This document shows positions 1 to 64,000 of a stretch of DNA of 64,000 nucleotides, one piece after another; position 1 is the first letter of the stretch; each line of letters starts with the position of its first letter. The notes beneath the pieces are model-generated. The model searched no databases. It had not been told where the DNA came from and saw only the letters and a program-made list of their open reading frames with translations. The DNA comes from Streptomyces sp. NBC_00483. GTDB taxonomy: Bacteria > Actinomycetota > Actinomycetes > Streptomycetales > Streptomycetaceae. The translations under genes were made by a program, and so were the position numbers. The stretch covers positions 4,712,001 to 4,776,000 of the forward strand of contig NZ_CP107880.1 in NCBI RefSeq assembly GCF_036013745.1. The letters run 5' to 3'.

Positions 1-798
1 GGCGTTGAATACGAGGACTTGGGACGGCCGCCGCCGATCAAGCGACCGGGGGCGGCCGTCGGGCGCGAGGAGCAGTGGCTCCCCCATCCGCTCCTCGCGC
101 GGGGCCCAACTGCGGCAGCGGGGCGCGGGAGTTCCCCGCTACGGACACGCAGGAGGGCAGGGGCTGGAGTCGCGCCTCGTCGGCGACGCGCGACTCCAGC
201 GGGCCCGGGACAAGTGCGCGCCGAAGTCGGGGCCGGCAGTCGGCCAGACGGAGCGTACTGCGGCCGTCACGCTGATCGGTAGGGCGCGCGGATCGGTGGG
301 CCCGGGCCCCCGACCGGTTCGGGCCACCCCTGGTCGCGTCGTGCCCACCACAGGAAGCCGGAGTGCTCCGCACGTCCGGATGCCCTACTGGATTCGGCGC
401 AGCCAGACTCATCCTGGTGACCGGTGTCGCCGCCCCACCGGCGGGACTAGCGTGAATACGGCACTTAGCGCAGCCGCCGACAACAGCGCCGGCTTCCAGG
501 TCCCCGGTCCCGGACCCCCAGCACTCCGGCCTCCGCCTTCGAGGAGGTCGGGTCGCGGTCCGTGATTCCGCGTCGCGACCTGACGTTCTCCTTGTGCTCC
601 TTCCTGATCCGTTTCCTTCTTGATCCACCTCCTTCCTGATCCGTTTCCCCCCTGATCCGTCGTCTTTGCGGGGCGGTCCTTCGCCCGCAAGGACGCGCCG
701 GGTGTGTGTTGCCGACGCACAGGCCCGGCCTGCCCGCGCGCGTCGCACTTGTGCAGGGGGACACAGCGACGCCGCCGCGAGGGCCACCGCCGGTCCGG
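1..798. other. left-edge region without a supportable gene
   Basis: Open frames exist on both strands, but they are arginine/proline/serine-rich, overlap each other in several frames and show no recognisable domain, as expected for chance frames in GC-rich DNA. The stretch lies beyond the 3' end of the desaturase gene. The only clear structure is a 16-bp tandem repeat at 601-664. A decayed gene or the end of a gene outside the window cannot be excluded. Confidence 0.5.
601..664. repeat. 16-bp tandem repeat, four copies
   Basis: The hexamer TGATCC recurs at 605, 621, 637 and 653, an exact 16-bp period, with a unit close to TTCCTGATCCGTTTCC. One 20-bp stretch is identical at 597-616 and 629-648. 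The array is pyrimidine-rich on the plus strand, unlike its surroundings, and lies beyond the end of the desaturase gene. Its role is unknown; slippage-prone length variation between strains would be expected. Confidence 0.8.
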
Positions 799-1929
799 TC
801 ACTCGGCCCGGCGATGGCCCTCGCTCCCACCTTCCGCGCCGCGGTGTGCCGTCGGCAGGGCGTGCCGCAGCACCCGGCCCCACATCGACGCGTACTGCCG
901 CCACAACGGCCCAGTGGCGTACGGGAGTCCGTACCGGGCGCAGATCTTCCGGACGCGCGGAGCGAGCTCGGCGTAGCGGTTGCTGGGCAGGTCGGGGAAG
1001 AGGTGGTGCTCGATCTGGTGGCTGAGGTTGCCGGTGAGGAGGTGGAGCAGCGGCCCGCCTTCGATGTTCGCCGAGCCCTGGATCTGGCGCAGATACCACT
1101 CGCCCCGGCTCTCGCCCTCGATCTGCTCCTCCGTGTACGCGAAGGTGTGCACGTCACTGGGGAAGTGTCCGCAGAAGATGACCGTGTGCGCCCAGACGTT
1201 GCGGGTGGTGGTCGCGGTGAGATTGCCGAGGAGGCAGGGCAGCGCGGAGGGCCCCGCGAGGAGCGGGAAGAGGACGTAGTCCTTGGCCGCCTGGTGAACC
1301 GCCTTGCCCACCATCTCAGTTGTGTCCCCGAGGAAGGCGCGCACGCTCTTGCGGCCCGCCAACGCCTCGTCCACCTCCAGGTCGTACAGGGCGATGCCCC
1401 ACTCGAAGACGGGCGCGAGCAGGGCCGTGAACAGCGGCTGGAGGAGATGGCCCGGGTGCCAGGGCTGGTCCGGGGCCATGCGCAGGACCGTGTAGCCGAG
1501 GTCGCGGTCGCGGCCGACGACATTGGTGTACGTGTGGTGGAGGTGGTTGTGGGTGCGTTTCCAGGCATCGGCGGGGGTGGCGAAGTCCCACTCCCAGGTC
1601 GTCGAGTGGATCGCCGGGTCACCGAGCCAGTCCCACTGTCCGTGCAGGATGTTGTGGCCCAGCTCCATGTTCTCCAGGATTTTGGCGAAGGTGAGCAGGG
1701 CGGTGCCCGTGAACCAGGCGGGTGGGAAGAGGGAGACGGTGAGCGCGAGGCGTCCGCCGGTCTCGCAGCCGCGTTGCACGGCGATGACGGTACGTATGTA
1801 GTGGGCGTCGTCGGCGCCGCGCGCCGCCATGAACTCGGCGCGGAGCGCGTCCAGTTCACGGCCCAGTTGGTCCGTAAGGTCGGCGTCCGGTTCCCCGGGC
1901 GCCGGATCGCTGAATACAGCGGCGGTCAT
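799..1929 (-). CDS. membrane fatty acid desaturase (acyl-CoA/acyl-lipid type)
   Basis: This 376-residue protein belongs to the membrane-bound di-iron fatty acid desaturases, which insert a double bond into acyl chains using O2 and electrons from a ferredoxin/reductase. The three histidine boxes are visible: HNILH near residue 92, HNHLHH at about 127-132 and HQIEHH at about 304-309. Hydrophobic segments lie before box 1 and between boxes 2 and 3. The ATG at 1929 is chosen because AGAGGAG stands just upstream; an in-frame GTG at 1950 overlaps the preceding stop as GTGA and is the alternative. The gene directly follows its probable electron donor, as in the mycobacterial DesA3 pair (remembered, not searched). 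Substrate and position of desaturation are not readable. Confidence 0.92.
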   Translation of the reverse strand: MTAAVFSDPAPGEPDADLTDQLGRELDALRAEFMAARGADDAHYIRTVIAVQRGCETGGRLALTVSLFPPAWFTGTALLTFAKILENMELGHNILHGQWDWLGDPAIHSTTWEWDFATPADAWKRTHNHLHHTYTNVVGRDRDLGYTVLRMAPDQPWHPGHLLQPLFTALLAPVFEWGIALYDLEVDEALAGRKSVRAFLGDTTEMVGKAVHQAAKDYVLFPLLAGPSALPCLLGNLTATTTRNVWAHTVIFCGHFPSDVHTFAYTEEQIEGESRGEWYLRQIQGSANIEGGPLLHLLTGNLSHQIEHHLFPDLPSNRYAELAPRVRKICARYGLPYATGPLWRQYASMWGRVLRHALPTAHRGAEGGSEGHRRAE

Positions 1930-1946
1930 GAGGGTCTCCTCTGGAC

Positions 1947-3074
1947 TCACAGGTCGAGGACGAGCGTGCCCGCGGCGCCGTTGACGCAGGTCTGGATCAA
2001 CTCATTTGGTTCGCCGTGCAGTTCACCGGTGCGCAGGTCGCGCACCCGGCCCTCGACGATCGGGACGAGGCAGCCGAAGCAGAGGCCGCGGCGACAGCCG
2101 TGGGGCATCGGCACACCCACCGATTCGCCGGCCGCGAGAAGGGGCACACCGGGCTCCGCGTCCGCCCACCTGCCGCTGCGCGTGAAGCACACCCGGCCGC
2201 CGACCGCGTCGGCGCCCACCGGTTGCACGGGGGTCAGGTGGAAGCGCTCCACCCGCAGCCGTTGCCGCACTCCCCCTGCGTCCCACTGCCGCTCCGCCGC
2301 GTCCAGGAGCCCGGAAGGACCGCACACCCAGGTGTCCCGCCCGCGCCAGTCCGGACACGACGCGGCGATCCGGTCGGCGGTGAGGCGTCCGTCCGTGCGC
2401 GTATGGGTCAGACGAACCGTCAGCCAGGGCAACCTGGCTTCCAGGGCGGCCAGTTCGGCACGGAAGAGACACTCGTCCGGCGACGGCGCGCTGTGCAGGA
2501 GCAGCGTGTCCGGGGCGGCGCTCCCGCTACGGGCGAGCGTGCGCAGCATCCCCATCACGGGCGTGAGACCACTGCCCGCCGTCACGAACAGCAGCCGCTC
2601 CGGCAGCGGCCTCGGCAGCACGAACTCCCCTTGTGCCGGGCCGAGTCGGAGCACCGCGCCCGGGGCGGTCCTGTGCACCAGGTGCGGCGAGACCCGGCCG
2701 TCGGGGTGGGCCTTCACGGTGACGGTGATCTCGGCGGCCCCGTCGTCGGGCGCCGAGGTGATCGAGTACGTCCGCCAGTGCCGTACGCCGTCGATCTCGA
2801 CCCCGAGCGGAAGGTACTGCCCGGCCCGGTGGCCGCTCCAGCCCCGGCCCGGCCGGATCACCAGGGTGGCCGCCCCGGCGCCCTCGTCCCGTACGTCGGT
2901 GACCCGGCCCGCGGGATGCCGCGCCGACCACAAGGGATCGAGCAGGCCGAGATAGTCGTCCGGCGAGAGCGGGCTGGTCAGCCAGGACACGGCCGACAGA
3001 GCGGCGCGGCGCCCCGGCCGGCCGGTGAAGGACCGCAGCAGCGCTCCCGGTGAGCGTCGCGGCTGCTCGGACAT
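1947..3074 (-). CDS. ferredoxin reductase with C-terminal 2Fe-2S ferredoxin domain
   Basis: This 375-residue flavoprotein should pass electrons from NAD(P)H through FAD and its own iron-sulfur cluster to the desaturase. It has an FAD-binding barrel with RTYS near residue 101, a nucleotide-binding segment with TAGSGLTPVMGML near residue 160, and a plant-type ferredoxin domain with CRRGLCFGC plus a distal cysteine in IQTCVN. The ATG at 3074 is chosen because a GGGGAGGGG ribosome site precedes it; an upstream in-frame ATG at 3092 would place that site inside the gene. It is the first gene of a two-gene unit ending next to the desaturase start, so translation may be coupled. Confidence 0.92.
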   Translation of the reverse strand: MSEQPRRSPGALLRSFTGRPGRRAALSAVSWLTSPLSPDDYLGLLDPLWSARHPAGRVTDVRDEGAGAATLVIRPGRGWSGHRAGQYLPLGVEIDGVRHWRTYSITSAPDDGAAEITVTVKAHPDGRVSPHLVHRTAPGAVLRLGPAQGEFVLPRPLPERLLFVTAGSGLTPVMGMLRTLARSGSAAPDTLLLHSAPSPDECLFRAELAALEARLPWLTVRLTHTRTDGRLTADRIAASCPDWRGRDTWVCGPSGLLDAAERQWDAGGVRQRLRVERFHLTPVQPVGADAVGGRVCFTRSGRWADAEPGVPLLAAGESVGVPMPHGCRRGLCFGCLVPIVEGRVRDLRTGELHGEPNELIQTCVNGAAGTLVLDL

Positions 3075-3090
3075 GCGGGCGCCCCTCCCC

Positions 3091-3121
3091 ATACCGAATT
3101 CCCGAATGCCGGATACCGAAT
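3091..3121 (-). promoter_or_regulatory. direct repeat upstream of the reductase-desaturase unit
   Basis: ATACCGAAT occurs at 3091-3099 and again at 3113-3121, 22 bp apart, or two helical turns, with CCCGAATGCC between them. The pair lies 17-47 bp upstream of the reductase start, where a promoter or operator is expected. Two half-sites on one helix face suggest regulator binding. No regulator gene is adjacent, so the partner is unknown. Confidence 0.45.
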
Positions 3122-3492
3122 GGCTGATGTGCCGGCTCCGAACGCGCCGGGTCCCTCTCGGTCCCGTACGCGTGCGTCCCGCCGCCGTCGCCGGATCGCT
3201 TGCGCCGAGGGAAACACACGGGACGGCGGACCACACCGCCCCACGGCATGCTTCGCGCCATCGGCCGCACGGCTCCTGTCAGGCGGGATGCGCCGGTGCC
3301 CAGCGTGTGGCTCCGCCGATGCTCCCGAGGATGGCCCGATGGCGACGCCGCCGCCCGGCACGGACCGCCTCTCACGGGCCGAGCCGTACGCTGGGAACAC
3401 CGGGTGCTCCTCGTACGCCGACTCCGCTCGACGTCGCCTCCGGCGCACCACGACACGGGCCCCACAGGGCGGCCCGAAAAGGGGCGTGCGTC
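3122..3492. other. intergenic region between divergent units
   Basis: This 371-bp gap separates the minus-strand reductase start from the plus-strand DUF5994 gene. I see no gene with a recognisable domain. It should hold the promoters for both directions; the only clear element is the direct repeat at its left end. Confidence 0.5.
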
Positions 3493-3969
3493 ATGAACGC
3501 ACTGATCGCCCACCACAGTTCGACCGGTTCCGGGCCCATCGTCGTGCACCCGCCCGCCCGACTCTCCCTGCGCCCGCCGACCTTCCCGCCGGGACCGGTG
3601 TGCGGAGCCTGGTGGCCGCGCACCGATGAGCTGGCCACCGAACTGGCCGCCCTCATCGAGGTGTTCGAGGCGACCCGCGGGCGCGTGACCCGTATCGCCT
3701 CTCCGCGGGGCAGCTGGCCGACGGAGCCGCGCACCCTGTCCGTGACGGGCCACGTGATCCTGGCCGCGTGGTACACGTCCGGTCTCGACCCCTACACGAT
3801 CCGGCTCTTCTCCTACGGGGCCGGGCGCTGGGACCTGCTCGTCGTCCCGTCGAGCAGCCGGGACGACACGGCCGCCCGGCTGATGCACGCGGCGGCCGAC
3901 CCCGCGCTCTGTCTCACCGGGACGGCGCTGATGGCAACCGAGGGGCCCGCCGGTTCCACGAACGGATGA
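3493..3969 (+). CDS. DUF5994 family protein
   Basis: This 158-residue soluble protein matches the actinobacterial DUF5994 pattern as I remember it: a leading RLSLRPP, then GAWWPRTDELATEL, a central TRVT-like stretch and a late LFSYGAGRWDLLVVP followed by a DDTAARLMHAA helix. The function of the family is unknown; such genes often sit near sigma-B-type stress genes and STAS/anti-sigma proteins, as here. The ATG at 3493 follows an AAAAGGGG ribosome site. There is no signal peptide or membrane segment. Confidence 0.8.
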   Translation: MNALIAHHSSTGSGPIVVHPPARLSLRPPTFPPGPVCGAWWPRTDELATELAALIEVFEATRGRVTRIASPRGSWPTEPRTLSVTGHVILAAWYTSGLDPYTIRLFSYGAGRWDLLVVPSSSRDDTAARLMHAAADPALCLTGTALMATEGPAGSTNG

Positions 3970-4207
3970 CGGTTCATGACCGCCCGTCACCACACGTGTC
4001 ATAGGCGTACGTTGGAGCCACCGAGGGCACGTCGTACACCGGCATCCACGCGGGTCTCGTCCCCGGTGAGCAACGGCATCGGGGACGACCGTTCACGTCG
4101 CTCCGAAGACGGGTCCGCGTCATGGCAGCGACCACCCCGCCCCCGGAGGCACCCGCGGCCCGCGTCGCGCTGAATTCGCCGACGGGCCACGGGCCGCTGG
4201 TCGTGGG

Positions 4208-4603
4208 GTGGTGACCGGTCGAAAGGACGGCACCGGTCCGGATCAGCACGGGAGTGGACTGCGGCTGACGCTGGAGCGGACCCCCGTCACACCCGGCCAC
4301 TTCATGACCCTGTCCGTGGCCGGGGAGCTCGACACCGGCAGCATTCCCGCGCTCTGTGAACTCACCTCTCAGGTCCTGGGCGAGGGCAGCCGGCACCTGA
4401 TCATGGACCTGTCCGAGGTGACCCACTGCGACAACGCCAGCTTCTTCACCCTCCTCGGCATCCGCGAGGCCGCCCATCACGCCGGCGGCAGCCTCACCCT
4501 GGCCAACCCCAGCCCCTGCGTCCGACTCGCCCTCACCCACAGCGTCCTGCGTGATCTGCTCCCCTTCCACGACCTCTGTGCGCAGGAGCCACCGGACACC
4601 TGA
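4208..4603 (+). CDS. STAS-domain protein, anti-sigma factor antagonist type
   Basis: This 131-residue protein has the STAS fold pattern of SpoIIAA/RsbV-like antagonists: SVAGELDTGS early, LIMDLSEVTHCD in the middle and a C-terminal helix. Such proteins release sigma factors by binding an anti-sigma kinase. The usual phospho-acceptor region Asp-Ser-Ser-Gly reads CDNASFF here, so the position after the aspartate is asparagine rather than serine. It may therefore be insensitive to the normal phosphorylation switch or use the later serine. The start is one of two consecutive GTG codons (4208 or 4211) with only a weak ribosome site. No anti-sigma kinase gene is adjacent. Confidence 0.8.
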   Translation: MVTGRKDGTGPDQHGSGLRLTLERTPVTPGHFMTLSVAGELDTGSIPALCELTSQVLGEGSRHLIMDLSEVTHCDNASFFTLLGIREAAHHAGGSLTLANPSPCVRLALTHSVLRDLLPFHDLCAQEPPDT

Positions 4604-4635
4604 AGCCGATGGGGTGGGGGCCGCGAGTACCGCGG

Positions 4636-5346
4636 TCAGCTCGACGTGTCCCCGTTGTCGTCGAGGCGCAGACGACGGGCGAGTACGTCACGGGCGACGT
4701 CGAGGAGGGGTCTGTCCTGGCTGAAGGCATGGCCGCGCAACCGGATCAGCGCGTGGTCGCAGGTGATGTCGAGCTGGGCGGAGAGCATTCCGGTGGCCTG
4801 GTGGACCTCGGCGAAGTAGAGACCGGGCTCGTCCAGCAGCGCGGCGTACGTGAAGTCTGCGTGCGCGGCGGTGGCGATCGTGAGCTGGGCCAGGGTGTCG
4901 GCCAGGCCGAAGGCATCCGTCAGCTGGTCCGTGGACATGGGCCCGGGGCGGGTGCGGTAGCCGGTGAGCGCGCCGAGTCCGATGACCCCGATGCGCAGGG
5001 GGAAGGAGAACACGGCGCCTACGTCGAGCGCTTCGACGGCCGCGGGCAGACCCGGCCACCGGCTGTCGGTGAGCTCGGTGACATGGGGCACCAGCAACAG
5101 GGCGCCATGACGGGCCGCGTCGAGGCTGGGCCCGTGTCCCTGGATCTGCTGCAGATCCTCCAGCGCGGCGGTGTGCTCGCCGTGGGACTGTACGAGTTGG
5201 GCCGGGCCGCCGGTGGGCGACAGGAGCAGGGCGAGACCGTCCAGGCCCAGCACGTCGGCGAACTCCCCCAGCGGCAGCGGCGCCATACCCGGGCCGCTGT
5301 GCGAGCTGAGGGCACGCAGGTAGGCAGTCATGACCGGATGAGTCAC
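4636..5346 (-). CDS. GAF and ANTAR domain regulator (first of two)
   Basis: The 236-residue protein has an N-terminal GAF-like sensory domain (about 1-155) with FSFPLRIGVIGLGALTGYR and a C-terminal ANTAR RNA-binding domain (about 165-230) marked by QATGMLSAQLD, ALIRLRGHAF and DVARDVLARRL. ANTAR proteins act on nascent RNA as antiterminators. The GTG at 5346 follows GGAAGGGGG at workable spacing; an ATG at 5331 is possible. It lies next to a second protein of the same architecture on the same strand, and the two are probably co-transcribed. The signal sensed is unknown. Confidence 0.8.
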   Translation of the reverse strand: MTHPVMTAYLRALSSHSGPGMAPLPLGEFADVLGLDGLALLLSPTGGPAQLVQSHGEHTAALEDLQQIQGHGPSLDAARHGALLLVPHVTELTDSRWPGLPAAVEALDVGAVFSFPLRIGVIGLGALTGYRTRPGPMSTDQLTDAFGLADTLAQLTIATAAHADFTYAALLDEPGLYFAEVHQATGMLSAQLDITCDHALIRLRGHAFSQDRPLLDVARDVLARRLRLDDNGDTSS

Positions 5347-5422
5347 CGCTGCCGCCCCCTTCCGGGTGAGGTGCGGGCCCGCCGGAGGGCAGTCCGCTGA
5401 TCCCTGTCGGTGCAGGGGCCTC

Positions 5423-6166
5423 TCATCGACCGTGCCGACGCAGTAGCGACGAATCCGCCGTACCCCGCAGCACGTGTCGGGCGACCTCGGTGAGCCGCAT
5501 GTGATTGCTGCGCGCGTGGCGGCGCATCCGGGCGAAGGCGTCCTCGACGCTGGTGTCGAGCCGGTGCGCGAGGTACCCCTTGGCCTGCTCGATGACGATT
5601 CGGCTGTCCAGGGCCGACTGCAACTGCGCGGTCACTGTCATCTGTTCACTCACCGCCCGTTGTTGCAGGACGCCGATGGTGGCTGTGTCGGCCAGCGCCT
5701 GCGCCAGCCGCAACTGGGAGGCGCCCAGGGGTCCGGGCCTGTCCCTGAAGAGGTTCAGGGACCCGATCACCTGGTCGTGCAACCGCAGCGGGCAGGCCAC
5801 GACGGAGGTGTGGCCGAGCTCCACGGCCCGCGGCGCGAACCGGGGCCACTGGGTCCGCGCGGCCGCCGTGTCCAGCGCGACGTCGGCGACCTGTCGCTTG
5901 GTCCGGTAGCAGTCGTGGCACGGGCCTTCGTTCCACTCGACGCCGGCCAGCTCCAGCGTGCGGGTGCGCTCGTCGGAGGCGGCCGCGTCCACAAGGCGGC
6001 CGCTGGGTGTGGCCAGCAGGACACCGGCGGCGGCCACGTCCAACAGGTGCACGCAGTGCTCGGTCAGCATGTGCAGGAAGTTGATGACGTCGAAGTCCTG
6101 CACCAACGTGTCGGCGAGGTCGACGAATGCCGCCGCCAACTGCTCCTCGTGCGGCAGTTCGGCCAT
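5423..6166 (-). CDS. GAF and ANTAR domain regulator (second of two)
   Basis: The 247-residue protein shows a clear GAF domain (about 20-165), including EWNEGPCHDCYRTKR and VVACPLRLHDQVIGSLNLF, followed by an ANTAR domain (about 175-240) with QSALDSRIVIEQAKGYLAHR and ARSNHMRLTEVARHVL. The paired cysteines in GPCHDC are common in this actinobacterial GAF group and may make it redox- or ligand-responsive. The ATG at 6166 is preceded by GGGAGG. It lies upstream of, and probably in one transcript with, the GAF-ANTAR gene at 4636-5346; gene duplication is likely. Confidence 0.9.
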   Translation of the reverse strand: MAELPHEEQLAAAFVDLADTLVQDFDVINFLHMLTEHCVHLLDVAAAGVLLATPSGRLVDAAASDERTRTLELAGVEWNEGPCHDCYRTKRQVADVALDTAAARTQWPRFAPRAVELGHTSVVACPLRLHDQVIGSLNLFRDRPGPLGASQLRLAQALADTATIGVLQQRAVSEQMTVTAQLQSALDSRIVIEQAKGYLAHRLDTSVEDAFARMRRHARSNHMRLTEVARHVLRGTADSSLLRRHGR

Positions 6167-6305
6167 ACCTGCCCACCTCCCAGGGTGATTCGGCCATCAC
6201 CCTCCCACAGGCCGTCCCCCGTGATTGCCCTCCACTCTCCTCCTCGCCGCACCGTGTGGCCAGGACGTTTGCCGAGTACAGGCGGACGGCGCGGCGGTGC
6301 CGGAG

Positions 6306-7106
6306 CTACTCCGTCGCGCGGTTGCCCTTCTTGTCGCACGGGAGGTCCGAGAGCTTGCTGTGGGCGAGGAAGTCGCGGGTCGCCTGCTTCTCCACGTCGG
6401 AGATGGCCGTGGGCTGTACGTCGATGATCCCGCCGAAGGGGCGGTCGACGTCGCGGATGATGCACAGGGTCGCCGTCAGCATCACGGTCACCAGGGTCAG
6501 CGCGGCCAGCTGCCCACGGTTGTGCCTGCGCGGCAGGCAGAGGCCGAGGGCCGCCACCGTGACCGCGAGCACCGCCAGCAGGAACCAGAGGATGGCGCCG
6601 GGGATGCTGGCGGTCGCCTGGGTGAGGCGCTCCTCGCGCTCCTCGGAACGCTTGTGGTCGGCACTGACGAGCATGCCGAAGGCCGGTTCGCCCTCCATGG
6701 CACGGAAGTTCCGGCGCAGGTCGGTGGACCACACGCTGGGCGCCGACGAGCCCTTGCCGTCGGCCATTTCGGGCCACTCCTGGACGCGGACGGCGCGGGC
6801 GTAGCAGACGGCGTCGGCCTGGACGGCCGACCGCTGCTTCACGGTGGCGTACTCGGCGGTCTCGACGAGCTGGTCCAGGGCGCGCGCCTCGCCGCGCGCG
6901 GCCACCTCCGCCTTTCCGTACGAGCCGTTGGCGGTCACGAGGACGAAGGCCAGCAGCAGCACGGTCAGGGTGAGCAGGGGGCCGACGAGGTCCTTGACGG
7001 CCATGCCGGTGTCGTCGTCCTCGGTCAGCAGCCTCGGCCGCAGATATCGGTTGGCCGCGATCCCCGCGATCAGGGCGAGCGCGGCGACGACGATGACGAT
7101 GACCAC
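6306..7106 (-). CDS. DUF4239 family membrane protein
   Basis: This 266-residue integral membrane protein has an N-terminal hydrophobic helix (VIVIVVAALALIAGIAANR), a second one near residue 55 (LLTLTVLLLAFVLVTA), and a C-terminal pair including ILWFLLAVLAVTVAALGL and LTLVTVMLTATLCIIRDVDR. The IRDVDRPFGG ending is typical of DUF4239/bestrophin-like proteins, whose function is not established. The GTG at 7106 is preferred because GGAGGT stands 8 bases upstream; reading from 7157 would add a charged, less likely N-terminus. It follows a two-component pair transcribed in the same direction. Confidence 0.75.
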   Translation of the reverse strand: MVIVIVVAALALIAGIAANRYLRPRLLTEDDDTGMAVKDLVGPLLTLTVLLLAFVLVTANGSYGKAEVAARGEARALDQLVETAEYATVKQRSAVQADAVCYARAVRVQEWPEMADGKGSSAPSVWSTDLRRNFRAMEGEPAFGMLVSADHKRSEEREERLTQATASIPGAILWFLLAVLAVTVAALGLCLPRRHNRGQLAALTLVTVMLTATLCIIRDVDRPFGGIIDVQPTAISDVEKQATRDFLAHSKLSDLPCDKKGNRATE

Positions 7107-7216
7107 GAGCGAGTACCTCCGGGAGACAGGAAAACGGTGCTCCCTGCCATGGGGCACTGTGATCTTGTCCTGACCGTCCCCGCCCTCCGGATACGGCGGA
7201 CGGGCCCACTCACCCT

Positions 7217-7969
7217 CTATCGAGCGACAGGCGCTCCGCCGGAAAGCGGTGGTGGAGGGCCGGTGAGCAGCCCCAGGCGGGATGCCGTCGCGACCGCCGC
7301 CGCCCTGCTGTCCGCGCCGAGCTTGGTGTAGACGGCGCTGAGGGCGCTCTTGACCGTGCTCGGGCTGATGCCCCGGCGGGCCGCGATCTCCCGGTTGGAC
7401 AGGCCGGCCGCCACGAGCCGGACGATGTCGGCCTCGCGGGGTGTGAGCACCGGGGTGCTGCCCTGGGGCCCGGCCAGGGCATGGCGGGCGACGCCGGGGC
7501 CGAGGACCGTCTCGCCGCGGGCGACCGCGCGGACCGCGGCGAGCAGCGATTCGGCGGACGCCTCCTTGCCGAGGAATCCGGTGGCGCCGGCCCGCAGCGC
7601 GGAGGTCACCGTCTGCGCGGTGACGTAGGCGCTGAGGATGAGGACGGCGGGCGCCGGGTCCAGCGCGCGCAGTTCGCGGACGAGTCGGATGCCGTCGTCG
7701 ATGCCCGCGCCCAGGTCGAGGTCGACGACGGCGACGTCCGGGGCCTCGGGGCGGCGGGCCGCGCGCAGGGCGTCGTCGGCGTTCGCCGCCTCGGCCACGG
7801 GCGACAGGTCGTCGACCGTCGTGAGCAGGGTGCGCAGGCCGATCCTGAGCGCGGGGTGGTCGTCGACGACGAGGACCCGGGTGGGGCGGGCGCGGCCGGT
7901 CCGGGCGGGGACCGGCTCGGGTATGCCGGCGGGGACCGGCTCGGTTATGCCGCTCAGGACGTCACTCAT
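7217..7969 (-). CDS. NarL/LuxR-type response regulator
   Basis: This 250-residue response regulator carries a receiver domain (about 30-150) with RVLVVDDHP, the phospho-acceptor aspartate in AVVDLDLG and the conserved lysine in FLGKEAS. A LuxR-type helix-turn-helix follows near the C-terminus (LTPREADIVRLVAAGLSNRE, then ISPSTVKSALSAVYTKLG). It is the partner of the kinase ending just upstream and presumably controls transcription after phosphorylation. The N-terminus carries an eight-residue tandem duplication (EPVPAGIP/EPVPARTG) that is not part of the domain. The ATG at 7969 lies in a triplicated 13-bp sequence, so the exact start is uncertain. Confidence 0.92.
   Translation of the reverse strand: MSDVLSGITEPVPAGIPEPVPARTGRARPTRVLVVDDHPALRIGLRTLLTTVDDLSPVAEAANADDALRAARRPEAPDVAVVDLDLGAGIDDGIRLVRELRALDPAPAVLILSAYVTAQTVTSALRAGATGFLGKEASAESLLAAVRAVARGETVLGPGVARHALAGPQGSTPVLTPREADIVRLVAAGLSNREIAARRGISPSTVKSALSAVYTKLGADSRAAAVATASRLGLLTGPPPPLSGGAPVAR
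7905..7950 (-). repeat. 24-bp in-frame tandem duplication in regulator N-terminus
   Basis: A unit containing GGGGACCGGCTCGG is repeated with a 24-bp period and encodes the motif EPVPA twice at residues about 10-24 of the response regulator. It lies ahead of the receiver domain and looks like recent slippage in a linker. Confidence 0.7.
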
Positions 7970-7991
7970 TTACGTCACTCATCCACGTCAT
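7959..7991 (-). repeat. 13-bp triplicated sequence at the kinase-regulator junction
   Basis: ACGTCACTCAT starts at 7959 and 7972, and ACGTCAT at 7985, on the plus strand. On the coding strand this yields two ATGAGTGACGT start regions 13 bp apart. The upstream ATG (7982) opens a six-codon frame, Met-Ser-Asp-Val-Asn-Glu, that stops within the second copy; the downstream ATG (7969) opens the regulator. The kinase stop codon lies in the third copy. Confidence 0.75.
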
Positions 7992-9313
7992 CCGTCCGCG
8001 TCCGCCCCGGCCGGCCTGCGCCGCAGCACGGCGCTCAGCTCCGTGCCCGTACCGGCGCGCGACACCACCGCGAACGTGCCGCCGAGGCCCTCGACGCGGT
8101 GCCGCAGGGAGCGCAGACCGTGCCGGTCGTCGGGCACCCTGGCGGGGTCGAAGCCCCGGCCGTCGTCCCTGACGGTCATGGTCACCTCCTGCGGCTCGTA
8201 CGTCAGCGTGGCGGTGACCCGGTGCGGCCGCGCGTGCCACAGGGCGTTGGACACCGCTTCCTGCGCGAGCCTCAGCAGGGTGTGTTCCACGTCGGGCGGA
8301 AGCGGGCCGGGCTCGCCCGAAGTGTAGAACGCGATCTCCGGGGGGCCTTCGGCGCCGGAGGCGGAGGGTGGGCCGCCGGCCACCTGCCAGCCCGCGGCGA
8401 GTGCCTGGCGCATCGCCGAGAGATGGTTCTCGATCGTTTCGGGGAGCGTGCCGTTGGGGGTGCCCGCCGGGCGGTCGGTGTGCGCCGAGTCGATGAGGAG
8501 GCGCGCCTCGCGCAGGCCGAGGTTGGTCAGGTCGAGGGCGGCGTGCGTCGCCTCCGCGGCCCTTGCGGGGGCGGCGGTCAGGGTCCGCTCCGCGCCCTCG
8601 AGGAGCAGCTTGACGCCCGCCAGGTACTGGGCGATCGAGTCGTGGACCTCGGCCGCCATCCGGCGCCGCTCGTCCGCCTGCCCCGCGAGCCGCTGCGACG
8701 TCGCCAACTGCCCGCGGTCGTCGCGCAGTTGACGGATGACCGCATCGGCGGAGCCGCGCAGGCGCTCCTCCTTGCGGAAGGCGAGGACGACCAGGAGCAG
8801 GGCGAGGAAGGCGCCCACGACGACCATCTCCTGGTCCCCGACGGTCGCGGACCCCCGCCGCGAGGTGACCGCCGCCGCGGCGACGGCGACGACCGCGACG
8901 CCGAGCGTGCGCAGCCGGGGCAGGAACATCAGCACGACGAAGTACAGCGCGGCAACGAGGGCCCGGAACTGGGTCCCCGTCAGATCGAGCCAGAGCCACA
9001 GGCCGAACAGGGCCGCCAGCCAGCCGAGGGTGAAGGGGTCGGCCCGGCTCGCGAGCCGCAGGGCGCCCGGATCGGCCCCCGAACGGCGCTCCGCGACCGG
9101 CGCGAAGCAGTACACGAGGCCGAGCGCGAGACCCGCCCCGACGCGCCACCCCTCCCCCGACACCCCCGCCACGACGGTCCGCACCAGGCCGACGACCAGC
9201 AGGACCAGGAAGGTGGCGTGCAGCGGCGACGTCACCAGGCGCGCGAACCCCCGCCGTCCGGCCGGACTCCCCGCGGGCGGCTCCTGCGCGGAGACGAGCG
9301 TCGCGTCGCTCAT
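7988..9313 (-). CDS. NarL-type sensor histidine kinase
   Basis: This 441-residue kinase has several N-terminal hydrophobic segments (for example ATFLVLLVVGLVRTVVAG, FTLGWLAALFGLWLWLDLTG and MVVVGAFLALLLVVLAF). A HisKA_3 dimerisation domain follows, with the phospho-accepting histidine in ERRRMAAEVHDSIAQYLAG, and then an HATPase domain with EAVSNALWHA, DDGRGFD and HGLRSLRHRVEGLGG. It should sense an unknown membrane or extracellular signal and phosphorylate the adjacent regulator. The ATG at 9313 (MSDATLV) is chosen because an ATAGGGGC ribosome site precedes it; the frame stays open to 9391. Regulator and kinase are 18 bp apart. Confidence 0.92.
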   Translation of the reverse strand: MSDATLVSAQEPPAGSPAGRRGFARLVTSPLHATFLVLLVVGLVRTVVAGVSGEGWRVGAGLALGLVYCFAPVAERRSGADPGALRLASRADPFTLGWLAALFGLWLWLDLTGTQFRALVAALYFVVLMFLPRLRTLGVAVVAVAAAAVTSRRGSATVGDQEMVVVGAFLALLLVVLAFRKEERLRGSADAVIRQLRDDRGQLATSQRLAGQADERRRMAAEVHDSIAQYLAGVKLLLEGAERTLTAAPARAAEATHAALDLTNLGLREARLLIDSAHTDRPAGTPNGTLPETIENHLSAMRQALAAGWQVAGGPPSASGAEGPPEIAFYTSGEPGPLPPDVEHTLLRLAQEAVSNALWHARPHRVTATLTYEPQEVTMTVRDDGRGFDPARVPDDRHGLRSLRHRVEGLGGTFAVVSRAGTGTELSAVLRRRPAGADADG

Positions 9314-9420
9314 GCGTGCCCCTATCAACTGCCGCGGCCACCCGTCCAGGGCCGGGTGGCCGCCCTTGCGCACCCGGATGGTCCGCAGCACGCGGCCCGG
9401 TGGCCGGTGATCGGACGTAC

Positions 9421-9436
9421 CGGATCTTCAAAGATC
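9421..9436. promoter_or_regulatory. palindrome upstream of the IclR-type gene
   Basis: GATCTTCAAAGATC at 9423-9436 is a perfect 6-2-6 palindrome between the divergent kinase and the HTH gene. The nonamer CGGATCTTC at 9421-9429 recurs exactly at 9802-9810, about 80 bp upstream of the SsgA-like gene. Two identical sites in front of both genes of this module make it a candidate operator for the HTH protein. Confidence 0.45.
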
Positions 9437-9502
9437 AGTGATGACATGCCGGACACCCACGCGAGGCGCCCGACGCCCGCGCGGCACCGAAGGAGGACAC
9501 AC

Positions 9503-9793
9503 ATGGCGCAGCCACGGACCGCGGGCGGCACCCGGCTGCAGTCGGTGGAGCGCGCCCTGCGCATCCTCACGGAGATCGCCCGCCACCCGCAGGGGCTGAC
9601 CGCCAAGCGGCTCGCGCGGTTCCTCGACGTACCGCTGGCGACGACGTACCACCTGCTGCGCACGCTCGCGCACGAAGGCTGGCTGGAGCACACCGAGGGC
9701 CACTACCGGGTCGGCCCGGGCGCCCTCGCCTTCGGCCGCGTCCTCGCGGGACCCGATGACGACGGCTCCGAGCAGGGCGTTTGCACAGTCTGA
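9503..9793 (+). CDS. IclR-type helix-turn-helix protein lacking the effector domain
   Basis: This 96-residue protein is the N-terminal DNA-binding part of an IclR-family regulator: LQSVERALRILTEIARHP, then LTAKRLARFLDVPLATTYHL as the recognition helix region, and the wing ending in YRVGPGALAFGRVL. Family members normally continue for about 150 residues with a ligand-binding domain; here the frame ends after a short acidic tail. It starts at an ATG with a strong AGGAGG site. It lies 94 bp upstream of an SsgA-like gene, the arrangement of ssgR-ssgA, where SsgR is a full-length IclR protein. It could be a remnant or a functional HTH-only regulator; the intact ribosome site and clean HTH favour function. 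Confidence 0.75.
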   Translation: MAQPRTAGGTRLQSVERALRILTEIARHPQGLTAKRLARFLDVPLATTYHLLRTLAHEGWLEHTEGHYRVGPGALAFGRVLAGPDDDGSEQGVCTV

Positions 9794-9887
9794 GATCTCG
9801 GCGGATCTTCCGCGGGCCATCTGGTTGAAGGGGGCAATGAGCGCCGCAAGAATCGCGACGTTGCCCAGAGAGCGGCGGGGGCGCTGA

Positions 9888-10343
9888 ATGAATGCGGACG
9901 ACGACGTCACACCGGACGAACTCGTGGGTGTCGTCGCGGCGATGGCCCGGTGGGGCGAGGACCTCTTCCACCCTGTGGAGGTGGAGCTGCGGTTCCGGCT
10001 GACGGATCCGCTGGCCGTCACGGTGACGGCCTGGGGCGGCGCGGAGGCGGGCGTCCCGGGGTCCGTGCTGTGGCCGCTGTCGCGGGACCTGCTCCTCGAC
10101 GGGCTCGAACGGGCGGCGGGCGACGGCGACGTACGCATCGCTCCCTATCGCGTCCCCGGCCGCGACCGGCTGGTCATCGTGGACCTGCGCAGCGCACCCG
10201 GCGAGCCCCAACTCGTCCTCGCGCACGACGCGTTGAGCCTGTTCCTCGACCGTACGGAGCGCATGCTGCCGGAGCGCGAGGGCCGCCTCGAAGGGCTCAT
10301 CGACCGCGCCCTACGAGAGCTGGCGCCGGGGGACGACACCTGA
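9888..10343 (+). CDS. SsgA-like sporulation/cell division protein (SALP)
   Basis: This 151-residue protein fits the SsgA-like family, small actinomycete proteins that guide septum placement and cell wall events during sporulation. Visible family features are VEVELRFRLTDPLAVTVTAW, the SVLWPLSRDLLLDGLERAAG segment, GDGDVRI and the late ALSLFLDRTERMLPEREG helix. SsgA itself is about 136 residues, so this is slightly longer at the N-terminus. The ATG at 9888 directly abuts the stop of a 43-codon frame starting at 9756 (TGAATG), which suggests coupling or read-in from upstream. It is probably controlled with the HTH gene before it. Confidence 0.82.
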   Translation: MNADDDVTPDELVGVVAAMARWGEDLFHPVEVELRFRLTDPLAVTVTAWGGAEAGVPGSVLWPLSRDLLLDGLERAAGDGDVRIAPYRVPGRDRLVIVDLRSAPGEPQLVLAHDALSLFLDRTERMLPEREGRLEGLIDRALRELAPGDDT

Positions 10344-10370
10344 GCGGCCACCCGGGGACGGTGACAAAAA

Positions 10371-10406
10371 CAGCGCCCGGAACGGCCGAAGCCGTCCCGG
10401 GCGCTG
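10371..10406. terminator. bidirectional hairpin between ssgA-like and chaplin genes
   Basis: A 16-bp stem with one mismatch (CAGCGCCCGG...CGGGCGCTG) closes on the tetraloop CGAA. It lies 27 bp after the SsgA-like stop and 24 bp from the 3' end of the convergent chaplin gene, so it can serve both. The plus strand carries GACAAAAA just before it, which gives a U-run for the minus-strand transcript. Confidence 0.8.
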
Positions 10407-10430
10407 CCCGTCCGAGCGCGAGCCAGGTGA

Positions 10431-10682
10431 CTAGCTGTTGGCGCAGACGTTGCCCGCCGCCGGGTTGAGCGCGGCGATCAGGTTGAGCGAGTTGCCACAG
10501 GCGTTGATCGGAACATCGACCGGAACCTGGATGATGTTTCCGGACAGCACGCCCGGGCTGTTCTGGGCCACACCGGTGGCGCTGGCGCCGTCGGGGCCGT
10601 CCACCGCGGAGGCCATGGCAGCGGATCCCATAACAGCGGTCCCGGCCAGCACGGCCGCGGCCGCGAAGGTGCGAAGACGCAT
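10431..10682 (-). CDS. short chaplin
   Basis: This 83-residue precursor has a signal peptide (about 1-27) and a single chaplin domain with GVAQNSPGVLSGN, IIQVPVDVPINACGN and AALNPAAGNVCAN. Chaplins are secreted amphipathic proteins that form amyloid-like fibrils at the air-water interface and coat aerial hyphae and spores. The short form lacks a wall-anchor region. Cysteines 62 and 80 are the conserved pair expected to form an intramolecular disulfide. The ATG at 10682 has a GGAGC site. It sits in a cluster with a second chaplin, three rodlins and a disulfide oxidase gene. Confidence 0.93.
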   Translation of the reverse strand: MRLRTFAAAAVLAGTAVMGSAAMASAVDGPDGASATGVAQNSPGVLSGNIIQVPVDVPINACGNSLNLIAALNPAAGNVCANS

Positions 10683-10777
10683 CGTTGCTCCCTAGAGAGG
10701 TGAGGGAATATGACGCGCCAATCACACCGCCACCCCGCCCCGAATCGGGACAATTGAGCCATCGGGGGGCGTGTCCG

Positions 10778-11425
10778 TCAGCTCGTCCAGAAATCCCACC
10801 AGCGGGTCAGGATCATCACGCCGACGACTCCGATGTGGGCGGCGGTCGGCACCCACGGGAAGTCCGTGAAGAAGGCCCGTACGCCCCGGGACGCCGGGAG
10901 GAAGCCGCTGCCGACGTTGAACGCGACCAGATGCCAGAACAGGGCGATGGTGGCCGCCCAGGCCAGGCAGCACCACAGGCACAGCGAGTTGATCCGGTAC
11001 AGCGACTGGAACTGCAGCCAGGTCACGAACCCGACGCCGAACAGCGCGCCCGCGTTGAAGGTCAGCCAGTACCAGCGGGGAAAGCGGACCCCGGTCAGCA
11101 GACTCACGCCGACGCCGGCCACGAGCCCGTAGGCGACGAGGCCGAGCAGCGGATTCGGGAAACCGAACGCGGCGGCCTGCTCGCTCTTCATGATGTTGCC
11201 GCAGGACACCACCGGGTTCAGGCTGCACCCGGGCGTGAAGTTCGGGTCCTCAAGGAGCTTGAACTTGTCGATGGTGATGACCCACGACGCGAGCACCCCG
11301 GCGGCGCCCGTGACGACGAGGAGCCAGGCGAGCGTCGTTGCGCCCCCGACGCGGGAGTCCGCTGTCGAACTTCCGGTGCCGCGGTGCCGGTTGACCGGTC
11401 GGTGCGCGGCAGGGGCGGTCGTCAC
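10778..11425 (-). CDS. vitamin K epoxide reductase (VKOR) family disulfide oxidase
   Basis: This 215-residue membrane protein has four to five hydrophobic segments and the four functional cysteines of bacterial VKOR: Cys67 and Cys75 in GCSLNPVVSCG, and the active-site pair Cys149-Cys152 in SLCLWCC. Bacterial VKOR reoxidises a DsbA-like thiol oxidase with quinone as acceptor, supporting disulfide formation outside the membrane. No thioredoxin domain is fused, so a separate partner is needed. The GTG at 11425 overlaps the upstream stop as GTGA, indicating translational coupling with the DUF5949 gene. Chaplins and rodlins around it carry cysteine pairs, so they are plausible clients; this link is inferred from position. 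Confidence 0.9.
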   Translation of the reverse strand: MTTAPAAHRPVNRHRGTGSSTADSRVGGATTLAWLLVVTGAAGVLASWVITIDKFKLLEDPNFTPGCSLNPVVSCGNIMKSEQAAAFGFPNPLLGLVAYGLVAGVGVSLLTGVRFPRWYWLTFNAGALFGVGFVTWLQFQSLYRINSLCLWCCLAWAATIALFWHLVAFNVGSGFLPASRGVRAFFTDFPWVPTAAHIGVVGVMILTRWWDFWTS

Positions 11426-11925
11426 GCGCGCACGCGCCGGATGGGCAGCAGGCAGTGCGCGGCGGCCATGAGGGTCTCCTCGTCGCCCGCGAACTCCTCC
11501 AACTCCTGCTCGGTGACCGGGGATCCCGGCGTCGCGGTGGGCCAGACGCGCGTGGTGAACAGGAAGTACGCGCTCTTGCGGGCCTCCGCCGCCGCCAGCC
11601 ACTCGGGCGGCACGGAGCACTGGGCGTTCAGGAGCGGCATGGTGACGACGGCCTGGCCCGCCTCGACCAGCAGGGACACCGGGAAGCTGGGGCGGCCCGA
11701 CGCGTCGTGGACGGTGGTGCCCACCGTGAGGCCGTTGGTCTCCAGGAGGCCGCGCACGGCCGCCTCCGACGCCTCGGGTCCTGCCGGGGAATCACCCATG
11801 GAGTAGGCGAGGAGAAAGGGAATGTCGCCCTTTCCATCGGGGTGTTCACCACTCCAGGCGATGACCGCCAGAGTTCCCAGATCGGCTGCTCGAAATGCGG
11901 GGCCACTGCTCACAGTTGAAGTCAT
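11422..11925 (-). CDS. DUF5949 family protein
   Basis: This 167-residue soluble protein matches the Streptomyces DUF5949 family as I remember it: DLGTLAVIAWSGEHPDGKGD and IPFLLAYSMGDSPAGPEASE near the start, PVSLLVEAGQAVVTMPLLNA in the middle and a final HCLLPIRRVRA. No catalytic motif or signal peptide is visible and the function is unknown. It overlaps the VKOR start by 4 bases (GTGA), so the two are one translational unit, which hints at a role linked to redox or secretion of the coat proteins (inference). Confidence 0.75.
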   Translation of the reverse strand: MTSTVSSGPAFRAADLGTLAVIAWSGEHPDGKGDIPFLLAYSMGDSPAGPEASEAAVRGLLETNGLTVGTTVHDASGRPSFPVSLLVEAGQAVVTMPLLNAQCSVPPEWLAAAEARKSAYFLFTTRVWPTATPGSPVTEQELEEFAGDEETLMAAAHCLLPIRRVRA

Positions 11926-12007
11926 CGAAGAAGCCTAGCCAGACCCGGTCGGCGCACCGGCCACGGTTCACACGTTTGGCGGAACGCATTCCGCGGACGA
12001 AATACCG

Positions 12008-12045
12008 AAGGCTGACCCGGGAACCCTGGGTCCCGAACCAGCCTT
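12008..12045. terminator. imperfect hairpin
   Basis: AAGGCTG at 12008-12014 pairs with CAGCCTT at the distal end, and an inner CGGGA pairs with TCCCG, with an unpaired bulge between. It lies downstream of the small secreted protein gene that ends at 12083 on the minus strand, so it may terminate that transcript. Confidence 0.5.
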
Positions 12046-12058
12046 CGACGAATGGCTC

Positions 12059-12084
12059 GACGTACGAACCTGACGTACGAACCT
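12059..12084. repeat. 13-bp tandem duplication at gene end
   Basis: GACGTACGAACCT is present twice head to tail (12059-12071 and 12072-12084). The second copy overlaps the stop codon of the minus-strand secreted protein gene, so the duplication happened at its 3' end without extending the protein. Confidence 0.8.
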
Positions 12085-12370
12085 ACTGACCGACGGGGAG
12101 ACCGCCGAGCATGCTGCCGGCGCCGGAGCCGGAGCCGCTCTCGTTCAGCCCGTCGACGGCGCCCTTGACGGTGCTGACGGCGCCCCCGTCGTTCTTCGGG
12201 TCGAGCAGGTTGCTGTCCACCGGCGAGACGTCCAGCGTCGGCTGGCTGGTGATCGTGTTCACCGCGCCGTTCAGGCTCATCGGAGTGAGGTCCGAGGCAA
12301 ATGCCGGAGCGGCGGCACCGACAATCGCCATCGATCCGGCGACAACGGCAGCGGTCTTCAGAACCTTCAT
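12083..12370 (-). CDS. small secreted protein of unknown function
   Basis: This 95-residue precursor has a clear signal peptide (MKVLKTAAVVAGSMAIVGAA, cleavage after AFA near residue 25). The mature chain of about 70 residues is rich in Ser, Asn, Val and Gly, with no cysteine, ending in SGSGAGSMLGGLPVGQ. I do not recognise the family. It is flanked by the VKOR-DUF5949 unit and a chaplin, so it is probably a component of or partner in the aerial surface layer. The ATG at 12370 follows GGAAGG. Its own hairpin regions on both sides suggest a separate transcript. Confidence 0.75.
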   Translation of the reverse strand: MKVLKTAAVVAGSMAIVGAAAPAFASDLTPMSLNGAVNTITSQPTLDVSPVDSNLLDPKNDGGAVSTVKGAVDGLNESGSGSGAGSMLGGLPVGQ

Positions 12371-12512
12371 TGTTTATGCCTTCCCTCGACAACTCGCGTC
12401 GTCGGTTTGGAAAATACGCTTCTGCTTGCTCAACGAGCGTCCCGACCTCGGGGTGTGCGTCATCGCGCCGAAACCCGAAGGATCCGCACACCCGAAACGG
12501 CCGCACAACGGA

Positions 12513-12541
12513 GCAGCCGCCCCTCGGGGAGGGGCGGCTGC
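12513..12541. terminator. hairpin downstream of chaplin
   Basis: A perfect 12-bp stem (GCAGCCGCCCCT paired with AGGGGCGGCTGC) has a 5-base loop. It lies 22 bp beyond the chaplin stop codon on the minus strand. Confidence 0.85.
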
Positions 12542-12562
12542 GGAAGAGTCGGGCTGGGCCCG

Positions 12563-12802
12563 TCAGTCGTTGGCGCAGGTGTTGCCGAACGCCGGGTTCA
12601 GCAGACCGATGACGTCAACGGTGTTGCCGCAGGCGTTGACCGGCACGTGCACGGGAACCTGCACGGTGTTGCCCGAGATCACGCCGGGGGAGTTGGTGGC
12701 AGCGCCCTGCGCGCCGGAGTCGGCGGCGGCGACGCCGGCCGAGCCGGCCATGGCAGCGGCGGCCATTGCGGAAAAGACGACTGCCTTCGCGGTACGCGAC
12801 AT
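12563..12802 (-). CDS. short chaplin
   Basis: This 79-residue precursor has a signal peptide (about 1-27, ending AGVAAA) and one chaplin domain: GAATNSPGVISGN, TVQVPVHVPVNACGN and VIGLLNPAFGNTCAND. Its size and sequence are those of ChpE/ChpH-type short chaplins. Cysteines 58 and 76 are the conserved pair. The ATG at 12802 has an AAGGAG site. It differs clearly from the chaplin at 10431-10682 in the mature part, so the two are not a recent duplication. Confidence 0.94.
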   Translation of the reverse strand: MSRTAKAVVFSAMAAAAMAGSAGVAAADSGAQGAATNSPGVISGNTVQVPVHVPVNACGNTVDVIGLLNPAFGNTCAND

Positions 12803-13109
12803 GAAGCATGCTCCTTGGAGGTCGTTCTGTTCGGCCAGCGCGGGTGCCTGGCACGTGGTGCAACGGGGCGGCCGTACAAGGGGTTGCGGCTCCGAACGGG
12901 TGACTGGCCGTCGCGGCGGCCCCTTTGGGGTGACGTCATGAGCGAACGGGTGAACCGGTTCTCGCGGGGCCGGAGGCCGGTGGTCCACTGGGGGCCGTCA
13001 TGAGATTGGCCGCGCCGCCTTCCTGTCAGCCGTCGGCTCCACGCCGTTGGGAGGGCGGCCCCCGACCCGGGCGCCCCGTGACTCCTCCGGCCCGGCGCCC
13101 CATGACAGA
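12803..13109. other. upstream region of chaplin gene, no gene seen
   Basis: The region between the chaplin start and the rodlin terminator contains the chaplin ribosome site and presumably its promoter. A short palindrome TGACGTCA lies near 12932. Open frames here have no recognisable domain. A regulator-bound leader for the developmental expression of the chaplin would be expected here. Confidence 0.45.
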
Positions 13110-13150
13110 GCTCGGGCCGCCGGCGAATGCGGAAAGCCGGCGGCCCGAGC
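13110..13150. terminator. strong hairpin downstream of first rodlin
   Basis: A perfect 15-bp stem (GCTCGGGCCGCCGGC with its complement at 13136-13150) encloses an 11-base loop. It lies 20 bp past the stop codon of the minus-strand rodlin. Confidence 0.85.
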
Positions 13151-13169
13151 CTTGTGTGCGTTCGGCTGA

Positions 13170-13580
13170 TCAGCCGTTGTGCACACCGTTTCCGGCGAGG
13201 ACCGGGATGTCACTCAGGATGTGCGAGAGCGGCTCGTCACCCTTGGCCTGGGTGGAGTTCTCGGTGCACTGCTGGTTCTGCGGGGCCGACAGGACCGGCA
13301 CGTCCTGGACCGCGACCGGCACGACGCCGACGAGCGAACCGACGTTGCCCTTGACGGGCAGGCCGACGCAGGGCTTGTTCAGGGAGCCCTGGACGAGACC
13401 GAGCTGCGGGCTCATGTCGCCCGCGGTGGTGGAGTTGCCGTACGTCTGCGACGAGCCGTTGCCGCTGGTCGAGGTCGTGCCGTGGTCGTCGCCGATGGCG
13501 AGCGCCTGCGGGGCGGCTGCGGCGGAGACGCCGACGACGGAGACGGCGACCGCTGCGGCGGCCATGGCCTTCTTGAGCAT
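13170..13580 (-). CDS. rodlin (first of three)
   Basis: This 136-residue precursor is a rodlin, the secreted protein that organises chaplin fibrils into the rodlet layer on aerial hyphae and spores. The signal peptide ends at PQALA near residue 28. Family features are [48 protein letters not shown] and [19 protein letters not shown]. The two cysteines (71 and 105) are shared with the other rodlins here. The ATG at 13580 (MLKKAM) follows AAAAGGA. It is divergent from the second rodlin across 281 bp, the known rdlA-rdlB arrangement. Confidence 0.95.
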
Positions 13581-13861
13581 GGTTCTGATTCCTTTTCTGA
13601 CGGGCACCGGTTACTGCACTGAGCGCAACTGCGGAGGGCGGAAATGGTTCCGCATATCCACCCGATCGGACAGACATCGAAACCCGGTCGAGCACCCGTG
13701 CCCCCGCCAAGCGGCCCGCACTGGCGCGATTTTCATTTCATCGACCCCGCGCCGTAATCGGAATCGATCGGAGCCACGTCCGAGTGAACGTGAGCAACCG
13801 ATGGCGAGCTGCGGAGTTGATACAAGTGCTCCCAGACGGAAATAAGAAGGGGAATTTCCTC

Positions 13862-14272
13862 ATGCTGAAGAAGGCCATGGCTGCCGCGGCGGCCACCGCT
13901 TCTCTCGTCGGTATCGCGGCCGCCGCCGCCCCGCAGGCCCTGGCCGTCGGCAACGACGGTGGGACCACGTCCGAGAGCGGCAACAACGCCTCGCAGACGT
14001 ACGGCAACTCCGCCACGTACGGCAACATGAGCCCGCAGATGGCGCTGATCCAGGGCTCCCTGAACAAGCCCTGCATCGGCCTGCCGGCCAAGGCCAACGT
14101 CGGCTCGCTCGTCGGCGTCGTGCCGGTCTCCGTCCAGGACATCCCGGTCCTGTCGGCGCCGCAGAACCAGCAGTGCACCGAGAACTCCACCCAGGCCAAG
14201 GGCGACGAGCCGCTCTCGCACATCCTGGAGGACATCCCGGTCCTGTCCGGCAACGGCACCGGCAACAACTGA
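13862..14272 (+). CDS. rodlin (second of three)
   Basis: This 136-residue rodlin precursor has a signal peptide ending at PQALA. The mature chain carries [54 protein letters not shown] and [14 protein letters not shown]. It is the most diverged of the three in the N-terminal mature part (Asn/Tyr/Met where the others have Ser/Ala/Leu). The ATG at 13862 follows an AAGAAGGGG site. The 13581-13861 region contains the divergent promoters and no gene. Confidence 0.95.
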
Positions 14273-14289
14273 GGATCCGTTGCATGAAT

Positions 14290-14312
14290 CGGGCCGCCGC
14301 TCCGGCGGCCCG
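14290..14312 (+). terminator. hairpin after second rodlin
   Basis: A 10-bp perfect stem (CGGGCCGCCG paired with CGGCGGCCCG) with a 3-base loop lies 17 bp after the stop codon, followed by TCTGCTGTT. Confidence 0.8.
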
Positions 14313-14534
14313 GTCTGCTGTTCCGGCGCCGGCCGGAAATTCAGGTAGCTGTACGAGCCTTTTGATCCGCTGCGTCCGGATGTTCGGGAGGTCGCGCACA
14401 GTGCCGAATTTCCTGCGAATGGCTCGCGCGGGAATGGTCCGAACGGGTTTCGGTCCGCAACTGCCCGGAATGCAATCCAGTTGACCACACGTAGCTCCGC
14501 ATCCGGAGCGCGCGTATCGAAAGGGAACCACCCC

Positions 14535-14942
14535 ATGAAGAAGCTCTTCGCAGCCGCCACGATCGCTGCCTCCGTCGCCGGCCTCTCCGCCGTGGCCGCC
14601 CCGCAGGCGCTCGCCATCGGCGACGACACCGGCACGACGTCCACCAGCGGCAACGGCTCGTCGCAGACGTACGGCAACTCCGCCACCGCCGGTGACATGA
14701 GCCCGCAGCTCGGTCTCGTCCAGGGCTCCCTGAACAAGCCCTGCGTCGGCCTGCCGGCCAAGGCCAACGTCGGTTCGCTCGTCGGCCTCGTGCCGGTCGC
14801 GGTCCAGGACATCCCGGTCCTGTCGGCCCCGCAGAACCAGCAGTGCACCGAGAACTCCACCCAGGCCAAGGGTGACGAGCCGCTCTCGCACATCCTGAGC
14901 GACATCCCGGTCCTCGCCGGGAACGGCACCGCGAACCACTGA
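14535..14942 (+). CDS. rodlin (third of three)
   Basis: This 135-residue rodlin precursor starts [16 protein letters not shown] and is cleaved after PQALA. Its mature N-terminal half ([35 protein letters not shown]) is nearly identical to the first rodlin. Its C-terminal DNA is nearly identical to the second rodlin over more than 100 bp, which suggests gene conversion between copies. Two rodlins are usual in Streptomyces, so the third is an expansion. The ATG at 14535 follows AAGGGAA. It has its own upstream region of 222 bp after the previous terminator. Confidence 0.95.
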
Positions 14943-14950
14943 ACGGACTG

Positions 14951-14982
14951 AGGGGCGGTCGCCGGTACGCGCGACCGCCCCT
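14951..14982. terminator. hairpin after third rodlin
   Basis: A perfect 12-bp stem (AGGGGCGGTCGC with GCGACCGCCCCT) has an 8-base loop, 8 bp after the rodlin stop codon. Confidence 0.88.
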
Positions 14983-15013
14983 CTCCGTACGGTGTTCCGT
15001 ACGCCAGGCATGA

Positions 15014-15049
15014 CAAAGGCGGTGGACCGGGATCGGTCCACCGCCTTTG
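15014..15049. terminator. bidirectional hairpin between convergent genes
   Basis: A perfect 15-bp stem (CAAAGGCGGTGGACC and its complement at 15035-15049) has a 6-base loop. It sits between the third rodlin and the convergent secreted protein gene ending at 15069. On the minus strand it ends the secreted protein transcript. Confidence 0.88.
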
Positions 15050-15068
15050 GCGTGTGTTCTTGCGTCGG

Positions 15069-15341
15069 CTACTGGATCGCGGGGAGGAGGCCGGTGACCG
15101 GCGCCACGAGGTCGGTGGCCTGGTGCAGTTCGTTCAGGTGGTTGAGCCCGTTGAGCCCGGAGAGCTGTTCCGCGGTGCTGGGGAGCTGTGCCTGCTGGTC
15201 CTCCGGGATCGCCATCGCTGTCAGCGAGTCGACGGTTCCAGTGGGGGAGATGGGTTCGACGGCGTGGGCCGCGGGGGTGGCGGCCGCCGCGGCTCCGACG
15301 GCGAGGAGGACGGCGCTGAGGGCACGACGAGTTGAGATCAT
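15069..15341 (-). CDS. small secreted protein of unknown function
   Basis: This 90-residue precursor has a signal peptide (MISTRRALSAVLLAVGAAAA, cleavage near AHA, about residue 27). The acidic, leucine- and asparagine-rich mature chain contains TAEQLSGLNGLNHLNELHQA and ends in TDLVAPVTGLLPAIQ. There is no cysteine. I do not recognise a named family. It closes the coat cluster on the right, convergent to a rodlin, and may be another surface-layer component. The ATG at 15341 has only a weak ribosome site. Confidence 0.72.
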   Translation of the reverse strand: MISTRRALSAVLLAVGAAAAATPAAHAVEPISPTGTVDSLTAMAIPEDQQAQLPSTAEQLSGLNGLNHLNELHQATDLVAPVTGLLPAIQ

Positions 15342-15448
15342 GTCCGGCTAACGGTGGGGCCGGCGGGGCGGATACGGGGTTCGCGGAGCGCCCACCCGTG
15401 AGGGCCAATCGTTCGAGTGGGCGTCGTGCTGGTGCGGTCGACGGGTTT

Positions 15449-18400
15449 CTACGCCTCGGGGCTCTGCCCTGGACCCCGCGAGTCTCGTCCCGGAGCGGGG
15501 CTTGATTTTCCGGGGCCAGCCGAAGGTGAAGGACCGCCGGGGCTTGCATTGCCAGGGCCCGCCGGAAGCGCTGAAGCGGTGAGTAGCGTGTGGACCTCTT
15601 GGGCTCTGCGGAGGCCCGCCGGGTAGGGGAGGGCTTGGGCCAGGTGGGTTGCGTGGGTCAGGGCTTGGGCGGACTCGGTGGGGGCGAAGAGGTGGGACAG
15701 GGCGGCCGCGTGGGCCAGGTGGGCCTCCACCTCGGCCAGGCGTTCGCCGGTTTGTGCGGCGCGGGTGGCTTCCGCTGTCGCGAGTTCCAGGGCGAGGCGG
15801 GGGCGGCCCGCGTGGAGTTGGGCCCAGGCCGTCAGGGACGGCGCGGCGTCGGGGCAGTCGGCGAGGGCGCGGAGGGCGGCCTCGGGGTGGCCGGTGCGCA
15901 GGGCGAGTTCGGCGCGGGCGGTGCCGACCTCGTAGCGCGCCTGGCGGTCGCCCAGGTGGTCGGCGGCGGGGGCGGCGCGGTCCAGGAGCTCCGCGGCCGC
16001 CGACGTGTCTCCGGTACGGAGCCGGACCAGCGCCAGCGTCGCGAGCGCGTACGGCAGGCACCAGGCGCCGTCGCCCTCCGCGAGCGCCACGGATGCCTCG
16101 GCGAGTGCGGTGGCCTCGTCGAACTCCTCCAGCAGGAGATGGAGTTCGGCGAGGTTGAGGCGCTCGAAGGAGGCCGCCGTCGGGTTTCCCGAGCGGTCGG
16201 CGAGGTCGAGGGCGCGTTCGCCGCTCGCCACCGCCTCACGCAGCCGGCCGTGGCGGCGCGCGTTCTCCCGCAGGGTGGAGAGGACCGTGCCGAGCAGCGT
16301 CGGGTCGCCGTACGCCTCGGCCGGGGCGAGCGCGAGGTCGCCGGCCTCGCGGGCCTCGGTGAGCCGGCCCGAGAGGCCCAGGTTGGTGGCCTGGAGGGCG
16401 TAGGAGCGGGCGAGCAGGCCCTGGCCGTGCGGGCCGGGGACCTGTCGCGCGGCGTCCAGGGCCCGGCGGGCGGCGGCGTAACCGTCGTCGTAACTGCCCC
16501 GGACGCCGTGCAGCATGGCGTGGGACAGGTGGTGCACGGCGAGGGGTTCGGGGGCGGCTTCCGGGGCGGCCGGGTGGGCGCGGAGCGCGTCGGCGGCGGC
16601 GTCGAGGGCGCCGGTGCGCACGAGGGACTCGGCGAGCCGGGCCGCCGTGAGCACCGCGTCGTCGTGTGCGCCGCGCCGGACGAACTCGGTCAGGGCCTCG
16701 CGCAGTGACGCGGCGGCCTCTTCGAAGTGGCCCATTCTGGCCAGGACCTGGCTGTGGGCCAGGCGGGCGCGGGCCGCGTCGACGTCGAGGCGGGCGACGA
16801 GGTCGCGGTAGTAGCGGTCGGCGGTGTCGTTGGCGTAGAGGGCGGCGGCGCGTTCGGCGGCGCGGCGCAGGTACTCGGCGGCGCGCGGGTCGTCGGCGCG
16901 GGCGAAGTGCGAGGCGAGTGCGTCGACGGCGTCGGGGCGGCGGGCGAGGACGGCCCGCGCGAACGCGCCGTGCAGCTGCCTGCGGCGGACCGCGGTCAGC
17001 CGCTCGTAGCAGGTGAGGCGGACCAGCGGGTGCCGGAAGGCGAGCCCCGGTTCGGGCCGCCCGGCCACCACGACCTGGCGCTCCTCCACCAGCGAGGCCG
17101 CGATGGCCCGTTCGACCCCGTCGGCGGCCGCGGCCCCGGTCACCGGCGGATGCAGGCCGCGCTCGGCGACGTCGAGGAGTTCGGAAAGGGCCGCCTCTCC
17201 CCCGGCCACGGACAGCGCCTCGACCAGGCGCCGCGCGTCGGGGTCGAGGCGCACGAGCCGGTCCGCCACCAGCTCCCGCACACCCTGGGGCGCTCCGGCG
17301 CCGGCCGGTCCCTCGGCCGGGCCACGGGCGAGTTCGAGGGCGAACAGCGGGTTGCCGAGGGAGAGTTCCCACACCCGCTGTTCCTGCCCGGGACGTGGCG
17401 CCGCGTCCCGCGCCACCGCGAGGCACGCCTCCCGGTCGAGCAGCCCCAACTCCTCGCGTACAGCGAGCCGTTGACGTACCAGGAAGCTCAGGATGGCGCG
17501 CCGTGCGTCGTCGTCGGGAAGTTCCTCCTCGCGGTACGTCACCAGGAAGCGCAGCCGGATCCCGCGGTCCGCGGCGCGGCGGGCGAGGTGGCTCATGAGC
17601 TGGTACGAGCCGGTGTCGGCGGCGTGCAGGTCGTCGAGGACGGCGAGCACCGGACGGGCGGCGGCCAGGTCACCGAGAAGCGCGGCGCTCGCCCGGAACA
17701 ACCGGTCGCGTTCCTCCTCGGGGCTGCGTTCGCCGGATGTGCGGATCTGGCCCAAGGACGGGAGGAACACGGCCAGTTCGGGATACTCGGCGCCGACCCG
17801 GGCCCGCTCCGCCGCGTCGTGCTCGGCCAGCCACCCGTCGAGCGCCTCCGCGAACGCCCCGTACGGCGTGTGCCCCTCCGCGTCCTGACCGCCACCCCAC
17901 AGCACGGCCGTGCCGGAGGCCGCGGCCCGCCGCGCCACCTCGCCCACCAGGCGCGTCTTGCCGACGCCCGCCTCGCCGGTGAGCAGCGTGACCGGCGGCC
18001 CCTCGGCGGCGAGCAGCCGGTCGAGCACCGCGTCGCGGCCGTGCAGCGGGGTGGCGGGTGCGGCTCGCAGCGGCGACGGCAACGTTGTCGTGATCGGCAC
18101 CGGGGCGGGCGCCGCCGCGAGGGCCGCCCGGTGCAGCTGCTCCGTTTCGGGACCGGGGCGGACGCCCAGTTCGGCGTCGAGCGCCTCGCGGCACGCGTGG
18201 TACTGGTGCAGCGCGCGCCGCCGCAGGCCCTGGCGCAGGGAGGCGTCGATGAGGACGCGGTGGGCCAGCTCCTCGGCGGGGCTGGTGGCGAGGACCTGCT
18301 GGGCCACGGCCGCCGCGTCCGTTGCCGAGCCCGCCGCGAGGTGCGCCTCGGCGAGGCCGAGCAGCAGCCGTTCCCGCAGCAGCGCGAGCCGCCCGCGGCG

Positions 18401-18910
18401 CTCATCGGCCCAGTCCACGTACCGGTCCTCGGGGAGCAGTTCGCCGGTGAACAGGGCGAGGGCGGCGGCCAGTTCGGCCACCGCTGCCCCCTCCTCGACC
18501 ACCGCCTCGGTGAGCGCCGCCTCCGCCGCCGTCTCCGCCGCGTCGGCGTCGATCCATACGGTCGCCGGGTCGAGGAGGAGCATGCCGCCGTCGGACAGGA
18601 GGTACGACGACGCGGCGCGCGGGGCGAGTTCGGGTTCCAGCGCGTGGCGCGCGGCGTGCAGGGCGACGCGCAGGCTGCCCGCGGCGGCGGACGGGTCGGC
18701 GTCGGGCCAGCAGCTGTCCATGGCCTGCTCGCGGTGGAGGCGGTGGCCGGGCACGACGGCGAGCAGCTTCACCAGGGCGCGGGCGCCGGGGCGCGGCCAG
18801 CGTTCGGCGAGCGGGGGTCCGGTGTCACGGGTCGCGCTGAACCCACCGAGAAGGCGCAGACGCAGCAGTGGAGCGGCGGGTTCCGTCCCGTTCGTCTGAC
18901 GTGTGCTCAT
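15449..18910 (-). CDS. large SARP-type regulator (BTAD, NTPase, TPR)
   Basis: This 1153-residue protein resembles AfsR-type large regulators. The N-terminal part (about 15-250) has an OmpR-like winged helix (LRLRLLGGFSATRD, HRLHREQAMDSCWPDADPSA) and a bacterial transcriptional activation domain (RVLIDASLRQGLRRRALHQY). A P-loop NTPase follows with Walker A GEAGVGKT near residue 315 and a Walker B-like VLAVLDDLHAAD. The C-terminal half is alanine-rich helical repeats of TPR type. Such proteins activate specialised metabolism or development; no target is evident here, although the coat cluster is adjacent. The ATG at 18910 is chosen; an in-frame GTG at 18934 is possible. The Pro/Gly/Ser-rich tail derives from an intergenic repeat. 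Confidence 0.85.
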   Translation of the reverse strand: MSTRQTNGTEPAAPLLRLRLLGGFSATRDTGPPLAERWPRPGARALVKLLAVVPGHRLHREQAMDSCWPDADPSAAAGSLRVALHAARHALEPELAPRAASSYLLSDGGMLLLDPATVWIDADAAETAAEAALTEAVVEEGAAVAELAAALALFTGELLPEDRYVDWADERRGRLALLRERLLLGLAEAHLAAGSATDAAAVAQQVLATSPAEELAHRVLIDASLRQGLRRRALHQYHACREALDAELGVRPGPETEQLHRAALAAAPAPVPITTTLPSPLRAAPATPLHGRDAVLDRLLAAEGPPVTLLTGEAGVGKTRLVGEVARRAAASGTAVLWGGGQDAEGHTPYGAFAEALDGWLAEHDAAERARVGAEYPELAVFLPSLGQIRTSGERSPEEERDRLFRASAALLGDLAAARPVLAVLDDLHAADTGSYQLMSHLARRAADRGIRLRFLVTYREEELPDDDARRAILSFLVRQRLAVREELGLLDREACLAVARDAAPRPGQEQRVWELSLGNPLFALELARGPAEGPAGAGAPQGVRELVADRLVRLDPDARRLVEALSVAGGEAALSELLDVAERGLHPPVTGAAAADGVERAIAASLVEERQVVVAGRPEPGLAFRHPLVRLTCYERLTAVRRRQLHGAFARAVLARRPDAVDALASHFARADDPRAAEYLRRAAERAAALYANDTADRYYRDLVARLDVDAARARLAHSQVLARMGHFEEAAASLREALTEFVRRGAHDDAVLTAARLAESLVRTGALDAAADALRAHPAAPEAAPEPLAVHHLSHAMLHGVRGSYDDGYAAARRALDAARQVPGPHGQGLLARSYALQATNLGLSGRLTEAREAGDLALAPAEAYGDPTLLGTVLSTLRENARRHGRLREAVASGERALDLADRSGNPTAASFERLNLAELHLLLEEFDEATALAEASVALAEGDGAWCLPYALATLALVRLRTGDTSAAAELLDRAAPAADHLGDRQARYEVGTARAELALRTGHPEAALRALADCPDAAPSLTAWAQLHAGRPRLALELATAEATRAAQTGERLAEVEAHLAHAAALSHLFAPTESAQALTHATHLAQALPYPAGLRRAQEVHTLLTASALPAGPGNASPGGPSPSAGPGKSSPAPGRDSRGPGQSPEA
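15456..15506 (+). repeat. degenerate copy of Streptomyces GC-rich interspersed repeat
   Basis: The sequence CGGGGCTCTGCCCTGGACCC, followed by a changed middle and a final GGGGCTTGATTTT, matches the repeat copies at 40184, 53679 and 59657 imperfectly. It overlaps the last codons and lies just inside the stop of the minus-strand SARP gene, so the C-terminal tail of that protein is encoded by the repeat. Confidence 0.6.
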
Positions 18911-18941
18911 GAAGGCGACACTGTAACCGAGCACGCCATGA

Positions 18942-18966
18942 ACCCCCTGGGCGAGGCCCAGGGGGT
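18942..18966. terminator. hairpin after FG-GAP gene
   Basis: A 10-bp perfect stem (ACCCCCTGGG with CCCAGGGGGT) with a 5-base loop lies 42 bp beyond the stop of the minus-strand FG-GAP gene and upstream of the SARP gene. Confidence 0.75.
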
Positions 18967-19007
18967 CCGGATCGGTCAGGTCATCCGTCGGTCACGTGCG
19001 CGCGGGC

Positions 19008-21896
19008 TCAGGAGAGCTTGTACGTGGTGACCTGGTGGATGCCGTTGTCGAACACCTGGTAGCCGCCGCCGAGGTCCTCGGCCAGCCGGTCCAGGCCGTA
19101 GTCGTCGCCCTGGAGCGAGAGCACCTCGTCGGTGCCGTCGCCGTCGAGGTCGGCGGCCAGGAAGTTGCGGGTGCCGATGGCGTCGGCGTCGCCGAGGGCC
19201 TGCTGGAAGGAGTTGCCGTTCTCGAAGAAGTCCGCGTCCCCGGCGTAGGCGGAGACGGAGCCCTCGCTGCCCGCGATCAGCAGCTTGCGGCCACCGGGTC
19301 CGGTGGCGAACGCGCCGTTGTAGGACTGCCCGATCACCGAGGCCAGGGCGTCGTCGGTGCCCTCACCGGAGAACCTCCGGAAGGACGAGGTGCCCGCCTG
19401 GTACAGCTTGCCGTCGTCGGTGAAGAAGCCGCCGTGCGTCCACAGCCCGCCCATGGTCGTGGAGTGCACCACCTTGCCGGTGCGGCCGTCGCGGATCTCC
19501 ATGTACGTGTGCGGGGCGCTGGAGTCGGTGGAGCCGACGCCCGCCTGCGACTGGATGTCCCAGGTGTAGACGACCGCGTGGCCGTCCGCGTACGGGATCT
19601 CCGGGGAGGCGAAGGTGCCCTTGTACGTGAGCGCGGCGTGGATGACCCCGTCGGTCGACACGTCGGGGACCGGCGGCGCGACGCTCCACTTCGCCTTGCC
19701 GTTCTTGGCGTTGAGCGCGACCGCGTTGGCCCCCGGGTCGGCCAGGTTGATCGAGCCGGCCTTGGAGTACGAGGTGTAGACCTTGCCGTCCTCGACCGAC
19801 GGGTCGGAGAACACCACGTCGCCGAGGTCCTTGGGCGCCGCGTACGACCAGATCTTGTGGCCGTCGCCGTAGTAGGCGTTCAGGGTGTTCGTCGGGACGA
19901 CGATGTCCTTCTCGCCGTCGCCGTCGAGGTCGGCGAGCTTGACCGAGTGGACGAACTGGCCGCCGCCGTCGATGGTGGCGAGCGTCTTGCCGTTCTTGGC
20001 GTTGAGGACGACCACGGCGGAGTCGGCGGCGACGACGATCTCGTCCTTGCCGTCGCCGTTGACGTCGCCCTTCTGCATGTCGTGCACCGCGCCGGGGACC
20101 GTGGCCCGCCACAGCTTCTCCGGCTTGCCGTTCATCAGCGAGGGACCGGAGTAGGCCCACACGCCGTTCGACGAACCGGCCATCACCACATCGGACTTGC
20201 CGTCCTTGTCGACGTCGGTGCTCTGCGCGAAGGAGATGTCCGCCTGGAGCGGGGTGATCGCCTGCTGCTTGCCGTTGGTGAGCTTGAACGTGCGGATGTT
20301 CTGGCTCTGGTCGATGACGCGGACGTGGGTGCCCGCGGCGTCGGTGAAGACGTCCTGGTACATCGGCGCGCCGGTCAGGCCCTTGTTCTGCCAGACGACG
20401 GCGCCCTTGCCCGAGTACACGGTCGTCGCGGCGAAGCGGCCGCCGCCCACGTTCTGCGACTCGAGGATCTTGCGGTCGTCGTCGCCCGCGGCGATGAGCT
20501 TGCCGTCGGCGACCTGGAGGCGCCAGGTGTTCGGCCCGTTCGAGTTGTTGTCGGCGTCGCGCTTGGTCGTCTGCGACCACAGCAGCTTGCCGGGGTCGGC
20601 GCCATTCAGCACGCGCACCGTGTTGGCGTTCACCTGGAGGTAGTTGTCCAGGGAGGACTCGGCGACCGCGTACTCGTCGCCCGCCTTGGCCGTGAGGTCA
20701 CCGACCGCCAGGGCGGTGGGCAGCACGTTGACCCGGGTCTCCAGCGTCGAACGGTGGCCGTTCTTCAGGTCGTACGCGGCGATCTCGTACTTCACCGCGT
20801 CGTTGACGTCGGACTGCTCGACGACGACGAGGCGCCCCCGGCCGGCGTCGACGCGGATCTGGCGGCTGTAGAGCATGCTGTCGGTCTGCCAGGCGACCGA
20901 GCCGTCCGCCACGTTCATGACGAGGGTGCGGCCCCGGCCCTCGACGGAGTCGGTCTTGGCCCGGTCCCAGGAGACGACGATCTTGCCCTTGCCGAGGTCC
21001 TGGATGTCGCCCCAGACGGAGTCCCCGGTCTCACCGGTGTCGTACGTCCACGTCGACGACGGGGTCAGCTTGCCGTCCGCCGACGAGAAGCGGATGCCGG
21101 TCAGCTTCGTCGTGTCGGTGGCCGGCGAGTTCATGTTCAGGCTGGGCACGTCGGCGACGAGCAGCGTGTCGTCGACGACCTTGACCATGGTGGCGTAGTC
21201 GTACAGCTTCGACCAGGCCGTCTTGCCGGTCCTGCCGTCGAGGACCGTCACGAACGTGCCGTTGGGCAGCGACGAGCCGGGCGAGGTGAACGGGCGGTAG
21301 GACATGATGCCGACGCTCGCCGAGAAGACGATGTCGTCGACGCCGTCGCCGGTCAGGTCGCCCGTCGAGTAGCCGGAGTCGGAGGAGGGCGTGAACGGCG
21401 TGACCGCGTTGTAGCCCATCATGATCCGGATCGGGAACGGCTCGGGCTGGTACACGCGCAGCGGCTTGACCTGCCAGTCCTCGTAGTACGAGGTGTTGGT
21501 GCGCTCCCACTTGGACTCGCCGTCGGCGGAGTGCAGCTGTACGTTGCCGCGGCTGTGGACGGTGAAGTAGTCGCCCTTCTTGCCGGTCGGCACGGTGGCG
21601 CCCATGCCGAGGGCGCCCTCCATCGTGGACTTGCCGGTGAAGGTGACCTTGTCGGAGGCGGCCTTGGTGGTCTTGGCGGCCGGCTTCTTCGCCGTGTCGG
21701 CCTTCTCGTCGGCGTCGCCGTACGGGTCGAGGTTGACGTTGGCCTCGAGCTTCTTGGCCTGGGCGTCGGTCAGCTTCATGACGCCGCCGTCACCGCTGTC
21801 GGCGGCCAGGGCCGCCGGGGCCGCGCTCAGGCAGAGCCCGGCGGCGACGAGGGCGGAGGCGAGCCTGAGGCCGCGCCGCGTGTGGGTGGGTCTCAT
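19008..21896 (-). CDS. secreted FG-GAP/VCBS repeat protein
   Basis: This 962-residue protein has a signal peptide (ending PAALA near residue 31) and a beta-propeller of FG-GAP/VCBS repeats. The calcium-binding-loop-like blades are visible as TGDLTGDGVDDIVF, DVDKDGKSDVVMAG, DVNGDGKDEIVVAA, LDGDGEKDIVVPT and LDGDGTDEVLSLQ, and PQQ-like strands (VLNAKNGKTLATI, VALNAKNGKAKWSV) lie between. Such proteins are extracellular scaffolds or adhesins. It follows the subtilase gene with a 2-base gap (stop TGA, then TC, then ATG), so both are one transcript and probably translationally coupled. A Lys/Ala/Asp-rich linker follows the signal peptide. No enzyme motif is seen. Confidence 0.88.
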   Translation of the reverse strand: MRPTHTRRGLRLASALVAAGLCLSAAPAALAADSGDGGVMKLTDAQAKKLEANVNLDPYGDADEKADTAKKPAAKTTKAASDKVTFTGKSTMEGALGMGATVPTGKKGDYFTVHSRGNVQLHSADGESKWERTNTSYYEDWQVKPLRVYQPEPFPIRIMMGYNAVTPFTPSSDSGYSTGDLTGDGVDDIVFSASVGIMSYRPFTSPGSSLPNGTFVTVLDGRTGKTAWSKLYDYATMVKVVDDTLLVADVPSLNMNSPATDTTKLTGIRFSSADGKLTPSSTWTYDTGETGDSVWGDIQDLGKGKIVVSWDRAKTDSVEGRGRTLVMNVADGSVAWQTDSMLYSRQIRVDAGRGRLVVVEQSDVNDAVKYEIAAYDLKNGHRSTLETRVNVLPTALAVGDLTAKAGDEYAVAESSLDNYLQVNANTVRVLNGADPGKLLWSQTTKRDADNNSNGPNTWRLQVADGKLIAAGDDDRKILESQNVGGGRFAATTVYSGKGAVVWQNKGLTGAPMYQDVFTDAAGTHVRVIDQSQNIRTFKLTNGKQQAITPLQADISFAQSTDVDKDGKSDVVMAGSSNGVWAYSGPSLMNGKPEKLWRATVPGAVHDMQKGDVNGDGKDEIVVAADSAVVVLNAKNGKTLATIDGGGQFVHSVKLADLDGDGEKDIVVPTNTLNAYYGDGHKIWSYAAPKDLGDVVFSDPSVEDGKVYTSYSKAGSINLADPGANAVALNAKNGKAKWSVAPPVPDVSTDGVIHAALTYKGTFASPEIPYADGHAVVYTWDIQSQAGVGSTDSSAPHTYMEIRDGRTGKVVHSTTMGGLWTHGGFFTDDGKLYQAGTSSFRRFSGEGTDDALASVIGQSYNGAFATGPGGRKLLIAGSEGSVSAYAGDADFFENGNSFQQALGDADAIGTRNFLAADLDGDGTDEVLSLQGDDYGLDRLAEDLGGGYQVFDNGIHQVTTYKLS

Positions 21897-21898
21897 GA

Positions 21899-24472
21899 TC
21901 AGGCTCCCTGGGTGAAGCGGATGGCCGAACCGCCGGTGACGACCGACTGGTTGAAGGAGTACTCAAGAGCGTCGGTGCCGGCCTGGTTCTGGATGCCGAC
22001 GGTGGCGCCCGCGCCCTTGTCGGGGACCGACTGGTACTGCAAGGTCACGGAGCCGGTGGCCTCGTCGAAGACGACCTCGAAGGTGGCGCGGTCCGAAGTG
22101 CCGTTCCCGTAGGCGGCCTTGTTCCAGACGATCGCGAACTTGCGGCTGCCCTTGGTACCGGTGGTCGCCGTCTGCACGGACGACTTCTTGTCGAGGACGA
22201 GGTCGTCCCAGAGCGGCGCGATGAACCCGTTGGGGTTGTACTCGGTGGGCAGCGCGGTGTTCGCGTAGTCACCGACGCGCGGCGCCAGGAAGTTGACCAT
22301 GCCGTCGGTGGTGACCGACGTGGTCGAGTACGGGACGCCGTAGTGCTTGACCGAGAATGGCAGCGAGATCGTCGTCGCGTCCTCGTCACCGGTCAGGGCG
22401 ACCTTCTTGGAGCCGGCGATCCAGGAGTACGCGACCGGCTTGCAGCTGTTGCCGGTGGCGTCGGTGCGGGCCGGGACCTGGACGTTCTTCGTGAGGTCGG
22501 CGGTGGCGACGGTGAACTCGCCGTTGTAGACGCCGTTGCACACGAGCGGCGCCGTGGGCTTCACGGTCAGCGTGAACGCGCCCTCGGCGACCTTCGGCAG
22601 CGTGTACGTGCCCTTGGCGTCGGTGGTGACCGACGGCACCGGGGAGCCGATGACCTCGACGGTCGCGCCGGGCAGGGCCTTGCCGGAGACGTCGAGGACG
22701 GTGCCGGTGACCTTGTGCGTGGCGACCGGGGCCATCGCGACGTCCTGGGTCAGCGTCTGGCCGGTGGTGAGCTCGACACCGCCGATCTTGGTCTCGGCGT
22801 GGCCGTAGCCGCTGAGCGAGAAGTCGTAGGTGCCGGGAACCAGCGTGATGCGGTAGCCGCCGTCGGCGTCGGTGGTCGTGGTGCGGGTGCCGGTGGTGCC
22901 GGTGACCTTGACGACGATGCCCTGGAGCGCGGCCCCGGTGGCCTTGTCGGTGGCCCTGCCGGTGACGATGGCCGCGGTGTGCGGGGCCTTGTCGATCGTG
23001 GCGAGGGCGTCGAGCTTGCCCTCGCCCCACACGTTGTTCATGCCGGCGGTGCCGCCGCAGTGGGTGTCGTCGACGTCACGCGCACCCTCGTTGAGGAGCG
23101 CACGGGTCTCGTCGATCTTGCCGACCAGCGAGGGGACGGCCGCCCACAGCAGCGCGACGGAGCCCGCGACGTGCGGGGTCGCCATCGACGTGCCCTGGAT
23201 GGTGTTGTACGCCGAACCCGGCCACGTGGAGCGGATATTGACGCCCGGCGCCGTGATGTTCGGCTTGGCCGAGCCGTCCAGCGGCGAAGGGCCGAAGCTG
23301 GAGAAGTTGGCGATCTTGCCGGCCGAGTCGTAGGCGCCGACACCGTAGGACGATTCCTGCGAGCCCGGCGGGTGGGTCGTCGAACAGGTCTTGCCGTTGC
23401 CCTCGTTGCCGGCCGCGAAGGCCGCGAAGATGCCCGCGGAGTCCCAGGCGTCGAGGATGTCCTGGTAGAAGGGGGCGGTCCCGTACGGGTCGCCCCACGA
23501 GTTGTTGACGATGTTCGGGGCGAGGTCCGGGCGCGGGTTCTGACCGTTGTGGTCGGTCGGCGCGAGGATCCACTGACCCGCGGCGAGCAGGTTGGTGTTC
23601 GAGCACTCGTCGCTCTCGCAGCCCTTGGCGGCGATCCACTTCGCGTTCGGGGCGGCGCCGATGCCGTTCTTGCCGACCATCGTGCCCATGGTGTGGGTGC
23701 CGTGGCCCGCGTTGTCGCACGGGGTGCCGTCGGAGGGGCAGGTGCCCGACGGGTCGTAGAAGTTGTAGTCGTTCGTGAAGGAGCCGTCGCCGTTGTTGCC
23801 CCGGTAGCTGTCCACGAGGTCCGGGTGGTCGTACTGCACACCCGAGTCGACGCTGGCGACGACGATGCCCTCGCCGCGGTCCTTGTACTCGTCCCAGACC
23901 TGGTCGGCCTTGATGTCGGAGATGCCCCACTCGGGCGTCTCAGCACTGTCGGCGGACGCCTCGGTCCCCGAGGCGGTGCGCGTCTTGGTGACCTTCTTGT
24001 CGGAGGTCTCCATGTCGTCGAGCTTGAACTTCCGCTCCTTGACGATCTGCTTGACGTCGGAGCGCTTCGCCAGCTCCGCGACGAGGTCCTGGTCGCCGGT
24101 CACCCGGACGGTGTTGGCGATCCAGTAGTCCGTGTGCCCGACCTTCTCCTTGTCGAGGAAGGAGTTCAGGGAGCGCTGCGAGTCCTTGGCGTGCGCGCGC
24201 AGCTCCTTGTAGGCGGCCTTCGCCTTGGCGGCGTGCGTGCGCTGCTTCTTGGCGCCGGACAGATCGGCCTGGTCCTTGAGGACGACGAAGAACGTGGCGT
24301 CGTCGCCCTTCGCCACGGCCTTCTCAAGGGCGGAGTCGACCTTGCCGGAATGCGCCGGGGCGGTCGTGTCGGCGACGGCGGGCAACGGACTGCTGAACAG
24401 GGCGGCAGTCGCGGTCAGCGACGCCGCCGCCCACACGGCGCGTCTGCGCCGGGACGGTCGGGGCAGGTGCAT
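21899..24472 (-). CDS. secreted subtilisin-like serine protease (S8)
   Basis: This 857-residue preproprotein begins with a signal peptide (about 1-35). An inhibitor I9-type propeptide comes next (about 55-155, with FFVVLKDQADLS). The peptidase S8 domain (about 185-490) carries the catalytic triad Asp209 (VASVDSGVQ), His257 (AGHGTHTMG) and Ser429 (GTSMATPHVAG), and the oxyanion asparagine is probably in FAAGNEGN. After it come two carboxypeptidase-regulatory-like beta modules (VTGRATDKATGAALQGIVVK and VTGTVLDVSGKALPGATVEV) and a C-terminal beta domain. The form is bacillopeptidase F-like. It is the first gene of a tight pair with the FG-GAP protein, which may be its partner or substrate (inference). 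Confidence 0.95.
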   Translation of the reverse strand: MHLPRPSRRRRAVWAAASLTATAALFSSPLPAVADTTAPAHSGKVDSALEKAVAKGDDATFFVVLKDQADLSGAKKQRTHAAKAKAAYKELRAHAKDSQRSLNSFLDKEKVGHTDYWIANTVRVTGDQDLVAELAKRSDVKQIVKERKFKLDDMETSDKKVTKTRTASGTEASADSAETPEWGISDIKADQVWDEYKDRGEGIVVASVDSGVQYDHPDLVDSYRGNNGDGSFTNDYNFYDPSGTCPSDGTPCDNAGHGTHTMGTMVGKNGIGAAPNAKWIAAKGCESDECSNTNLLAAGQWILAPTDHNGQNPRPDLAPNIVNNSWGDPYGTAPFYQDILDAWDSAGIFAAFAAGNEGNGKTCSTTHPPGSQESSYGVGAYDSAGKIANFSSFGPSPLDGSAKPNITAPGVNIRSTWPGSAYNTIQGTSMATPHVAGSVALLWAAVPSLVGKIDETRALLNEGARDVDDTHCGGTAGMNNVWGEGKLDALATIDKAPHTAAIVTGRATDKATGAALQGIVVKVTGTTGTRTTTTDADGGYRITLVPGTYDFSLSGYGHAETKIGGVELTTGQTLTQDVAMAPVATHKVTGTVLDVSGKALPGATVEVIGSPVPSVTTDAKGTYTLPKVAEGAFTLTVKPTAPLVCNGVYNGEFTVATADLTKNVQVPARTDATGNSCKPVAYSWIAGSKKVALTGDEDATTISLPFSVKHYGVPYSTTSVTTDGMVNFLAPRVGDYANTALPTEYNPNGFIAPLWDDLVLDKKSSVQTATTGTKGSRKFAIVWNKAAYGNGTSDRATFEVVFDEATGSVTLQYQSVPDKGAGATVGIQNQAGTDALEYSFNQSVVTGGSAIRFTQGA

Positions 24473-24609
24473 CGGGTGCGCTCCTCCGGGACGGATGACG
24501 GGGAGGATGCACGCTATGAAGGGGCCGTTACTGCGCCATTACTGCCGCCTGCGGACCGCCGTTCGCGCCCGCCGGGGGCAGGGCGGGGCGCACGGTGTGT
24601 ACGCCCCGG

Positions 24610-25704
24610 TCACACCCCCACCCCACGCGCCCGCAGCCACGGCAGCGGGTCGATGCCCGAGCCGAACTGCGGCGTGATCCGCACCTCGAAGTGCAGATGC
24701 GGTCCGCTGACGTTGCCGGTCGCGCCGGAGAGGCCGAGGACCTCGCCCGCGTCGAGGCGGGAGCCGACCTTCACGCCGATCCGCGACAGGTGCGCGTACT
24801 GCGTGTAGTAGCCGTCGGCGTGCCGGAGGACCACCTGGTTGCCGAAGCCGTCGCCGCAGCCCGTGAAGACGACGGTCCCGGCGCCGACCGCGCGCACCGG
24901 CGTCCCGGTGGGCACGGCGAAGTCCTGGCCGGTGTGCGTGTGCGCCCACAGGCGGCCGCCCGAGCCGAAGCCCGCCGACAGCGGCGCGGGGCTCACCGGC
25001 TTCACCCAGGCCCGCCCCGTCCGCCCCTTGCCGGCCCGCTTCTGCCCGCCCACGTCGCCGCGCGCACAGTTCCCGCCACCCGTCGGCATCGGCCCGGCCG
25101 CGGGGACCCGCGCACGGGCCCGCCGCACCTCCGCCTCTGCCTTCGCCAGTTTCGCCTCGATGTCTTCGCGGGCGGCCGACCGGCGCTCCTCCTGCGCCTT
25201 GAGCCCCTTCACCAGGCGCGCGGACTCGGCACGCCGGTCGGCGACCCGGTCCCGGGACTCGGTGAGGCGGTCGGTGAGCTGCCGGGCGGCGCGGTCTCCG
25301 CGGCTCGCGCGGACGGTGGCGTCGAGGGCCCGCTGCGGGGAGGACGAGGTGAGCAGCGGCAGCATCGTGCCGAGGCCCGAGGCCCCTTGGTACTCGCTGC
25401 GCGCCTGGCGGCCGAGGGTGGCCCTGAGCACGTCGAGCCGGCGCTGCTCCGCGGCCTGCCGCCGGGCGACGTCGGCAAGCCGGCGCTCGCCCGTGCGCAC
25501 GGCGTCCTGCGCCTTCTCGTGCGCCGCGACGGCGTTCGACGCCTCCTGCATCAGCCGGTCGGCGCGGGCCGAGAGCCGTCCGATGCCGGGGCCGTCGTCC
25601 GCGGACGCCGGGCCGGTGCCGGAGGCGAGGAGCGCGGCGATCGCCGCGGCCACGCATGCGGCCGTCCCCGTACGCCTCGTTGCGTTCCGTCGTACACATC
25701 GCAT
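24610..25704 (-). CDS. secreted M23 (LytM-type) peptidase with coiled coil
   Basis: This 364-residue protein has a signal peptide (about 1-35, ending GPASA). A long coiled-coil region (about 40-215) follows, rich in Arg/Ala/Glu with VRTGERRLADVARRQAAEQR. The C-terminal LytM domain carries zinc ligands in HTGQDFAVPTG and GPHLHFEV. Such enzymes cut peptidoglycan cross-links or act as activators of other hydrolases (EnvC-like). Both metal-binding motifs are intact, so activity is likely. The ATG at 25704 is chosen because the signal peptide begins there; the frame stays open upstream. Between it and the upstream giant gene stands a strong terminator, so it has its own promoter within 25705-25847. 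Confidence 0.9.
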   Translation of the reverse strand: MRCVRRNATRRTGTAACVAAAIAALLASGTGPASADDGPGIGRLSARADRLMQEASNAVAAHEKAQDAVRTGERRLADVARRQAAEQRRLDVLRATLGRQARSEYQGASGLGTMLPLLTSSSPQRALDATVRASRGDRAARQLTDRLTESRDRVADRRAESARLVKGLKAQEERRSAAREDIEAKLAKAEAEVRRARARVPAAGPMPTGGGNCARGDVGGQKRAGKGRTGRAWVKPVSPAPLSAGFGSGGRLWAHTHTGQDFAVPTGTPVRAVGAGTVVFTGCGDGFGNQVVLRHADGYYTQYAHLSRIGVKVGSRLDAGEVLGLSGATGNVSGPHLHFEVRITPQFGSGIDPLPWLRARGVGV

Positions 25705-25847
25705 CGACCGAATGTCGCAAAAAAGACAAGCCGGATGGTTGGACGTCGCCGTGTCGACCGTCCGGAGTCCATCGGACGCACTACACGCGGCGGTGTTACC
25801 CGCGGACACCCCGAGATACCTGGAGAGAGATACCCGGGGATACGGAA

Positions 25848-25897
25848 GCGGCCGTGGGGCCGGTCCTGACACACGGTCAGTCCCGGCCCCACGGCCG
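25848..25897. terminator. long hairpin after the giant surface protein gene
   Basis: A 16-bp GC stem (GCGGCCGTGGGGCCGG with its complement at 25882-25897) encloses an inner CTGAC/GTCAG stem. It lies 22 bp beyond the stop codon of the minus-strand giant gene. Confidence 0.88.
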
Positions 25898-25918
25898 CCT
25901 TTCTGCCACGCGGTGGCG

Positions 25919-28900
25919 TCAGCCGTTGCGGCGCCTCCTGACCGCGACCGTGACCAGGACGCCGAGGCCGAGGGCGAGCGCCGCGGCGATGCCGAGGGCC
26001 CACGTGGTGGCCGCGGAACCGGTGCCCGGGAGTTCACCGTGCGGCTGGTCCGCGTTCGGGGCCTGCGGGGTGTGCGGGTCGGGGTTCTGCGGGTTGGGGG
26101 TGGTGGGCGGGGCGGTCGGGCTCGGGGACGAGGGGTCGGTCGGGGTCGGCGGCTCGGGGACGTCCGTCGTGGTGTTGCAGTCGGGGTCCGTGGAGCCGGG
26201 CTCGCAGGTGGAGCCGTCGGGGCCGGTGACCGCGTTGGTCAGCTTCCGGTCGCCCTTGACGGGGTCGCCCACGGTCACGGAGTAGGTCACGGTGACCTTC
26301 TTCCCGGCCGGGACGGTGCCGTTCCAGGTCACCTCGGGCTTCGCGTAGGAGACGTCACCGGCACTCGCCTCGGCGTCGCCGTTGTACTCCGCGTCGTCGA
26401 GGACCTCGGTGAGGTCGTCGGTGAACGTGGCGCCGGTGTACTCGGCCGGTCCGCTGCTGCCCACGGTCACCGTGTACGTGACCTTGTCGCCCGGCTTCAC
26501 GGAGTCGCTGGCGTCCGAGGACTTGGCGATCTCCAGGTGGGTCGGCTCGACGCGGACCATGTGGTCCTCGACCTCACCGGGCCCGCCGAAGCCGGTCGCC
26601 TTCATGTCCCGGGGAGCCGCGAGGGCCCGGTTGGCGGACGCCTCGCTGTCGTCCCCGAAGATCCGGAGGCGCGCGAAGGTGGTGGACGCCTTCATGGTGT
26701 CCAGGCCGTGCAGTTCGAGCGTGGCCTCGGTGGCACCGTCCGGGACGGTCGTCCTGACCATCTCGTCCGGCTCGAACGTGCCGTTCTCGTTCTTGTCGAG
26801 CCAGCAGGCGAGTTCGGCGTCCTCACCGGTGGTGTTGGTGACGGGCACCTTCGCGGTGTAGCTGTCCTGGTGCTGGTAGAGGGTGACGGTGCCGAGACCG
26901 TCGTCGTCCGAGGCCGAGCGGGCGTCGCGGTGCGGCGTCCCGTCGTTCTCGGCGTTTTCCTCGGAGCCGATCCTGAGGCCGTCGACGATCTCGTGGTACG
27001 CGCCCTGGTTCTTCCGCACGGTGCCGTAGCTGTCGGGCGCGTCACCGAAGTCGTAGGACGGCTTCGGCAGCACGGTGGTGCAGTCCGGGTCGGTGCTGTC
27101 CGGCGGGCAGTTGGAGCCCGGGCCCTCGACGCCGTTGACGTACTTGCCGTCGCCGCCGTCGCGCGGACCTGTCACCGTGAACGAGTACGTCACCGTGGCG
27201 GTGGCGCCCTTCGCCAGGTCCCCGGTCCAGGTCAGCTTCGGCTCCGCGTACGAGACGCGTCCGGAGTCGGCCTTCGCGTCACCGTTGTAGTCGGCGTCGT
27301 CGAGGACCTTCGACAGGTCGTCGGTGAACGTCGCGTCCGGGTGGTCCGCTTCACCGTCGTTGCGGACGGTGACCTTGTAGGAGAGGGTGTCGCCGGTCCG
27401 CGGCTTCTCCGGCTGGACGGTCTTCTTGATCTTCAGCGACGGAACGCCCGCCTCGGTCGAGCAGTCCGGGTCCTTCGTGCCCTCGGGGCAGTTGGTTCCG
27501 GGGCTGGTCGACGTGACGGCGTTCTTCAGGAGCTTGTCGCCCTCCGGCGGGTCCTGCACCGTCACCGAGTACGTGAGCGTGACCGTGGCTCCGGCCGCGA
27601 CGTTCCCGGTCCAGGCCAGCTCCGGCTTGTCGTAGGAGGTCTTGCCGGCCGTGGCCTCGGCGTCGCCGTTGTACTTCGCGTCGTCCAGCAGACCGGTCAG
27701 GTCGTCGCTGAACTTCGCGCCGGGGTAGTCGGCTTCCTTGCTCTCGTTGGTGACGGCCACCGTGTACGTGACCTTGTCGCCGGGCAGCGGCTCCGAGTTG
27801 TCCGAGCTCTTCTTGATCTTCAGAGTGGCGACGGAGTCGGTGGTCGTGCACTTCGGGTCGTCCGAGTCCGGCGGACAGTTGGAGCCCGGGGTGTCCGACG
27901 TCACCGCGTTGGTGAGCTTCTTGTCGCCCTCGGGCGGCGAGCCGACGGTCACCGAGTACTTGACGGTCACCTTGGCGCCCGCCGCGACGTCCCCGGCCCA
28001 GGTCAGCTTCGGCTTGTCGTAGGACAGCTCACCGGAACCGGCCGACGCATCACCGTTGTACTTCGCGTCGTCGAGCACCTTCGACAGGTCGTCCGTGAAG
28101 GTCGCGCCCTTGGCGGTGGCCTTGCCGGTGTTCGTGACGGTCACCGTGTACCTGACCTTGCCACCGGGCTTCACGGAGTCACCGGCGTCCGAGGACTTGG
28201 CGAAGTCCACCGCGGGGATGCCGTGGCTGGTGGTGCACTTCGGGTCGTCCGAACCCTCGGCGCAGTTGGAGCCGGGCGTACCGACGATCTGGTTCGTCAG
28301 CTTCTTGTCGCCCTTGGGCGGCGAGCCGACCTTCACGCTGTACGTGACGGTGGCCTTGCCGCCGGGCTTCAGGTCGCCGGTCCAGGTCAGCTCCGGCTTC
28401 GCGTACGAGACGCTCCCGGAGTCGGCCTTCGCGTCACCGTTGTACTTCGCGTCGTCCAGCACCTTCGACAGATCGTCCGTGAACGTCGCGTCCTTGTACT
28501 CGGCCTTCCCGGTGTTGGTCACCGTCACCTTGTACGTGACGTCGGAGCCGGGGACCGCGTCGTCGGGCGCGGACGAGGTCTTCTCGTACCGCAGGGAGCC
28601 GAGGCCCGTCGTGGTGGAGCACTTCGGGTCGGTGGAACCCTCCTCGCAGTTGGAGCCGGGCGGCCCGGTCACCTTGTTGTCGAGCAGCTTGTCGCCGCGG
28701 ACCGGGGTGTCGACCTTCACTGAGTAGGTGATGGTGGCCTTCGCGCCGGGCTTCAGGTCGCCGGTCCAGGTCAGCTCCGGCTTCGCGTACGAGACGCTCC
28801 CGGAGTCGGCCTTCGCGTCACCGTTGTACTTCGCGTCGTCGAGGACCTTCGACAGGTCGTCCGTGACCTTCGCGCCGTCGTACGCGACACCACCGGTGTT

Positions 28901-31900
28901 GCTGACGGTGACCGTGTACGTGACCTTGTCGCCGGCCTTGCCCTCCTTCGGCTCGGCCGTCTTGACGATCTCCAGCCCCTTGACGGGCGTGCTGGTGGAG
29001 CACTTCGGGTCGTCCGACCCCTCCGGGCAGCTGGAGTCCGGCGGGCCCGTGACCGCGTTGACGAGCTTCTTGTCGCCCTCGGGCGGCGAGCCGACCGTCA
29101 CTGAGTAGGTGAACGTCCGCTTCTTCCCGGCCGGAACGTCCCCGGACCAGGTCAACTTCGGTTCCTTGTAGGAGAGTTCACCCGCGACGGAGTTCGCGTC
29201 ACCGTTGTACGTGGCGTCGTCCAGGACCTTCGTCAGGTCGTCGGTGACCTTCGCGCCCTCGTAGTCGGCCTTGCCCGGGTTGGAGAGCGTGACCGTGTAC
29301 GTCACCTTGTCGCCGGCCTCGACCGACCCGTCGGCGTCGGAGGTCTTGGCGATCTCCAGTCCGCGCAGCGGAATGTCGACCCGGCACTGCGGGTCCTCGG
29401 AATCCGGGCCGCAGTTGGTGTCCGGCGTACCGGTGACGACGTTCACCATGTCGAAGTCGCCGGTGATGGGGGCGTCGACGGTGGCCGAGTAGGTGAAGGA
29501 CACCGTGGAGCGGCCCCGGATGTCACCGGTCCAGGTCAGCTTCGGCTTCTCGTACGAGACCTTGCCGCGGGCCGAGCTGACGTCGTCGTTGTACTTCGCG
29601 TCGTCGATGACGTCGCTCAGGTCGTCGACGACGGTCGCGTCGTCGTAGTCGGCCGGTCCGACGTTGCGGATGTAGACGGTGTACTCGACCTTGCTGCCCG
29701 GGCCCGCGTCGTACGCGTTGGTCGGCGCCTTGAAGATCTCCAGGGCGGCCATCGGCACACTGGTCGTGCACTTCGCGTCCTGGGACCCCTCGGCACAGTT
29801 GGAACCGGGCGGTCCGCTCACGCTGTTGACGAGCTTCTTGTCGCCGCGGGCCGGGTTCTTGACGGTGACGCTGTACGTGATCGTCGCCGAGTCCCCGGGC
29901 TTCAGGTCGCCCTTCCACGTCATCTTCGGTTCGGTGTACGAGACGGCGCCCGAGTCGGCCTTCGCGTCGTCGTTGTACGTGGCGTCGTCCAGGACCTTCG
30001 TCAGGTCGTCGCTGATCTCGGCGCCCTGGTACGCGGTCTTGCCGGTGTTGGCCACCTTCACCGTGTACGTGACCTTGTCACCCGGCTTGGCGTCCTCCTT
30101 GTCGGCGCTCTTGGCGATCTCCAGCGCGGTGAGCTCGGCGGTGGTGGTGCAGTCCGGGTCGGCGGCGGCCCGTGACGCGGGACCCGCGGTGCCTTCGAGG
30201 GCCGAACAGTTGGAGATCGGCGGACCGGTCACCTTGTTGGTCAGGGTGCCGTCGCCGGACCCTGCCGCCTTCGCCTTCACCTTGTACGTGAGGGTCACCG
30301 TGTCGCCGAGCGGAATGTCACCGGTCCACGTGGCGGTCGTGCCGGCCACGTTCAGCGTCCCGCTGCTCGCGGTCGGTTCACCCTCCAGCGCGGCGTCGTC
30401 GAGCACCTTGGACAGGTCGTCGGTGACCGTCTGGTCCTTCAGCGCCGTCTCACCGGTGTTGGCGATCTTCACGGTGTACGTGAGGGTGCCGCCCGGCTCG
30501 ACCTCGGTCTTGTCCGAGGACTTCGTGATCTTCATCGAGCTCTTCGGCTCGGGCGCCTCGATGGTGACCGGGTGGTCCTCGATCTCGCCCACGCCGTCGA
30601 AGGCTCCGGTCGGCTTCGGGTCGGCGACCGTGCCCTCGTACAGGCGAAGGCGCAGGTACGAGTCGCCCGCACTGCGACCGGTGAGCCCCGACCAGTTCAG
30701 CTCGGCCGAGGTGGCGTCCGCCTGGACCGGCACGGTGACCCGCTCGCCCGCGTCGAAGGTGCCGTTGCGGTCGAAGTCGACCCACCCGGCGAGGGTGGCC
30801 GCTTTGCCGGTCTTGTTGTTCACCGGAACCTTGAGCCCGTAGGTGGCCGCTTCCGCGGGGACGGGCGGCACCGTCGAGAGGGCGTCGTCATCGTCACCGG
30901 TGGCGTCCAGCGGGGTCCGTGCGTCGACCTCGGCAGTCACCGTCCTGCCCAGCGTGAGCCGGGCGGGGTCGGCGACCGAACTGGCGCCGCCCTTGGCCTT
31001 CGACGTGCCGTAGGAATCGGGGGCGTCCCCGTACTCGTGCGGGCGCAGACATGCCGCGCCGTCGTTGCCGCCCGTCGTGGGGTCGACATGGCTGACGATC
31101 TTCGGCTTGCCGAGTTCCGACTCCTGGATCGGGCTCTCGGCTGTCGACGTCGTCATGTCGTAGTGGTAGACGGCGCCGTCGGAGTTACGGACCGCGTAGA
31201 AGTTGCCGAGGCTGTCGAAGAAGACACCGCCGAAGGTGTCCTTCGGGTACGTTCCCGCCGTCACCCTCTGGACCTCGGCCGTCTGCGGGTTGAACCGCCT
31301 CAGGTTGCCGGTGCTCTCGTCGACCCCGTACAACCAGCCGTCGACCGGGTTGAGGGCGATGTCCGCGACGTCACCGGGAGCGAAGTTGAAGGCGCGCGCG
31401 CTCAGCACCTTGGAGTACGTGCTGCTCCCGGGGTCGATGTCGACCGTGACCAGCTTGTCGTTGATGTGGTCGATGGCGTAGGCGCGCGTCCCGGCGAGGT
31501 TGGCGGCCAGGGTCTTGGTCCGGCCTCCACTCGGAAATCCGGTCAGCGCCGTCTCGACCTTCTGCCCGGTGGCCGGGTCGACTCGGGTCAGCGTGTCCGC
31601 TGGGCCCGGGATGACGTAGAGGTTCCCGTTGAGACGGCTGTACGCGATGCTTCCGCCGACCCGCGGTTCGCCCGGCAGCGGGGTCTGGGCCCCTGTGGCC
31701 AGATCGACGGTGAACAGGCTCGCGCCGGAGGGAGTGCCCTGGTTCAGGTACACGGTGTCGGTGCAGATGCTCCGGGGCTCGGTGGGTACCGGCGGCTCGT
31801 CGACGGTCACGGTCGCGCACGTAGTCGGCGGCTTGAGCCCCTTCACGTCGGCGAGGTTCTCGGCGCAGTTCTTGTACGCGCCCGCCTTCTTCGCCGTGAC

Positions 31901-33016
31901 GTTCACGCTCAGCGTGCAGGACCTCTGGCCGGCCGTCAGGTCGCCCTTCAGCTGGACCGAGGAGCCGCCGGGCGTCGCGGTCGCCACGCCGTTGGTGCAG
32001 GTCGTGGTGGCGGAGGCGGGGTCGGCGACGGTCATGCCCCCGGGCAGGCTGTCGGTGAACGACCAGCCCTTCTTCGCCAGCAGGTCGGAGGTGTTGGTGA
32101 CGGTGAAGGTCAGCTTCGTGGCGCCGCCCGACGCCATCGTGCTCTTGTCGAAGGCCTTGTCGATCTGCGGCGAGACGTCGAGGACGCGGATGTCGTCGAC
32201 GGCGTGGTCGTTGCCGGTGGGACTGCCGTTGTCGTTGGTCATGCGGACGCCCAACTGGCTGCCGGGGAACAGCACGGGGGTGTCGGCGGTGAGCTTGGCG
32301 ACTTCGTTGCGATCAATGGTCTGCGCGTCGGTGGCGGTACAGGGATCCATCACCTTGCTGCTCGCGGGGAGCGCGGTCTGCCCGTCCATCGCGTAGAACC
32401 GGAACTTGGGACCCCCGTAGTAACAGGTGGTCCCGGTCGCGACGGCGGTCGCCCCGAAGGTGAGGAACCGGTTGGCGGGGACCTGGATGGTCTTCGCCGT
32501 TTCGAACTGGACCTTCTTGGCGCCCGGTCCGGGATTGTCGGTGTAGGCGCCCAGTCCGTGGTTCTCGGCGGAGTCGGCCGAGCCGTTGTACTGGCCGAGC
32601 ACGTCGGCCAGGTCCCGCATGATGTTCCACCAGCTCGCCTGGGAGCGGCAGGACTTGACGCCCGGGGCATACCCCTCCGAGTCGGCCTTGTTGAGCACCC
32701 AGCCGTTGCAGTGCTCCAGCCAGCCGGAGTCGGCCTTGTACGTCATGTTCCGCGGAGGGCCGCCGACGTGGTCGGTGAGCAGCCTCGCGCCTTCTGGAGG
32801 ATCGTTCTCGAAGTCCTCCTTGAACAACTCGGTCGGGTCGGCGGGCGTGCCCGGGGCGGCAGCCGCGCGCTCCTCACCCGCGGCCGAGGCACCGGCGGCC
32901 TCCACCACCGGTAGCGGCGCCGCCACCATCGCGAGCACGGCGCCGAGCACCACCCCCGCCGCGGACGCGCGCCGTGGCACCCGCCAACGTCGCAACCACT
33001 GCCTCGGGCCGTCCAC
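25919..33016 (-). CDS. giant wall-anchored repeat protein (DUF11 repeats, GEVED domains, LPXTG-type anchor)
   Basis: This surface protein of about 2365 residues begins with an arginine-rich signal peptide (about 1-40). An N-terminal lectin-like region and a beta-propeller-like region (DUF6923 type, with LFTVDLATGAQTP and AYAIDHINDKLVTVD) follow. Next come a GEVED domain (YGDAPDSYG to GVGEIEDH), nine consecutive DUF11-type repeats of about 130 residues (GDKVTYTV, KVLDDA, NGDAKA, TWTGDL, TYSV, GSNC, KCTT), a second GEVED domain and a tenth repeat. A Pro/Thr-rich wall-spanning stretch, the sortase motif LPGTG, a hydrophobic helix and RRRRNG end it. The GTG at 33016 has GGAGG 7 bases upstream. 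Role: adhesin or aerial/wall surface fibre. No sortase gene is in the window. Confidence 0.9.
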   Translation of the reverse strand: MDGPRQWLRRWRVPRRASAAGVVLGAVLAMVAAPLPVVEAAGASAAGEERAAAAPGTPADPTELFKEDFENDPPEGARLLTDHVGGPPRNMTYKADSGWLEHCNGWVLNKADSEGYAPGVKSCRSQASWWNIMRDLADVLGQYNGSADSAENHGLGAYTDNPGPGAKKVQFETAKTIQVPANRFLTFGATAVATGTTCYYGGPKFRFYAMDGQTALPASSKVMDPCTATDAQTIDRNEVAKLTADTPVLFPGSQLGVRMTNDNGSPTGNDHAVDDIRVLDVSPQIDKAFDKSTMASGGATKLTFTVTNTSDLLAKKGWSFTDSLPGGMTVADPASATTTCTNGVATATPGGSSVQLKGDLTAGQRSCTLSVNVTAKKAGAYKNCAENLADVKGLKPPTTCATVTVDEPPVPTEPRSICTDTVYLNQGTPSGASLFTVDLATGAQTPLPGEPRVGGSIAYSRLNGNLYVIPGPADTLTRVDPATGQKVETALTGFPSGGRTKTLAANLAGTRAYAIDHINDKLVTVDIDPGSSTYSKVLSARAFNFAPGDVADIALNPVDGWLYGVDESTGNLRRFNPQTAEVQRVTAGTYPKDTFGGVFFDSLGNFYAVRNSDGAVYHYDMTTSTAESPIQESELGKPKIVSHVDPTTGGNDGAACLRPHEYGDAPDSYGTSKAKGGASSVADPARLTLGRTVTAEVDARTPLDATGDDDDALSTVPPVPAEAATYGLKVPVNNKTGKAATLAGWVDFDRNGTFDAGERVTVPVQADATSAELNWSGLTGRSAGDSYLRLRLYEGTVADPKPTGAFDGVGEIEDHPVTIEAPEPKSSMKITKSSDKTEVEPGGTLTYTVKIANTGETALKDQTVTDDLSKVLDDAALEGEPTASSGTLNVAGTTATWTGDIPLGDTVTLTYKVKAKAAGSGDGTLTNKVTGPPISNCSALEGTAGPASRAAADPDCTTTAELTALEIAKSADKEDAKPGDKVTYTVKVANTGKTAYQGAEISDDLTKVLDDATYNDDAKADSGAVSYTEPKMTWKGDLKPGDSATITYSVTVKNPARGDKKLVNSVSGPPGSNCAEGSQDAKCTTSVPMAALEIFKAPTNAYDAGPGSKVEYTVYIRNVGPADYDDATVVDDLSDVIDDAKYNDDVSSARGKVSYEKPKLTWTGDIRGRSTVSFTYSATVDAPITGDFDMVNVVTGTPDTNCGPDSEDPQCRVDIPLRGLEIAKTSDADGSVEAGDKVTYTVTLSNPGKADYEGAKVTDDLTKVLDDATYNGDANSVAGELSYKEPKLTWSGDVPAGKKRTFTYSVTVGSPPEGDKKLVNAVTGPPDSSCPEGSDDPKCSTSTPVKGLEIVKTAEPKEGKAGDKVTYTVTVSNTGGVAYDGAKVTDDLSKVLDDAKYNGDAKADSGSVSYAKPELTWTGDLKPGAKATITYSVKVDTPVRGDKLLDNKVTGPPGSNCEEGSTDPKCSTTTGLGSLRYEKTSSAPDDAVPGSDVTYKVTVTNTGKAEYKDATFTDDLSKVLDDAKYNGDAKADSGSVSYAKPELTWTGDLKPGGKATVTYSVKVGSPPKGDKKLTNQIVGTPGSNCAEGSDDPKCTTSHGIPAVDFAKSSDAGDSVKPGGKVRYTVTVTNTGKATAKGATFTDDLSKVLDDAKYNGDASAGSGELSYDKPKLTWAGDVAAGAKVTVKYSVTVGSPPEGDKKLTNAVTSDTPGSNCPPDSDDPKCTTTDSVATLKIKKSSDNSEPLPGDKVTYTVAVTNESKEADYPGAKFSDDLTGLLDDAKYNGDAEATAGKTSYDKPELAWTGNVAAGATVTLTYSVTVQDPPEGDKLLKNAVTSTSPGTNCPEGTKDPDCSTEAGVPSLKIKKTVQPEKPRTGDTLSYKVTVRNDGEADHPDATFTDDLSKVLDDADYNGDAKADSGRVSYAEPKLTWTGDLAKGATATVTYSFTVTGPRDGGDGKYVNGVEGPGSNCPPDSTDPDCTTVLPKPSYDFGDAPDSYGTVRKNQGAYHEIVDGLRIGSEENAENDGTPHRDARSASDDDGLGTVTLYQHQDSYTAKVPVTNTTGEDAELACWLDKNENGTFEPDEMVRTTVPDGATEATLELHGLDTMKASTTFARLRIFGDDSEASANRALAAPRDMKATGFGGPGEVEDHMVRVEPTHLEIAKSSDASDSVKPGDKVTYTVTVGSSGPAEYTGATFTDDLTEVLDDAEYNGDAEASAGDVSYAKPEVTWNGTVPAGKKVTVTYSVTVGDPVKGDRKLTNAVTGPDGSTCEPGSTDPDCNTTTDVPEPPTPTDPSSPSPTAPPTTPNPQNPDPHTPQAPNADQPHGELPGTGSAATTWALGIAAALALGLGVLVTVAVRRRRNG
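26125..30545 (-). repeat. tandem DUF11 coding repeats, about 390 bp each
   Basis: Ten units of about 390 bp encode the DUF11 domains of the giant protein; a GEVED domain at about 26540-27060 separates the last unit. Long stretches are nearly or fully identical between units: the segment near 28396-28452 recurs 390 bp later near 28786, and a related copy lies near 27247. This points to recent unequal recombination or gene conversion, and copy number probably varies between strains. Assembly from short reads could also collapse this array. Confidence 0.85.
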
Positions 33017-33066
33017 CACTCCACCTCCGTCACGGAAAGTAACCAGGAATGATAGAAAGCTCACAC

Positions 33067-33098
33067 GCCGCTTATGTGACGAACGGCACATAAGCGGC
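33067..33098 (-). promoter_or_regulatory. perfect 12-bp inverted repeat with a Crp-type motif
   Basis: GCCGCTTATGTG at 33067-33078 is repeated inverted at 33087-33098 around an 8-base spacer, 51-82 bp upstream of the giant gene start. The centre reads GTG-ACGAAC-GGCAC, which fits the Streptomyces Crp consensus GTG(N)6GNCAC as I remember it. It could be an operator for the cAMP receptor protein or another symmetric regulator. A 5'-UTR hairpin is the other reading. Confidence 0.6.
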
Positions 33099-33179
33099 CA
33101 GCGGCCCGATTCCACCCGGGCGGCCCAAGGAAGATCGAACAGACATCCGCACCGATCCCGTGTACCCTTGACGTGCAAG

Positions 33180-33285
33180 CGAAGGGGAGTAGCCCCGCAA
33201 ACCGGTCGTCGACACACTGGAACCCCCGGGTTCCCGGTGGCCGGGCTCGGACCGCCTCGGGCGGGACGGGTGGGCGAGACCTTCG
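33180..33285 (+). promoter_or_regulatory. yybP-ykoY (manganese) riboswitch
   Basis: The leader of the GDT1-type gene carries the yybP-ykoY hallmarks: GAAGGGGAGTAGCC at 33181-33194, CGTCGACACACT at 33207-33218 and GCGAGACCTTCG ending at 33285. P1 is closed by CGAAGG (33180-33185) and CCTTCG (33280-33285). The variable GC-rich stem lies between. This class senses Mn2+ and is commonly found in front of manganese exporters and UPF0016/GDT1 genes, as here. The promoter is probably just upstream, near TTGACG at 33169. It was assigned by eye; a covariance search was not possible. Confidence 0.8.
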
Positions 33286-33408
33286 ACCAGGCAGAACACA
33301 GCACACGTACGCACCCACGCATACGTGTGTCCGCTGCCGGGTCGAGTGGTCCTCCCTACGCAGCGGGGCGGGGTTCACAACGGCCCGGCCCGCACAGAAA
33401 GCGCCCCC

Positions 33409-33996
33409 ATGGACCTCGATCCCCTGGCGATCGTCACCGCCTTCGGGCTGATCTTCCTCGCCGAACTCCCGGACAAGACCATGTTCGCCTCACTGGCCAT
33501 GGGCACCCGGATGAAGCCGCTCTACGTCTGGTTCGGCACGGCGGCCGCGTTCGCCGTGCACGTCGCCATCGCGGTCGGCGCGGGCTCACTGCTCGGCCTC
33601 CTCCCCGGCTGGATCGTGAAGCTCGTCTCCGGCCTGATGTTCCTCTTCGGCGCGTTCATGCTCCTCAGGGGCGGCGACGACGAGGACGACGAGGACTCGG
33701 CCGGCGCGAAGACCGTCACCGGTTTCTGGCCGGTCTTCGGCACCGCGTTCATGGCCGTGTTCATCGGCGAGTGGGGCGACCTCACCCAGATCACCACGGC
33801 CAACCTGGCGGCCACGAACGGCACATGGTCCACCGCGATCGGCTCCTGGGTCGCGCTCATCTCCGTGTCCGCGCTCGCCCTGGTCGCCGGGCGCTTCATC
33901 GCCAAGCGGGTGCCGCTGAAGACCGTCCAGCGGGTCGGCGGCTTCTGCATGCTGGCGCTGGCCGTGTGGTCCTTCGTCGAGGTGTTCACCGGCTGA
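33409..33996 (+). CDS. TMEM165/GDT1 (UPF0016) family cation transporter
   Basis: This 195-residue membrane protein has six predicted helices in two halves, each with the family's acidic motif: FLAELPDKT near residue 18 and FIGEWGDLTQ near residue 117. An acidic, aspartate-rich loop joins the halves. Family members move Mn2+ or Ca2+ out of the cytoplasm. The ATG at 33409 begins the first conserved helix; a longer frame upstream runs through the riboswitch and is rejected. The leader holds a yybP-ykoY element, so expression should rise with manganese. It is divergent from the giant surface protein gene. Confidence 0.92.
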   Translation: MDLDPLAIVTAFGLIFLAELPDKTMFASLAMGTRMKPLYVWFGTAAAFAVHVAIAVGAGSLLGLLPGWIVKLVSGLMFLFGAFMLLRGGDDEDDEDSAGAKTVTGFWPVFGTAFMAVFIGEWGDLTQITTANLAATNGTWSTAIGSWVALISVSALALVAGRFIAKRVPLKTVQRVGGFCMLALAVWSFVEVFTG

Positions 33997-34021
33997 CGCA
34001 CCGGCCGCGCACACCCCTTGT

Positions 34022-34056
34022 GGATACACGAACGTATCGAATACGTTCGCGTATCC
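34022..34056. promoter_or_regulatory. TetR-type operator, 16-bp inverted repeat
   Basis: GGATACACGAACGTAT at 34022-34037 is inverted with one mismatch at 34041-34056 around CGA. It ends 16 bp before the TetR start codon and overlaps the likely promoter (TATCGAATACG). Autoregulation of the operon by its first product is the natural reading. Confidence 0.82.
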
Positions 34057-34072
34057 AACCGGGGAGGCGAGG

Positions 34073-34675
34073 ATGCCCGTCACCAAGCGGCGTGCGCGGA
34101 CGCGACAGCGGCTGCTCGACGCCGCGCTCGACGTGTTCGCCGAGGAGGGCTTCGGTCGCTCCACGGTGGAACAGGTCTGTGAGCGCGCGGGTTTCACCCG
34201 TGGCGCTTTCTACTCCAATTTTTCCTCGCTCGACGAGCTGTTTCTCGCCTTGTGGGAGGAGCGGTCCGCGCGGATGCTCGATGATGTGCGGACTGCCCTC
34301 GCCGGTGTCGACCCGGACGATCCCGAGGCCGCCGTGCGGGCGGCGATCGACGCCACCCCGGTCGACGACGCCTGGTTCCGGATCACCGCCGAGTTCACCG
34401 CGCACGCGCTGCGCAATCCGGGCCTGCGCCGGGTGATGGCCGCCCGCGAGGAGGCCATCCGCGACGCGATCCTGCCGGTGTTCGTGACCGCGCTCGGCCG
34501 GCTCGGCCGGCGGGTCACGGACGAACGGGCCCTGGGCGACGCCCTGGTGGCCGTGCACGACGGGACCTCCGTGCAGGTTCTGCTGCAGCCGGACGACGCG
34601 GCCGTACGGGCCCGTCGCGAGGCCCTCTTCATGAACGTACTGGACGCCTACAGCACACCGTTGGAGAGCGCATGA
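34073..34675 (+). CDS. TetR family repressor
   Basis: This 200-residue regulator has an N-terminal TetR helix-turn-helix (RARTRQRLLDAALDVFAEEG, then TVEQVCERAGFTRGAFYSNF, about residues 8-55) and an alpha-helical ligand-binding C-terminal domain. It is the first gene of an overlapping operon and stands just after a symmetric operator, so it probably represses its own operon until it binds a substrate-like ligand. Its stop codon overlaps the next ATG (ATGA). The ATG at 34073 follows GGGGAGGCGAGG. Confidence 0.95.
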   Translation: MPVTKRRARTRQRLLDAALDVFAEEGFGRSTVEQVCERAGFTRGAFYSNFSSLDELFLALWEERSARMLDDVRTALAGVDPDDPEAAVRAAIDATPVDDAWFRITAEFTAHALRNPGLRRVMAAREEAIRDAILPVFVTALGRLGRRVTDERALGDALVAVHDGTSVQVLLQPDDAAVRARREALFMNVLDAYSTPLESA

Positions 34676-36336
34676 GTGACACCACTGCCGATGTCATCGT
34701 CGTGGGAGCCGGCCTCGCCGGGCTCGTCGCGACGTACGAACTCACTCGCGCGGGCAAGCGAGTCGTGCTGGTCGACCAGGAGAACGAGGCGAACCTCGGC
34801 GGCCAGGCGTACTGGTCGCTCGGTGGGCTCTTCCTCGTCGACAGCCCCGAGCAGCGGCGGATGGGGATCAAGGACTCCTACGAGCTGGCCCTCGCCGACT
34901 GGCTCGGCTCCGCCGGATTCGACCGCGAGGACGAGGACCACTGGCCGCGCAAGTGGGCCGAGGCGTATGTGCGGTTCGCGGCCGGGGAGAAGCGGGACTA
35001 TCTGCAGGGGCTCGGGCTGAAGGTCACCCCGAACGTGGGGTGGGCCGAGCGCGGCTCCGGGACCGCGACCGGGCACGGGAACTCCGTGCCGCGCTTCCAC
35101 ATCACGTGGGGGACGGGCCCCGAGGTCGTACGGGTCTTCCGCGAGCCGGTGCTCGCGGCCGCCGAGCGCGGGCTCGTCGACTTCAAGTACCGGCACCAGG
35201 TCGACGAGTTGATCGTGGAGGACGGCGCCGCCGTCGGCGTGCGCGGGTCGCTGCTCGAACCCTCCTCCGAGGCGCGCGGCGTCGCCTCGTCGCGTGAGAC
35301 CGCGGGCGACTTCGAACTGCGCGCGAAGGCCGTCATCGTGACCTCGGGCGGCATCGGCGCGAACCACGAACTGGTCAGGAAGAACTGGCCCGTTGAGCGG
35401 ATGGGGACCCCGCCCGAGTCCATGGTGACCGGCGTCCCCGCGTACGTCGACGGGCGCATGCTGGAGATCACCGAGAACGCCGGCGCCTCCCTCGTGAACC
35501 GCGACCGCATGTGGCACTACACCGAGGGCCTGAAGAACTGGGACCCGATCTGGCCGGGCCACGGCATCCGGATCATCCCGGGCCCGTCCTCGATGTGGCT
35601 GGACGCCGAGGGCAAGCGGCTGCCCGCGCCGCTCTTCCCCGGCCACGACACCCTCGCCACGCTCAAGCACATCACCGGGACCGGGCACGACCACACGTGG
35701 TTCATCCTGACCCGCGCCATCGTGGAGAAGGAGTTCGCGCTCTCCGGATCCGAGCAGAACCCCGACATCACCGGCAAGGACCTGAAGCTGGTCCTCCAGC
35801 GCGTGAAGAAGGGGGCGCCCGGACCGATCCAGGCGTTCCTGGACCGGGGCGAGGACTTCGTCGTGCGGCGGAACCTGAAGGACCTCGTCGCCGGGATGAA
35901 CAAGCTGACGCCCGAAGCCCCCGTCTCGTACGAGCAGGTGGAGCGCGAGATCGTCGCGCGCGACCGGGAGGTCGACAACGGGTACTCCAAGGACCTCCAG
36001 ATGATGGCGATCCGCAACGCCCGCTCGTACCTCTTCGACCGCCTCACCCGCGTCGCCAAGCCGCACCGCCTCCTCGACCCGGCGCAGGGCCCGCTGATCG
36101 CCGTCCGCCTGCACGTCCTGACGCGCAAGACGCTCGGCGGCCTGGAGACGAACCTCGACTCGCAGGTCGTGCGGCCCGACAAGTCCGTCTTCGAAGGGCT
36201 CTACGCGGCCGGGGAGGTCGCCGGGTTCGGCGGTGGCGGTGTGCACGGGTACAACGCGCTCGAAGGGACCTTCCTCGGCGGCTGCATCTTCTCCGGTCGC
36301 GCCGCCGGGCGCGCGCTCGCACGGAGCCTCGCGTGA
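34672..36336 (+). CDS. FAD-binding dehydrogenase (3-ketosteroid dehydrogenase/fumarate reductase superfamily)
   Basis: This 554-residue flavoprotein starts with a dinucleotide-binding motif (VIVVGAGLAGLVA, residues about 8-20) and has the GGQAYWSLGGLF segment typical of this FAD-binding-2 subgroup. It ends with LYAAGEVAGFGGGGVHGYNA and GGCIFSGRAAG, which bind the flavin. The family removes hydrogen pairs from steroid-like or cyclic substrates; the specific substrate is not readable. It overlaps the TetR gene by 4 bases and the next dehydrogenase by 4 bases. Together these indicate a small inducible catabolic or detoxification operon. Confidence 0.88.
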   Translation: MSDTTADVIVVGAGLAGLVATYELTRAGKRVVLVDQENEANLGGQAYWSLGGLFLVDSPEQRRMGIKDSYELALADWLGSAGFDREDEDHWPRKWAEAYVRFAAGEKRDYLQGLGLKVTPNVGWAERGSGTATGHGNSVPRFHITWGTGPEVVRVFREPVLAAAERGLVDFKYRHQVDELIVEDGAAVGVRGSLLEPSSEARGVASSRETAGDFELRAKAVIVTSGGIGANHELVRKNWPVERMGTPPESMVTGVPAYVDGRMLEITENAGASLVNRDRMWHYTEGLKNWDPIWPGHGIRIIPGPSSMWLDAEGKRLPAPLFPGHDTLATLKHITGTGHDHTWFILTRAIVEKEFALSGSEQNPDITGKDLKLVLQRVKKGAPGPIQAFLDRGEDFVVRRNLKDLVAGMNKLTPEAPVSYEQVEREIVARDREVDNGYSKDLQMMAIRNARSYLFDRLTRVAKPHRLLDPAQGPLIAVRLHVLTRKTLGGLETNLDSQVVRPDKSVFEGLYAAGEVAGFGGGGVHGYNALEGTFLGGCIFSGRAAGRALARSLA

Positions 36337-37133
36337 GTACGCGGGGCACGGCCCTTGTGACGGGAGCCTCTTCGGGCATCGGGGCGGCGGTCGCGGCGGC
36401 GCTCCTGCGGCGCGGCTACAAGGTGTACGGGACCAGCCGGGACCCCCGGAAGGTCACCTCGCCGGTGCCGGGCGTGGAGTACCTGCCGCTCGACCTCTCC
36501 GACGAGGAGAGCATCGAGACCCTCGCGCGGTCGGTCGGCGAGGTCGACGTGCTCGTCAACAACGCCGGGGAATCGCAGAGCGGCCCGTTCGAGGAGCTGC
36601 CGATGGAGGCGGTGCGGCGGCTCTTCCAGCTCAACGTGTTCGGGGCGGTGCGTCTCAGCCAGCTGCTGCTGCCGGGGATGCGGGAGAGGCGGCGCGGCCG
36701 GGTGGTCATGGTCGGCTCGATGCTGGCCAGCTTCCCGCTCGCGTACCGGTCCTCCTACGTCGCGTCGAAGGCCGCGATCAAGGGCTTCGCGCACGCGGCG
36801 CGGCGCGAGTACGCCCCGTACGGCGTCGGCATCACGACGGTCGAACCGGGCTCCATCGCGACGGGCATCAGCGAGCGCAGGACGCAGTACGTGGCGAAGG
36901 ACTCGCCGTTCCGCGCCGCATACGACACGATGCTCGCCGCCCTCAACTCCAATGAGGCGCACGGGATCTCGGCCGAGAAGGTCGCCGCGAAGATCGTCTC
37001 GGCGATCGAGGCGGGGCGGCCGAGGCCGCTGTACGCGGTGGGCAGCAACGCGCCCCTCGTGTTCGCGCTGCGGCGGGCGCTGCCTCGCTCGGCGACCGAA
37101 CGGATGGTGGCCAGGAGGCACGGGCTGAAGTAG
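36333..37133 (+). CDS. short-chain dehydrogenase/reductase
   Basis: This 266-residue SDR protein has the cofactor motif VTGASSGIG near residue 8, the structural NNAGE near residue 71 and the catalytic Ser in MVGSMLAS with the Tyr-x-x-x-Lys in SSYVASKAA near residue 140. The aspartate in PLDLSDEES after the second strand fits the classical fold. Loss of an acidic residue after strand 2 and R/S in GTSRDP suggest NADP preference (inference). The GTG start overlaps the preceding stop as GTGA, so it is translated with the FAD dehydrogenase. Confidence 0.9.
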   Translation: MSTRGTALVTGASSGIGAAVAAALLRRGYKVYGTSRDPRKVTSPVPGVEYLPLDLSDEESIETLARSVGEVDVLVNNAGESQSGPFEELPMEAVRRLFQLNVFGAVRLSQLLLPGMRERRRGRVVMVGSMLASFPLAYRSSYVASKAAIKGFAHAARREYAPYGVGITTVEPGSIATGISERRTQYVAKDSPFRAAYDTMLAALNSNEAHGISAEKVAAKIVSAIEAGRPRPLYAVGSNAPLVFALRRALPRSATERMVARRHGLK

Positions 37134-37458
37134 CGGCGGGGGCTGAAGCGGAGGTTTCGGCGGTCGCGGGCCCCCTGGACGCGGCCGTCGGAACCGCTCC
37201 CACGGATGTGCGTAAGGACTGTTCCTGGGCGGGGCACTCGGGCGTACATTCGGTTCACCGTCGCAGCACGCACGGTCGTACGGATGAATTGCGTCGGCGC
37301 TGTTCATCCGTCGCCCGCGCGCCGCCGGAGACGGGGAGCAGGCGCCGCACAGCGGGAGTACCTGCGAAGGCCGGCCCGGCCACTCCCCTCGGACACCGTT
37401 CCGGTCGGGCCGGCTTCTCGTTTGCCGGGGCGGCCCGACGTAGCGGCACTATGGGGGC
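37134..37458. other. intergenic region before S9 peptidase
   Basis: No gene is seen in these 325 bp. It contains an imperfect hairpin at 37366-37417 and the promoter region of the peptidase gene. The stretch 37290-37365 is GC-rich and could fold, but it matches no riboswitch class that I know. Confidence 0.45.
37366..37417 (+). terminator. possible hairpin, terminator-like
   Basis: GAAGGCCGGCCCG pairs with CGGGCCGGC-TTC, leaving one bulged base, and is followed by TCGTTTG. It may end the dehydrogenase operon, but it stands 233 bp after its stop, so a leader element of the peptidase gene is equally possible. Confidence 0.4.
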
Positions 37459-39276
37459 ATGACTGACAGCAACGGGGCCACGCCCGCCACCGAGTCCATG
37501 CCCGACTGGGAGAAGCGGTTCCGGGCGCCGCGTGTCTCCCTGCCCGACTGGGCCGAGGACGCGCCCGACCGCTCCCTGTTCGTGTCGAACGCGACGGGGA
37601 CGTACGAGCTGTACGCGTGGGACCGCGCCACGGGCGAGCAGCGCCGCGCGACGGACCGGGCGAACGGGACGACGGACGGCGTGCTCACCCCCGACGGCGC
37701 GTGGATCTGGTGGTTCAACGACACGGACGGCGACGAGTTCGGGACCTGGCTGCGGCAGCCCTTCGCGGGCGGCGAGGACGTCGAGGCGGTGCCCGGGCTC
37801 GCGGCCTCGTACCCGGCAGGACTCGCCCTCGGCCGCGACGGGCACACCGCCGTCATCGGCTGCTCCACCGACGACGACGGCACGACGATCCACGTCGTAC
37901 GCCCCGGTTCAGACTCCCCCGCCGAGATCTACCGGCACCGCGAGTCGGCGGGCGTCGGCGACCTGTCGTACGACGGGACGCTGATCGCGATCGAGCACAC
38001 CGAGCACGGCGACGCGATGCACGGAGCCCTGCGCGTGCTCCGGCTCGACGGTTCGACGGTCGCCGAGCTCGACGACTCCAAGGGCGGCACCGAGGACCTC
38101 GGCCTGGAGGTGCTCGGCTTCGCGCCCGTGACCGGCGACACCCGGCTGCTCGTCGGGCATCAGCGGCGCGGCCGCTGGGAGCCGATGGTGTGGGACGTCG
38201 CCACCGGCGAGGAGACCGACCTGGCGCTCGACCTGCCGGGCGACGTGTCCGCCGAGTGGTACCCGGACGGCTCGGCGCTGCTCGTCGTGCACGAATTCGA
38301 GGCGCGTGGCGAGCTGTGGCGCTACGAGTTCGCGACGGGTGCGCTGACGAAGGTCGACACCCCGGTCGGCTCGGTGTCCGGCGCCACCGCGCGGCCCGAC
38401 GGCAGCGTCGAGTACATGTGGTCGTCGGCCGCCGAACCGTCGGTCGTCCGCTCCACCACGGGTGAGGTCGTCCTCGATCCGCCCGGCATGAAGGCCCCGG
38501 CCTCCGTCCCCGTCGAGGACGTGTGGGTGGAGGGCCCCGGCGGCCGCATCCACGCCCTCGTACAGAAGCCGGCCGATGCTCCCGCGGGGCCGCTGCCCAC
38601 CGTGTTCGAGATCCACGGCGGGCCGACCTGGCACGACTCCGACGCGTTCGCGGCGGGCCCGGCGGCCTGGATCGACCACGGGTACGCGGTGGTCCGGGTC
38701 AACTACCGGGGCTCGACCGGCTACGGCCGCGAGTGGACGGACGCGCTCAAGCACCGCGTCGGCCTGATCGAGCTGGAGGACATCGCGGCGGTGCGCGAGT
38801 GGGCCGTCTCCTCCGGGCTCGCCGACCCCGCGCGCCTCGTCCTCGCGGGCGGCTCCTGGGGCGGCTATCTGACGCTGCTCGGCATCGGCACGCAGCCGGA
38901 CGCCTGGGCCGTGGGTCTCGCCGCGGTGCCGGTCGCTGACTACGTGACGGCGTACGAGGACGAGATGGAGGCGCTCAAGGCCCTGGACCGCACGCTGTTC
39001 GGCGGCTCCCCGGAGGAGGTGCCCGAGCGGTTCGAGGTGTCCTCCCCGCTCACGTACGTCGACGAGGTGAAGGCGCCGGTCTACATCTCGGCGGGGGTCA
39101 ACGACCCGCGGTGCCCGCTCCAGCAGATCCTCAACTACGTCGACCGGCTCGAGGCGCGCGGCGCGACCCACGAGGTGTACCGGTACGACGCGGGGCACGG
39201 TTCGCTCGTCGTCGAGGAGCGCATCAAGCAGGTCGCGCTCGAACTGGACTTCGCGAAGCGCCACTTGCCGAGCTGA
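37459..39276 (+). CDS. S9 family prolyl oligopeptidase-type peptidase
   Basis: This 605-residue protein has an N-terminal beta-propeller (about 40-345, repeats such as WDRATGEQRRAT and LTPDGAWIWWF) and a C-terminal alpha/beta hydrolase (about 350-605). The catalytic triad fits the family: Ser466 in AGGSWGGYL, Asp549 in GVNDPRCPL and His580 in YDAGHGSL. Such enzymes cut short peptides, often releasing acyl or aminoacyl residues, in the cytoplasm; no signal peptide is present. The ATG at 37459 gives a compact N-terminus. Confidence 0.93.
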   Translation: MTDSNGATPATESMPDWEKRFRAPRVSLPDWAEDAPDRSLFVSNATGTYELYAWDRATGEQRRATDRANGTTDGVLTPDGAWIWWFNDTDGDEFGTWLRQPFAGGEDVEAVPGLAASYPAGLALGRDGHTAVIGCSTDDDGTTIHVVRPGSDSPAEIYRHRESAGVGDLSYDGTLIAIEHTEHGDAMHGALRVLRLDGSTVAELDDSKGGTEDLGLEVLGFAPVTGDTRLLVGHQRRGRWEPMVWDVATGEETDLALDLPGDVSAEWYPDGSALLVVHEFEARGELWRYEFATGALTKVDTPVGSVSGATARPDGSVEYMWSSAAEPSVVRSTTGEVVLDPPGMKAPASVPVEDVWVEGPGGRIHALVQKPADAPAGPLPTVFEIHGGPTWHDSDAFAAGPAAWIDHGYAVVRVNYRGSTGYGREWTDALKHRVGLIELEDIAAVREWAVSSGLADPARLVLAGGSWGGYLTLLGIGTQPDAWAVGLAAVPVADYVTAYEDEMEALKALDRTLFGGSPEEVPERFEVSSPLTYVDEVKAPVYISAGVNDPRCPLQQILNYVDRLEARGATHEVYRYDAGHGSLVVEERIKQVALELDFAKRHLPS

Positions 39277-39304
39277 CCGGTGCCGCGGGGCAAGGGAGGG
39301 GCCG

Positions 39305-40144
39305 GTGGACGGGTCCTTATTTCGGACCCCGTACCGTGGAGGTGTGTACCGGTTCCTCCTGACCCCGCGCTGGTGGGGGATCAACATCTTCGTCCTGCTC
39401 GCGATCCCCGTGTGCATCTTCATGGGCTCGTGGCAGCTCAGTCGTTTCGAGGACCGGGTGCAGGACCACAAGACCGCGTCCCAGCAGACGAAGGTGAACG
39501 AGACGGCGGCCCCCGAGCCGCTCGCCTCCGTGCTGCCCGTGGACCAGAAGACCTCCGGGAAGCGGACCACCGCGACCGGCCACTACGGCAAGCAGCTCCT
39601 GGTGCCGAACCGCGACCTCGACGAGCGCAGCGGCTTCTACGTCGTGACGCTCCTCAAGGTCGAGGGCTCCGGCTCCGGGAAGGCGCTGCCGGTGGTGCGC
39701 GGCTGGGTGCCCGGCAAGGCGTCCGCCGCGAAGGCGCCGGCCGCGCCCAAGGGGAAGGTCACGGTCGTCGGGGCGCTTCAGGCCTCGGAGTCCGCGACCT
39801 CGAACGGGGTGACGGCCTCGGGTGGCCTGCCCTCCGGACAGGTCGGCGTGATCAGCGCGGCGTCGCTGGTGAACCTGGTTCCGTACGACGTCTACGACGG
39901 GTGGGTCACGCTCGACAAGGCGGACTCCGGGATGACGGCGGTTCCGGCCACGGCGCCCGAGGGCAGCGGTCTCGACCTCAAGGCGTTCCAGAACCTCGGG
40001 TACACGGGTGAGTGGTTCGTGTTCGCGGGGTTCGTGGTGTTCATGTGGTTCCGGCTCGTGCGCCGCGAGGCGGAGGCCCTTCGGGATGCGGAACTGGGGA
40101 TCGCGGAGCCGGTGCCATCGGCGGAGACCGGGGCGTCGGTTTAG
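39305..40144 (+). CDS. SURF1 family protein (cytochrome c oxidase assembly)
   Basis: This 279-residue protein has two membrane helices, one near the start (WGINIFVLLAIPVCIFMGSW, ending in QLSRFEDR) and one near the end (EWFVFAGFVVFMWFRLVRRE). An extracytoplasmic domain with LPVVRGWVPGKAS lies between, the SURF1 arrangement. SURF1 helps insert heme a during assembly of the aa3 oxidase. The GTG at 39305 has GGAGG 5 bases upstream; a GTG at 39344 is possible but its Shine-Dalgarno is too close. It follows the S9 peptidase after 28 bp. Confidence 0.88.
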   Translation: MDGSLFRTPYRGGVYRFLLTPRWWGINIFVLLAIPVCIFMGSWQLSRFEDRVQDHKTASQQTKVNETAAPEPLASVLPVDQKTSGKRTTATGHYGKQLLVPNRDLDERSGFYVVTLLKVEGSGSGKALPVVRGWVPGKASAAKAPAAPKGKVTVVGALQASESATSNGVTASGGLPSGQVGVISAASLVNLVPYDVYDGWVTLDKADSGMTAVPATAPEGSGLDLKAFQNLGYTGEWFVFAGFVVFMWFRLVRREAEALRDAELGIAEPVPSAETGASV

Positions 40145-40183
40145 CGGCACGGTTCCCTTTTCGGCCGACCGTCCCCACTTCAC

Positions 40184-40229
40184 GGGGCTCCGCCCCGGAC
40201 CCCGCGCCTCGAACGCCGGCGGGGCTGGA
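40184..40229 (+). repeat. Streptomyces GC-rich interspersed repeat
   Basis: This copy reads GGGGCTCCGCCCCGGACCCC, then GCGCCTCGAACGCCGGCGG, ending GGCTGGA. It lies between the convergent SURF1 and secreted-protein genes. GGGGC/GCCCC and CCCCGC/GCGGGG can pair, giving hairpins in either orientation, so it may serve as the shared terminator. Confidence 0.85.
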
Positions 40230-40240
40230 AATGCCGCCGC

Positions 40241-41329
40241 TTACGACGCGGGGAGCAGGCCCGTGCGGTAGACCGTGCCCTCGCAGGCGTTCGAGATGGT
40301 GGTCGCTGCTACCGGGCCGCCCGGTTCCGACGTGTGGGAGACCGCGACGCTGCCTTCGTCGCCGCCGTCCGAGCCGAGCTGCGTCGTCGTCTGGGGGTCG
40401 GAGCCGGTCGTGGCGTCGCCGGTGTCGGTGCCGTCACCGGTCGGCGTCGGCGAGGGGGTCGGATCCTCGCCACCACTGCTCCCGCCGCTGCCCCCCGTCG
40501 CGGAGCAGGACGCGGACGGCACCCACGCGAACCGCACCTCGTACGCCTTGCCCGGTTCGAGGATCACCTGGCTCGGCTCGGTCGACGGGTCGGGCAGCCC
40601 CGAGCCGTCGCCCGACGTGTGGTCGACGACGCTCACCTTGGCCGGATCGGCCGCACCCTGCGCGACGGTGACCACGGACCCTTCGCTGTCCACCGTGCAG
40701 TTGGAGCCCGAGACGTTCGAGACGCGGAACGAGCCGTAGACCTTGCCGTCCCCGTCGGGCGCGCCGACGGTGGCCTGCGGCCTGCCCAGCTCACTCGCCT
40801 CACAGGTGGGCGAGGTGGCCGCCGCCGTGGAGGCGGGATCGGCCCCCGCGGTGGCGCCGCCCGTGGCCCTGCGCTCGTCGCCCTTCTTGCCCTTCTTGGC
40901 GCCCTTGCCCTTGTCCTTGGCGTGCGAGGGCTTGCCCGACTCGCCCTGCCCCGTGCCACCGGACGCCGTGCCCGAGCTCGCCCCACCGCGCGTGGCATCG
41001 CTGCTGTTGCCCGCGATGGCCGGCCGCTCGCCGGTGGGGTCGGGGTTCGTCACGTGCAGCACCGCGGGCACCGCCATCGCCGCGAACACACCCACGGCGA
41101 TCGCACCCACGGCGGCCTGCCGCTTGCGCGCGCGCCGGACGGGCACGGCACGGTGCAGCTCGTCGAGCGCCTGCTCCGAGGGCTCGAGATCCGCGACGGC
41201 CTGCCGCATCATCCGCCGCACCGCGAGCTCGTCGTCACCGAGGCCGGGGCCGCCGGGTTCGGGAGCGTCAACAGGCTCACTCACTTCGTCGGCCGCCCGG
41301 CCCGGGCCGCCGTCGAGATGGTGGTTCAT
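40241..41329 (-). CDS. membrane-anchored partner of ECF sigma factor, putative anti-sigma factor
   Basis: This 362-residue protein has a cytoplasmic N-terminal part (about 1-72) with DDELAVRRMMRQAVADLEPS, a single hydrophobic helix (about 72-92, AAVGAIAVGVFAAMAVPAVL) and a long low-complexity extracellular part rich in Ser, Gly, Asp and Thr. It is co-transcribed with an ECF sigma gene (ATGA overlap), the standard position for an anti-sigma factor. No zinc-binding HxxxCxxC motif is visible, so it would belong to the non-ZAS kind. The extracytoplasmic domain contains regularly placed cysteines. The function is inferred mainly from position. Confidence 0.7.
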   Translation of the reverse strand: MNHHLDGGPGRAADEVSEPVDAPEPGGPGLGDDELAVRRMMRQAVADLEPSEQALDELHRAVPVRRARKRQAAVGAIAVGVFAAMAVPAVLHVTNPDPTGERPAIAGNSSDATRGGASSGTASGGTGQGESGKPSHAKDKGKGAKKGKKGDERRATGGATAGADPASTAAATSPTCEASELGRPQATVGAPDGDGKVYGSFRVSNVSGSNCTVDSEGSVVTVAQGAADPAKVSVVDHTSGDGSGLPDPSTEPSQVILEPGKAYEVRFAWVPSASCSATGGSGGSSGGEDPTPSPTPTGDGTDTGDATTGSDPQTTTQLGSDGGDEGSVAVSHTSEPGGPVAATTISNACEGTVYRTGLLPAS

Positions 41330-42009
41330 GCCGGCTCCTCCATGGCGACGCGCAGCGCCGCGATACCTCGCGATCCGTACGCCTTGACCGAGCCGAGCGA
41401 TATCCCGAGCGACTCGGCCACCTGCGCCTCCGTCATGTCCGCGAAGTATCGCAGGACGAGGACCTCGCGCTGGCGTCGCTGCAGCCCACGCAGCGCCTTC
41501 TTCAGGGCGTCCCGCTCCAGGAGGTCGTACGCACCCTCCTCCGCGCTCGCCATGTCCGGCATCGGCTTGGTGAGCAGCTTCAGACCGAGGATGCGGCGGC
41601 GCAGCGTGGACCGCGAGAGGTTCACGACGGTCTGGCGCAGATACGCGAGCGTCTTCTGTGGATCGCGCACGCGTTTGCGCGCGGAGTGCACGCGGATGAA
41701 GGCCTCCTGCACGACGTCCTCGCAGGAGGCGGTGTCGTCGAGAAGCAGCGCCGCGAGCCCCAACAGGGAGCGGTAATGGGCGCGATAGGTCTCGGTGAGA
41801 TGGTCGACGGAGGTACCGGCTTCCGTCATCGACTCGTCAGCACCCTGTGCCTGTGCCGGAATGCGCGCCGGTCCCGCCGCTGGCATGGGCGCGATCACCG
41901 GCATGCCACCGGCCGCGCGCACGCGACGGGTTCCAAGGGGTGCGAGAGTCGGACGAAGGGCTGCTGCGCCCGTCGCCCGTACCGCTGTGAAGTCCAGTAC
42001 TTCTGCCAC
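41326..42009 (-). CDS. SigE-family ECF RNA polymerase sigma factor
   Basis: This ECF sigma factor has region 2 (HLTETYRAHYRSLLGLAALL and EDVVQEAFIRVHSARK) and region 4 (RREVLVLRYFADMTEAQVAE and ISLGSVKAYGSRGIAALR with its helix-turn-helix). The core starts at MTEAGTSVDHL near 41829. The 227-residue form from GTG 42009 adds about 60 residues of Ala/Pro-rich sequence, and its codons there are less G/C-biased than a competing frame that begins at 42113. The true start may therefore be 41904 or 41829. It overlaps the putative anti-sigma gene by 4 bases. Confidence 0.88.
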   Translation of the reverse strand: MAEVLDFTAVRATGAAALRPTLAPLGTRRVRAAGGMPVIAPMPAAGPARIPAQAQGADESMTEAGTSVDHLTETYRAHYRSLLGLAALLLDDTASCEDVVQEAFIRVHSARKRVRDPQKTLAYLRQTVVNLSRSTLRRRILGLKLLTKPMPDMASAEEGAYDLLERDALKKALRGLQRRQREVLVLRYFADMTEAQVAESLGISLGSVKAYGSRGIAALRVAMEEPA

Positions 42010-42184
42010 GCCTGTTGGACAAGCTTCCCCCCGTCATGGTTGTACGCGTCAGGCGCCCCATTTGCGACAGGCCTCGTCATCCCCACCGATGACGCCGCCT
42101 CGAATGCCGACATGCGCACCACTCTTCCCCTATGCCCCGTATATCCGATGCAGATCGGCTCCCCACCGGGCGACCGCAAAGACG

Positions 42185-42218
42185 CTCCCCGCCCTGCGCG
42201 TGGTTGCAGGACGGGGAG
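42185..42218. other. hairpin between asd and sigma gene
   Basis: A 13-bp stem with one mismatch (CTCCCCGCCCTGC with GCAGGACGGGGAG) has an 8-base loop. It lies 97 bp downstream of the asd stop on the minus strand and in the upstream region of the sigma gene, so it may separate the two units. There is no U-tract on the minus strand. Confidence 0.4.
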
Positions 42219-42314
42219 GAAAACCCGCTTACACAAAACTCACACAGAATCTTATGAGCGGATCCACGCTTGGGAAGGGGCTTCCCGCATCGCGGGCACC
42301 GAAAGAGCCGCAGC

Positions 42315-43385
42315 TCACATGGCGGAGAGCTCCGCCGCCACCAGCTCGGCGATCTGCGCGGTGTTCAAAGCTGCGCCTTTGCGCAAATTGTCCCCGCAGA
42401 CGAAGAGTTCGAGCCCGGCCGGATCGTCGAGCGAACGCCGCACGCGGCCCACCCACGTCGGATCGGTGCCCACCACGTCGGCCGGCGTGGGGAATTCACC
42501 GGCGGCCGGATTGTCGAAGAGCACGACGCCCGGCGCGGTCGCGATGATCTCGCGCGCCCGGTCCACGGTGACCTCGTTCTCGAAGCGGGCGTGGACGGTG
42601 AGGGAGTGCGTGGTGACGACGGGCACCTGTACGCAGGTGACGGCGACCTTCAGGCCCGGCAGGCCGAGGATCTTGCGGGACTCGTCCCGCACCTTCATCT
42701 CCTCCGAGGACCAGCCGTCCTCGCACAGCGTGCCCGACCAGGGCACGACATTGAGCGCGACGGGCTCGAGGAAGGGCCCCGTCCGGTCGCCGACGGCCCG
42801 CCGCAGATCGCCGGGGGCGGTGCCGAGCTCCGAACCGGCCACGAGGGAGAGCTGCGCCCGCAGCGTCTCGATGCCGGCGTGGCCCGCGCCGCTCACCGCC
42901 TGATAACTGGACGCGACCAGCTCGCGCAGTCCGAACTCGGCGTGCAGCGCCCCGATCGCCACGATCATCGACAGCGTCGTGCAGTTGGGGTTGGCGATGA
43001 TGCCGCGCGGCCGCACGCGCGCGGCGTGCGGATTCACCTCGGGCACGACGAGCGGCACATCCGGGTCCATCCGGAATGCGGGCGAATTGTCCACCACCAC
43101 AACGCCCTTGGCGGCGGCGATGGGCGCCCACTGCGCGGACACCTCGACGGGTACGTCGAACATCGCGACGTCGACCCCGTCGAAGACGGACTCCTCCAGG
43201 GCGACGACCTCGACCTCCTCGCCGCGCACGGTGAGCTTGCGCCCCGCCGAGCGCGCGGAGGCCACGAGTCGGATCTCGCCCCAGATGTCCGCGTGCTGCG
43301 AAAGGATCTGCAGCAGAACGGCGCCGACGCTCCCGGTCGCTCCCACGACCGCGAGCGTCGGACGCCGCACGGGTGCCTCGGCCAT
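42315..43385 (-). CDS. aspartate-semialdehyde dehydrogenase
   Basis: This 356-residue enzyme reduces aspartyl phosphate to aspartate semialdehyde with NADPH in the lysine/threonine/methionine and diaminopimelate pathway. Visible are the NADP motif [16 protein letters not shown] near residue 13, the catalytic cysteine in NPNCTTL, and the base/substrate motifs [10 protein letters not shown] and RFENEVTV. The ATG at 43385 overlaps the aspartokinase stop by one base (TGATG), so the first two steps of the pathway are translationally coupled. Confidence 0.95.
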
Positions 43386-44671
43386 CAGCGGCCGGTGCCT
43401 CCGTAGACCACGGCCTCGTCGGAGTCCGAGTCGAGTCCGAAGGCGGAGTGCACGGCGCGCACGGCCTCGTTCACATCGTCGGCACGCGTGACGACAGAGA
43501 TGCGGATCTCGGAGGTCGAGATCAGCTCGATGTTCACGCCCGCGTCGGTGAGCGCCTCGAAGAAGCCCGCCGTGACGCCCGGGTTCGTCTTCATGCCGGC
43601 GCCGACGAGGGAGATCTTGGCGATCTGGTCGTCGTAACGCAGCGAGTCGAAGCCGACCGCGTCCTTCTGCTTCTCCAGGGCGTCGATGGCCTTGCGGCCC
43701 TCGGTCTTGGGGAGCGTGAAGGAGATGTCGGTCAGGCCCGTGGACGCGGCCGACACGTTCTGCACGATCATGTCGAGGTTGATCTGGGCGTCCGCGACGG
43801 CCCGGAAGAGCTTCGCGGCCTCGCCCGGCTTGTCCGGAACTCCGACGACGGTGATCTTCGCCTCGGAGGTGTCGTGCGCGACACCGGAGATGATGGCCTG
43901 CTCCACGCCCTTTTCCCCTTGCTGGTTCTTCTCGATCGGCTCGTTGCTGACCCACGTGCCCTTCAGCCCACTGAAGCTGGAGCGGACGTGGATCGGGATG
44001 TTGTACCGACGGGCGTACTCCACGCAGCGGTGGAGCAGCACCTTCGACCCGGAGCTGGCGAGCTCCAGCATGTCCTCGAAGGAGATCCAGTCGATCTTCC
44101 GCGCCTTCTTCACAACGCGCGGGTCGGCCGTGAACACGCCGTCGACGTCCGTGTAGATCTCGCAGACCTCGGCGTCGAGCGCGGCGGCGAGGGCGACAGC
44201 GGTGGTGTCGGATCCACCACGACCCAGGGTCGTGATGTTCTTGCCCTCCTGGCTGACGCCCTGGAACCCGGCGACGATGGCGATGTTGCCCTCGTCGATC
44301 GAGGTCCGGATGCGCCCCGGAGTGACGTCGATGATCCGTGCTTTGTTGTGGACCGAGTCGGTGATGACACCGGCCTGACTGCCCGTGAACGACTGGGCCT
44401 CGTGGCCCAGGTTTTTGATCGCCATCGCCAGCAAGGCCATGGAGATCCGCTCTCCGGCGGTCAGCAGCATGTCGAATTCGCGCCCGGCAGGGATCGGAGA
44501 TACCTGCCCGGCGAGATCGATCAACTCATCCGTCGTGTCACCCATCGCGGACACCACAACGACAACCTTGTTGCCGTTCTTCTTGGCGTCGACGATCCTC
44601 TTGGCGACCCGCTTGATGCCCTCGGCATCTGCTACGGAGGAGCCTCCGTACTTCTGCACGACAAGGCCCAC
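43385..44671 (-). CDS. aspartokinase (alpha chain)
   Basis: This 428-residue kinase phosphorylates aspartate, the first step towards lysine, threonine, methionine and diaminopimelate. The kinase domain begins with [20 protein letters not shown] and has the ATP/aspartate region [18 protein letters not shown]; two ACT domains follow (about 265-428, [20 protein letters not shown] and [20 protein letters not shown]) and give feedback control. The GTG at 44671 follows GAGGAG. An in-frame GTG at 43906, with AAGGGG upstream, could give a separate beta chain of 173 residues, as known in Corynebacterium. Confidence 0.95.
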
Positions 44672-44768
44672 GTGCGCTCCTCGCTCAGTCCGTCTGTCAC
44701 CGCATGTACGTATGCGCACTGCGGTCGGCTCAGTTTAACGAGCGGCCGAAATCCGCCCCGGCTATATC

Positions 44769-44782
44769 ACATCGTGAGATGT
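44769..44782. promoter_or_regulatory. palindrome upstream of aspartokinase
   Basis: ACATC-GTGA-GATGT is a 5-4-5 inverted repeat about 100 bp upstream of the ask start on the minus strand, within TATATCACATC. It could be a regulator site in the promoter region. It is short and could be chance. Confidence 0.35.
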
Positions 44783-44927
44783 CCCGCCCACGACCTGATC
44801 ACCCAGGTTTCCGTTTGCCGACATCCGGCCGCTCGGACAATCGCATGCCCAGACCCTGCCGGGGCAACCGGGTAAGTGGGGCGGGTCACACTCTTGACGC
44901 GGGAGCCGTGGTGGACGTTGCGCAGTT

Positions 44928-44948
44928 CCCCGCGCCCCTGTCGGGGCT
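44928..44948 (+). repeat. second type of Streptomyces intergenic repeat
   Basis: GTTGCGCAGTTCCCCGCGCC followed by CCTGTCGGGGC is a motif I remember as widespread in Streptomyces intergenic DNA. It abuts the stop codon of the DUF5063 gene on the minus strand and CCCCTGTCGGGG can fold, so it may act as its terminator. Confidence 0.6.
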
Positions 44949-45684
44949 ACTTCACCGGGCGGAGGCCCAGGGGGCCGGCGATCTCCTCTGCCATGACCTG
45001 GCCCGCCTCTTCCTCCAGCGTGCTCTCCGCCGACGAGAGCTCCTCGTCGGTGTCGAGGCCGTCGAGGTCTTCGAGTGGCTGGTTCAGGCGCACGTGGGCG
45101 ACGAGGGACTGCAGGGCGCGCAGCGTCGCGGAGGCGGTCGACCCCCAGTTGGAGAAGTACGAGAACTGCCACCACCACAGCGCCTCGGTGATCCGGCCCG
45201 CGCGATAATGCGCCATCCCGTGCCGCAGATCGGAGACGACGTCCGCCAGGTCGTCCGAGATCCGCGCGGCGACCGGCGCCTTGCGCGGCTCGTACGGGTC
45301 GAAGACCTCGGAGTACACGTCGACCGGGTCGAGCATCAAGGCGAGCCGCTCGCGCAGGTCGTCCATGTCCGGCTCGGCGCCCAGGTCCGGCTCGTAGCGC
45401 TCGTCCGGGAGGATGTCCTCGTGCGCGCCCAACCGGCCGCCGGCGAGCAGCAGTTGGGAGACCTCGAGCAGCAGGAAGGGCACGGCCGAGTCCGGCTCGT
45501 CGCCCTTCGCGATCTCGGTCACGGCCACGATGAACGACTCGACCTGGTCCGAGATCTGGACGGCGAAGTCGTCGGGGTCCTGGGTGGTGGAGTGCAGCGC
45601 GACCGCGTCGGGCGTCGACGGCTGCTGTGCCGTCGACGACTTCTGCGGCGTCGGCGACTTCTGTGGCGTTGGCGTCTTAGACAT
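44947..45684 (-). CDS. DUF5063 family protein
   Basis: This 245-residue soluble protein has a helical core (about 40-220) with [40 protein letters not shown] and [19 protein letters not shown], which fits DUF5063. The function is unknown. The first 25 residues repeat the pattern TPQKS and appear disordered. Its ATG overlaps the end of recR by 8 bases (ATGTCTAA), so it is translated from the recR transcript. Association with recR is a conserved actinobacterial neighbourhood as I recall. Confidence 0.8.
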
Positions 45685-46276
45685 CTAGGAGTCTTCTCCC
45701 CTCGAAGGCGCGGCCGAGGGTCACCTCGTCCGCGTACTCCAGGTCGCCCCCGACGGGGAGGCCGCTGGCCAGGCGGGTGACCTTGAGGCCCATGGGCTTG
45801 ATCATGCGGGCGAGGTACGTCGCTGTGGCCTCGCCCTCGAGGTTCGGGTCGGTGGCGAGGATGAGCTCGGTGACCGTGCCGTCCGCGAGGCGGGCGAGAA
45901 GTTCCCTTATCCGCAGATCGTCGGGTCCGACGCCCTCGATCGGGCTGATCGCGCCGCCGAGCACGTGGTACCGCCCGCGGAACTCACGGGTGCGCTCGAT
46001 CGCGACGACGTCCTTGGGCTCCTCCACGACACAGATCACGGAACCGTCCCGCCGCGGGTCGCGGCAGATGTTGCACAGCTCCTCCTGCGCGACGTTGCCA
46101 CACGTCGCACAGAAGCGGACCTTCGCCTTGACCTCCATCAGGGCCTGCGCGAGCCGCCGTACGTCGGTGGGCTCGGCCTGCAGGATGTGGAAGGCGATCC
46201 GCTGCGCGCTCTTGGGACCGACGCCGGGCAGCCTGCCCAACTCGTCGATGAGGTCCTGGACCACGCCTTCGTACAC
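45677..46276 (-). CDS. recombination protein RecR
   Basis: This 199-residue protein acts with RecO in loading RecA for gap repair. The features are a helix-hairpin-helix ([17 protein letters not shown]), a C4 zinc finger ([20 protein letters not shown]) and a Toprim domain ([20 protein letters not shown] to IRELLARL). Length and order are those of RecR throughout bacteria. It is transcribed with ybaB upstream and DUF5063 downstream. Confidence 0.97.
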
Positions 46277-46347
46277 GGATTGCCTTCGCCTTCAGGTCGT
46301 CGTCTGCGGATGCTGCGTCTTGGTACGTACGGTAGTTGGCGGCGGGG

Positions 46348-46692
46348 TCAGAAGGGGAGACCCGGAATGCCGCTGCCGCCGCCGAGTCCCTGGGCGAGCG
46401 GGCCGAGCTTCTGCTGCTGGAGGTTCTGCGCGTTCTCGTTGGCCGCGGCCACCGCCGCGACCACCAGGTCGGCGAGGGTCTCGGTGTCCTCCGGGTCGAC
46501 CGCCTTCGGGTCGATCACGAGGCCCCGCAGTTCACCGCCGCCGGTCACCGTCGCCTTGACGAGACCGCCGCCCGCCTGGCCGTCGACCTCGGTCTGCGCC
46601 AGCTCTTCCTGAGCCTTCGCGAGGTCCTGCTGCATCTTCTGGGCCTGCTCGAGCAGCTGCTGCATATTGGGCTGGCCACCACCGGGGATCAC
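46348..46692 (-). CDS. YbaB/EbfC nucleoid-associated protein
   Basis: This 114-residue protein belongs to the YbaB/EbfC family of small DNA-binding dimers. It has the pattern [20 protein letters not shown], then [18 protein letters not shown] and a final helix with [14 protein letters not shown]. It is often encoded just before recR, as here with a 71-bp gap. The GTG at 46692 has an AGGAG site 5 bases upstream. Confidence 0.93.
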
Positions 46693-47040
46693 GATCAGCT
46701 CCTGTTCCGGTCCGCTTCCGGTCCGTCCACGTCGTCGAGGCGGGGCGTATTTCCGCGACGGATGTCCGCCGATGCCCCTGGATCCGAGCCTACGTGGTCG
46801 GGGGGCCGCCCGCCCCGGTGACCTGAAGCCTCACGGGGCATGCGCGACCCCATTTCCGCTCTGCACTCTTTCGAGTGAGATGGGTTGCTTTCCATACCTG
46901 ATGCGGGACCACTTCCGGGCGGAGATCCGGTGAAAACTGGGGTTCGGCCACCCGTTGGGCGGTAGGAAGATGCTGCACATCAGGCCCTGACGACGAGTGC
47001 GGGGCCTCGCCCCAGCCGTGATCTGTCGAGGGAGTTCCGG
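46693..47040. other. divergent promoter region between ybaB and SLATT gene
   Basis: No gene is seen in these 348 bp. Near its middle CACTC-TTTC-GAGTG at 46864-46877 forms a short inverted repeat. The region should carry the promoter of the ybaB-recR-DUF5063 unit on one strand and of the SLATT gene on the other. Confidence 0.5.
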
Positions 47041-47805
47041 GTGAGTCAGCCGGAGATGCAGCCCGAAGGTGCGCCCCAGGAGGGGGCGGGCTCGGGCGAG
47101 GACGGCGACCGGGGCGGCGGCGGCAAGAGGGTTCCCCGGCAGGGCGACCTCACCGGCCGGGCGCTCCCGCTCGGCGACTGGAGCGAACCCGCCGAGCGGC
47201 TCGACGAGCTGTACCGCTGGGTCGAGCAGGGCGCCCTGCGCACGGCGGACTGGTACCTCTCGGACCGGGTGTGGAAGCGGAGGGCCGCGCGGGCGCTGCG
47301 TACGGGCACGGTGCTGGGTGCGGTCTGCGGCGGGGTGCTGCCGCTGCTCGACCTGACGGGCGTGCTCACCGGCGCGGCCCCCTGGGGGTATCTGTCGCTG
47401 CTGCTCGCGGTGGCGTGCGTCGCGTGCGACCGGTATTTCGGTCTGACGTCCGGCTGGATACGGGATGTGGCCACGGCGCAGGCCGTGCAGCGGCGGTTGC
47501 AGGTGCTTCAGTTCGACTGGGCCTCGGAGAACGTACGAGAGGTGCTCGGGCCGACCGAGGGCACCGCCAGCGAGGCGGCCGAGCGGTGCCTCGGGGTGCT
47601 GCGGCGGTTCTCGGACGACGTGACGGAGCTGGTGCGGGCCGAGACGGCGGACTGGATGGTGGAGTTCAAGTCCGGCCCCGCGCCCTTGACCATGCAGGCC
47701 TCCGTCCCGGCCGCCCGCCCGGCCGACCAGCCGACCAACCGCTTCCCGCTGCCGCCGGGCACCCGCCCCAACATGCCGCGCCAGCGCCCACCGGAGCCGC
47801 GGTAG
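47041..47805 (+). CDS. SLATT domain membrane protein
   Basis: This 254-residue protein has the SLATT arrangement: a helical start (AERLDELYRWVEQGALRTAD), two membrane helices (about 108-145, TGTVLGAVCGGVLPLLDLTG and LSLLLAVACVACD) and a helical C-terminal segment (TAQAVQRRLQVLQFDWASEN). A Pro/Arg-rich tail follows. SLATT proteins were proposed to form pores in nucleotide-signal conflict systems; this solitary core version may have another role. It starts with GTG after a GAGGGAG site. The N-terminal 40 residues are disordered. Confidence 0.7.
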   Translation: MSQPEMQPEGAPQEGAGSGEDGDRGGGGKRVPRQGDLTGRALPLGDWSEPAERLDELYRWVEQGALRTADWYLSDRVWKRRAARALRTGTVLGAVCGGVLPLLDLTGVLTGAAPWGYLSLLLAVACVACDRYFGLTSGWIRDVATAQAVQRRLQVLQFDWASENVREVLGPTEGTASEAAERCLGVLRRFSDDVTELVRAETADWMVEFKSGPAPLTMQASVPAARPADQPTNRFPLPPGTRPNMPRQRPPEPR

Positions 47806-47810
47806 CTCTT

Positions 47811-47845
47811 TCCAGCCCCGCCGGCGATTGAGGCGCGGAGCCCCG
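47811..47845 (-). repeat. Streptomyces GC-rich interspersed repeat, truncated
   Basis: TCCAGCCCCGCCGGCGATTG followed by AGGCGCGGAGCCCC is the minus-orientation copy of the repeat at 40184 and 59657. It fills the convergent junction between the SLATT gene and the gene ending at 47879. Confidence 0.8.
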
Positions 47846-47878
47846 TGGCGTGAGAGCGGTCGGCCGCAACAGTTCCGG

Positions 47879-48529
47879 TCAGCTGAAGATGAGCATGGAG
47901 CTCTGCGCCAGACTCCGCGTAGCCGCCTGGTGAAGCCCCAGCCAGACGTGCCGCTCCCGGGCGAACGGACTGTCGTCCAACGGCACCGCCGCAGCCGGCT
48001 CCTCCAACGACGTCGGCGCAACCGGCGGAGCCGGCGGCCGCGGCGGATTCCCCGGATCGATCCCAATCGCCGGCGCCACGAACTCCAACTCCCGCAGCAG
48101 CGCATGGCACGACCCCAACGGCCCGCCCCCCGCCAGGAGTTCGTCGTTGGACAACGGCTCGGGAAAGTCCACGGGCACGTACGCCCCCGCATGGTCGTAA
48201 TGCCAGACCAGATGGGAACTCTGGGCCGTCGACTCGAACATCTCCAGCAACTGCTCGTAGTCACCGCCCAGTTCGTCGACCGGCGTCACGGCGAGGCCAC
48301 AGATCTGCAAGAGGTACGCCCGGCGCAGGAAGTGCAGCGCGTCGTAGTCGAAGCCCGCGATCGGGGCCACGTCCCCGGACAGGCCCGGCATGTACGCGTG
48401 GACCGGAACCGGTGGCAGTCCTGCCTCGTTCAACGCTTTGTCGTAGAGCGCGAGTTCGTCGGCGAACGGATTCTCGGGGCTGTGGCACAGCACGTCGACC
48501 AGGGGGACGAGCCACAGGTCACAGGCCAA
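47879..48529 (-). CDS. conserved hypothetical protein
   Basis: I do not recognise this 216-residue soluble protein. The N-terminal half has MACDLWLVPLVDVLCHSPEN and a helix-rich part with FDYDALHFLRRAYLLQICGL. The middle contains SSHLVWHYDHAGAYVPVDFP and a Pro-rich linker, and the C-terminus is ARERHVWLGLHQAATRSLAQ. There is no signal peptide. It stands alone between convergent and co-oriented genes with a 125-bp upstream gap. The ATG at 48529 follows weak Shine-Dalgarno sequence. Possible immunity or metabolic function cannot be judged. Confidence 0.7.
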   Translation of the reverse strand: MACDLWLVPLVDVLCHSPENPFADELALYDKALNEAGLPPVPVHAYMPGLSGDVAPIAGFDYDALHFLRRAYLLQICGLAVTPVDELGGDYEQLLEMFESTAQSSHLVWHYDHAGAYVPVDFPEPLSNDELLAGGGPLGSCHALLRELEFVAPAIGIDPGNPPRPPAPPVAPTSLEEPAAAVPLDDSPFARERHVWLGLHQAATRSLAQSSMLIFS

Positions 48530-48654
48530 GGGGGCTCCTCAGTGCTCCGGATCGCTCCGGCGCGATGGACGGTATCGGCGTCAAAACCAGGGTAGTGCGA
48601 TGCGCGGCAGGGTTGACCTGTCTTGCGCCTACCCGTTGTCCCCGCTCTACCCGC

Positions 48655-49338
48655 TCAGTTGCCTGTCAGAGCCTCGATCAAGGAAAGCGAGTCGTCGTTG
48701 TACGAGGCGATGAGCGCGTGCGCGGCGTCGGAGTCGCGGTCCACGAGCGCGTCGACCAGTTCGCAGTGGCCCGACCACAGCCGGCCCCTGAGGTCGCCCG
48801 CGGCGCGCAGGTGCGGGACCGCGCACATCCAGGACTGGACGCGCAGGCGGTGGAAGAAGTCGGAGAGGTACGGGTTGCCGAAGAGGGCGGAGAGCTCGCG
48901 CCAGAAACGCAGGTCGTAGCCGATGAGCACGTTCAGGTCACCCGCTCCCGCCGCACGGGACGCCTCCTCGCCGCGGCGGCGGACCCCGGCGAGGTCGGCG
49001 GCGGTCTGCGGGGCGCGGGACGGGTCCGCGGCGAGGCCGCGGAAGATTCCGTCCGCGACGAGGCTGCGGGCCTCGATCATCGCCCGGTAGTCCGCGAACG
49101 AGTACTCGTGGACACGGAAGCCGCGGTGCTGCGCGGAGTCCAGGAGGCCCTGGGCGCTCAGGTCGACGAGGGCCTCGCGGACGGGGGTGGCCGACACCCC
49201 GTACCCCTCGGCGATCTCCTTGACGGTGAACTCCTGGCCGGGGCTGAGGCGTCCCGCCAGGATCTCGTCGCGCAGCGCGTCCGCGATCTGCTGGCGCAGG
49301 GTGGAGCGGGTGACGGCGGGGCCGTCAGATACGGGCAC
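48655..49338 (-). CDS. GntR family regulator, FadR subfamily
   Basis: This 227-residue regulator has a winged helix-turn-helix (TLRQQIADALRDEILAGRLS, then TVKEIAEGYGVSATPVREAL, about 10-75) and an FCD effector domain (about 90-215) with metal-binding histidines plausible in HLRAAGDLRG and HCELVDALVD. The family controls metabolism of organic acids or amino acids. It is downstream of an aminotransferase gene but separated from it by a very strong terminator, so they may be linked only by regulation. Start GTG at 49338. Confidence 0.9.
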   Translation of the reverse strand: MPVSDGPAVTRSTLRQQIADALRDEILAGRLSPGQEFTVKEIAEGYGVSATPVREALVDLSAQGLLDSAQHRGFRVHEYSFADYRAMIEARSLVADGIFRGLAADPSRAPQTAADLAGVRRRGEEASRAAGAGDLNVLIGYDLRFWRELSALFGNPYLSDFFHRLRVQSWMCAVPHLRAAGDLRGRLWSGHCELVDALVDRDSDAAHALIASYNDDSLSLIEALTGN

Positions 49339-49414
49339 GGGTCGGGTCCCCCGGTTCGGCTGGCGTGGTCGTGCGGTGTGGTGTGGCTGGTTAGGTTACG
49401 CCTGCGGATTCCGG

Positions 49415-49463
49415 GGCGGGGGCGGGTGGTGGCCGAGGCACTCGGCCACCACCCGCCCCCGCC
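49415..49463. terminator. 23-bp perfect hairpin
   Basis: A 23-bp perfectly paired stem (left arm 49415-49437, right arm 49441-49463) with a 3-base loop GCA lies 10 bp past the aminotransferase stop. It is the longest uninterrupted stem in the window and should isolate the aminotransferase from the GntR gene. Confidence 0.88.
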
Positions 49464-49472
49464 ACCCGCGAA

Positions 49473-50828
49473 CTACGCCACGTGTTCGTCCGCCACCGTC
49501 AGCGCCGCGTCCAGCGCCGAGAGGCCCTCCTTGGCCTCCGATTCCGTGATGTTGAGGGCCGGGACGACGTGTGTGCGGTTCATGTTGATGAAGGGCCACA
49601 GGCCGTTCGCCTTGGCGGCGGCGCCGAACGCCGCCATCGGGGCGTTCGCCTCACCGGCCGCGTTGTACGGGACGAGGGGCTCGCGCGTGGAGCGGTCACG
49701 TACGAGCTCCAGGGCCCAGAACATGCCGACGCCGCGCACCTCGCCCACGGACGGGTGCCGCTCGGCCAGGTCGCGGAGGGCCGGCTCGATGATCTCGGAG
49801 CCGAGCTTCGCGGCGTGCTCGACGATGCCCTCCTCCTCCATCACGTTGATCGTGGCGACGGCCGCCGCGCAGGCCAGCGGGTGACCCGAGTACGTCAGGC
49901 CACCCGGGTACGGGCGCTTCGCGAACGTTTCGGCGATGGCCCCCGAGATCGCTACGCCGCCCAGCGGGACGTAACCCGAGTTCACGCCCTTCGCGAAGGT
50001 CAGGAGGTCCGGCGTCACGTCGTACAGGTCGGCCGCGAACCACTTGCCCGTACGCCCGAAGCCCGCCATGACCTCGTCGAGGATGAAGACGATGCCGTAG
50101 CGGTCGCAGATTTCGCGGACGCCGGCGAGGTAGCCCTTCGGCGGGAGCATGATGCCCGCCGTGCCCGGCACCGTCTCCAGGATGATCGCCGCGATGGTCC
50201 CCGGGCCCTCGAACTGGATCGTGGATTCCAGGTGCTCCAGGGCGCGGGCGCACTCCTGCTCCTCCGTCTCCGCGTAGAAGCGCGAGCGGTAGAGGAAGGG
50301 GGCCCAGAAGCGGACGACCCCGGCGGTGCCGGTGTCGCTGGCCCAACGGCGCGGGTCGCCGGTCGCGTTGATGGCCTGCTGGGTGCCGCCGTGGTACGAG
50401 CGGTACGCGGACAGGACCTTCGGGCGGCCCGTGTGCAGACGGGCCATGCGAAGGGCGTGCTCGACCGCGTCGGCGCCGGCGTTCGTGAAGAAGATCTTGT
50501 CGAGGTCACCGGGAGTGCGCTCGGCGATGAGGCGTGCGGCCTCGGAGCGCGACTCGATGGCGAAGGCCGGGGCGAAGGTCGTCATCTTCCCCGCCTGCTC
50601 CTGGATCGCCGCGACGACCTTCGGGTGCTGGTACCCGATGTTCGTGTAGACGAGGCCGGAGGTGAAGTCGAGGTAGCGGTTTCCGTCGTAGTCCCAGAAG
50701 TAGGAGCCTTCGGCGCCGGCGACGGCCAGCGGGTCGATCAGCTCCTGTGCCGACCAGGAGTGGAAGACGTGCTTGCGGTCCGCGGCCTTCACGGCGGCGC
50801 CGACCTGGGGATTCGGCTGAGGGGTCAT
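49473..50828 (-). CDS. class III aminotransferase (PLP-dependent)
   Basis: This 451-residue enzyme has the class III fold: an N-terminal WDYDGNRYLDFTSGLVYTNI, the phosphate-binding TNAGADAVEHALRMAR, the aspartate in ILDEVMAGFGRTGKW and the catalytic lysine in TFAKGVNSGYVPLGG. The family transfers amino groups from omega- or beta-amino acids to a keto acid; the exact substrate is not readable. The ATG at 50828 is chosen because it begins the homologous region; ribosome site is weak. The nearest gene in the same direction is the GntR regulator. Confidence 0.9.
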   Translation of the reverse strand: MTPQPNPQVGAAVKAADRKHVFHSWSAQELIDPLAVAGAEGSYFWDYDGNRYLDFTSGLVYTNIGYQHPKVVAAIQEQAGKMTTFAPAFAIESRSEAARLIAERTPGDLDKIFFTNAGADAVEHALRMARLHTGRPKVLSAYRSYHGGTQQAINATGDPRRWASDTGTAGVVRFWAPFLYRSRFYAETEEQECARALEHLESTIQFEGPGTIAAIILETVPGTAGIMLPPKGYLAGVREICDRYGIVFILDEVMAGFGRTGKWFAADLYDVTPDLLTFAKGVNSGYVPLGGVAISGAIAETFAKRPYPGGLTYSGHPLACAAAVATINVMEEEGIVEHAAKLGSEIIEPALRDLAERHPSVGEVRGVGMFWALELVRDRSTREPLVPYNAAGEANAPMAAFGAAAKANGLWPFINMNRTHVVPALNITESEAKEGLSALDAALTVADEHVA

Positions 50829-51017
50829 GGGGCCGAGGGTAAATGCGCGATGCACCGGCACACCATCGGCGTCCTGTCTGTGGGACGCCGTCGAACCCGA
50901 CAACCTGTCGCCCCGCACCGGAACCGCACCACGACGCCCCCTGTGAAGCCCGCTCCAGGACCCCTCCTGAGCTGCTTTTAGCGTGGCGTTAGGAAACCGT
51001 CGGGCAGGCTGGTCCGC

Positions 51018-51527
51018 ATGAGACAGCCGATCGCGCACCGCTGGCGCAACGTAGCCGTGACCGCGGCCTGGGTCGCCGTGGGAACGGCCGCGGGCGCCCT
51101 CGGCGCCTGGCAGCTTGCGGGCACCGACGCGAACGCCGGGACCGGCACCCACGGACATCCCCTCGACGACGCGGCGGTGCACCGCGCCCTGGCGTCGGCG
51201 CAGGCGTCGACACCCCGCGCCGACACCTCCTCCGACGCCCCGGCCCCCGCCGACCAGCGCCGCACACTCCGCTTCACGGGCGGCTCCGCGACGGTCGAGT
51301 GCGGGGCGGACGGCAGCGTCTACCTGGTGTCGTGGAGCCCCTCGGACGGCTACGAGATCGATGACGACGACGTCGTACGCGGACCTGGCCGCGTGGCCCG
51401 GCTCGAGGCGGAGCCCTCCGACGACGATGACGGCCCCGACCGGCACTACGAGATCCGGTGTGCGGCGGGCTCCGGCACGCCCAAGGCCGTACTGGTCCCC
51501 GACCACGACGATGACGACGACGACTGA
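51018..51527 (+). CDS. acidic membrane-anchored or secreted protein upstream of a two-component system
   Basis: This 169-residue protein has a hydrophobic helix near the start (VAVTAAWVAVGTAAGALGAW, about 13-32), a linker rich in Ala, Thr and Asp, and a beta-rich domain (TLRFTGGSATVECGADGSVY, YLVSWSPSDGYEID) with Asp clusters (DDDD in three places). The end is a run of seven aspartates with a histidine, which could bind cations. I do not recognise the family. It precedes a response regulator gene by 90 bp in the same direction and may be the signal-facing partner of that system. Confidence 0.65.
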   Translation: MRQPIAHRWRNVAVTAAWVAVGTAAGALGAWQLAGTDANAGTGTHGHPLDDAAVHRALASAQASTPRADTSSDAPAPADQRRTLRFTGGSATVECGADGSVYLVSWSPSDGYEIDDDDVVRGPGRVARLEAEPSDDDDGPDRHYEIRCAAGSGTPKAVLVPDHDDDDDD

Positions 51528-51573
51528 CGCCGGGACGACGACCGACACCGGGACGACGACCGACACCAAAAGG
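51523..51573 (+). repeat. 18-bp tandem repeat over the stop codon
   Basis: ACCGACACCGGGACGACG is present at 51541-51558, with a variant at 51523-51540 and a partial third copy. The variant carries TGA in place of CGA and so supplies the stop codon of the acidic protein; without that change the frame would continue with Asp/Thr/Gly repeats. Confidence 0.75.
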
Positions 51574-51616
51574 ACCCGGTCGGGGGCGCTCCGACGCACC
51601 CACTTACGGTGATCAA

Positions 51617-52315
51617 ATGCCCCATCTCCTCGTCGTCGAAGATGATCCCGCCCTGCGGAACGCCCTGGTCCGCGCCCTACGCGACCGGGGCCACGCCGTC
51701 GCCACCGCGGCCACCGGCATGGCCGGCCTCGACGCCGCCGTCACCGACCGGCCCGATCTGGTCGTGCTCGACCTGGGCCTGCCCGATGTCGACGGCGCGC
51801 AAATACTGCGGATGCTGCGCGCGGTGAGCGACGTACCGGTGATCGTGGCGACGGCCCGCGACGAGGAGGGCGAGATGGTCGCGGTGCTCGGGGACGGGGC
51901 CGACGACTACATCGTGAAGCCGTTCGGCGCGGCCCAGTTGGACGCCCGGATCAAGGCGGTGCTGCGCCGCCTCGGGCTGCCCGGTGACATCGACGAGCCG
52001 CTCACGGTCGGCGGACTGGTGATCACTCCCGCCTCCCGAGAGATCACGCTCGACGGGCAGCCGCTCGACCTGACCCCCCGCGAGTTCGACCTCCTCGCCT
52101 ATCTCGCCCACCGCCCCAGCCAGGTCGTCTCGCGCCGCGAACTGCTCGCCGAGGTGTGGCAGCAGCCGCTGGGCGGCGCCGACAAGACGGTGGACGTCCA
52201 TCTGTCGTGGCTGCGCAGGAAGTTGGGCGAGTCGGCCCAGTCGCCGCGCTATCTGCACACCGTACGCACGGTGGGTGTGAAGCTGATGGCCCCCGAGGCC
52301 GGGGACGCCTCGTAA
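51617..52315 (+). CDS. OmpR/PhoB-type response regulator
   Basis: This 232-residue regulator has a receiver domain with VVEDDPA, phospho-acceptor Asp in VVLDLGLPDVDG and conserved Lys in IVKPFGAAQLDARI. An OmpR-type winged helix follows (LTPREFDLLAYLAHRPSQVV, DKTVDVHLSWLRRKLGES, VRTVGVKL). It ends in TAATG, overlapping the kinase start by one base, so the pair is co-translated. Target genes are not indicated. Confidence 0.93.
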   Translation: MPHLLVVEDDPALRNALVRALRDRGHAVATAATGMAGLDAAVTDRPDLVVLDLGLPDVDGAQILRMLRAVSDVPVIVATARDEEGEMVAVLGDGADDYIVKPFGAAQLDARIKAVLRRLGLPGDIDEPLTVGGLVITPASREITLDGQPLDLTPREFDLLAYLAHRPSQVVSRRELLAEVWQQPLGGADKTVDVHLSWLRRKLGESAQSPRYLHTVRTVGVKLMAPEAGDAS

Positions 52316-53607
52316 TGCGCCGCACCCTGCTGCTGCTCACCGCCGCCACCACCGCCCTCGTCCTGACGGCGCTGCTCGTCCCGCTGACCCTGCTCACCCG
52401 CAGCCACGCCGCGGACCGGACGACCGCGGAGGCGACGGCCCGCGCCCAGTGGGTGGCCGCCGCGATGGGCCCCACGCTGCACAGCGCGAACGAGCGGGCG
52501 GGCGCGGAACAGGCGGTGGAGAGCGTCAACTCGCCCTCCCAGCCCGACACTTCCCTTATCTTCGCCGACGGCAGGGTGATCGGCGCCCCGACCGCCGTCA
52601 CCGACGCCGTACGCCTCGCGAGGGCGGGGCGCGCGTTCACGTACGAGCCGCCGGGCGGCGGGCGGCAGGTCCTGGTGCCGGTGCAGGGCGCGGAGGGCGG
52701 CACGGCCGTCGTCCAGGTCAGCCTGACCAACCGGGAGCTGTACGACGGGGTGCTCTCGTCGTGGCTGACGCTGGCCGGTATCGGGCTCGGGCTCGTACTC
52801 ATCGGGCTGCTGCTCGCGGACCGTCTCGGGGCGCGGCTCGTCGGGGCGACGCGTGCGCTGGCCGGGACGGCGGACCGGCTCGCCGGCGGCGATCTGACCG
52901 CGCGCGCCGAGCCTCAGGGGCCGCCGGAGCTGCGCTCCGTGGCCGCCGAGCTGAACCATCTCGCCGCCCGCATCGACGAGCTGCTCACCGCCGAGCGGGA
53001 GAACGCGGCCGACCTCGCGCACCGGCTGCGCACTCCCGTCGCGGCGCTGCGCCTGGACGCGGAGGGGCTGCGGGACGCGGAGGAGGCCGAGCGGATCGCG
53101 GCGGGGGTCGCGTCGCTCGAAATGGGCGTGGACGAGGTCATCCGCAAGGCCCGCAAGCCGCTCCGCGGGGTGGCGGGGGTGGACCTCGCGGCGGTCGCCC
53201 GTGACCGGGCGGCGTTCTGGGAGCCGCTCGCCACGGACCAGGGGCGGGAGCTGGGCGTCTCCGTGCCGGACACGCCGGTTCCGGCTCCCGTGCCGGAGGA
53301 CGAACTCGTCGCGGCGCTCGACGCGTTGATCGGCAACGTGCTCGATCACACCCCGCAGGGGGTCGGCTTCCGGGTCTCCGTCCGGGCGGAGGGCTCCGCC
53401 GTGGAGCTGGTGGTCGCGGACGACGGGCCCGGCATACCGCCGGAGTCCGAGGAGCGGGGGTCCTCCGGTGGCGGCTCCACGGGCCTCGGCCTCTCCATCG
53501 TCCGCCGCACGGCCGAGGAGACCGGGGGGACGGTCTCCTTCGGAAACGGGGGGCCGGGGGCGACGGTCACGTTGCGGTGGGGCACATCTAGCCCCGCCGG
53601 CGATTGA
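52315..53607 (+). CDS. sensor histidine kinase (OmpR-type partner)
   Basis: This 430-residue kinase has a signal anchor (about 1-28), an extracytoplasmic sensor domain of about 120 residues, a second membrane helix (WLTLAGIGLGLVLIGLLLAD), a HAMP region, a HisKA domain with the histidine in ENAADLAHRLRTPVAALRL and an HATPase domain with DDGPGIPPES and STGLGLSIVRR. The C-terminal PAGD and the stop codon are contributed by the interspersed repeat that begins at 53590, so the repeat inserted at or near the gene end. The partner is the response regulator directly upstream. Confidence 0.92.
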   Translation: MRRTLLLLTAATTALVLTALLVPLTLLTRSHAADRTTAEATARAQWVAAAMGPTLHSANERAGAEQAVESVNSPSQPDTSLIFADGRVIGAPTAVTDAVRLARAGRAFTYEPPGGGRQVLVPVQGAEGGTAVVQVSLTNRELYDGVLSSWLTLAGIGLGLVLIGLLLADRLGARLVGATRALAGTADRLAGGDLTARAEPQGPPELRSVAAELNHLAARIDELLTAERENAADLAHRLRTPVAALRLDAEGLRDAEEAERIAAGVASLEMGVDEVIRKARKPLRGVAGVDLAAVARDRAAFWEPLATDQGRELGVSVPDTPVPAPVPEDELVAALDALIGNVLDHTPQGVGFRVSVRAEGSAVELVVADDGPGIPPESEERGSSGGGSTGLGLSIVRRTAEETGGTVSFGNGGPGATVTLRWGTSSPAGD

Positions 53608-53632
53608 GGCGCGGGGTCCGGGGCAGAGCCCC
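53590..53632 (-). repeat. Streptomyces GC-rich interspersed repeat (copy overlapping kinase end)
   Basis: GCCCCGCCGGCGATTGAGGC followed by GCGGGGTCCGGGGCAGAGCC is a minus-orientation copy. Its first bases encode the end and stop of the kinase. It is inverted with respect to the copy at 53679-53726, so together they form a long inverted repeat in the convergent junction. Confidence 0.85.
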
Positions 53633-53678
53633 GAGTCCGCGCCCCCGTGCGACCGCCACCGGCACCGTCCTCCGCCCT

Positions 53679-53726
53679 GGGGCTCCGCCCCAGACCCCGC
53701 TCCTCAAACGCCGGAGGGGCTGGATT
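53679..53726 (+). repeat. Streptomyces GC-rich interspersed repeat
   Basis: GGGGCTCCGCCCCAGACCCC, then GCTCCTCAAACGCCGGAGG and GGCTGGATT form a plus-orientation copy. It ends 3 bp before the stop of the convergent VTC gene. Confidence 0.85.
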
Positions 53727-53728
53727 GC

Positions 53729-54529
53729 TCACACGGTCGAAGGCCGCGGGAACGCCTCCCGCACAGCCCGCGTCCACCGGTTCACGCCCAACTCCGGGCG
53801 CAGCGCAGCGAATCCGCCGCAGTACTTCGTGAACTCGGCCGCCCGCACCCCGAATCGGTGCAGCATCCGGTCCGCCTCGGTCAGCGACCCCCGCGTCTTC
53901 GTCTCCACGAGGACAAGCCCACCGTCCGCCCGGACCGTGCGACCGTCGGAGAGATCCCGGACCACGAGCCCGGCGTCACACGTGATCCGCTGCCCGTCGG
54001 CGACGAACGTGGCGCGCTGGTAGTCCGTGACCAGCGAGGGAGCCAGGCCCTCCGGCGCCTCGATCCCGTACGCCCCGCCGAGCACACCGGCGAGAAAGCC
54101 CTGCTGCGCGGCATCGAGCGGACGCTCCTCGCCCTCAAGCCGGCGACGGTGCTTGACGGTCTCGCCCCGCCCGTTCTTGAGCTTGATCTCGAACTGCCGC
54201 TCCCCCGTGTCCTGGTAGGTGCGCTCCCGGATCTTGTAGCGGAGCCGGCGACCCTGCCGGTGGTCGTGATAGGTGCGCAGGTCGGCGGTGTCGTAGTAGG
54301 TCGATCTGTACGAGAACCAGCGCCGGCCGTTCACGGAGAGCGAGCGGAAGGGGCCCTCGGGGCGCCGCGGGTCGGTCAGCAGCGCCGCGAAGTCCTCGAA
54401 GACCTCAACCGGCACCAGATAGCTGTTGTCGTAGCGGGCCAACAGCTCGGCCCTGTTGTTCAGTTCGTCCAGCGACAGCGGCTTGGCGGCGAGTGCGGCG
54501 CGCCCGATGGCGCGTACGGCGGGGATCAC
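53729..54529 (-). CDS. VTC domain protein
   Basis: This 266-residue protein carries the VTC domain: ARYDNSYLVPVEVFEDFAAL early, YRSTYYDTADLRTYHDHRQG, RRLRYKIRERTYQDTGERQF with basic tunnel residues, EIKLKNGRGETVKHRRRL and VVRDLSDGRTVRADGGLVLV with VETKTRG near the end. In yeast this domain polymerises polyphosphate from ATP; bacterial versions are less studied. It follows a DUF4956 membrane protein by a 4-base overlap (ATGA), a known bacterial pairing. The conserved Arg/Lys/Glu residues appear present, so activity is possible. Confidence 0.88.
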   Translation of the reverse strand: MIPAVRAIGRAALAAKPLSLDELNNRAELLARYDNSYLVPVEVFEDFAALLTDPRRPEGPFRSLSVNGRRWFSYRSTYYDTADLRTYHDHRQGRRLRYKIRERTYQDTGERQFEIKLKNGRGETVKHRRRLEGEERPLDAAQQGFLAGVLGGAYGIEAPEGLAPSLVTDYQRATFVADGQRITCDAGLVVRDLSDGRTVRADGGLVLVETKTRGSLTEADRMLHRFGVRAAEFTKYCGGFAALRPELGVNRWTRAVREAFPRPSTV

Positions 54530-55212
54530 ACGGTCTCCTGGTGATAGGCGGCTGCGGTCTTCGTCGTACTGCGAGGCTCATGACGCTCATGAGCACCCCT
54601 GGGGGTACGAGAGGTACGTATGGGCTCCTCCGATCGTTCCCGCGCATCCGGCTGGCGGAATCTGACTTCCACGACCATCAAGTCGCGTACGTAGTCGATC
54701 TCCCGCACGGTCCAACCATGCGGCTGCCCCAACCGCCTCGCCAGTTCGGACCGCAGCGCGTCCTCGTCGACGTACACGGCGTCGAGGGTGACGACGGCCC
54801 GGCGGTCACGGGCGTAGAGGCGCGGATGGTCGGCTATGTAGACGACCACGAGCAGCAGCGCGGCGAGCGCGGCGGTCACTCCGAGGCCGAGTGCGCGCAG
54901 TCCGCACAGCAGCCCGAGGACCAACGTGACGAAGTAGTACGCCACTTCCTGGTGCCGCAGCGCGTCCGAGCGCAGCCGCACGATCGACAACACCCCGAAC
55001 AGGCCGAACCCCAGGGCGAGACCGCCACCCTTGCCGACCTCGCCGAGCGCGGCGACGACCGCGAACAGGGCGACGTTCAGCGCGAGATACGCGGGCACGA
55101 GCTCGCGCCTGCGGTGCCGCGGGTAGAAGATGCCGAAGGTCAGCAGCGTCACGGCGAACAAGTCGAGGCCGAGATGGGCGCCGAGCTCCGCCACAGGTGG
55201 GATGTTGTCCAT
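54526..55212 (-). CDS. DUF4956 membrane protein
   Basis: This 228-residue membrane protein has four hydrophobic helices (LDLFAVTLLTFGIFY, LVPAYLALNVALFAVVAALG, YYFVTLVLGLLCGLRALGLG, VTAALAALLLVVVYIADHPR) and a soluble C-terminal domain with VRLRSDALRHQEVAYY between helices and VRDLMVVEVRF near the end. The ATG at 55212 is chosen; the frame stays open upstream without a domain. It precedes the VTC gene with a 4-base overlap, so the pair may make or handle polyphosphate at the membrane (inference). Confidence 0.82.
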   Translation of the reverse strand: MDNIPPVAELGAHLGLDLFAVTLLTFGIFYPRHRRRELVPAYLALNVALFAVVAALGEVGKGGGLALGFGLFGVLSIVRLRSDALRHQEVAYYFVTLVLGLLCGLRALGLGVTAALAALLLVVVYIADHPRLYARDRRAVVTLDAVYVDEDALRSELARRLGQPHGWTVREIDYVRDLMVVEVRFRQPDARERSEEPIRTSRTPRGAHERHEPRSTTKTAAAYHQETV

Positions 55213-55420
55213 GCCCCAGACGCTACGAACGGCCAGGTTAACGCCGCGCTTGGTGACGGTTAACGATCCGCGCGGACGTACCCGCGTCACACATCGGCGT
55301 CACGTACCCGCGTCAACGTACGTCGACGAACGGAACCGTTGAAGCCGCGAGGGCCCTCTCTGTCGTATGTCCGCATTATTCTCAGTTCGTTGCACACATA
55401 CCGGGGGAGGGTGGCGCGAC

Positions 55421-57211
55421 ATGGAGGGTATGCAGAGGATCGGCGCGTATCGACTGCTCGGCCGGCTCGGCGCGGGCGGCATGGGCGAGGTGTATCTGGC
55501 GCGCTCGGCGCGCGGTCGCACGGTCGCCGTGAAGGTCGTACGTGAAGAGCTCGCCGAGCAGGAGGAGTTCAGGAACCGGTTCCGGCAGGAAGTGGCGGCC
55601 GCGCGGCGGGTCGGCGGCGCGTGGACGGCTCCGGTGCTCGACGCGGACACGGACGCGGAGATTCCCTGGGTGGCGACCGGGTACGTGGCGGGGCCCAGCC
55701 TCCAGCAGGTCGTCTCGCACGACTACGGCGCGCTGCCCGAGCGCTCGGTGCGCATCCTCGCGGGCGGCCTCGCGCACGCGCTCAAGGACATCCACGCGGC
55801 GGGCATCGTCCACCGCGACCTCAAGCCGTCGAACGTGCTGATCACCATCGACGGTCCACGCGTCATCGACTTCGGCATAGCGCGCGCCCTGGAGTCGGTG
55901 ACCGACGGCGGGCTCACCCGCACCGGGGCGCTCGTCGGCTCGCCCGGTTTCATGGCGCCCGAGCAGCTGCGCGGCGACCGGATCACCCCTGCGTGCGACG
56001 TGTTCTGTCTGGGGTCCGTCCTCGCGTACGCGGCGTCGGGGCAGTTGCCGTTCCGTACGTCCACCAGCGGGGTGCACGCCCTGATGTTCCGTATCGCGCA
56101 GGAGCCGCCGGAGCTGGACGGGCTGCCGGAGGGGCTGCGGGATCTCGTACGCGAATGTCTGCACAAGCAGCCCGGCGACCGCCCCACGCTCGACGAGATA
56201 CTCGAACTGACCGGCGCCGACGACACGTTGGGCGACGAGGGTCGCACCCGCGATCCGTGGCTGCCGGGCGCTCTAGTGGCCCAACTCGGGCGGCACGCCG
56301 TGAAGTTGCTCGACACGGAGGACCCGGAGCGCACGTCCCGGACTCCCTCGCCGGCGCCGCCACCCGACACTCCGACGGCCTCTGCTCCGGCGCCGCCACC
56401 GCCCGGCGCTCCCGGCCCGCCCGGCGCGGGCTCGCTGAACCACCTGCCGACCGTGGTCTCCCACGAAGCCCCGCCGCCGCCCGCACCCGCGCCGCAGTAC
56501 GGCTACCCGCACCCCTCCCAGCCCCAGCCGCTCCCGCAGCCGCCCGCCTACGGCCAGCCACCCGGAGGTTGGGGCCAGACTCCGGCCTACGGCCCGCCGC
56601 CGCCCGTGCCCCCGCGCCGGAACCGCTCCACTCCGGCGCTCATCGTGGTCGCGCTGATCGTGGCGCTCGGGGCGGGCGGGTCGGTGTACGCCTTGATGAA
56701 CGGCCAGGACAAGCAGGCGGGCCGGGCGGACGCCAAGGTCTCCCCCACGTCCGCGACCTCCGCCCCGGTCTCCCCTGCCGCGTCCGCCCCGGACTCCCCG
56801 GACTCCCCGAGTCAGGAGGCGTCCTCGCCCCCGGAGGAGTCCCCGCAGTCCGCCGCGGGTGACATACCGACCGGGTTCCTCGGCACGTGGGAGGGCACGA
56901 TCGACAACGCCAACGGCCACCACTCGCGCAGCATCACGCTCCAGCAGGGCGCGTCCGGCGACACGGTCTTCTCCCTCACGGCGGACGGCTACCAGAAGGA
57001 CGGCTCCCCCTACCACTGCGTGTTCCAGGGCCAGTTGGAGTCGGCGACGTCCTCCACGGTCCGGATCGGCCCCACCGACCCGACGATCGCGCAGCCGAGC
57101 GGCGCCTGCGACCCGGGCGAACCGAGCACGATCACCCTCACCACGACCGGCGGGCTGAGCCGCGCCATGTCGGGGGGCGAGGCACCGCTGACGTACGACA
57201 GGACGGGCTGA
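55421..57211 (+). CDS. serine/threonine protein kinase with C-terminal membrane anchor
   Basis: This 596-residue kinase has a Hanks-type domain (about 1-270): glycine loop LGAGGMGEVY, lysine in TVAVKVV, HRDLKPSNVLI, DFGIARAL and the activation segment up to GSPGFMAPEQL. A long Pro/Ala-rich linker follows (about 310-415), then a membrane helix (ALIVVALIVALGAGGSVYAL) and an extracytoplasmic domain of about 140 residues with FLGTWEGTIDNANG. There is no PASTA repeat. It probably senses an outside signal and phosphorylates cytoplasmic targets. The ATG at 55421 has a GGGGGAGGG site. Confidence 0.93.
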   Translation: MEGMQRIGAYRLLGRLGAGGMGEVYLARSARGRTVAVKVVREELAEQEEFRNRFRQEVAAARRVGGAWTAPVLDADTDAEIPWVATGYVAGPSLQQVVSHDYGALPERSVRILAGGLAHALKDIHAAGIVHRDLKPSNVLITIDGPRVIDFGIARALESVTDGGLTRTGALVGSPGFMAPEQLRGDRITPACDVFCLGSVLAYAASGQLPFRTSTSGVHALMFRIAQEPPELDGLPEGLRDLVRECLHKQPGDRPTLDEILELTGADDTLGDEGRTRDPWLPGALVAQLGRHAVKLLDTEDPERTSRTPSPAPPPDTPTASAPAPPPPGAPGPPGAGSLNHLPTVVSHEAPPPPAPAPQYGYPHPSQPQPLPQPPAYGQPPGGWGQTPAYGPPPPVPPRRNRSTPALIVVALIVALGAGGSVYALMNGQDKQAGRADAKVSPTSATSAPVSPAASAPDSPDSPSQEASSPPEESPQSAAGDIPTGFLGTWEGTIDNANGHHSRSITLQQGASGDTVFSLTADGYQKDGSPYHCVFQGQLESATSSTVRIGPTDPTIAQPSGACDPGEPSTITLTTTGGLSRAMSGGEAPLTYDRTG

Positions 57212-57264
57212 GGGCCTGTCTTCAAACTCCCGTCGTCGCCCGGAGGGCGGGGGCGGAACGCGAA

Positions 57265-57294
57265 CGCCCCGGCCCGCCGAAGCGGACCGGGGCG
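57265..57294. terminator. bidirectional hairpin between kinase and purA
   Basis: A 13-bp stem with one mismatch (CGCCCCGGCCCGC with GCGGACCGGGGCG) and tetraloop CGAA lies between the convergent kinase and purA genes, 18 bp past the purA stop. Confidence 0.82.
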
Positions 57295-57311
57295 CGAAAG
57301 CCGGTGAGGGC

Positions 57312-58595
57312 TTACAGGAACGAGTTGACCTGGATCGTCTCGTCGCGGCCGGGGCCGACGCCGATCGCCGAGATCGGGGCGCCGGACATCTCCTCCAGCG
57401 CCTTCACGTACGCCTGCGCGTTCTTGGGGAGGTCGGCGAAGGTCTTGGCCTTCGTGATGTCCTCCGACCAGCCCGGCAGGTACTCGTAGACCGGCTTCGC
57501 GTGGTGGAAGTCGGTCTGGGAGTACGGGAGCTCCTCGACGCGCTTGCCGTCGATCTCGTACGCGACGCAGACCGGGATCTGCTCCCAGCCGGTGAGCACG
57601 TCGAGCTTCGTCAGGAAGAAGTCGGTGAGGCCGTTGACGCGCGTCGCGTAACGGGCGATCACCGCGTCGAACCAGCCGCAGCGACGGTCACGGCCGGTGG
57701 TGACACCGCGCTCGCCACCGATGCGGCGCAGGTCCTCGCCGTCCTGGTCGAAGAGCTCGGTCGGGAACGGGCCGGCGCCGACACGCGTCGTGTAGGCCTT
57801 GAGGATGCCGATGACGCGGCTGATCTTCGTCGGGCCCACGCCCGCACCCGTGCAGGCGCCGCCCGCGGTCGGGTTCGAGGAGGTGACGAAGGGGTACGTG
57901 CCGTGGTCGATGTCCAGGAGCGTGCCCTGGCCGCCCTCGAACAGCACGACCTTGTCCTCGTCGAGCGCGTCGTTGATCACCAGGGTGGTGTCGGCGACGT
58001 AGCCCTTGATCTTGTCCGCGTAGCCGAGGAGCTCCTCCACCACCTGCTGCGCCTCGATGGCGCGGCGGTTGTAGAGCTTCGTGAGGAGCTGGTTCTTGAC
58101 CTCGAGGGCCGCCTCGACCTTCTGGGTGAGGATCGACTCGTCGTAGAGGTCCTGGACGCGGATGCCGACGCGGTTGATCTTGTCCGCGTACGTCGGGCCG
58201 ATACCGCGGCCGGTGGTGCCGATCTTCCGCTTCCCGAGGAAGCGTTCCGTCACCTTGTCCACCGTCACGTTGTAGGGCGTGATGATGTGCGCGTTACCGC
58301 TGAGCAGGAGCTTCGACGTGTCGACGCCGCGCTCGTTCAGACCGCTCAGCTCGGAGAGCAGGACCGACGGGTCGACGACGACACCGTTTCCAATGACCGG
58401 CGTGCACTCCGGCGAGAGGATTCCGGAAGGGAGGAGATGCAGCGCGTACTTCTGGTCGCCTACGACAACCGTGTGGCCGGCGTTGTTGCCGCCCTGGTAG
58501 CGCACTACATAGTCCACGGATCCACCGAGCAGGTCGGTGGCCTTTCCCTTGCCTTCGTCACCCCACTGAGCACCGAGCAGCACAAGTGCGGGCAC
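57312..58595 (-). CDS. adenylosuccinate synthetase
   Basis: This 427-residue enzyme makes adenylosuccinate from IMP, aspartate and GTP, the first step to AMP. It shows the GTP-binding loop [16 protein letters not shown] near residue 8, the catalytic Asp and His (GNNAGHT), [15 protein letters not shown] and the C-terminal [18 protein letters not shown]. Length is normal for PurA. The start is GTG at 58595, with a GGAAGGGG site upstream. It is monocistronic, bounded by a shared terminator and a 172-bp leader carrying a hairpin. Confidence 0.97.
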
Positions 58596-58697
58596 AGGCG
58601 TACACCCCTTCCGGGCGGGGCATGTCCAAGGTCAGGGGCTGTGGCCGCGGCTGTGCGGCATGCCTTTGTGAGCCTTGGGGTGCCCCGGAATAGACGA

Positions 58698-58725
58698 AGC
58701 CCCTGGCGCAATAGCGCAAGGGGCT
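58698..58725 (-). promoter_or_regulatory. hairpin in the purA leader
   Basis: On the minus strand AGCCCC at 58720-58725 and GGGGCT at 58698-58703 pair around an inner GCGC/GCGC stem with loop TATT. It lies about 103-130 bp upstream of the purA start codon, after a plausible -10 TAGCAT near 58737. It could be an attenuator, a processing or a stability element of the purA leader. No purine riboswitch core is seen. Confidence 0.45.
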
Positions 58726-58767
58726 CTTGCACAAAGATGCTACCCGAGGAAGCGAGGCAAGGCCGAG

Positions 58768-59628
58768 GTGGCGGCTTTGGACCATCCATCTGACCGTGCG
58801 GACGACGCGAGCGGGAGGCTGTCACGGCAGCTTCTGGTGATCGTCGATCCGGTCGCGATGCGTGCCGACGGGGAGTCCGTGCGCATCGCCAAGGACGTGT
58901 TGTGTGCGGGTTCGACGGCGAAGGTGTGCCTGCCGGAGGGCCCCGCTGATTTTGCGAAAGTGCTGGCCAAGAGGGGTGTGAGACGGCCCGTCGTGGTCGG
59001 CGACGACCGGGCGCTGCTGCGTGCGGTGTCGCTGCTGCACCGGGAACGGGAGCTGGCCGGAGCGGTGTTCTCGATGGTGCCGGTGGGGACGTCGGTGTCG
59101 CTCGCGCACTCCCTGGGCGTGCCCGCGGGGACGGTGGAAGCGGCGCGCTCGGCGCTCGACGGGGCGCCGCGGCGGCTCGATCTGCTGGTGGACGACAGCG
59201 ACGGGGTGGTGCTCGGGGGCCTGAGCATCCCGCCGATCGCGGATCCCTCGGACTCGGGGCCGCAGGACGGCCGCCACTGGTGGCGGACGTGCGGCTCGCT
59301 CGTCCGGAACCTCGCGGCGCGCTCGCCGCTCGGTGCCGAGGGGGACGAGGCGCCGGCCGCGCGGTTGCGGATCGAGGTGGACGGGGCGACGCTCGTCGAC
59401 CTCGACCAGCCGGTGCGGGGGGTTTCGGTGTCGCCCTCCGCCGGGGACGGGCTCGCGCGGGTGGAGGTGCGGAGGGATGGGGCGGGGCCGGTGTGTGTGC
59501 GGGCCCGTACGGTCACGGTGACCGGGACGGATTTCCGGTACCGGGCGGATCAGGTGACGATCGGGGGGCCGGTGCGGAGGAGGACGTGGTCCGTGCGGGC
59601 TCGGGCGTGGGGGTTGGCGCTGCCCTGA
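58768..59628 (+). CDS. degenerate diacylglycerol kinase-like protein
   Basis: This 286-residue protein has the diacylglycerol/sphingosine kinase catalytic-domain layout (about 20-130: LLVIVDPVAMRADGESVRIA, VVVGDDRALLRAVSLLHRER and FSMVPVGTSVSLAHSLGVPA) and a C-terminal beta domain. The GGDGT nucleotide motif of active kinases reads VGDDRAL here, so it has probably lost ATP binding. GTG at 58768 is chosen; the same frame is open further up. It is divergent from purA and shares its 172-bp upstream region. It may be a regulator or a lipid-binding protein rather than an enzyme. Confidence 0.7.
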   Translation: MAALDHPSDRADDASGRLSRQLLVIVDPVAMRADGESVRIAKDVLCAGSTAKVCLPEGPADFAKVLAKRGVRRPVVVGDDRALLRAVSLLHRERELAGAVFSMVPVGTSVSLAHSLGVPAGTVEAARSALDGAPRRLDLLVDDSDGVVLGGLSIPPIADPSDSGPQDGRHWWRTCGSLVRNLAARSPLGAEGDEAPAARLRIEVDGATLVDLDQPVRGVSVSPSAGDGLARVEVRRDGAGPVCVRARTVTVTGTDFRYRADQVTIGGPVRRRTWSVRARAWGLALP

Positions 59629-59656
59629 CCGTTGACCGGCGCCGGGGTTGCGGACT

Positions 59657-59706
59657 CGGGGCTCTGCCCCGGACCCCGCGCCTCAAACGCCGGCGGGGCT
59701 GGATTT
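59657..59706 (+). repeat. Streptomyces GC-rich interspersed repeat
   Basis: CGGGGCTCTGCCCCGGACCC, then CGCGCCTCAAACGCCGGCGG and GGCTGGATTT form a plus-orientation copy. It lies between the convergent DAGK-like and GbsR/MarR genes. Confidence 0.88.
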
Positions 59707-59713
59707 GCCCGGC

Positions 59714-60220
59714 TTAGTCCAGATCCAGCGTCTTCCGGTGTTCGCGCCAGCGGCCCATCACCTCGGTCATCTCGCTCTGCACGAAGTCGAAGAACGCCAG
59801 CGTCTCGTAGATGCGGCGGCCCGCGGGGGTGTCCTCGCCGAGGCTGTCCACGCCCTCCTTGAGCGTGCCCCGCCAGCGGTTCAGGACGCTGTCGCGGTTG
59901 GTCAGCGCCTCGTACCACTGGTTGCTGTGGACCCGGAACAGGTCGCGCCGCGTTCCCGGCTCGCGCTCGCGCGTGACCATGTGCTGCTGGGTCAGGTAGC
60001 GCACCGCCCCGGACACCGCGGCCGGGCTGACCTGGAGCTGTCCGCCCAGTTCGGCGGAGGTGAGGGCGCCTGAGTCGGAGGCGAGGAGGGCCGCGAAGAC
60101 GCGGGCGGGCATCCGGGTCATGCCGGCCTCGACGAGCTCGGCGGCGAAGCGCTCGACGAACCGGGAGCGGGCCTCGTCGGCCGCCCGTGCCTGCGTCTCG
60201 TCCATGCCCTGCGCGCTCAT
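59714..60220 (-). CDS. GbsR/MarR family transcriptional regulator
   Basis: This 168-residue regulator has a winged helix-turn-helix (ARVFAALLASDSGALTSAEL, then LGGQLQVSPAAVSGAVRYLT and REREPGTRRDLFRV) and a helical C-terminal dimerisation region. The family controls efflux and osmolyte genes. It is divergent from the ABC exporter with a 92-bp gap that holds a palindromic operator, so it probably represses that exporter until it binds a drug or metabolite. ATG at 60220 follows GGGGAGAGG. Confidence 0.92.
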   Translation of the reverse strand: MSAQGMDETQARAADEARSRFVERFAAELVEAGMTRMPARVFAALLASDSGALTSAELGGQLQVSPAAVSGAVRYLTQQHMVTREREPGTRRDLFRVHSNQWYEALTNRDSVLNRWRGTLKEGVDSLGEDTPAGRRIYETLAFFDFVQSEMTEVMGRWREHRKTLDLD

Positions 60221-60274
60221 GTCCCGATCCTCTCCCCTTGCCCGGTCTGCGACGTCAGTTTATACGCTTCCTTA

Positions 60275-60294
60275 ACTTCACAAGTTTGTGAAGT
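60275..60294. promoter_or_regulatory. operator palindrome between regulator and exporter
   Basis: ACTTCACAAGTTTGTGAAGT is a 9-2-9 perfect palindrome centred between the divergent GbsR/MarR gene and the ABC exporter. A half-site-like GTAGCTTC follows. Its place next to both starts makes it the likely binding site of the regulator. Confidence 0.8.
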
Positions 60295-60312
60295 GCGCGT
60301 AGCTTCAAAAGC

Positions 60313-61248
60313 ATGACGAAGGCAATCACGGTCTCCGGACTGCACAAGTCGTTCGGCAGGACCCACGCGCTCGACGGTCTCGACCTTGATGTCGAGGCCG
60401 GAGAAGTGCACGGTTTCCTCGGGCCGAACGGAGCGGGGAAGTCCACCACCATCCGCGTCCTGCTCGGTCTGCTGCGCGCCGACTCCGGCGCCGTCCAGCT
60501 GCTCGGCCGCGACCCCTGGGCCGACGCCGTGGAGCTGCACCGCAAGGTCGCGTACGTACCCGGTGATGTGACGCTGTGGCGCAACCTCAGCGGTGGCGAG
60601 GTCATCGACCTCTACGGGCGGCTTCGCGGCGGGCTCGACAAGAAGCGCAAGGCCGAGCTCATCGAGCGCTTCGAACTCGACCCGACCAAGAAGGGCCGCA
60701 CGTACTCCAAGGGCAACCGGCAGAAGGTGGCCCTGGTCGCCGCGTTCGCCGCGGTCGACATCGACGTGCTCATCCTCGACGAGCCCACCTCCGGCCTCGA
60801 CCCGCTGATGGAGGACGTCTTCCAGTCCTACGTCGAGGAGGCCGCGCGCGAGCACGGGCGGACGGTGCTGCTGTCCTCGCACATCCTCAGCGAGGTCGAG
60901 GAGCTGTGCGACCGGGTCAGCATCATCCGCAAGGGCGTGACCGTGGAAAGCGGTTCGCTCGCTGAGCTGCGGCATCTGACGCGGACCAGCGTCACCGCCG
61001 AACTCGCGGGCGAACCGGGCGGGTTGGGCGACCTTCCCGGTGTGCACGATCTCAACGTCCAGGGCAAGCGAGTGAAGTTGCAGGTCGACACCGACAAGCT
61101 GGACGCCGTCCTGCGCTCGCTCGCCGAGTCCGGTGTGCGCTCGCTGACCAGCACGCCGCCCACCCTGGAAGAGCTGTTCATGCGGCACTACCAGGACGAC
61201 GTGGCGGCCGTGCGGAGCGACAACGAGAAGGAAGCGGTGTCGCGATGA
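60313..61248 (+). CDS. ABC transporter ATP-binding protein
   Basis: This 311-residue ATPase has Walker A ([10 protein letters not shown], near residue 38), a degenerate signature ([15 protein letters not shown]) and Walker B with D-loop ([13 protein letters not shown]). The C-terminal 80 residues resemble those of drug- and antibiotic-export ATPases. It overlaps the permease gene by 4 bases (ATGA). The start lies only 18 bp from the operator palindrome and has no Shine-Dalgarno, so the message may be leaderless or nearly so. Confidence 0.95.
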
Positions 61249-62855
61249 CCACCCTGACCTCCGCGTACACGCCGCGCACCGGCGGCGCGCGGCACCTCGC
61301 GGGCACCGGGACGCTGCTCAGGCTCGCGCTGCGGCGCGACCGCGTGATGATGCCCGTATGGATCGCCATCACCGCGGTGATGGTCGTGTCGATGCCGAAC
61401 TCGCTGGAGTCGGTGTGGCCGACGGCCGCCGAGCGGGCCGACATCGCGGCGTCCATGAACACCAACAGCTCGATGCGCGCGATGTACGGGCCGGTGTTCG
61501 GGGATTCGCTCGGCGCGCTGACGGCGTGGCGCGTGGGCACGTTCGCCGCCGTCTTCGCCGCGATTATGAGCCTGCTCATCGTCGTGCGGCACACCCGTGA
61601 CGAGGAGGAGAGCGGGCGGCAGGAGCTGGTGTCGTCGGCGATGGTGGGGCGGCGCGCGCCGCTGACCGCCGCGCTGCTCACGGCCCTCGTGGCCAACGGG
61701 GTGCTCGCGCTGCTCATCGCCGGCGGGCTCGCTTCCCAGGGCGGCTCGGGGGCCCTCGCCCTCGGACTCGCCGTCGGCGGCTGCGGGATGGTGTTCGCGA
61801 CGATGACGGCGATCGTCGCCCAGTTCACGGAGAGCGCGCGACTCGCGCGCGGCGCCACCTCGGCGCTGCTCGGTGTGGCCTTCGTGCTGCGCGCGGCCGG
61901 CGACTCCGGCACGAACGACGGCTCGTCCCCGCTGACCTGGATCTCGCCGATCGGCTGGGTCGAGAACGTCCGCGCCTTCGCCGACGAACGATGGTGGGTG
62001 CTCGGGCTGTTCCTCGCGGCCGTCCTGATCCAGGGCGCGGTGGGCTACGGTCTTGCCGGGCGGCGCGACATCGGCATGAGCTTCCTGCCGACCCGGCCGG
62101 GTCCTGCGAACGGGCGCCTCGGCACGGCGGGTTCGCTGGCCTGGCGGCTGCAACGGGGCAGCGTGATCGGCTGGTCGATCGGGTTCCTCGCGGCCGGTGT
62201 CGTCTTCGGCGGGATGACCGAGGGGGCGGCCGACCTGGTCGGCGACAGCGAGAACACCATGGAGATCATCGAGCGGATGGGCGGCCAGTCCGGCATCACC
62301 AACGCCTTCCTCGCCACGATGGTCGGCATGCTCGGGATGGTCGCCGCGCTCTACATCGTGCAGGCGGTGCTCCGGCTGAACGGCGAGGAGACCTCGCAGC
62401 GCGCCGAACCGATCCTCGCGAACGCGGTGGGCCGGATCGCCTGGGCCGGCGGCCACCTGGTGATCGCCTTCGCGGGAGCCGCGCTCATCATGCTCCTCGG
62501 CGGTGTCGGCCTCGCGATCGGCTACGGCCACGAGTTCGGCGCGGTCATCGGCGCCTGCCTGGTCCAGCTCGCCGCGATCTGGACGCTCGGCGGGGTGGCC
62601 GTGCTGCTGTACGGGGTGTGGCCGCGGGCGGCCGTCGCCGCGTGGGCGGCGGCGGGGGCGGCGCTCCTCATCGGCTGGATCGGCCCGGCCCTGAAGCTGC
62701 CGCAGGCGGTCATGGACATCTCCCCGTTCGGCCACCTGCCGAAGCTGCCGGGTGGGGACATGACGTGGGGCCCGGTGCTCGTGGAGGTGCTGCTCGCGGC
62801 GGTGTTCGTGGGCGTGGGCCTGGTCGGACTGCGGCGGCGGGACATGTCCAACTGA
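61245..62855 (+). CDS. ABC transporter permease, large ABC-2 type
   Basis: This 536-residue membrane protein has about twelve hydrophobic segments in two related halves (for example [55 protein letters not shown] and [17 protein letters not shown]), the layout of fused ABC-2 exporters related to tetronasin- or polyketide-resistance permeases. It is coupled to the ATPase by a 4-base overlap and presumably exports a drug, antibiotic or lipid. Its 3' end is 8 bp from the end of the convergent P450 gene. Confidence 0.92.
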
Positions 62856-62863
62856 CGGTGCCG

Positions 62864-64000
62864 TCACAGCTCCACGGCAAGCCCCTCAAGACCCCGGATG
62901 ACGAAGTTCGGCTTGCGCTGCGGCTCCGATGCGAGCCGCAGCGTCGGCGCCTGCGTGAGCAACGCCCGCATGGACGCGGCGAGTTCGATGCGGGCGAGCG
63001 GGGCGCCGATGCAGTAGTGGATGCCGGCCGAGAAGGAGATGTGCGGGTTGTCGGGGCGGGTCAGGTCCAGGCGGTCCGGGTCGGTGAAGACCGCCGGGTC
63101 GTGGTTGGCCGAGCCGAAGAGGAGGGCCACCTCCGATCCTGCCGGGATCGTGGTGCCCGCGACCTCGATCTCGTCGAGCACCCAGCGTTCGAAGAGCTGG
63201 AGCGGGGTGTCGTAGCGCATCAGCTCCTCGACCGCGGTGGGGATCAGGGAGTGGTCCGCGCGCAGGGCCGCCAGCTGTTCGGGGTGGCGGAACAGGGCCC
63301 ACCAGCCGTTCACGGTCGCGTTGACCGTGGCCTCGTGTCCCGCGTTGAGGAGCAGGACGCAGGTGGAGATCATCTCCTGCTCGGTGAGGCGGGCCGGGCG
63401 GGTGCCGTCCTCGTCGTCGTGGGCGGCGATGAGACCCGAGATGAGATCGTCGGTGGGGCATGCGCGGCGGGCCGCGATCAACTCCCGTAGGTACTCGGTG
63501 AATTCGAGCGACGCGGTGACCGCCGCCCGCGCCGTCTCCTGCGAGGGGCTCAGCTCGTACATCCCGCAGATCGCCGCCGACCAGGGCCGCAGCGGCGCCC
63601 GGTCCGACTCGGGGATGCCGAGCATCTCGGCGATGACGGCCACCGGGAGCGGTTCGGCGACGGCCGTGAGCAGATCGCCGCCGCCGTCCGCGACGAGCCC
63701 CGCGACCAGCTCGCCCGCCAACTTCTCTACGTAGGGCTGGAGTTGCTGCACCGTGCGCGGCGTGAACGCCTTCGACACCAGGCGGCGGATGCGCGTGTGG
63801 TCCGGGGGCTCCAGGTCGAGCATGCCGTGGTCGTTGAGGGTGTGGAACGGCTCGTGCTCGGGTGGCGGTGCCGTGCGGCCGAAGTCCTCGTGGGCGTAGC
63901 GGTGTTGGTAGGTGCGGCCCAGGCGGCGGTCGCGCAGGAGCGCCGAGACGTCGGCGTGGTGCGGGATCAGGTACTGGTTCGAGGGCTCGAACCAGTGCAC
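62864..64000 (-). CDS. cytochrome P450 (5' end beyond the window)
   Basis: This fragment of 378 codons covers most of an actinobacterial P450. It has the I-helix LLNAGHEATVNA, the ExxR-type EELMRYD, a PERF-like DPDRLDLTR and the heme-binding FSAGIHYCIGAPLAR with the ligand cysteine. The motif LDLEPPDHTRIRRLVSKAF near residue 60 is typical of CYP105/107-like soluble bacterial enzymes. About 20-30 N-terminal residues should lie beyond position 64000. No ferredoxin gene is seen nearby. Substrate unknown; it is convergent with the exporter. Confidence 0.9.
   Translation of the reverse strand: MHWFEPSNQYLIPHHADVSALLRDRRLGRTYQHRYAHEDFGRTAPPPEHEPFHTLNDHGMLDLEPPDHTRIRRLVSKAFTPRTVQQLQPYVEKLAGELVAGLVADGGGDLLTAVAEPLPVAVIAEMLGIPESDRAPLRPWSAAICGMYELSPSQETARAAVTASLEFTEYLRELIAARRACPTDDLISGLIAAHDDEDGTRPARLTEQEMISTCVLLLNAGHEATVNATVNGWWALFRHPEQLAALRADHSLIPTAVEELMRYDTPLQLFERWVLDEIEVAGTTIPAGSEVALLFGSANHDPAVFTDPDRLDLTRPDNPHISFSAGIHYCIGAPLARIELAASMRALLTQAPTLRLASEPQRKPNFVIRGLEGLAVEL

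Follow-up and report, generated by a model that had tools for sequence, protein, structure and literature searches.

A gene for a VKOR-family membrane oxidase was found among chaplin and rodlin genes, which encode the hydrophobic coat of aerial hyphae, in Streptomyces sp. NBC_00483, next to a DUF5949 gene, and a VKOR lay within 7 kb of chaplin or rodlin genes in 35 of 101 Streptomyces genomes. The gene identities, the linkage, the conservation of the catalytic cysteines, the second VKOR elsewhere in the genome and the promoter-site pattern in relatives are direct observations. We put the chances a little above even that the DUF5949–VKOR pair is a developmental operon, with the VKOR as a developmentally timed second copy of the oxidase that serves the envelope generally. 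A VKOR in coat loci, with a developmental site before its partner gene in relatives, is a concrete candidate behind chaplin disulfide formation; in the relevant passages of PMC5618241, ChpH requires its two cysteines in vivo, and those of PMC5618249 describe reduced chaplin F as still making fibrils in vitro.

Gene content of the coat locus

The window, meaning the whole stretch of 64,000 nucleotides that was analysed, holds every gene that the original prediction had listed for this locus (two chaplins, three rodlins, two small secreted proteins, a VKOR and DUF5949), as seen from profile matches and translations (Table 1). The locus had been drawn from 10371 to 15341; it does end there, but its first gene begins at 10431. 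The GTGA coupling claimed for VKOR and DUF5949 is a real 4-base overlap (offset −4).

Table 1 Features of the coat locus and the adjoining gene in the window.
Feature	Position	Strand	Basis
SsgA-like sporulation/cell-division protein, adjoins locus	9888..10343	+	PF04686, 71.9 bits
Short chaplin, 83 aa, two Cys	10431..10682	−	PF03777, 82.2 bits; translation
VKOR-family membrane oxidase, 215 aa	10778..11425	−	PF07884, 140.5 bits
DUF5949 protein, 167 aa	11422..11925	−	PF19374, 252.3 bits
Predicted degenerate BldM/BldM–WhiI-like site, TCCGCCAAACGTGTGA	11968..11983	−	9/12 positions; ends 42 bp upstream of DUF5949 start
Small secreted-looking protein s4, 95 aa, no Cys	12083..12370	−	No Pfam/NCBIfam family over cut-off
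Short chaplin, 79 aa, two Cys	12563..12802	−	PF03777, 101.5 bits
Rodlin, 136 aa, two Cys	13170..13580	−	NF041022, 226.6 bits
Rodlin, 136 aa, two Cys	13862..14272	+	NF041022, 225.7 bits
Rodlin, 135 aa, two Cys	14535..14942	+	NF041022, 217.7 bits
Small secreted-looking protein s7, 90 aa, no Cys	15069..15341	−	No Pfam/NCBIfam family over cut-off

Both short chaplins consist of a single ChpA-C domain (PF03777) with two cysteines, and all three rodlins are NF041022 equivalog matches (217.7–226.6 bits against a cut-off of 75). On profile score, the gene at 11422–11925 is assigned to DUF5949 (PF19374; cut-off 22.7 bits). The predicted VKOR is placed in its family by its domain (PF07884; cut-off 27.5 bits) and by its cysteines, a loop pair (GCSLNPVVSCG) and CLWC in the translation.

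The genome as a whole carries two VKORs, one DUF5949, three rodlins and eight chaplin domains, and no VKOR was present at its other chaplin loci (0.82, 2.57 and 2.76 Mb). The arrangement in the window is more than chance, given so few such genes per genome and the same arrangement in other genomes.

A VKOR recurs at coat loci, beside a second copy elsewhere

Each of the 35 genomes with a coat-locus VKOR carried at least one further VKOR. Chaplins or rodlins were found within about 9 kb of none of the 39 other VKORs examined (38 plus this genome's own L095) out of 45; the remaining six (four of them from G011, one from G024 and one from G098) fall outside this count, and contig ends truncate some of the regions. 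These non-coat VKORs kept their rarA, hisS and cyclophilin neighbours in 31–33 of 38 cases. VKOR, DUF5949 and a chaplin shared one locus in 25 of the 35 genomes; in the remaining ten, VKOR adjoined rodlin or chaplin genes and DUF5949 was not in that locus. In L190, VKOR sits between two rodlins. The proposed search for VKOR–DUF5949 near coat genes in other genomes thus bore the predicted linkage out. Ranked by VKOR sequence, the best 80 loci (of 541 confirmed relatives) included 15 with chaplins and 65 with neither chaplin nor rodlin, some of them being cut by contig ends; these loci share organisms with the 101 genomes (for example, S. fructofermentans), so the counts overlap.

A single clade of coat VKORs was rejected (AU test, p = 1.9e-7; matches shorter than 450 bp or containing X or stops were left out of the trees), and one same-genome pair of VKORs was 99.5% identical over 600 bp. 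Together, these two results indicate that copies have been converted or re-recruited, and the coat VKORs arose, or were overwritten, more than once. This history would suit chaplin loci being duplication-prone sites that gather gene copies, a reading of linkage without function that we consider improbable: of the 65 additional VKOR copies (98 genomes hold 163 VKORs), 35 are found in this single short neighbourhood, many of them at an identical junction where the coding sequences overlap, and their catalytic cysteines are intact. Despite conversion or re-recruitment, all four catalytic columns were cysteine in 46/46 coat VKORs, as they were in 77/77 non-coat VKORs.

The original prediction spoke of a dedicated folding step for the coat, which goes beyond the evidence. 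The gene is indeed clustered with coat genes and its expression is probably developmentally timed; a local VKOR is not obligatory for coat folding, since 28 of 63 coat loci (reached via DUF5949 or VKOR, not via all chaplins) lacked it and every genome with a coat VKOR has another. Both points count against our preferred explanation. Genomes with a coat VKOR had a median of 11 chaplins, against 8 in the others, a difference that showed no trend in independent pairs, a comparison of little power.

Candidate clients at the coat locus

Both chaplins and all three rodlins of the window have the two cysteines claimed for them. These had been read as a sign of a need for oxidation, an argument that fails as evidence because the counts are equal with and without VKOR: two cysteines were present in 89/92 chaplin domains and 28/29 rodlins at VKOR-bearing loci, and in 66/67 and 48/48, respectively, at VKOR-less loci (L151 and L152 excluded, for a contig end and a masked stretch). 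Two cysteines are simply the norm for chaplins and rodlins at coat loci.

We also considered the melC-type tyrosinase genes found in many coat loci, which VKOR could serve instead of the coat proteins. In 31 of 50 VKOR-bearing coat loci, such a gene lay no more than 6 kb from a coat gene. It was missing there from the other 19, the window included, and present in 11 of 30 coat loci lacking a full VKOR (L151 and L152 counted among these), and we regard this role as very unlikely.

DUF5949 is the steadier coat-locus gene

DUF5949 was near chaplin or rodlin genes in 55 of 70 genomes, whether VKOR was present or absent, and is a steadier member of the coat locus than VKOR. In the sister genus g7, it was near a chaplin in 15 of the 17 loci covered, without VKOR. 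Among 43 DUF5949–VKOR pairs, which include a few organisms twice, the DUF5949 stop codon overlapped the VKOR start in 28. This distribution raises the alternative that DUF5949 is the true coat-locus gene and VKOR a passenger behind its promoter, kept as a mildly useful second general oxidase in aerial hyphae, with coat proteins as no special clients. The VKOR alignment is compatible with this, in that no column separated the 46 coat from the 77 non-coat enzymes. The ten genomes in which VKOR persists beside rodlins or chaplins with DUF5949 not there, and its position in L190, speak against a passenger, and we hold the alternative to be unlikely, at roughly one chance in four.

Two predicted promoter types at coat loci

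A BldM/BldM–WhiI-type site (TGnnCCGnnCGGGTGA) matching at least 10 of 12 positions was found upstream of 58/69 DUF5949 genes (matches under 300 bp left out), against 147 of 3,000 background stretches taken from the same loci; 150 permuted motifs matched at most 15 DUF5949 upstream regions. The site was present where the locus holds VKOR (23/25), at coat loci without VKOR (21/30) and at DUF5949 genes away from coat genes (14/14), and tracks DUF5949 rather than the coat locus. Six of seven further Streptomyces loci had it too (L299 and L310 dropped as repeats); in genus g7 it was weak. The predicted site in the window matches only 9 of 12 positions at −42, a score that about 1% of random sequence reaches at eight fixed offsets, whereas most relatives match 10–12 of 12 at about −43.

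The same site exceeded background at rodlins (20/83) and chaplins (26/161). It preceded 9 of 86 VKORs, six of them not at coat loci, and none of the ten VKORs beside rodlins or chaplins without DUF5949 had it at 10/12 within 170 bp. In L244, which has neither DUF5949 nor chaplins, the site stands 43 bp before a possible VKOR start, which favours the passenger alternative; in L238 it is farther off.

For the sigma-BldN-type promoter we scored CG[TC]AAC-N16/17-CGTTGA, which we take to be its consensus. At 10/12 or better, it preceded 43% of 195 chaplins and 65% of 88 rodlins (background, 2.6%), and only 2/66 DUF5949 and 0/49 VKOR genes. DUF5949 and VKOR do not share the promoter type that often precedes chaplins and rodlins. 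In the window, such sequences precede the chaplin at 12563–12802 (10/12 at −57) and the rodlins at 13170–13580 (9/12 at −44), 13862–14272 (9/12 at −41) and 14535–14942 (10/12 at −50); the chaplin at 10431–10682 had none over background (best, 7/12). The cited part of PMC4125116 has sigma-BldN directing bldM, chaplin and rodlin genes.

A putative developmental spare oxidase

In our preferred explanation, DUF5949 and VKOR would form a small developmental operon inside the chaplin/rodlin locus, and the coat VKOR would be an intact extra copy of the SCO1507-type oxidase that serves the actinobacterial envelope generally and is also encoded elsewhere in the genome. BldM or BldM–WhiI, acting at the predicted site, would switch VKOR on through the DUF5949 promoter, with VKOR translation coupled to that of DUF5949. 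The activity and timing we infer would raise the oxidising capacity of aerial hyphae: VKOR would reoxidise a DsbA-like thioredoxin made elsewhere and hand the electrons to menaquinone, and this partner would oxidise newly exported two-cysteine proteins, namely chaplins, rodlins where present, and others. The window contains no DsbA-like gene (five Thioredoxin_4 matches lie elsewhere in the genome), which counts against this explanation, as do the fibrils made by reduced chaplin F, cysteine counts that do not vary with VKOR, the weak BldM-like site of the window, the lack of such a site before the ten VKORs without DUF5949, its occurrence away from coat genes and before other genes, and the VKOR-less arrangement with a weak site in genus g7. 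A stronger version is conceivable, to which we give about one chance in three: a second, development-specific oxidative folding module, in which BldM/WhiI would drive DUF5949 together with a spare VKOR, renewed time and again from the housekeeping copy through conversion or recruitment, to oxidise the exported chaplins and rodlins of aerial hyphae.

A close known counterpart is the CutRS-activated SCO1507-type VKOR of Streptomyces (PMC10433416), for which the cited sections give the same family and the same proposed recycling of a DsbA-like protein. SCO1507 is probably the rarA–hisS type of VKOR seen here; what sets the coat VKOR apart is that it is an additional gene within a coat locus, in most cases coupled to DUF5949, and that relatives carry a BldM-type site there. 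The relevant part of a VKOR/DsbB phylogeny (PMC4555120) already records that Streptomyces sp. Mg1 has two VKOR homologues differing in sequence and, unlike our analysis, gives no gene neighbourhood for them. MdbA of Actinomyces oris (PMC5478893) likewise represents menaquinone-tied actinobacterial envelope oxidation for a surface structure, pili; the cited text links it to general electron transport and mentions no second VKOR in the pilus locus. The descriptions of chaplin/rodlin loci cited here (PMC5618241, PMC4255298) cover the same structural proteins, under sigma-BldN control in S. venezuelae, and mention neither VKOR nor DUF5949.

The analysis also marks out DUF5949 as a conserved coat-locus gene. 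A literature search on it found no text and a fold search with its model gave no convincing match; the predicted structure is alpha/beta (mean pLDDT 85, best of five models). The signal peptides of s4 and s7 were called by eye, and s4 homologues were found in most coat loci.

Gene content of the coat locus

All genes originally predicted for the aerial-hyphae coat locus were found there (chaplins, rodlins, small secreted-looking proteins and an overlapping VKOR–DUF5949 pair), the start codon of the membrane disulfide oxidase VKOR lying within the DUF5949 stop (GTGA). The genome of Streptomyces sp. NBC_00483, a single contig of 10.24 Mb, carries two VKORs, one DUF5949, three rodlins and eight chaplin domains; two Cys-less chaplin domains, ChpE-like in that respect, lie outside the window at 2.755 Mb. 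A near-twin of the locus, with a VKOR 99% identical, is present in Streptomyces sp. NBC_01016 (locus L011). In the window, a gene adjoining the coat locus encodes a large regulator with BTAD, AAA and TPR regions.

Coordinates of features in the window, elsewhere in its genome (G000) and in related loci
Sequence	Feature	Position	Strand	Remark
Window	coat locus	10431-15341		two short chaplins, VKOR, DUF5949, s4, three rodlins, s7
Window	VKOR	10778-11425	-	
Window	DUF5949	11422-11925	-	
Window	s4	12083-12370	-	small secreted-looking protein
Window	s7	15069-15341	-	small secreted-looking protein
Window	large regulator	15449-18934		
G000:C1	Cys-less chaplin domains	2755012-2755641		
L150 (G043)	VKOR stretch	10129-10728		600 bp
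L263 (G043)	VKOR stretch	8969-9568		600 bp
L059	tyrosinase gene	11848-12714		

VKOR recurs beside coat genes

Linkage of VKOR to coat genes recurred across Streptomyces, more widely than the original prediction could have known. Among 101 genus genomes, own included, chaplins were found in 101, VKOR in 98 and DUF5949 in 70; comparison of the surroundings of DUF5949 genes and of further VKORs showed that in 35 genomes a VKOR and a chaplin or rodlin gene lie no more than 7 kb apart. In a matched control that covered 39 of the 45 other VKORs in these genomes, 38 copies had no chaplin or rodlin gene closer than about 9 kb, nor did the 39th, the second VKOR of NBC_00483, have either nearby. Nor did the 12 VKORs at L236-L247, from genomes without a DUF5949 match; an s4-like gene was present in four of these loci. 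Across 163 VKOR copies in 98 genomes, 35 of the 65 extra copies sat at coat loci, in an enrichment test covering coat neighbourhoods alone.

When loci were picked from GTDB genomes by VKOR sequence alone (the best 80 of 541 confirmed relatives) and scanned up to 10 kb per side with profiles made from window and own-genome proteins, chaplins lay near VKOR in 15 and neither chaplins nor rodlins in 65. The usual, non-coat type of VKOR had as neighbours rarA (33 of 38 loci), hisS (32 of 38) and a cyclophilin gene (31 of 38). In S. coelicolor the counterpart of this rarA/hisS-type VKOR is probably SCO1507, a gene activated by CutRS (PMC10433416).

Of 70 genomes, counting that of the window, 55 had DUF5949 near chaplins or rodlins; one of the remaining 15 had it on a 3 kb contig. 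In ten genomes VKOR stood beside rodlin or chaplin genes with DUF5949 elsewhere, in seven of them about 25 kb off on the same contig. In the sister genus, where 19 genomes had a DUF5949 match, 15 of 17 DUF5949 loci had a chaplin within the 1.5 kb flanks and none had a VKOR, including three extended to 10.5 kb.

VKOR was present in 50 of 80 tabulated coat-gene loci (named and unnamed, some organisms appearing twice): 31 had tyrosinase nearby, 17 rodlins without tyrosinase and 2 neither. Chaplins were their common companions, and s4 was found in all but one (L285, a 6.5 kb contig). Coat genes had a tyrosinase gene nearby in 42 of the 80 loci, with 41 or 42 counted among the rodlin-less or mixed ones; melanin-type genes are thus neighbours of the coat genes.

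Cysteine counts do not depend on a local VKOR

Two-Cys chaplin domains made up 89/92 at VKOR-bearing and 66/67 at VKOR-less coat loci, and two-Cys rodlins 28/29 and 48/48, respectively; s4 had no Cys in 59/59. Two cysteines therefore do not require a local VKOR, and the cysteine count, originally taken as support for a local oxidase, should be dropped from the argument. Parts of PMC5618241 and PMC5618249 describe ChpH Cys residues as mattering in vivo and chaplin Cys as not needed for fibrils in vitro.

Coat VKORs are not a separate lineage

The loop-pair and CxxC Cys were retained in 46/46 coat and 77/77 non-coat VKORs, and no alignment column was diagnostic for coat versus other copies. Coat VKORs were not monophyletic in a tree that combined 35 of them with 37 rarA-linked copies; it implied six changes, and well-supported branches forced at least four of them. 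A single coat-VKOR clade was rejected on these copies (p-AU 1.85e-7). The two VKORs of genome G043 were 99.5% identical over 600 bp, their regions showing no other match, which looks like gene conversion. Given the non-monophyly and this near-identity, VKOR copies have been either re-recruited or replaced through conversion. Coat copies were less similar to each other than rarA-type copies were in 529 of 561 genome pairs, and when mapped onto a DUF5949 tree for 69 genomes, coat-VKOR presence switched 11 times, at least six times on supported branches. Of 43 pairs, 28 had VKOR start and DUF5949 stop overlapping at -4/-1; the nearest VKOR start was +16 to +19 from the DUF5949 stop in L161, L168, L174, L179, L180 and L191.

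A BldM-type site accompanies DUF5949

The BldM-WhiI Group II motif is given as TGnnCCGnnCGGGTGA in part of PMC4125116. It was matched at no fewer than 10 of its 12 positions upstream of DUF5949 in 58 of 69 genomes, which share ancestry and are not 58 independent cases, against 147 of 3000 background stretches; sites were mostly 38-45 bp before the DUF5949 start. Permuting the motif 150 times never gave a count above 15. The related Group I palindrome reached at least 12/14 in 39/69 against 21/3000. Group II matches were less marked upstream of rodlins (20/83), chaplins (26/161), VKOR (9/86) and s4 (4/65).

The site was present for 23 of 25 DUF5949 genes with coat genes and VKOR, 21 of 30 with coat genes alone and all 14 that lie apart from coat genes, and thus goes with DUF5949 wherever that is located. 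Six of seven further Streptomyces loci reached 10/12, five at about -43, as did all 14 named loci, which overlap the 69-genome set in organisms, 13 of them (all but L011) at about -43; in the sister genus 8 of 17 did, 2 at about -43. The window's own site scored 9/12 at -42 (chance about 1%), so BldM regulation there is extrapolated from relatives.

BldM-type sites were also seen upstream of VKORs without DUF5949 or chaplins at L244 and L238, 43 bp before a possible VKOR start in L244 and farther in L238; at L244 it is as if VKOR had taken over a DUF5949 promoter.

With what we take to be the sigma-BldN-like promoter consensus, 43% of 195 chaplin domains had a match upstream, as did 65% of 88 rodlins (background 2.6%); matches were rare before DUF5949 (2/66), VKOR (0/49) and s4 (4/74). 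Chaplins and rodlins are placed under sigma-BldN control in parts of PMC4125116 and PMC4255298. Genes of the s4 family carry an ECF-type promoter of their own, GTTTCC-N14/15-TCGTT(A/G), in 54/65 loci, found also before 16/161 chaplins and absent upstream of rodlins (0/83), DUF5949 (0/71), VKOR (0/86) and the window's s4 gene.

A possible role for the coat VKOR

According to PMC10433416, recycling of a DsbA-like partner is the task ascribed to VKOR in bacteria that lack DsbB. Five DsbA-like matches were found in the genome and none in the window, so any VKOR partner would have to be encoded elsewhere. The reading best supported by these sequence comparisons, held with little more than balanced confidence, is that the coat VKOR would be a general oxidase in spare copy, which DUF5949's promoter times to aerial growth and which is placed among genes made at that stage. 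The dedicated coat oxidase originally proposed would go a step beyond this linkage; a development-specific oxidative folding module, in which BldM/WhiI would act on DUF5949 and the spare VKOR to oxidise chaplins and rodlins, seems to us rather doubtful. We hold both readings slightly less firmly since the BldM-type site also accompanies DUF5949 genes lying away from the coat genes. Of the two genes, DUF5949 may matter more; comparison of its predicted structure gave no convincing known fold, the prediction itself being a compact alpha/beta protein.
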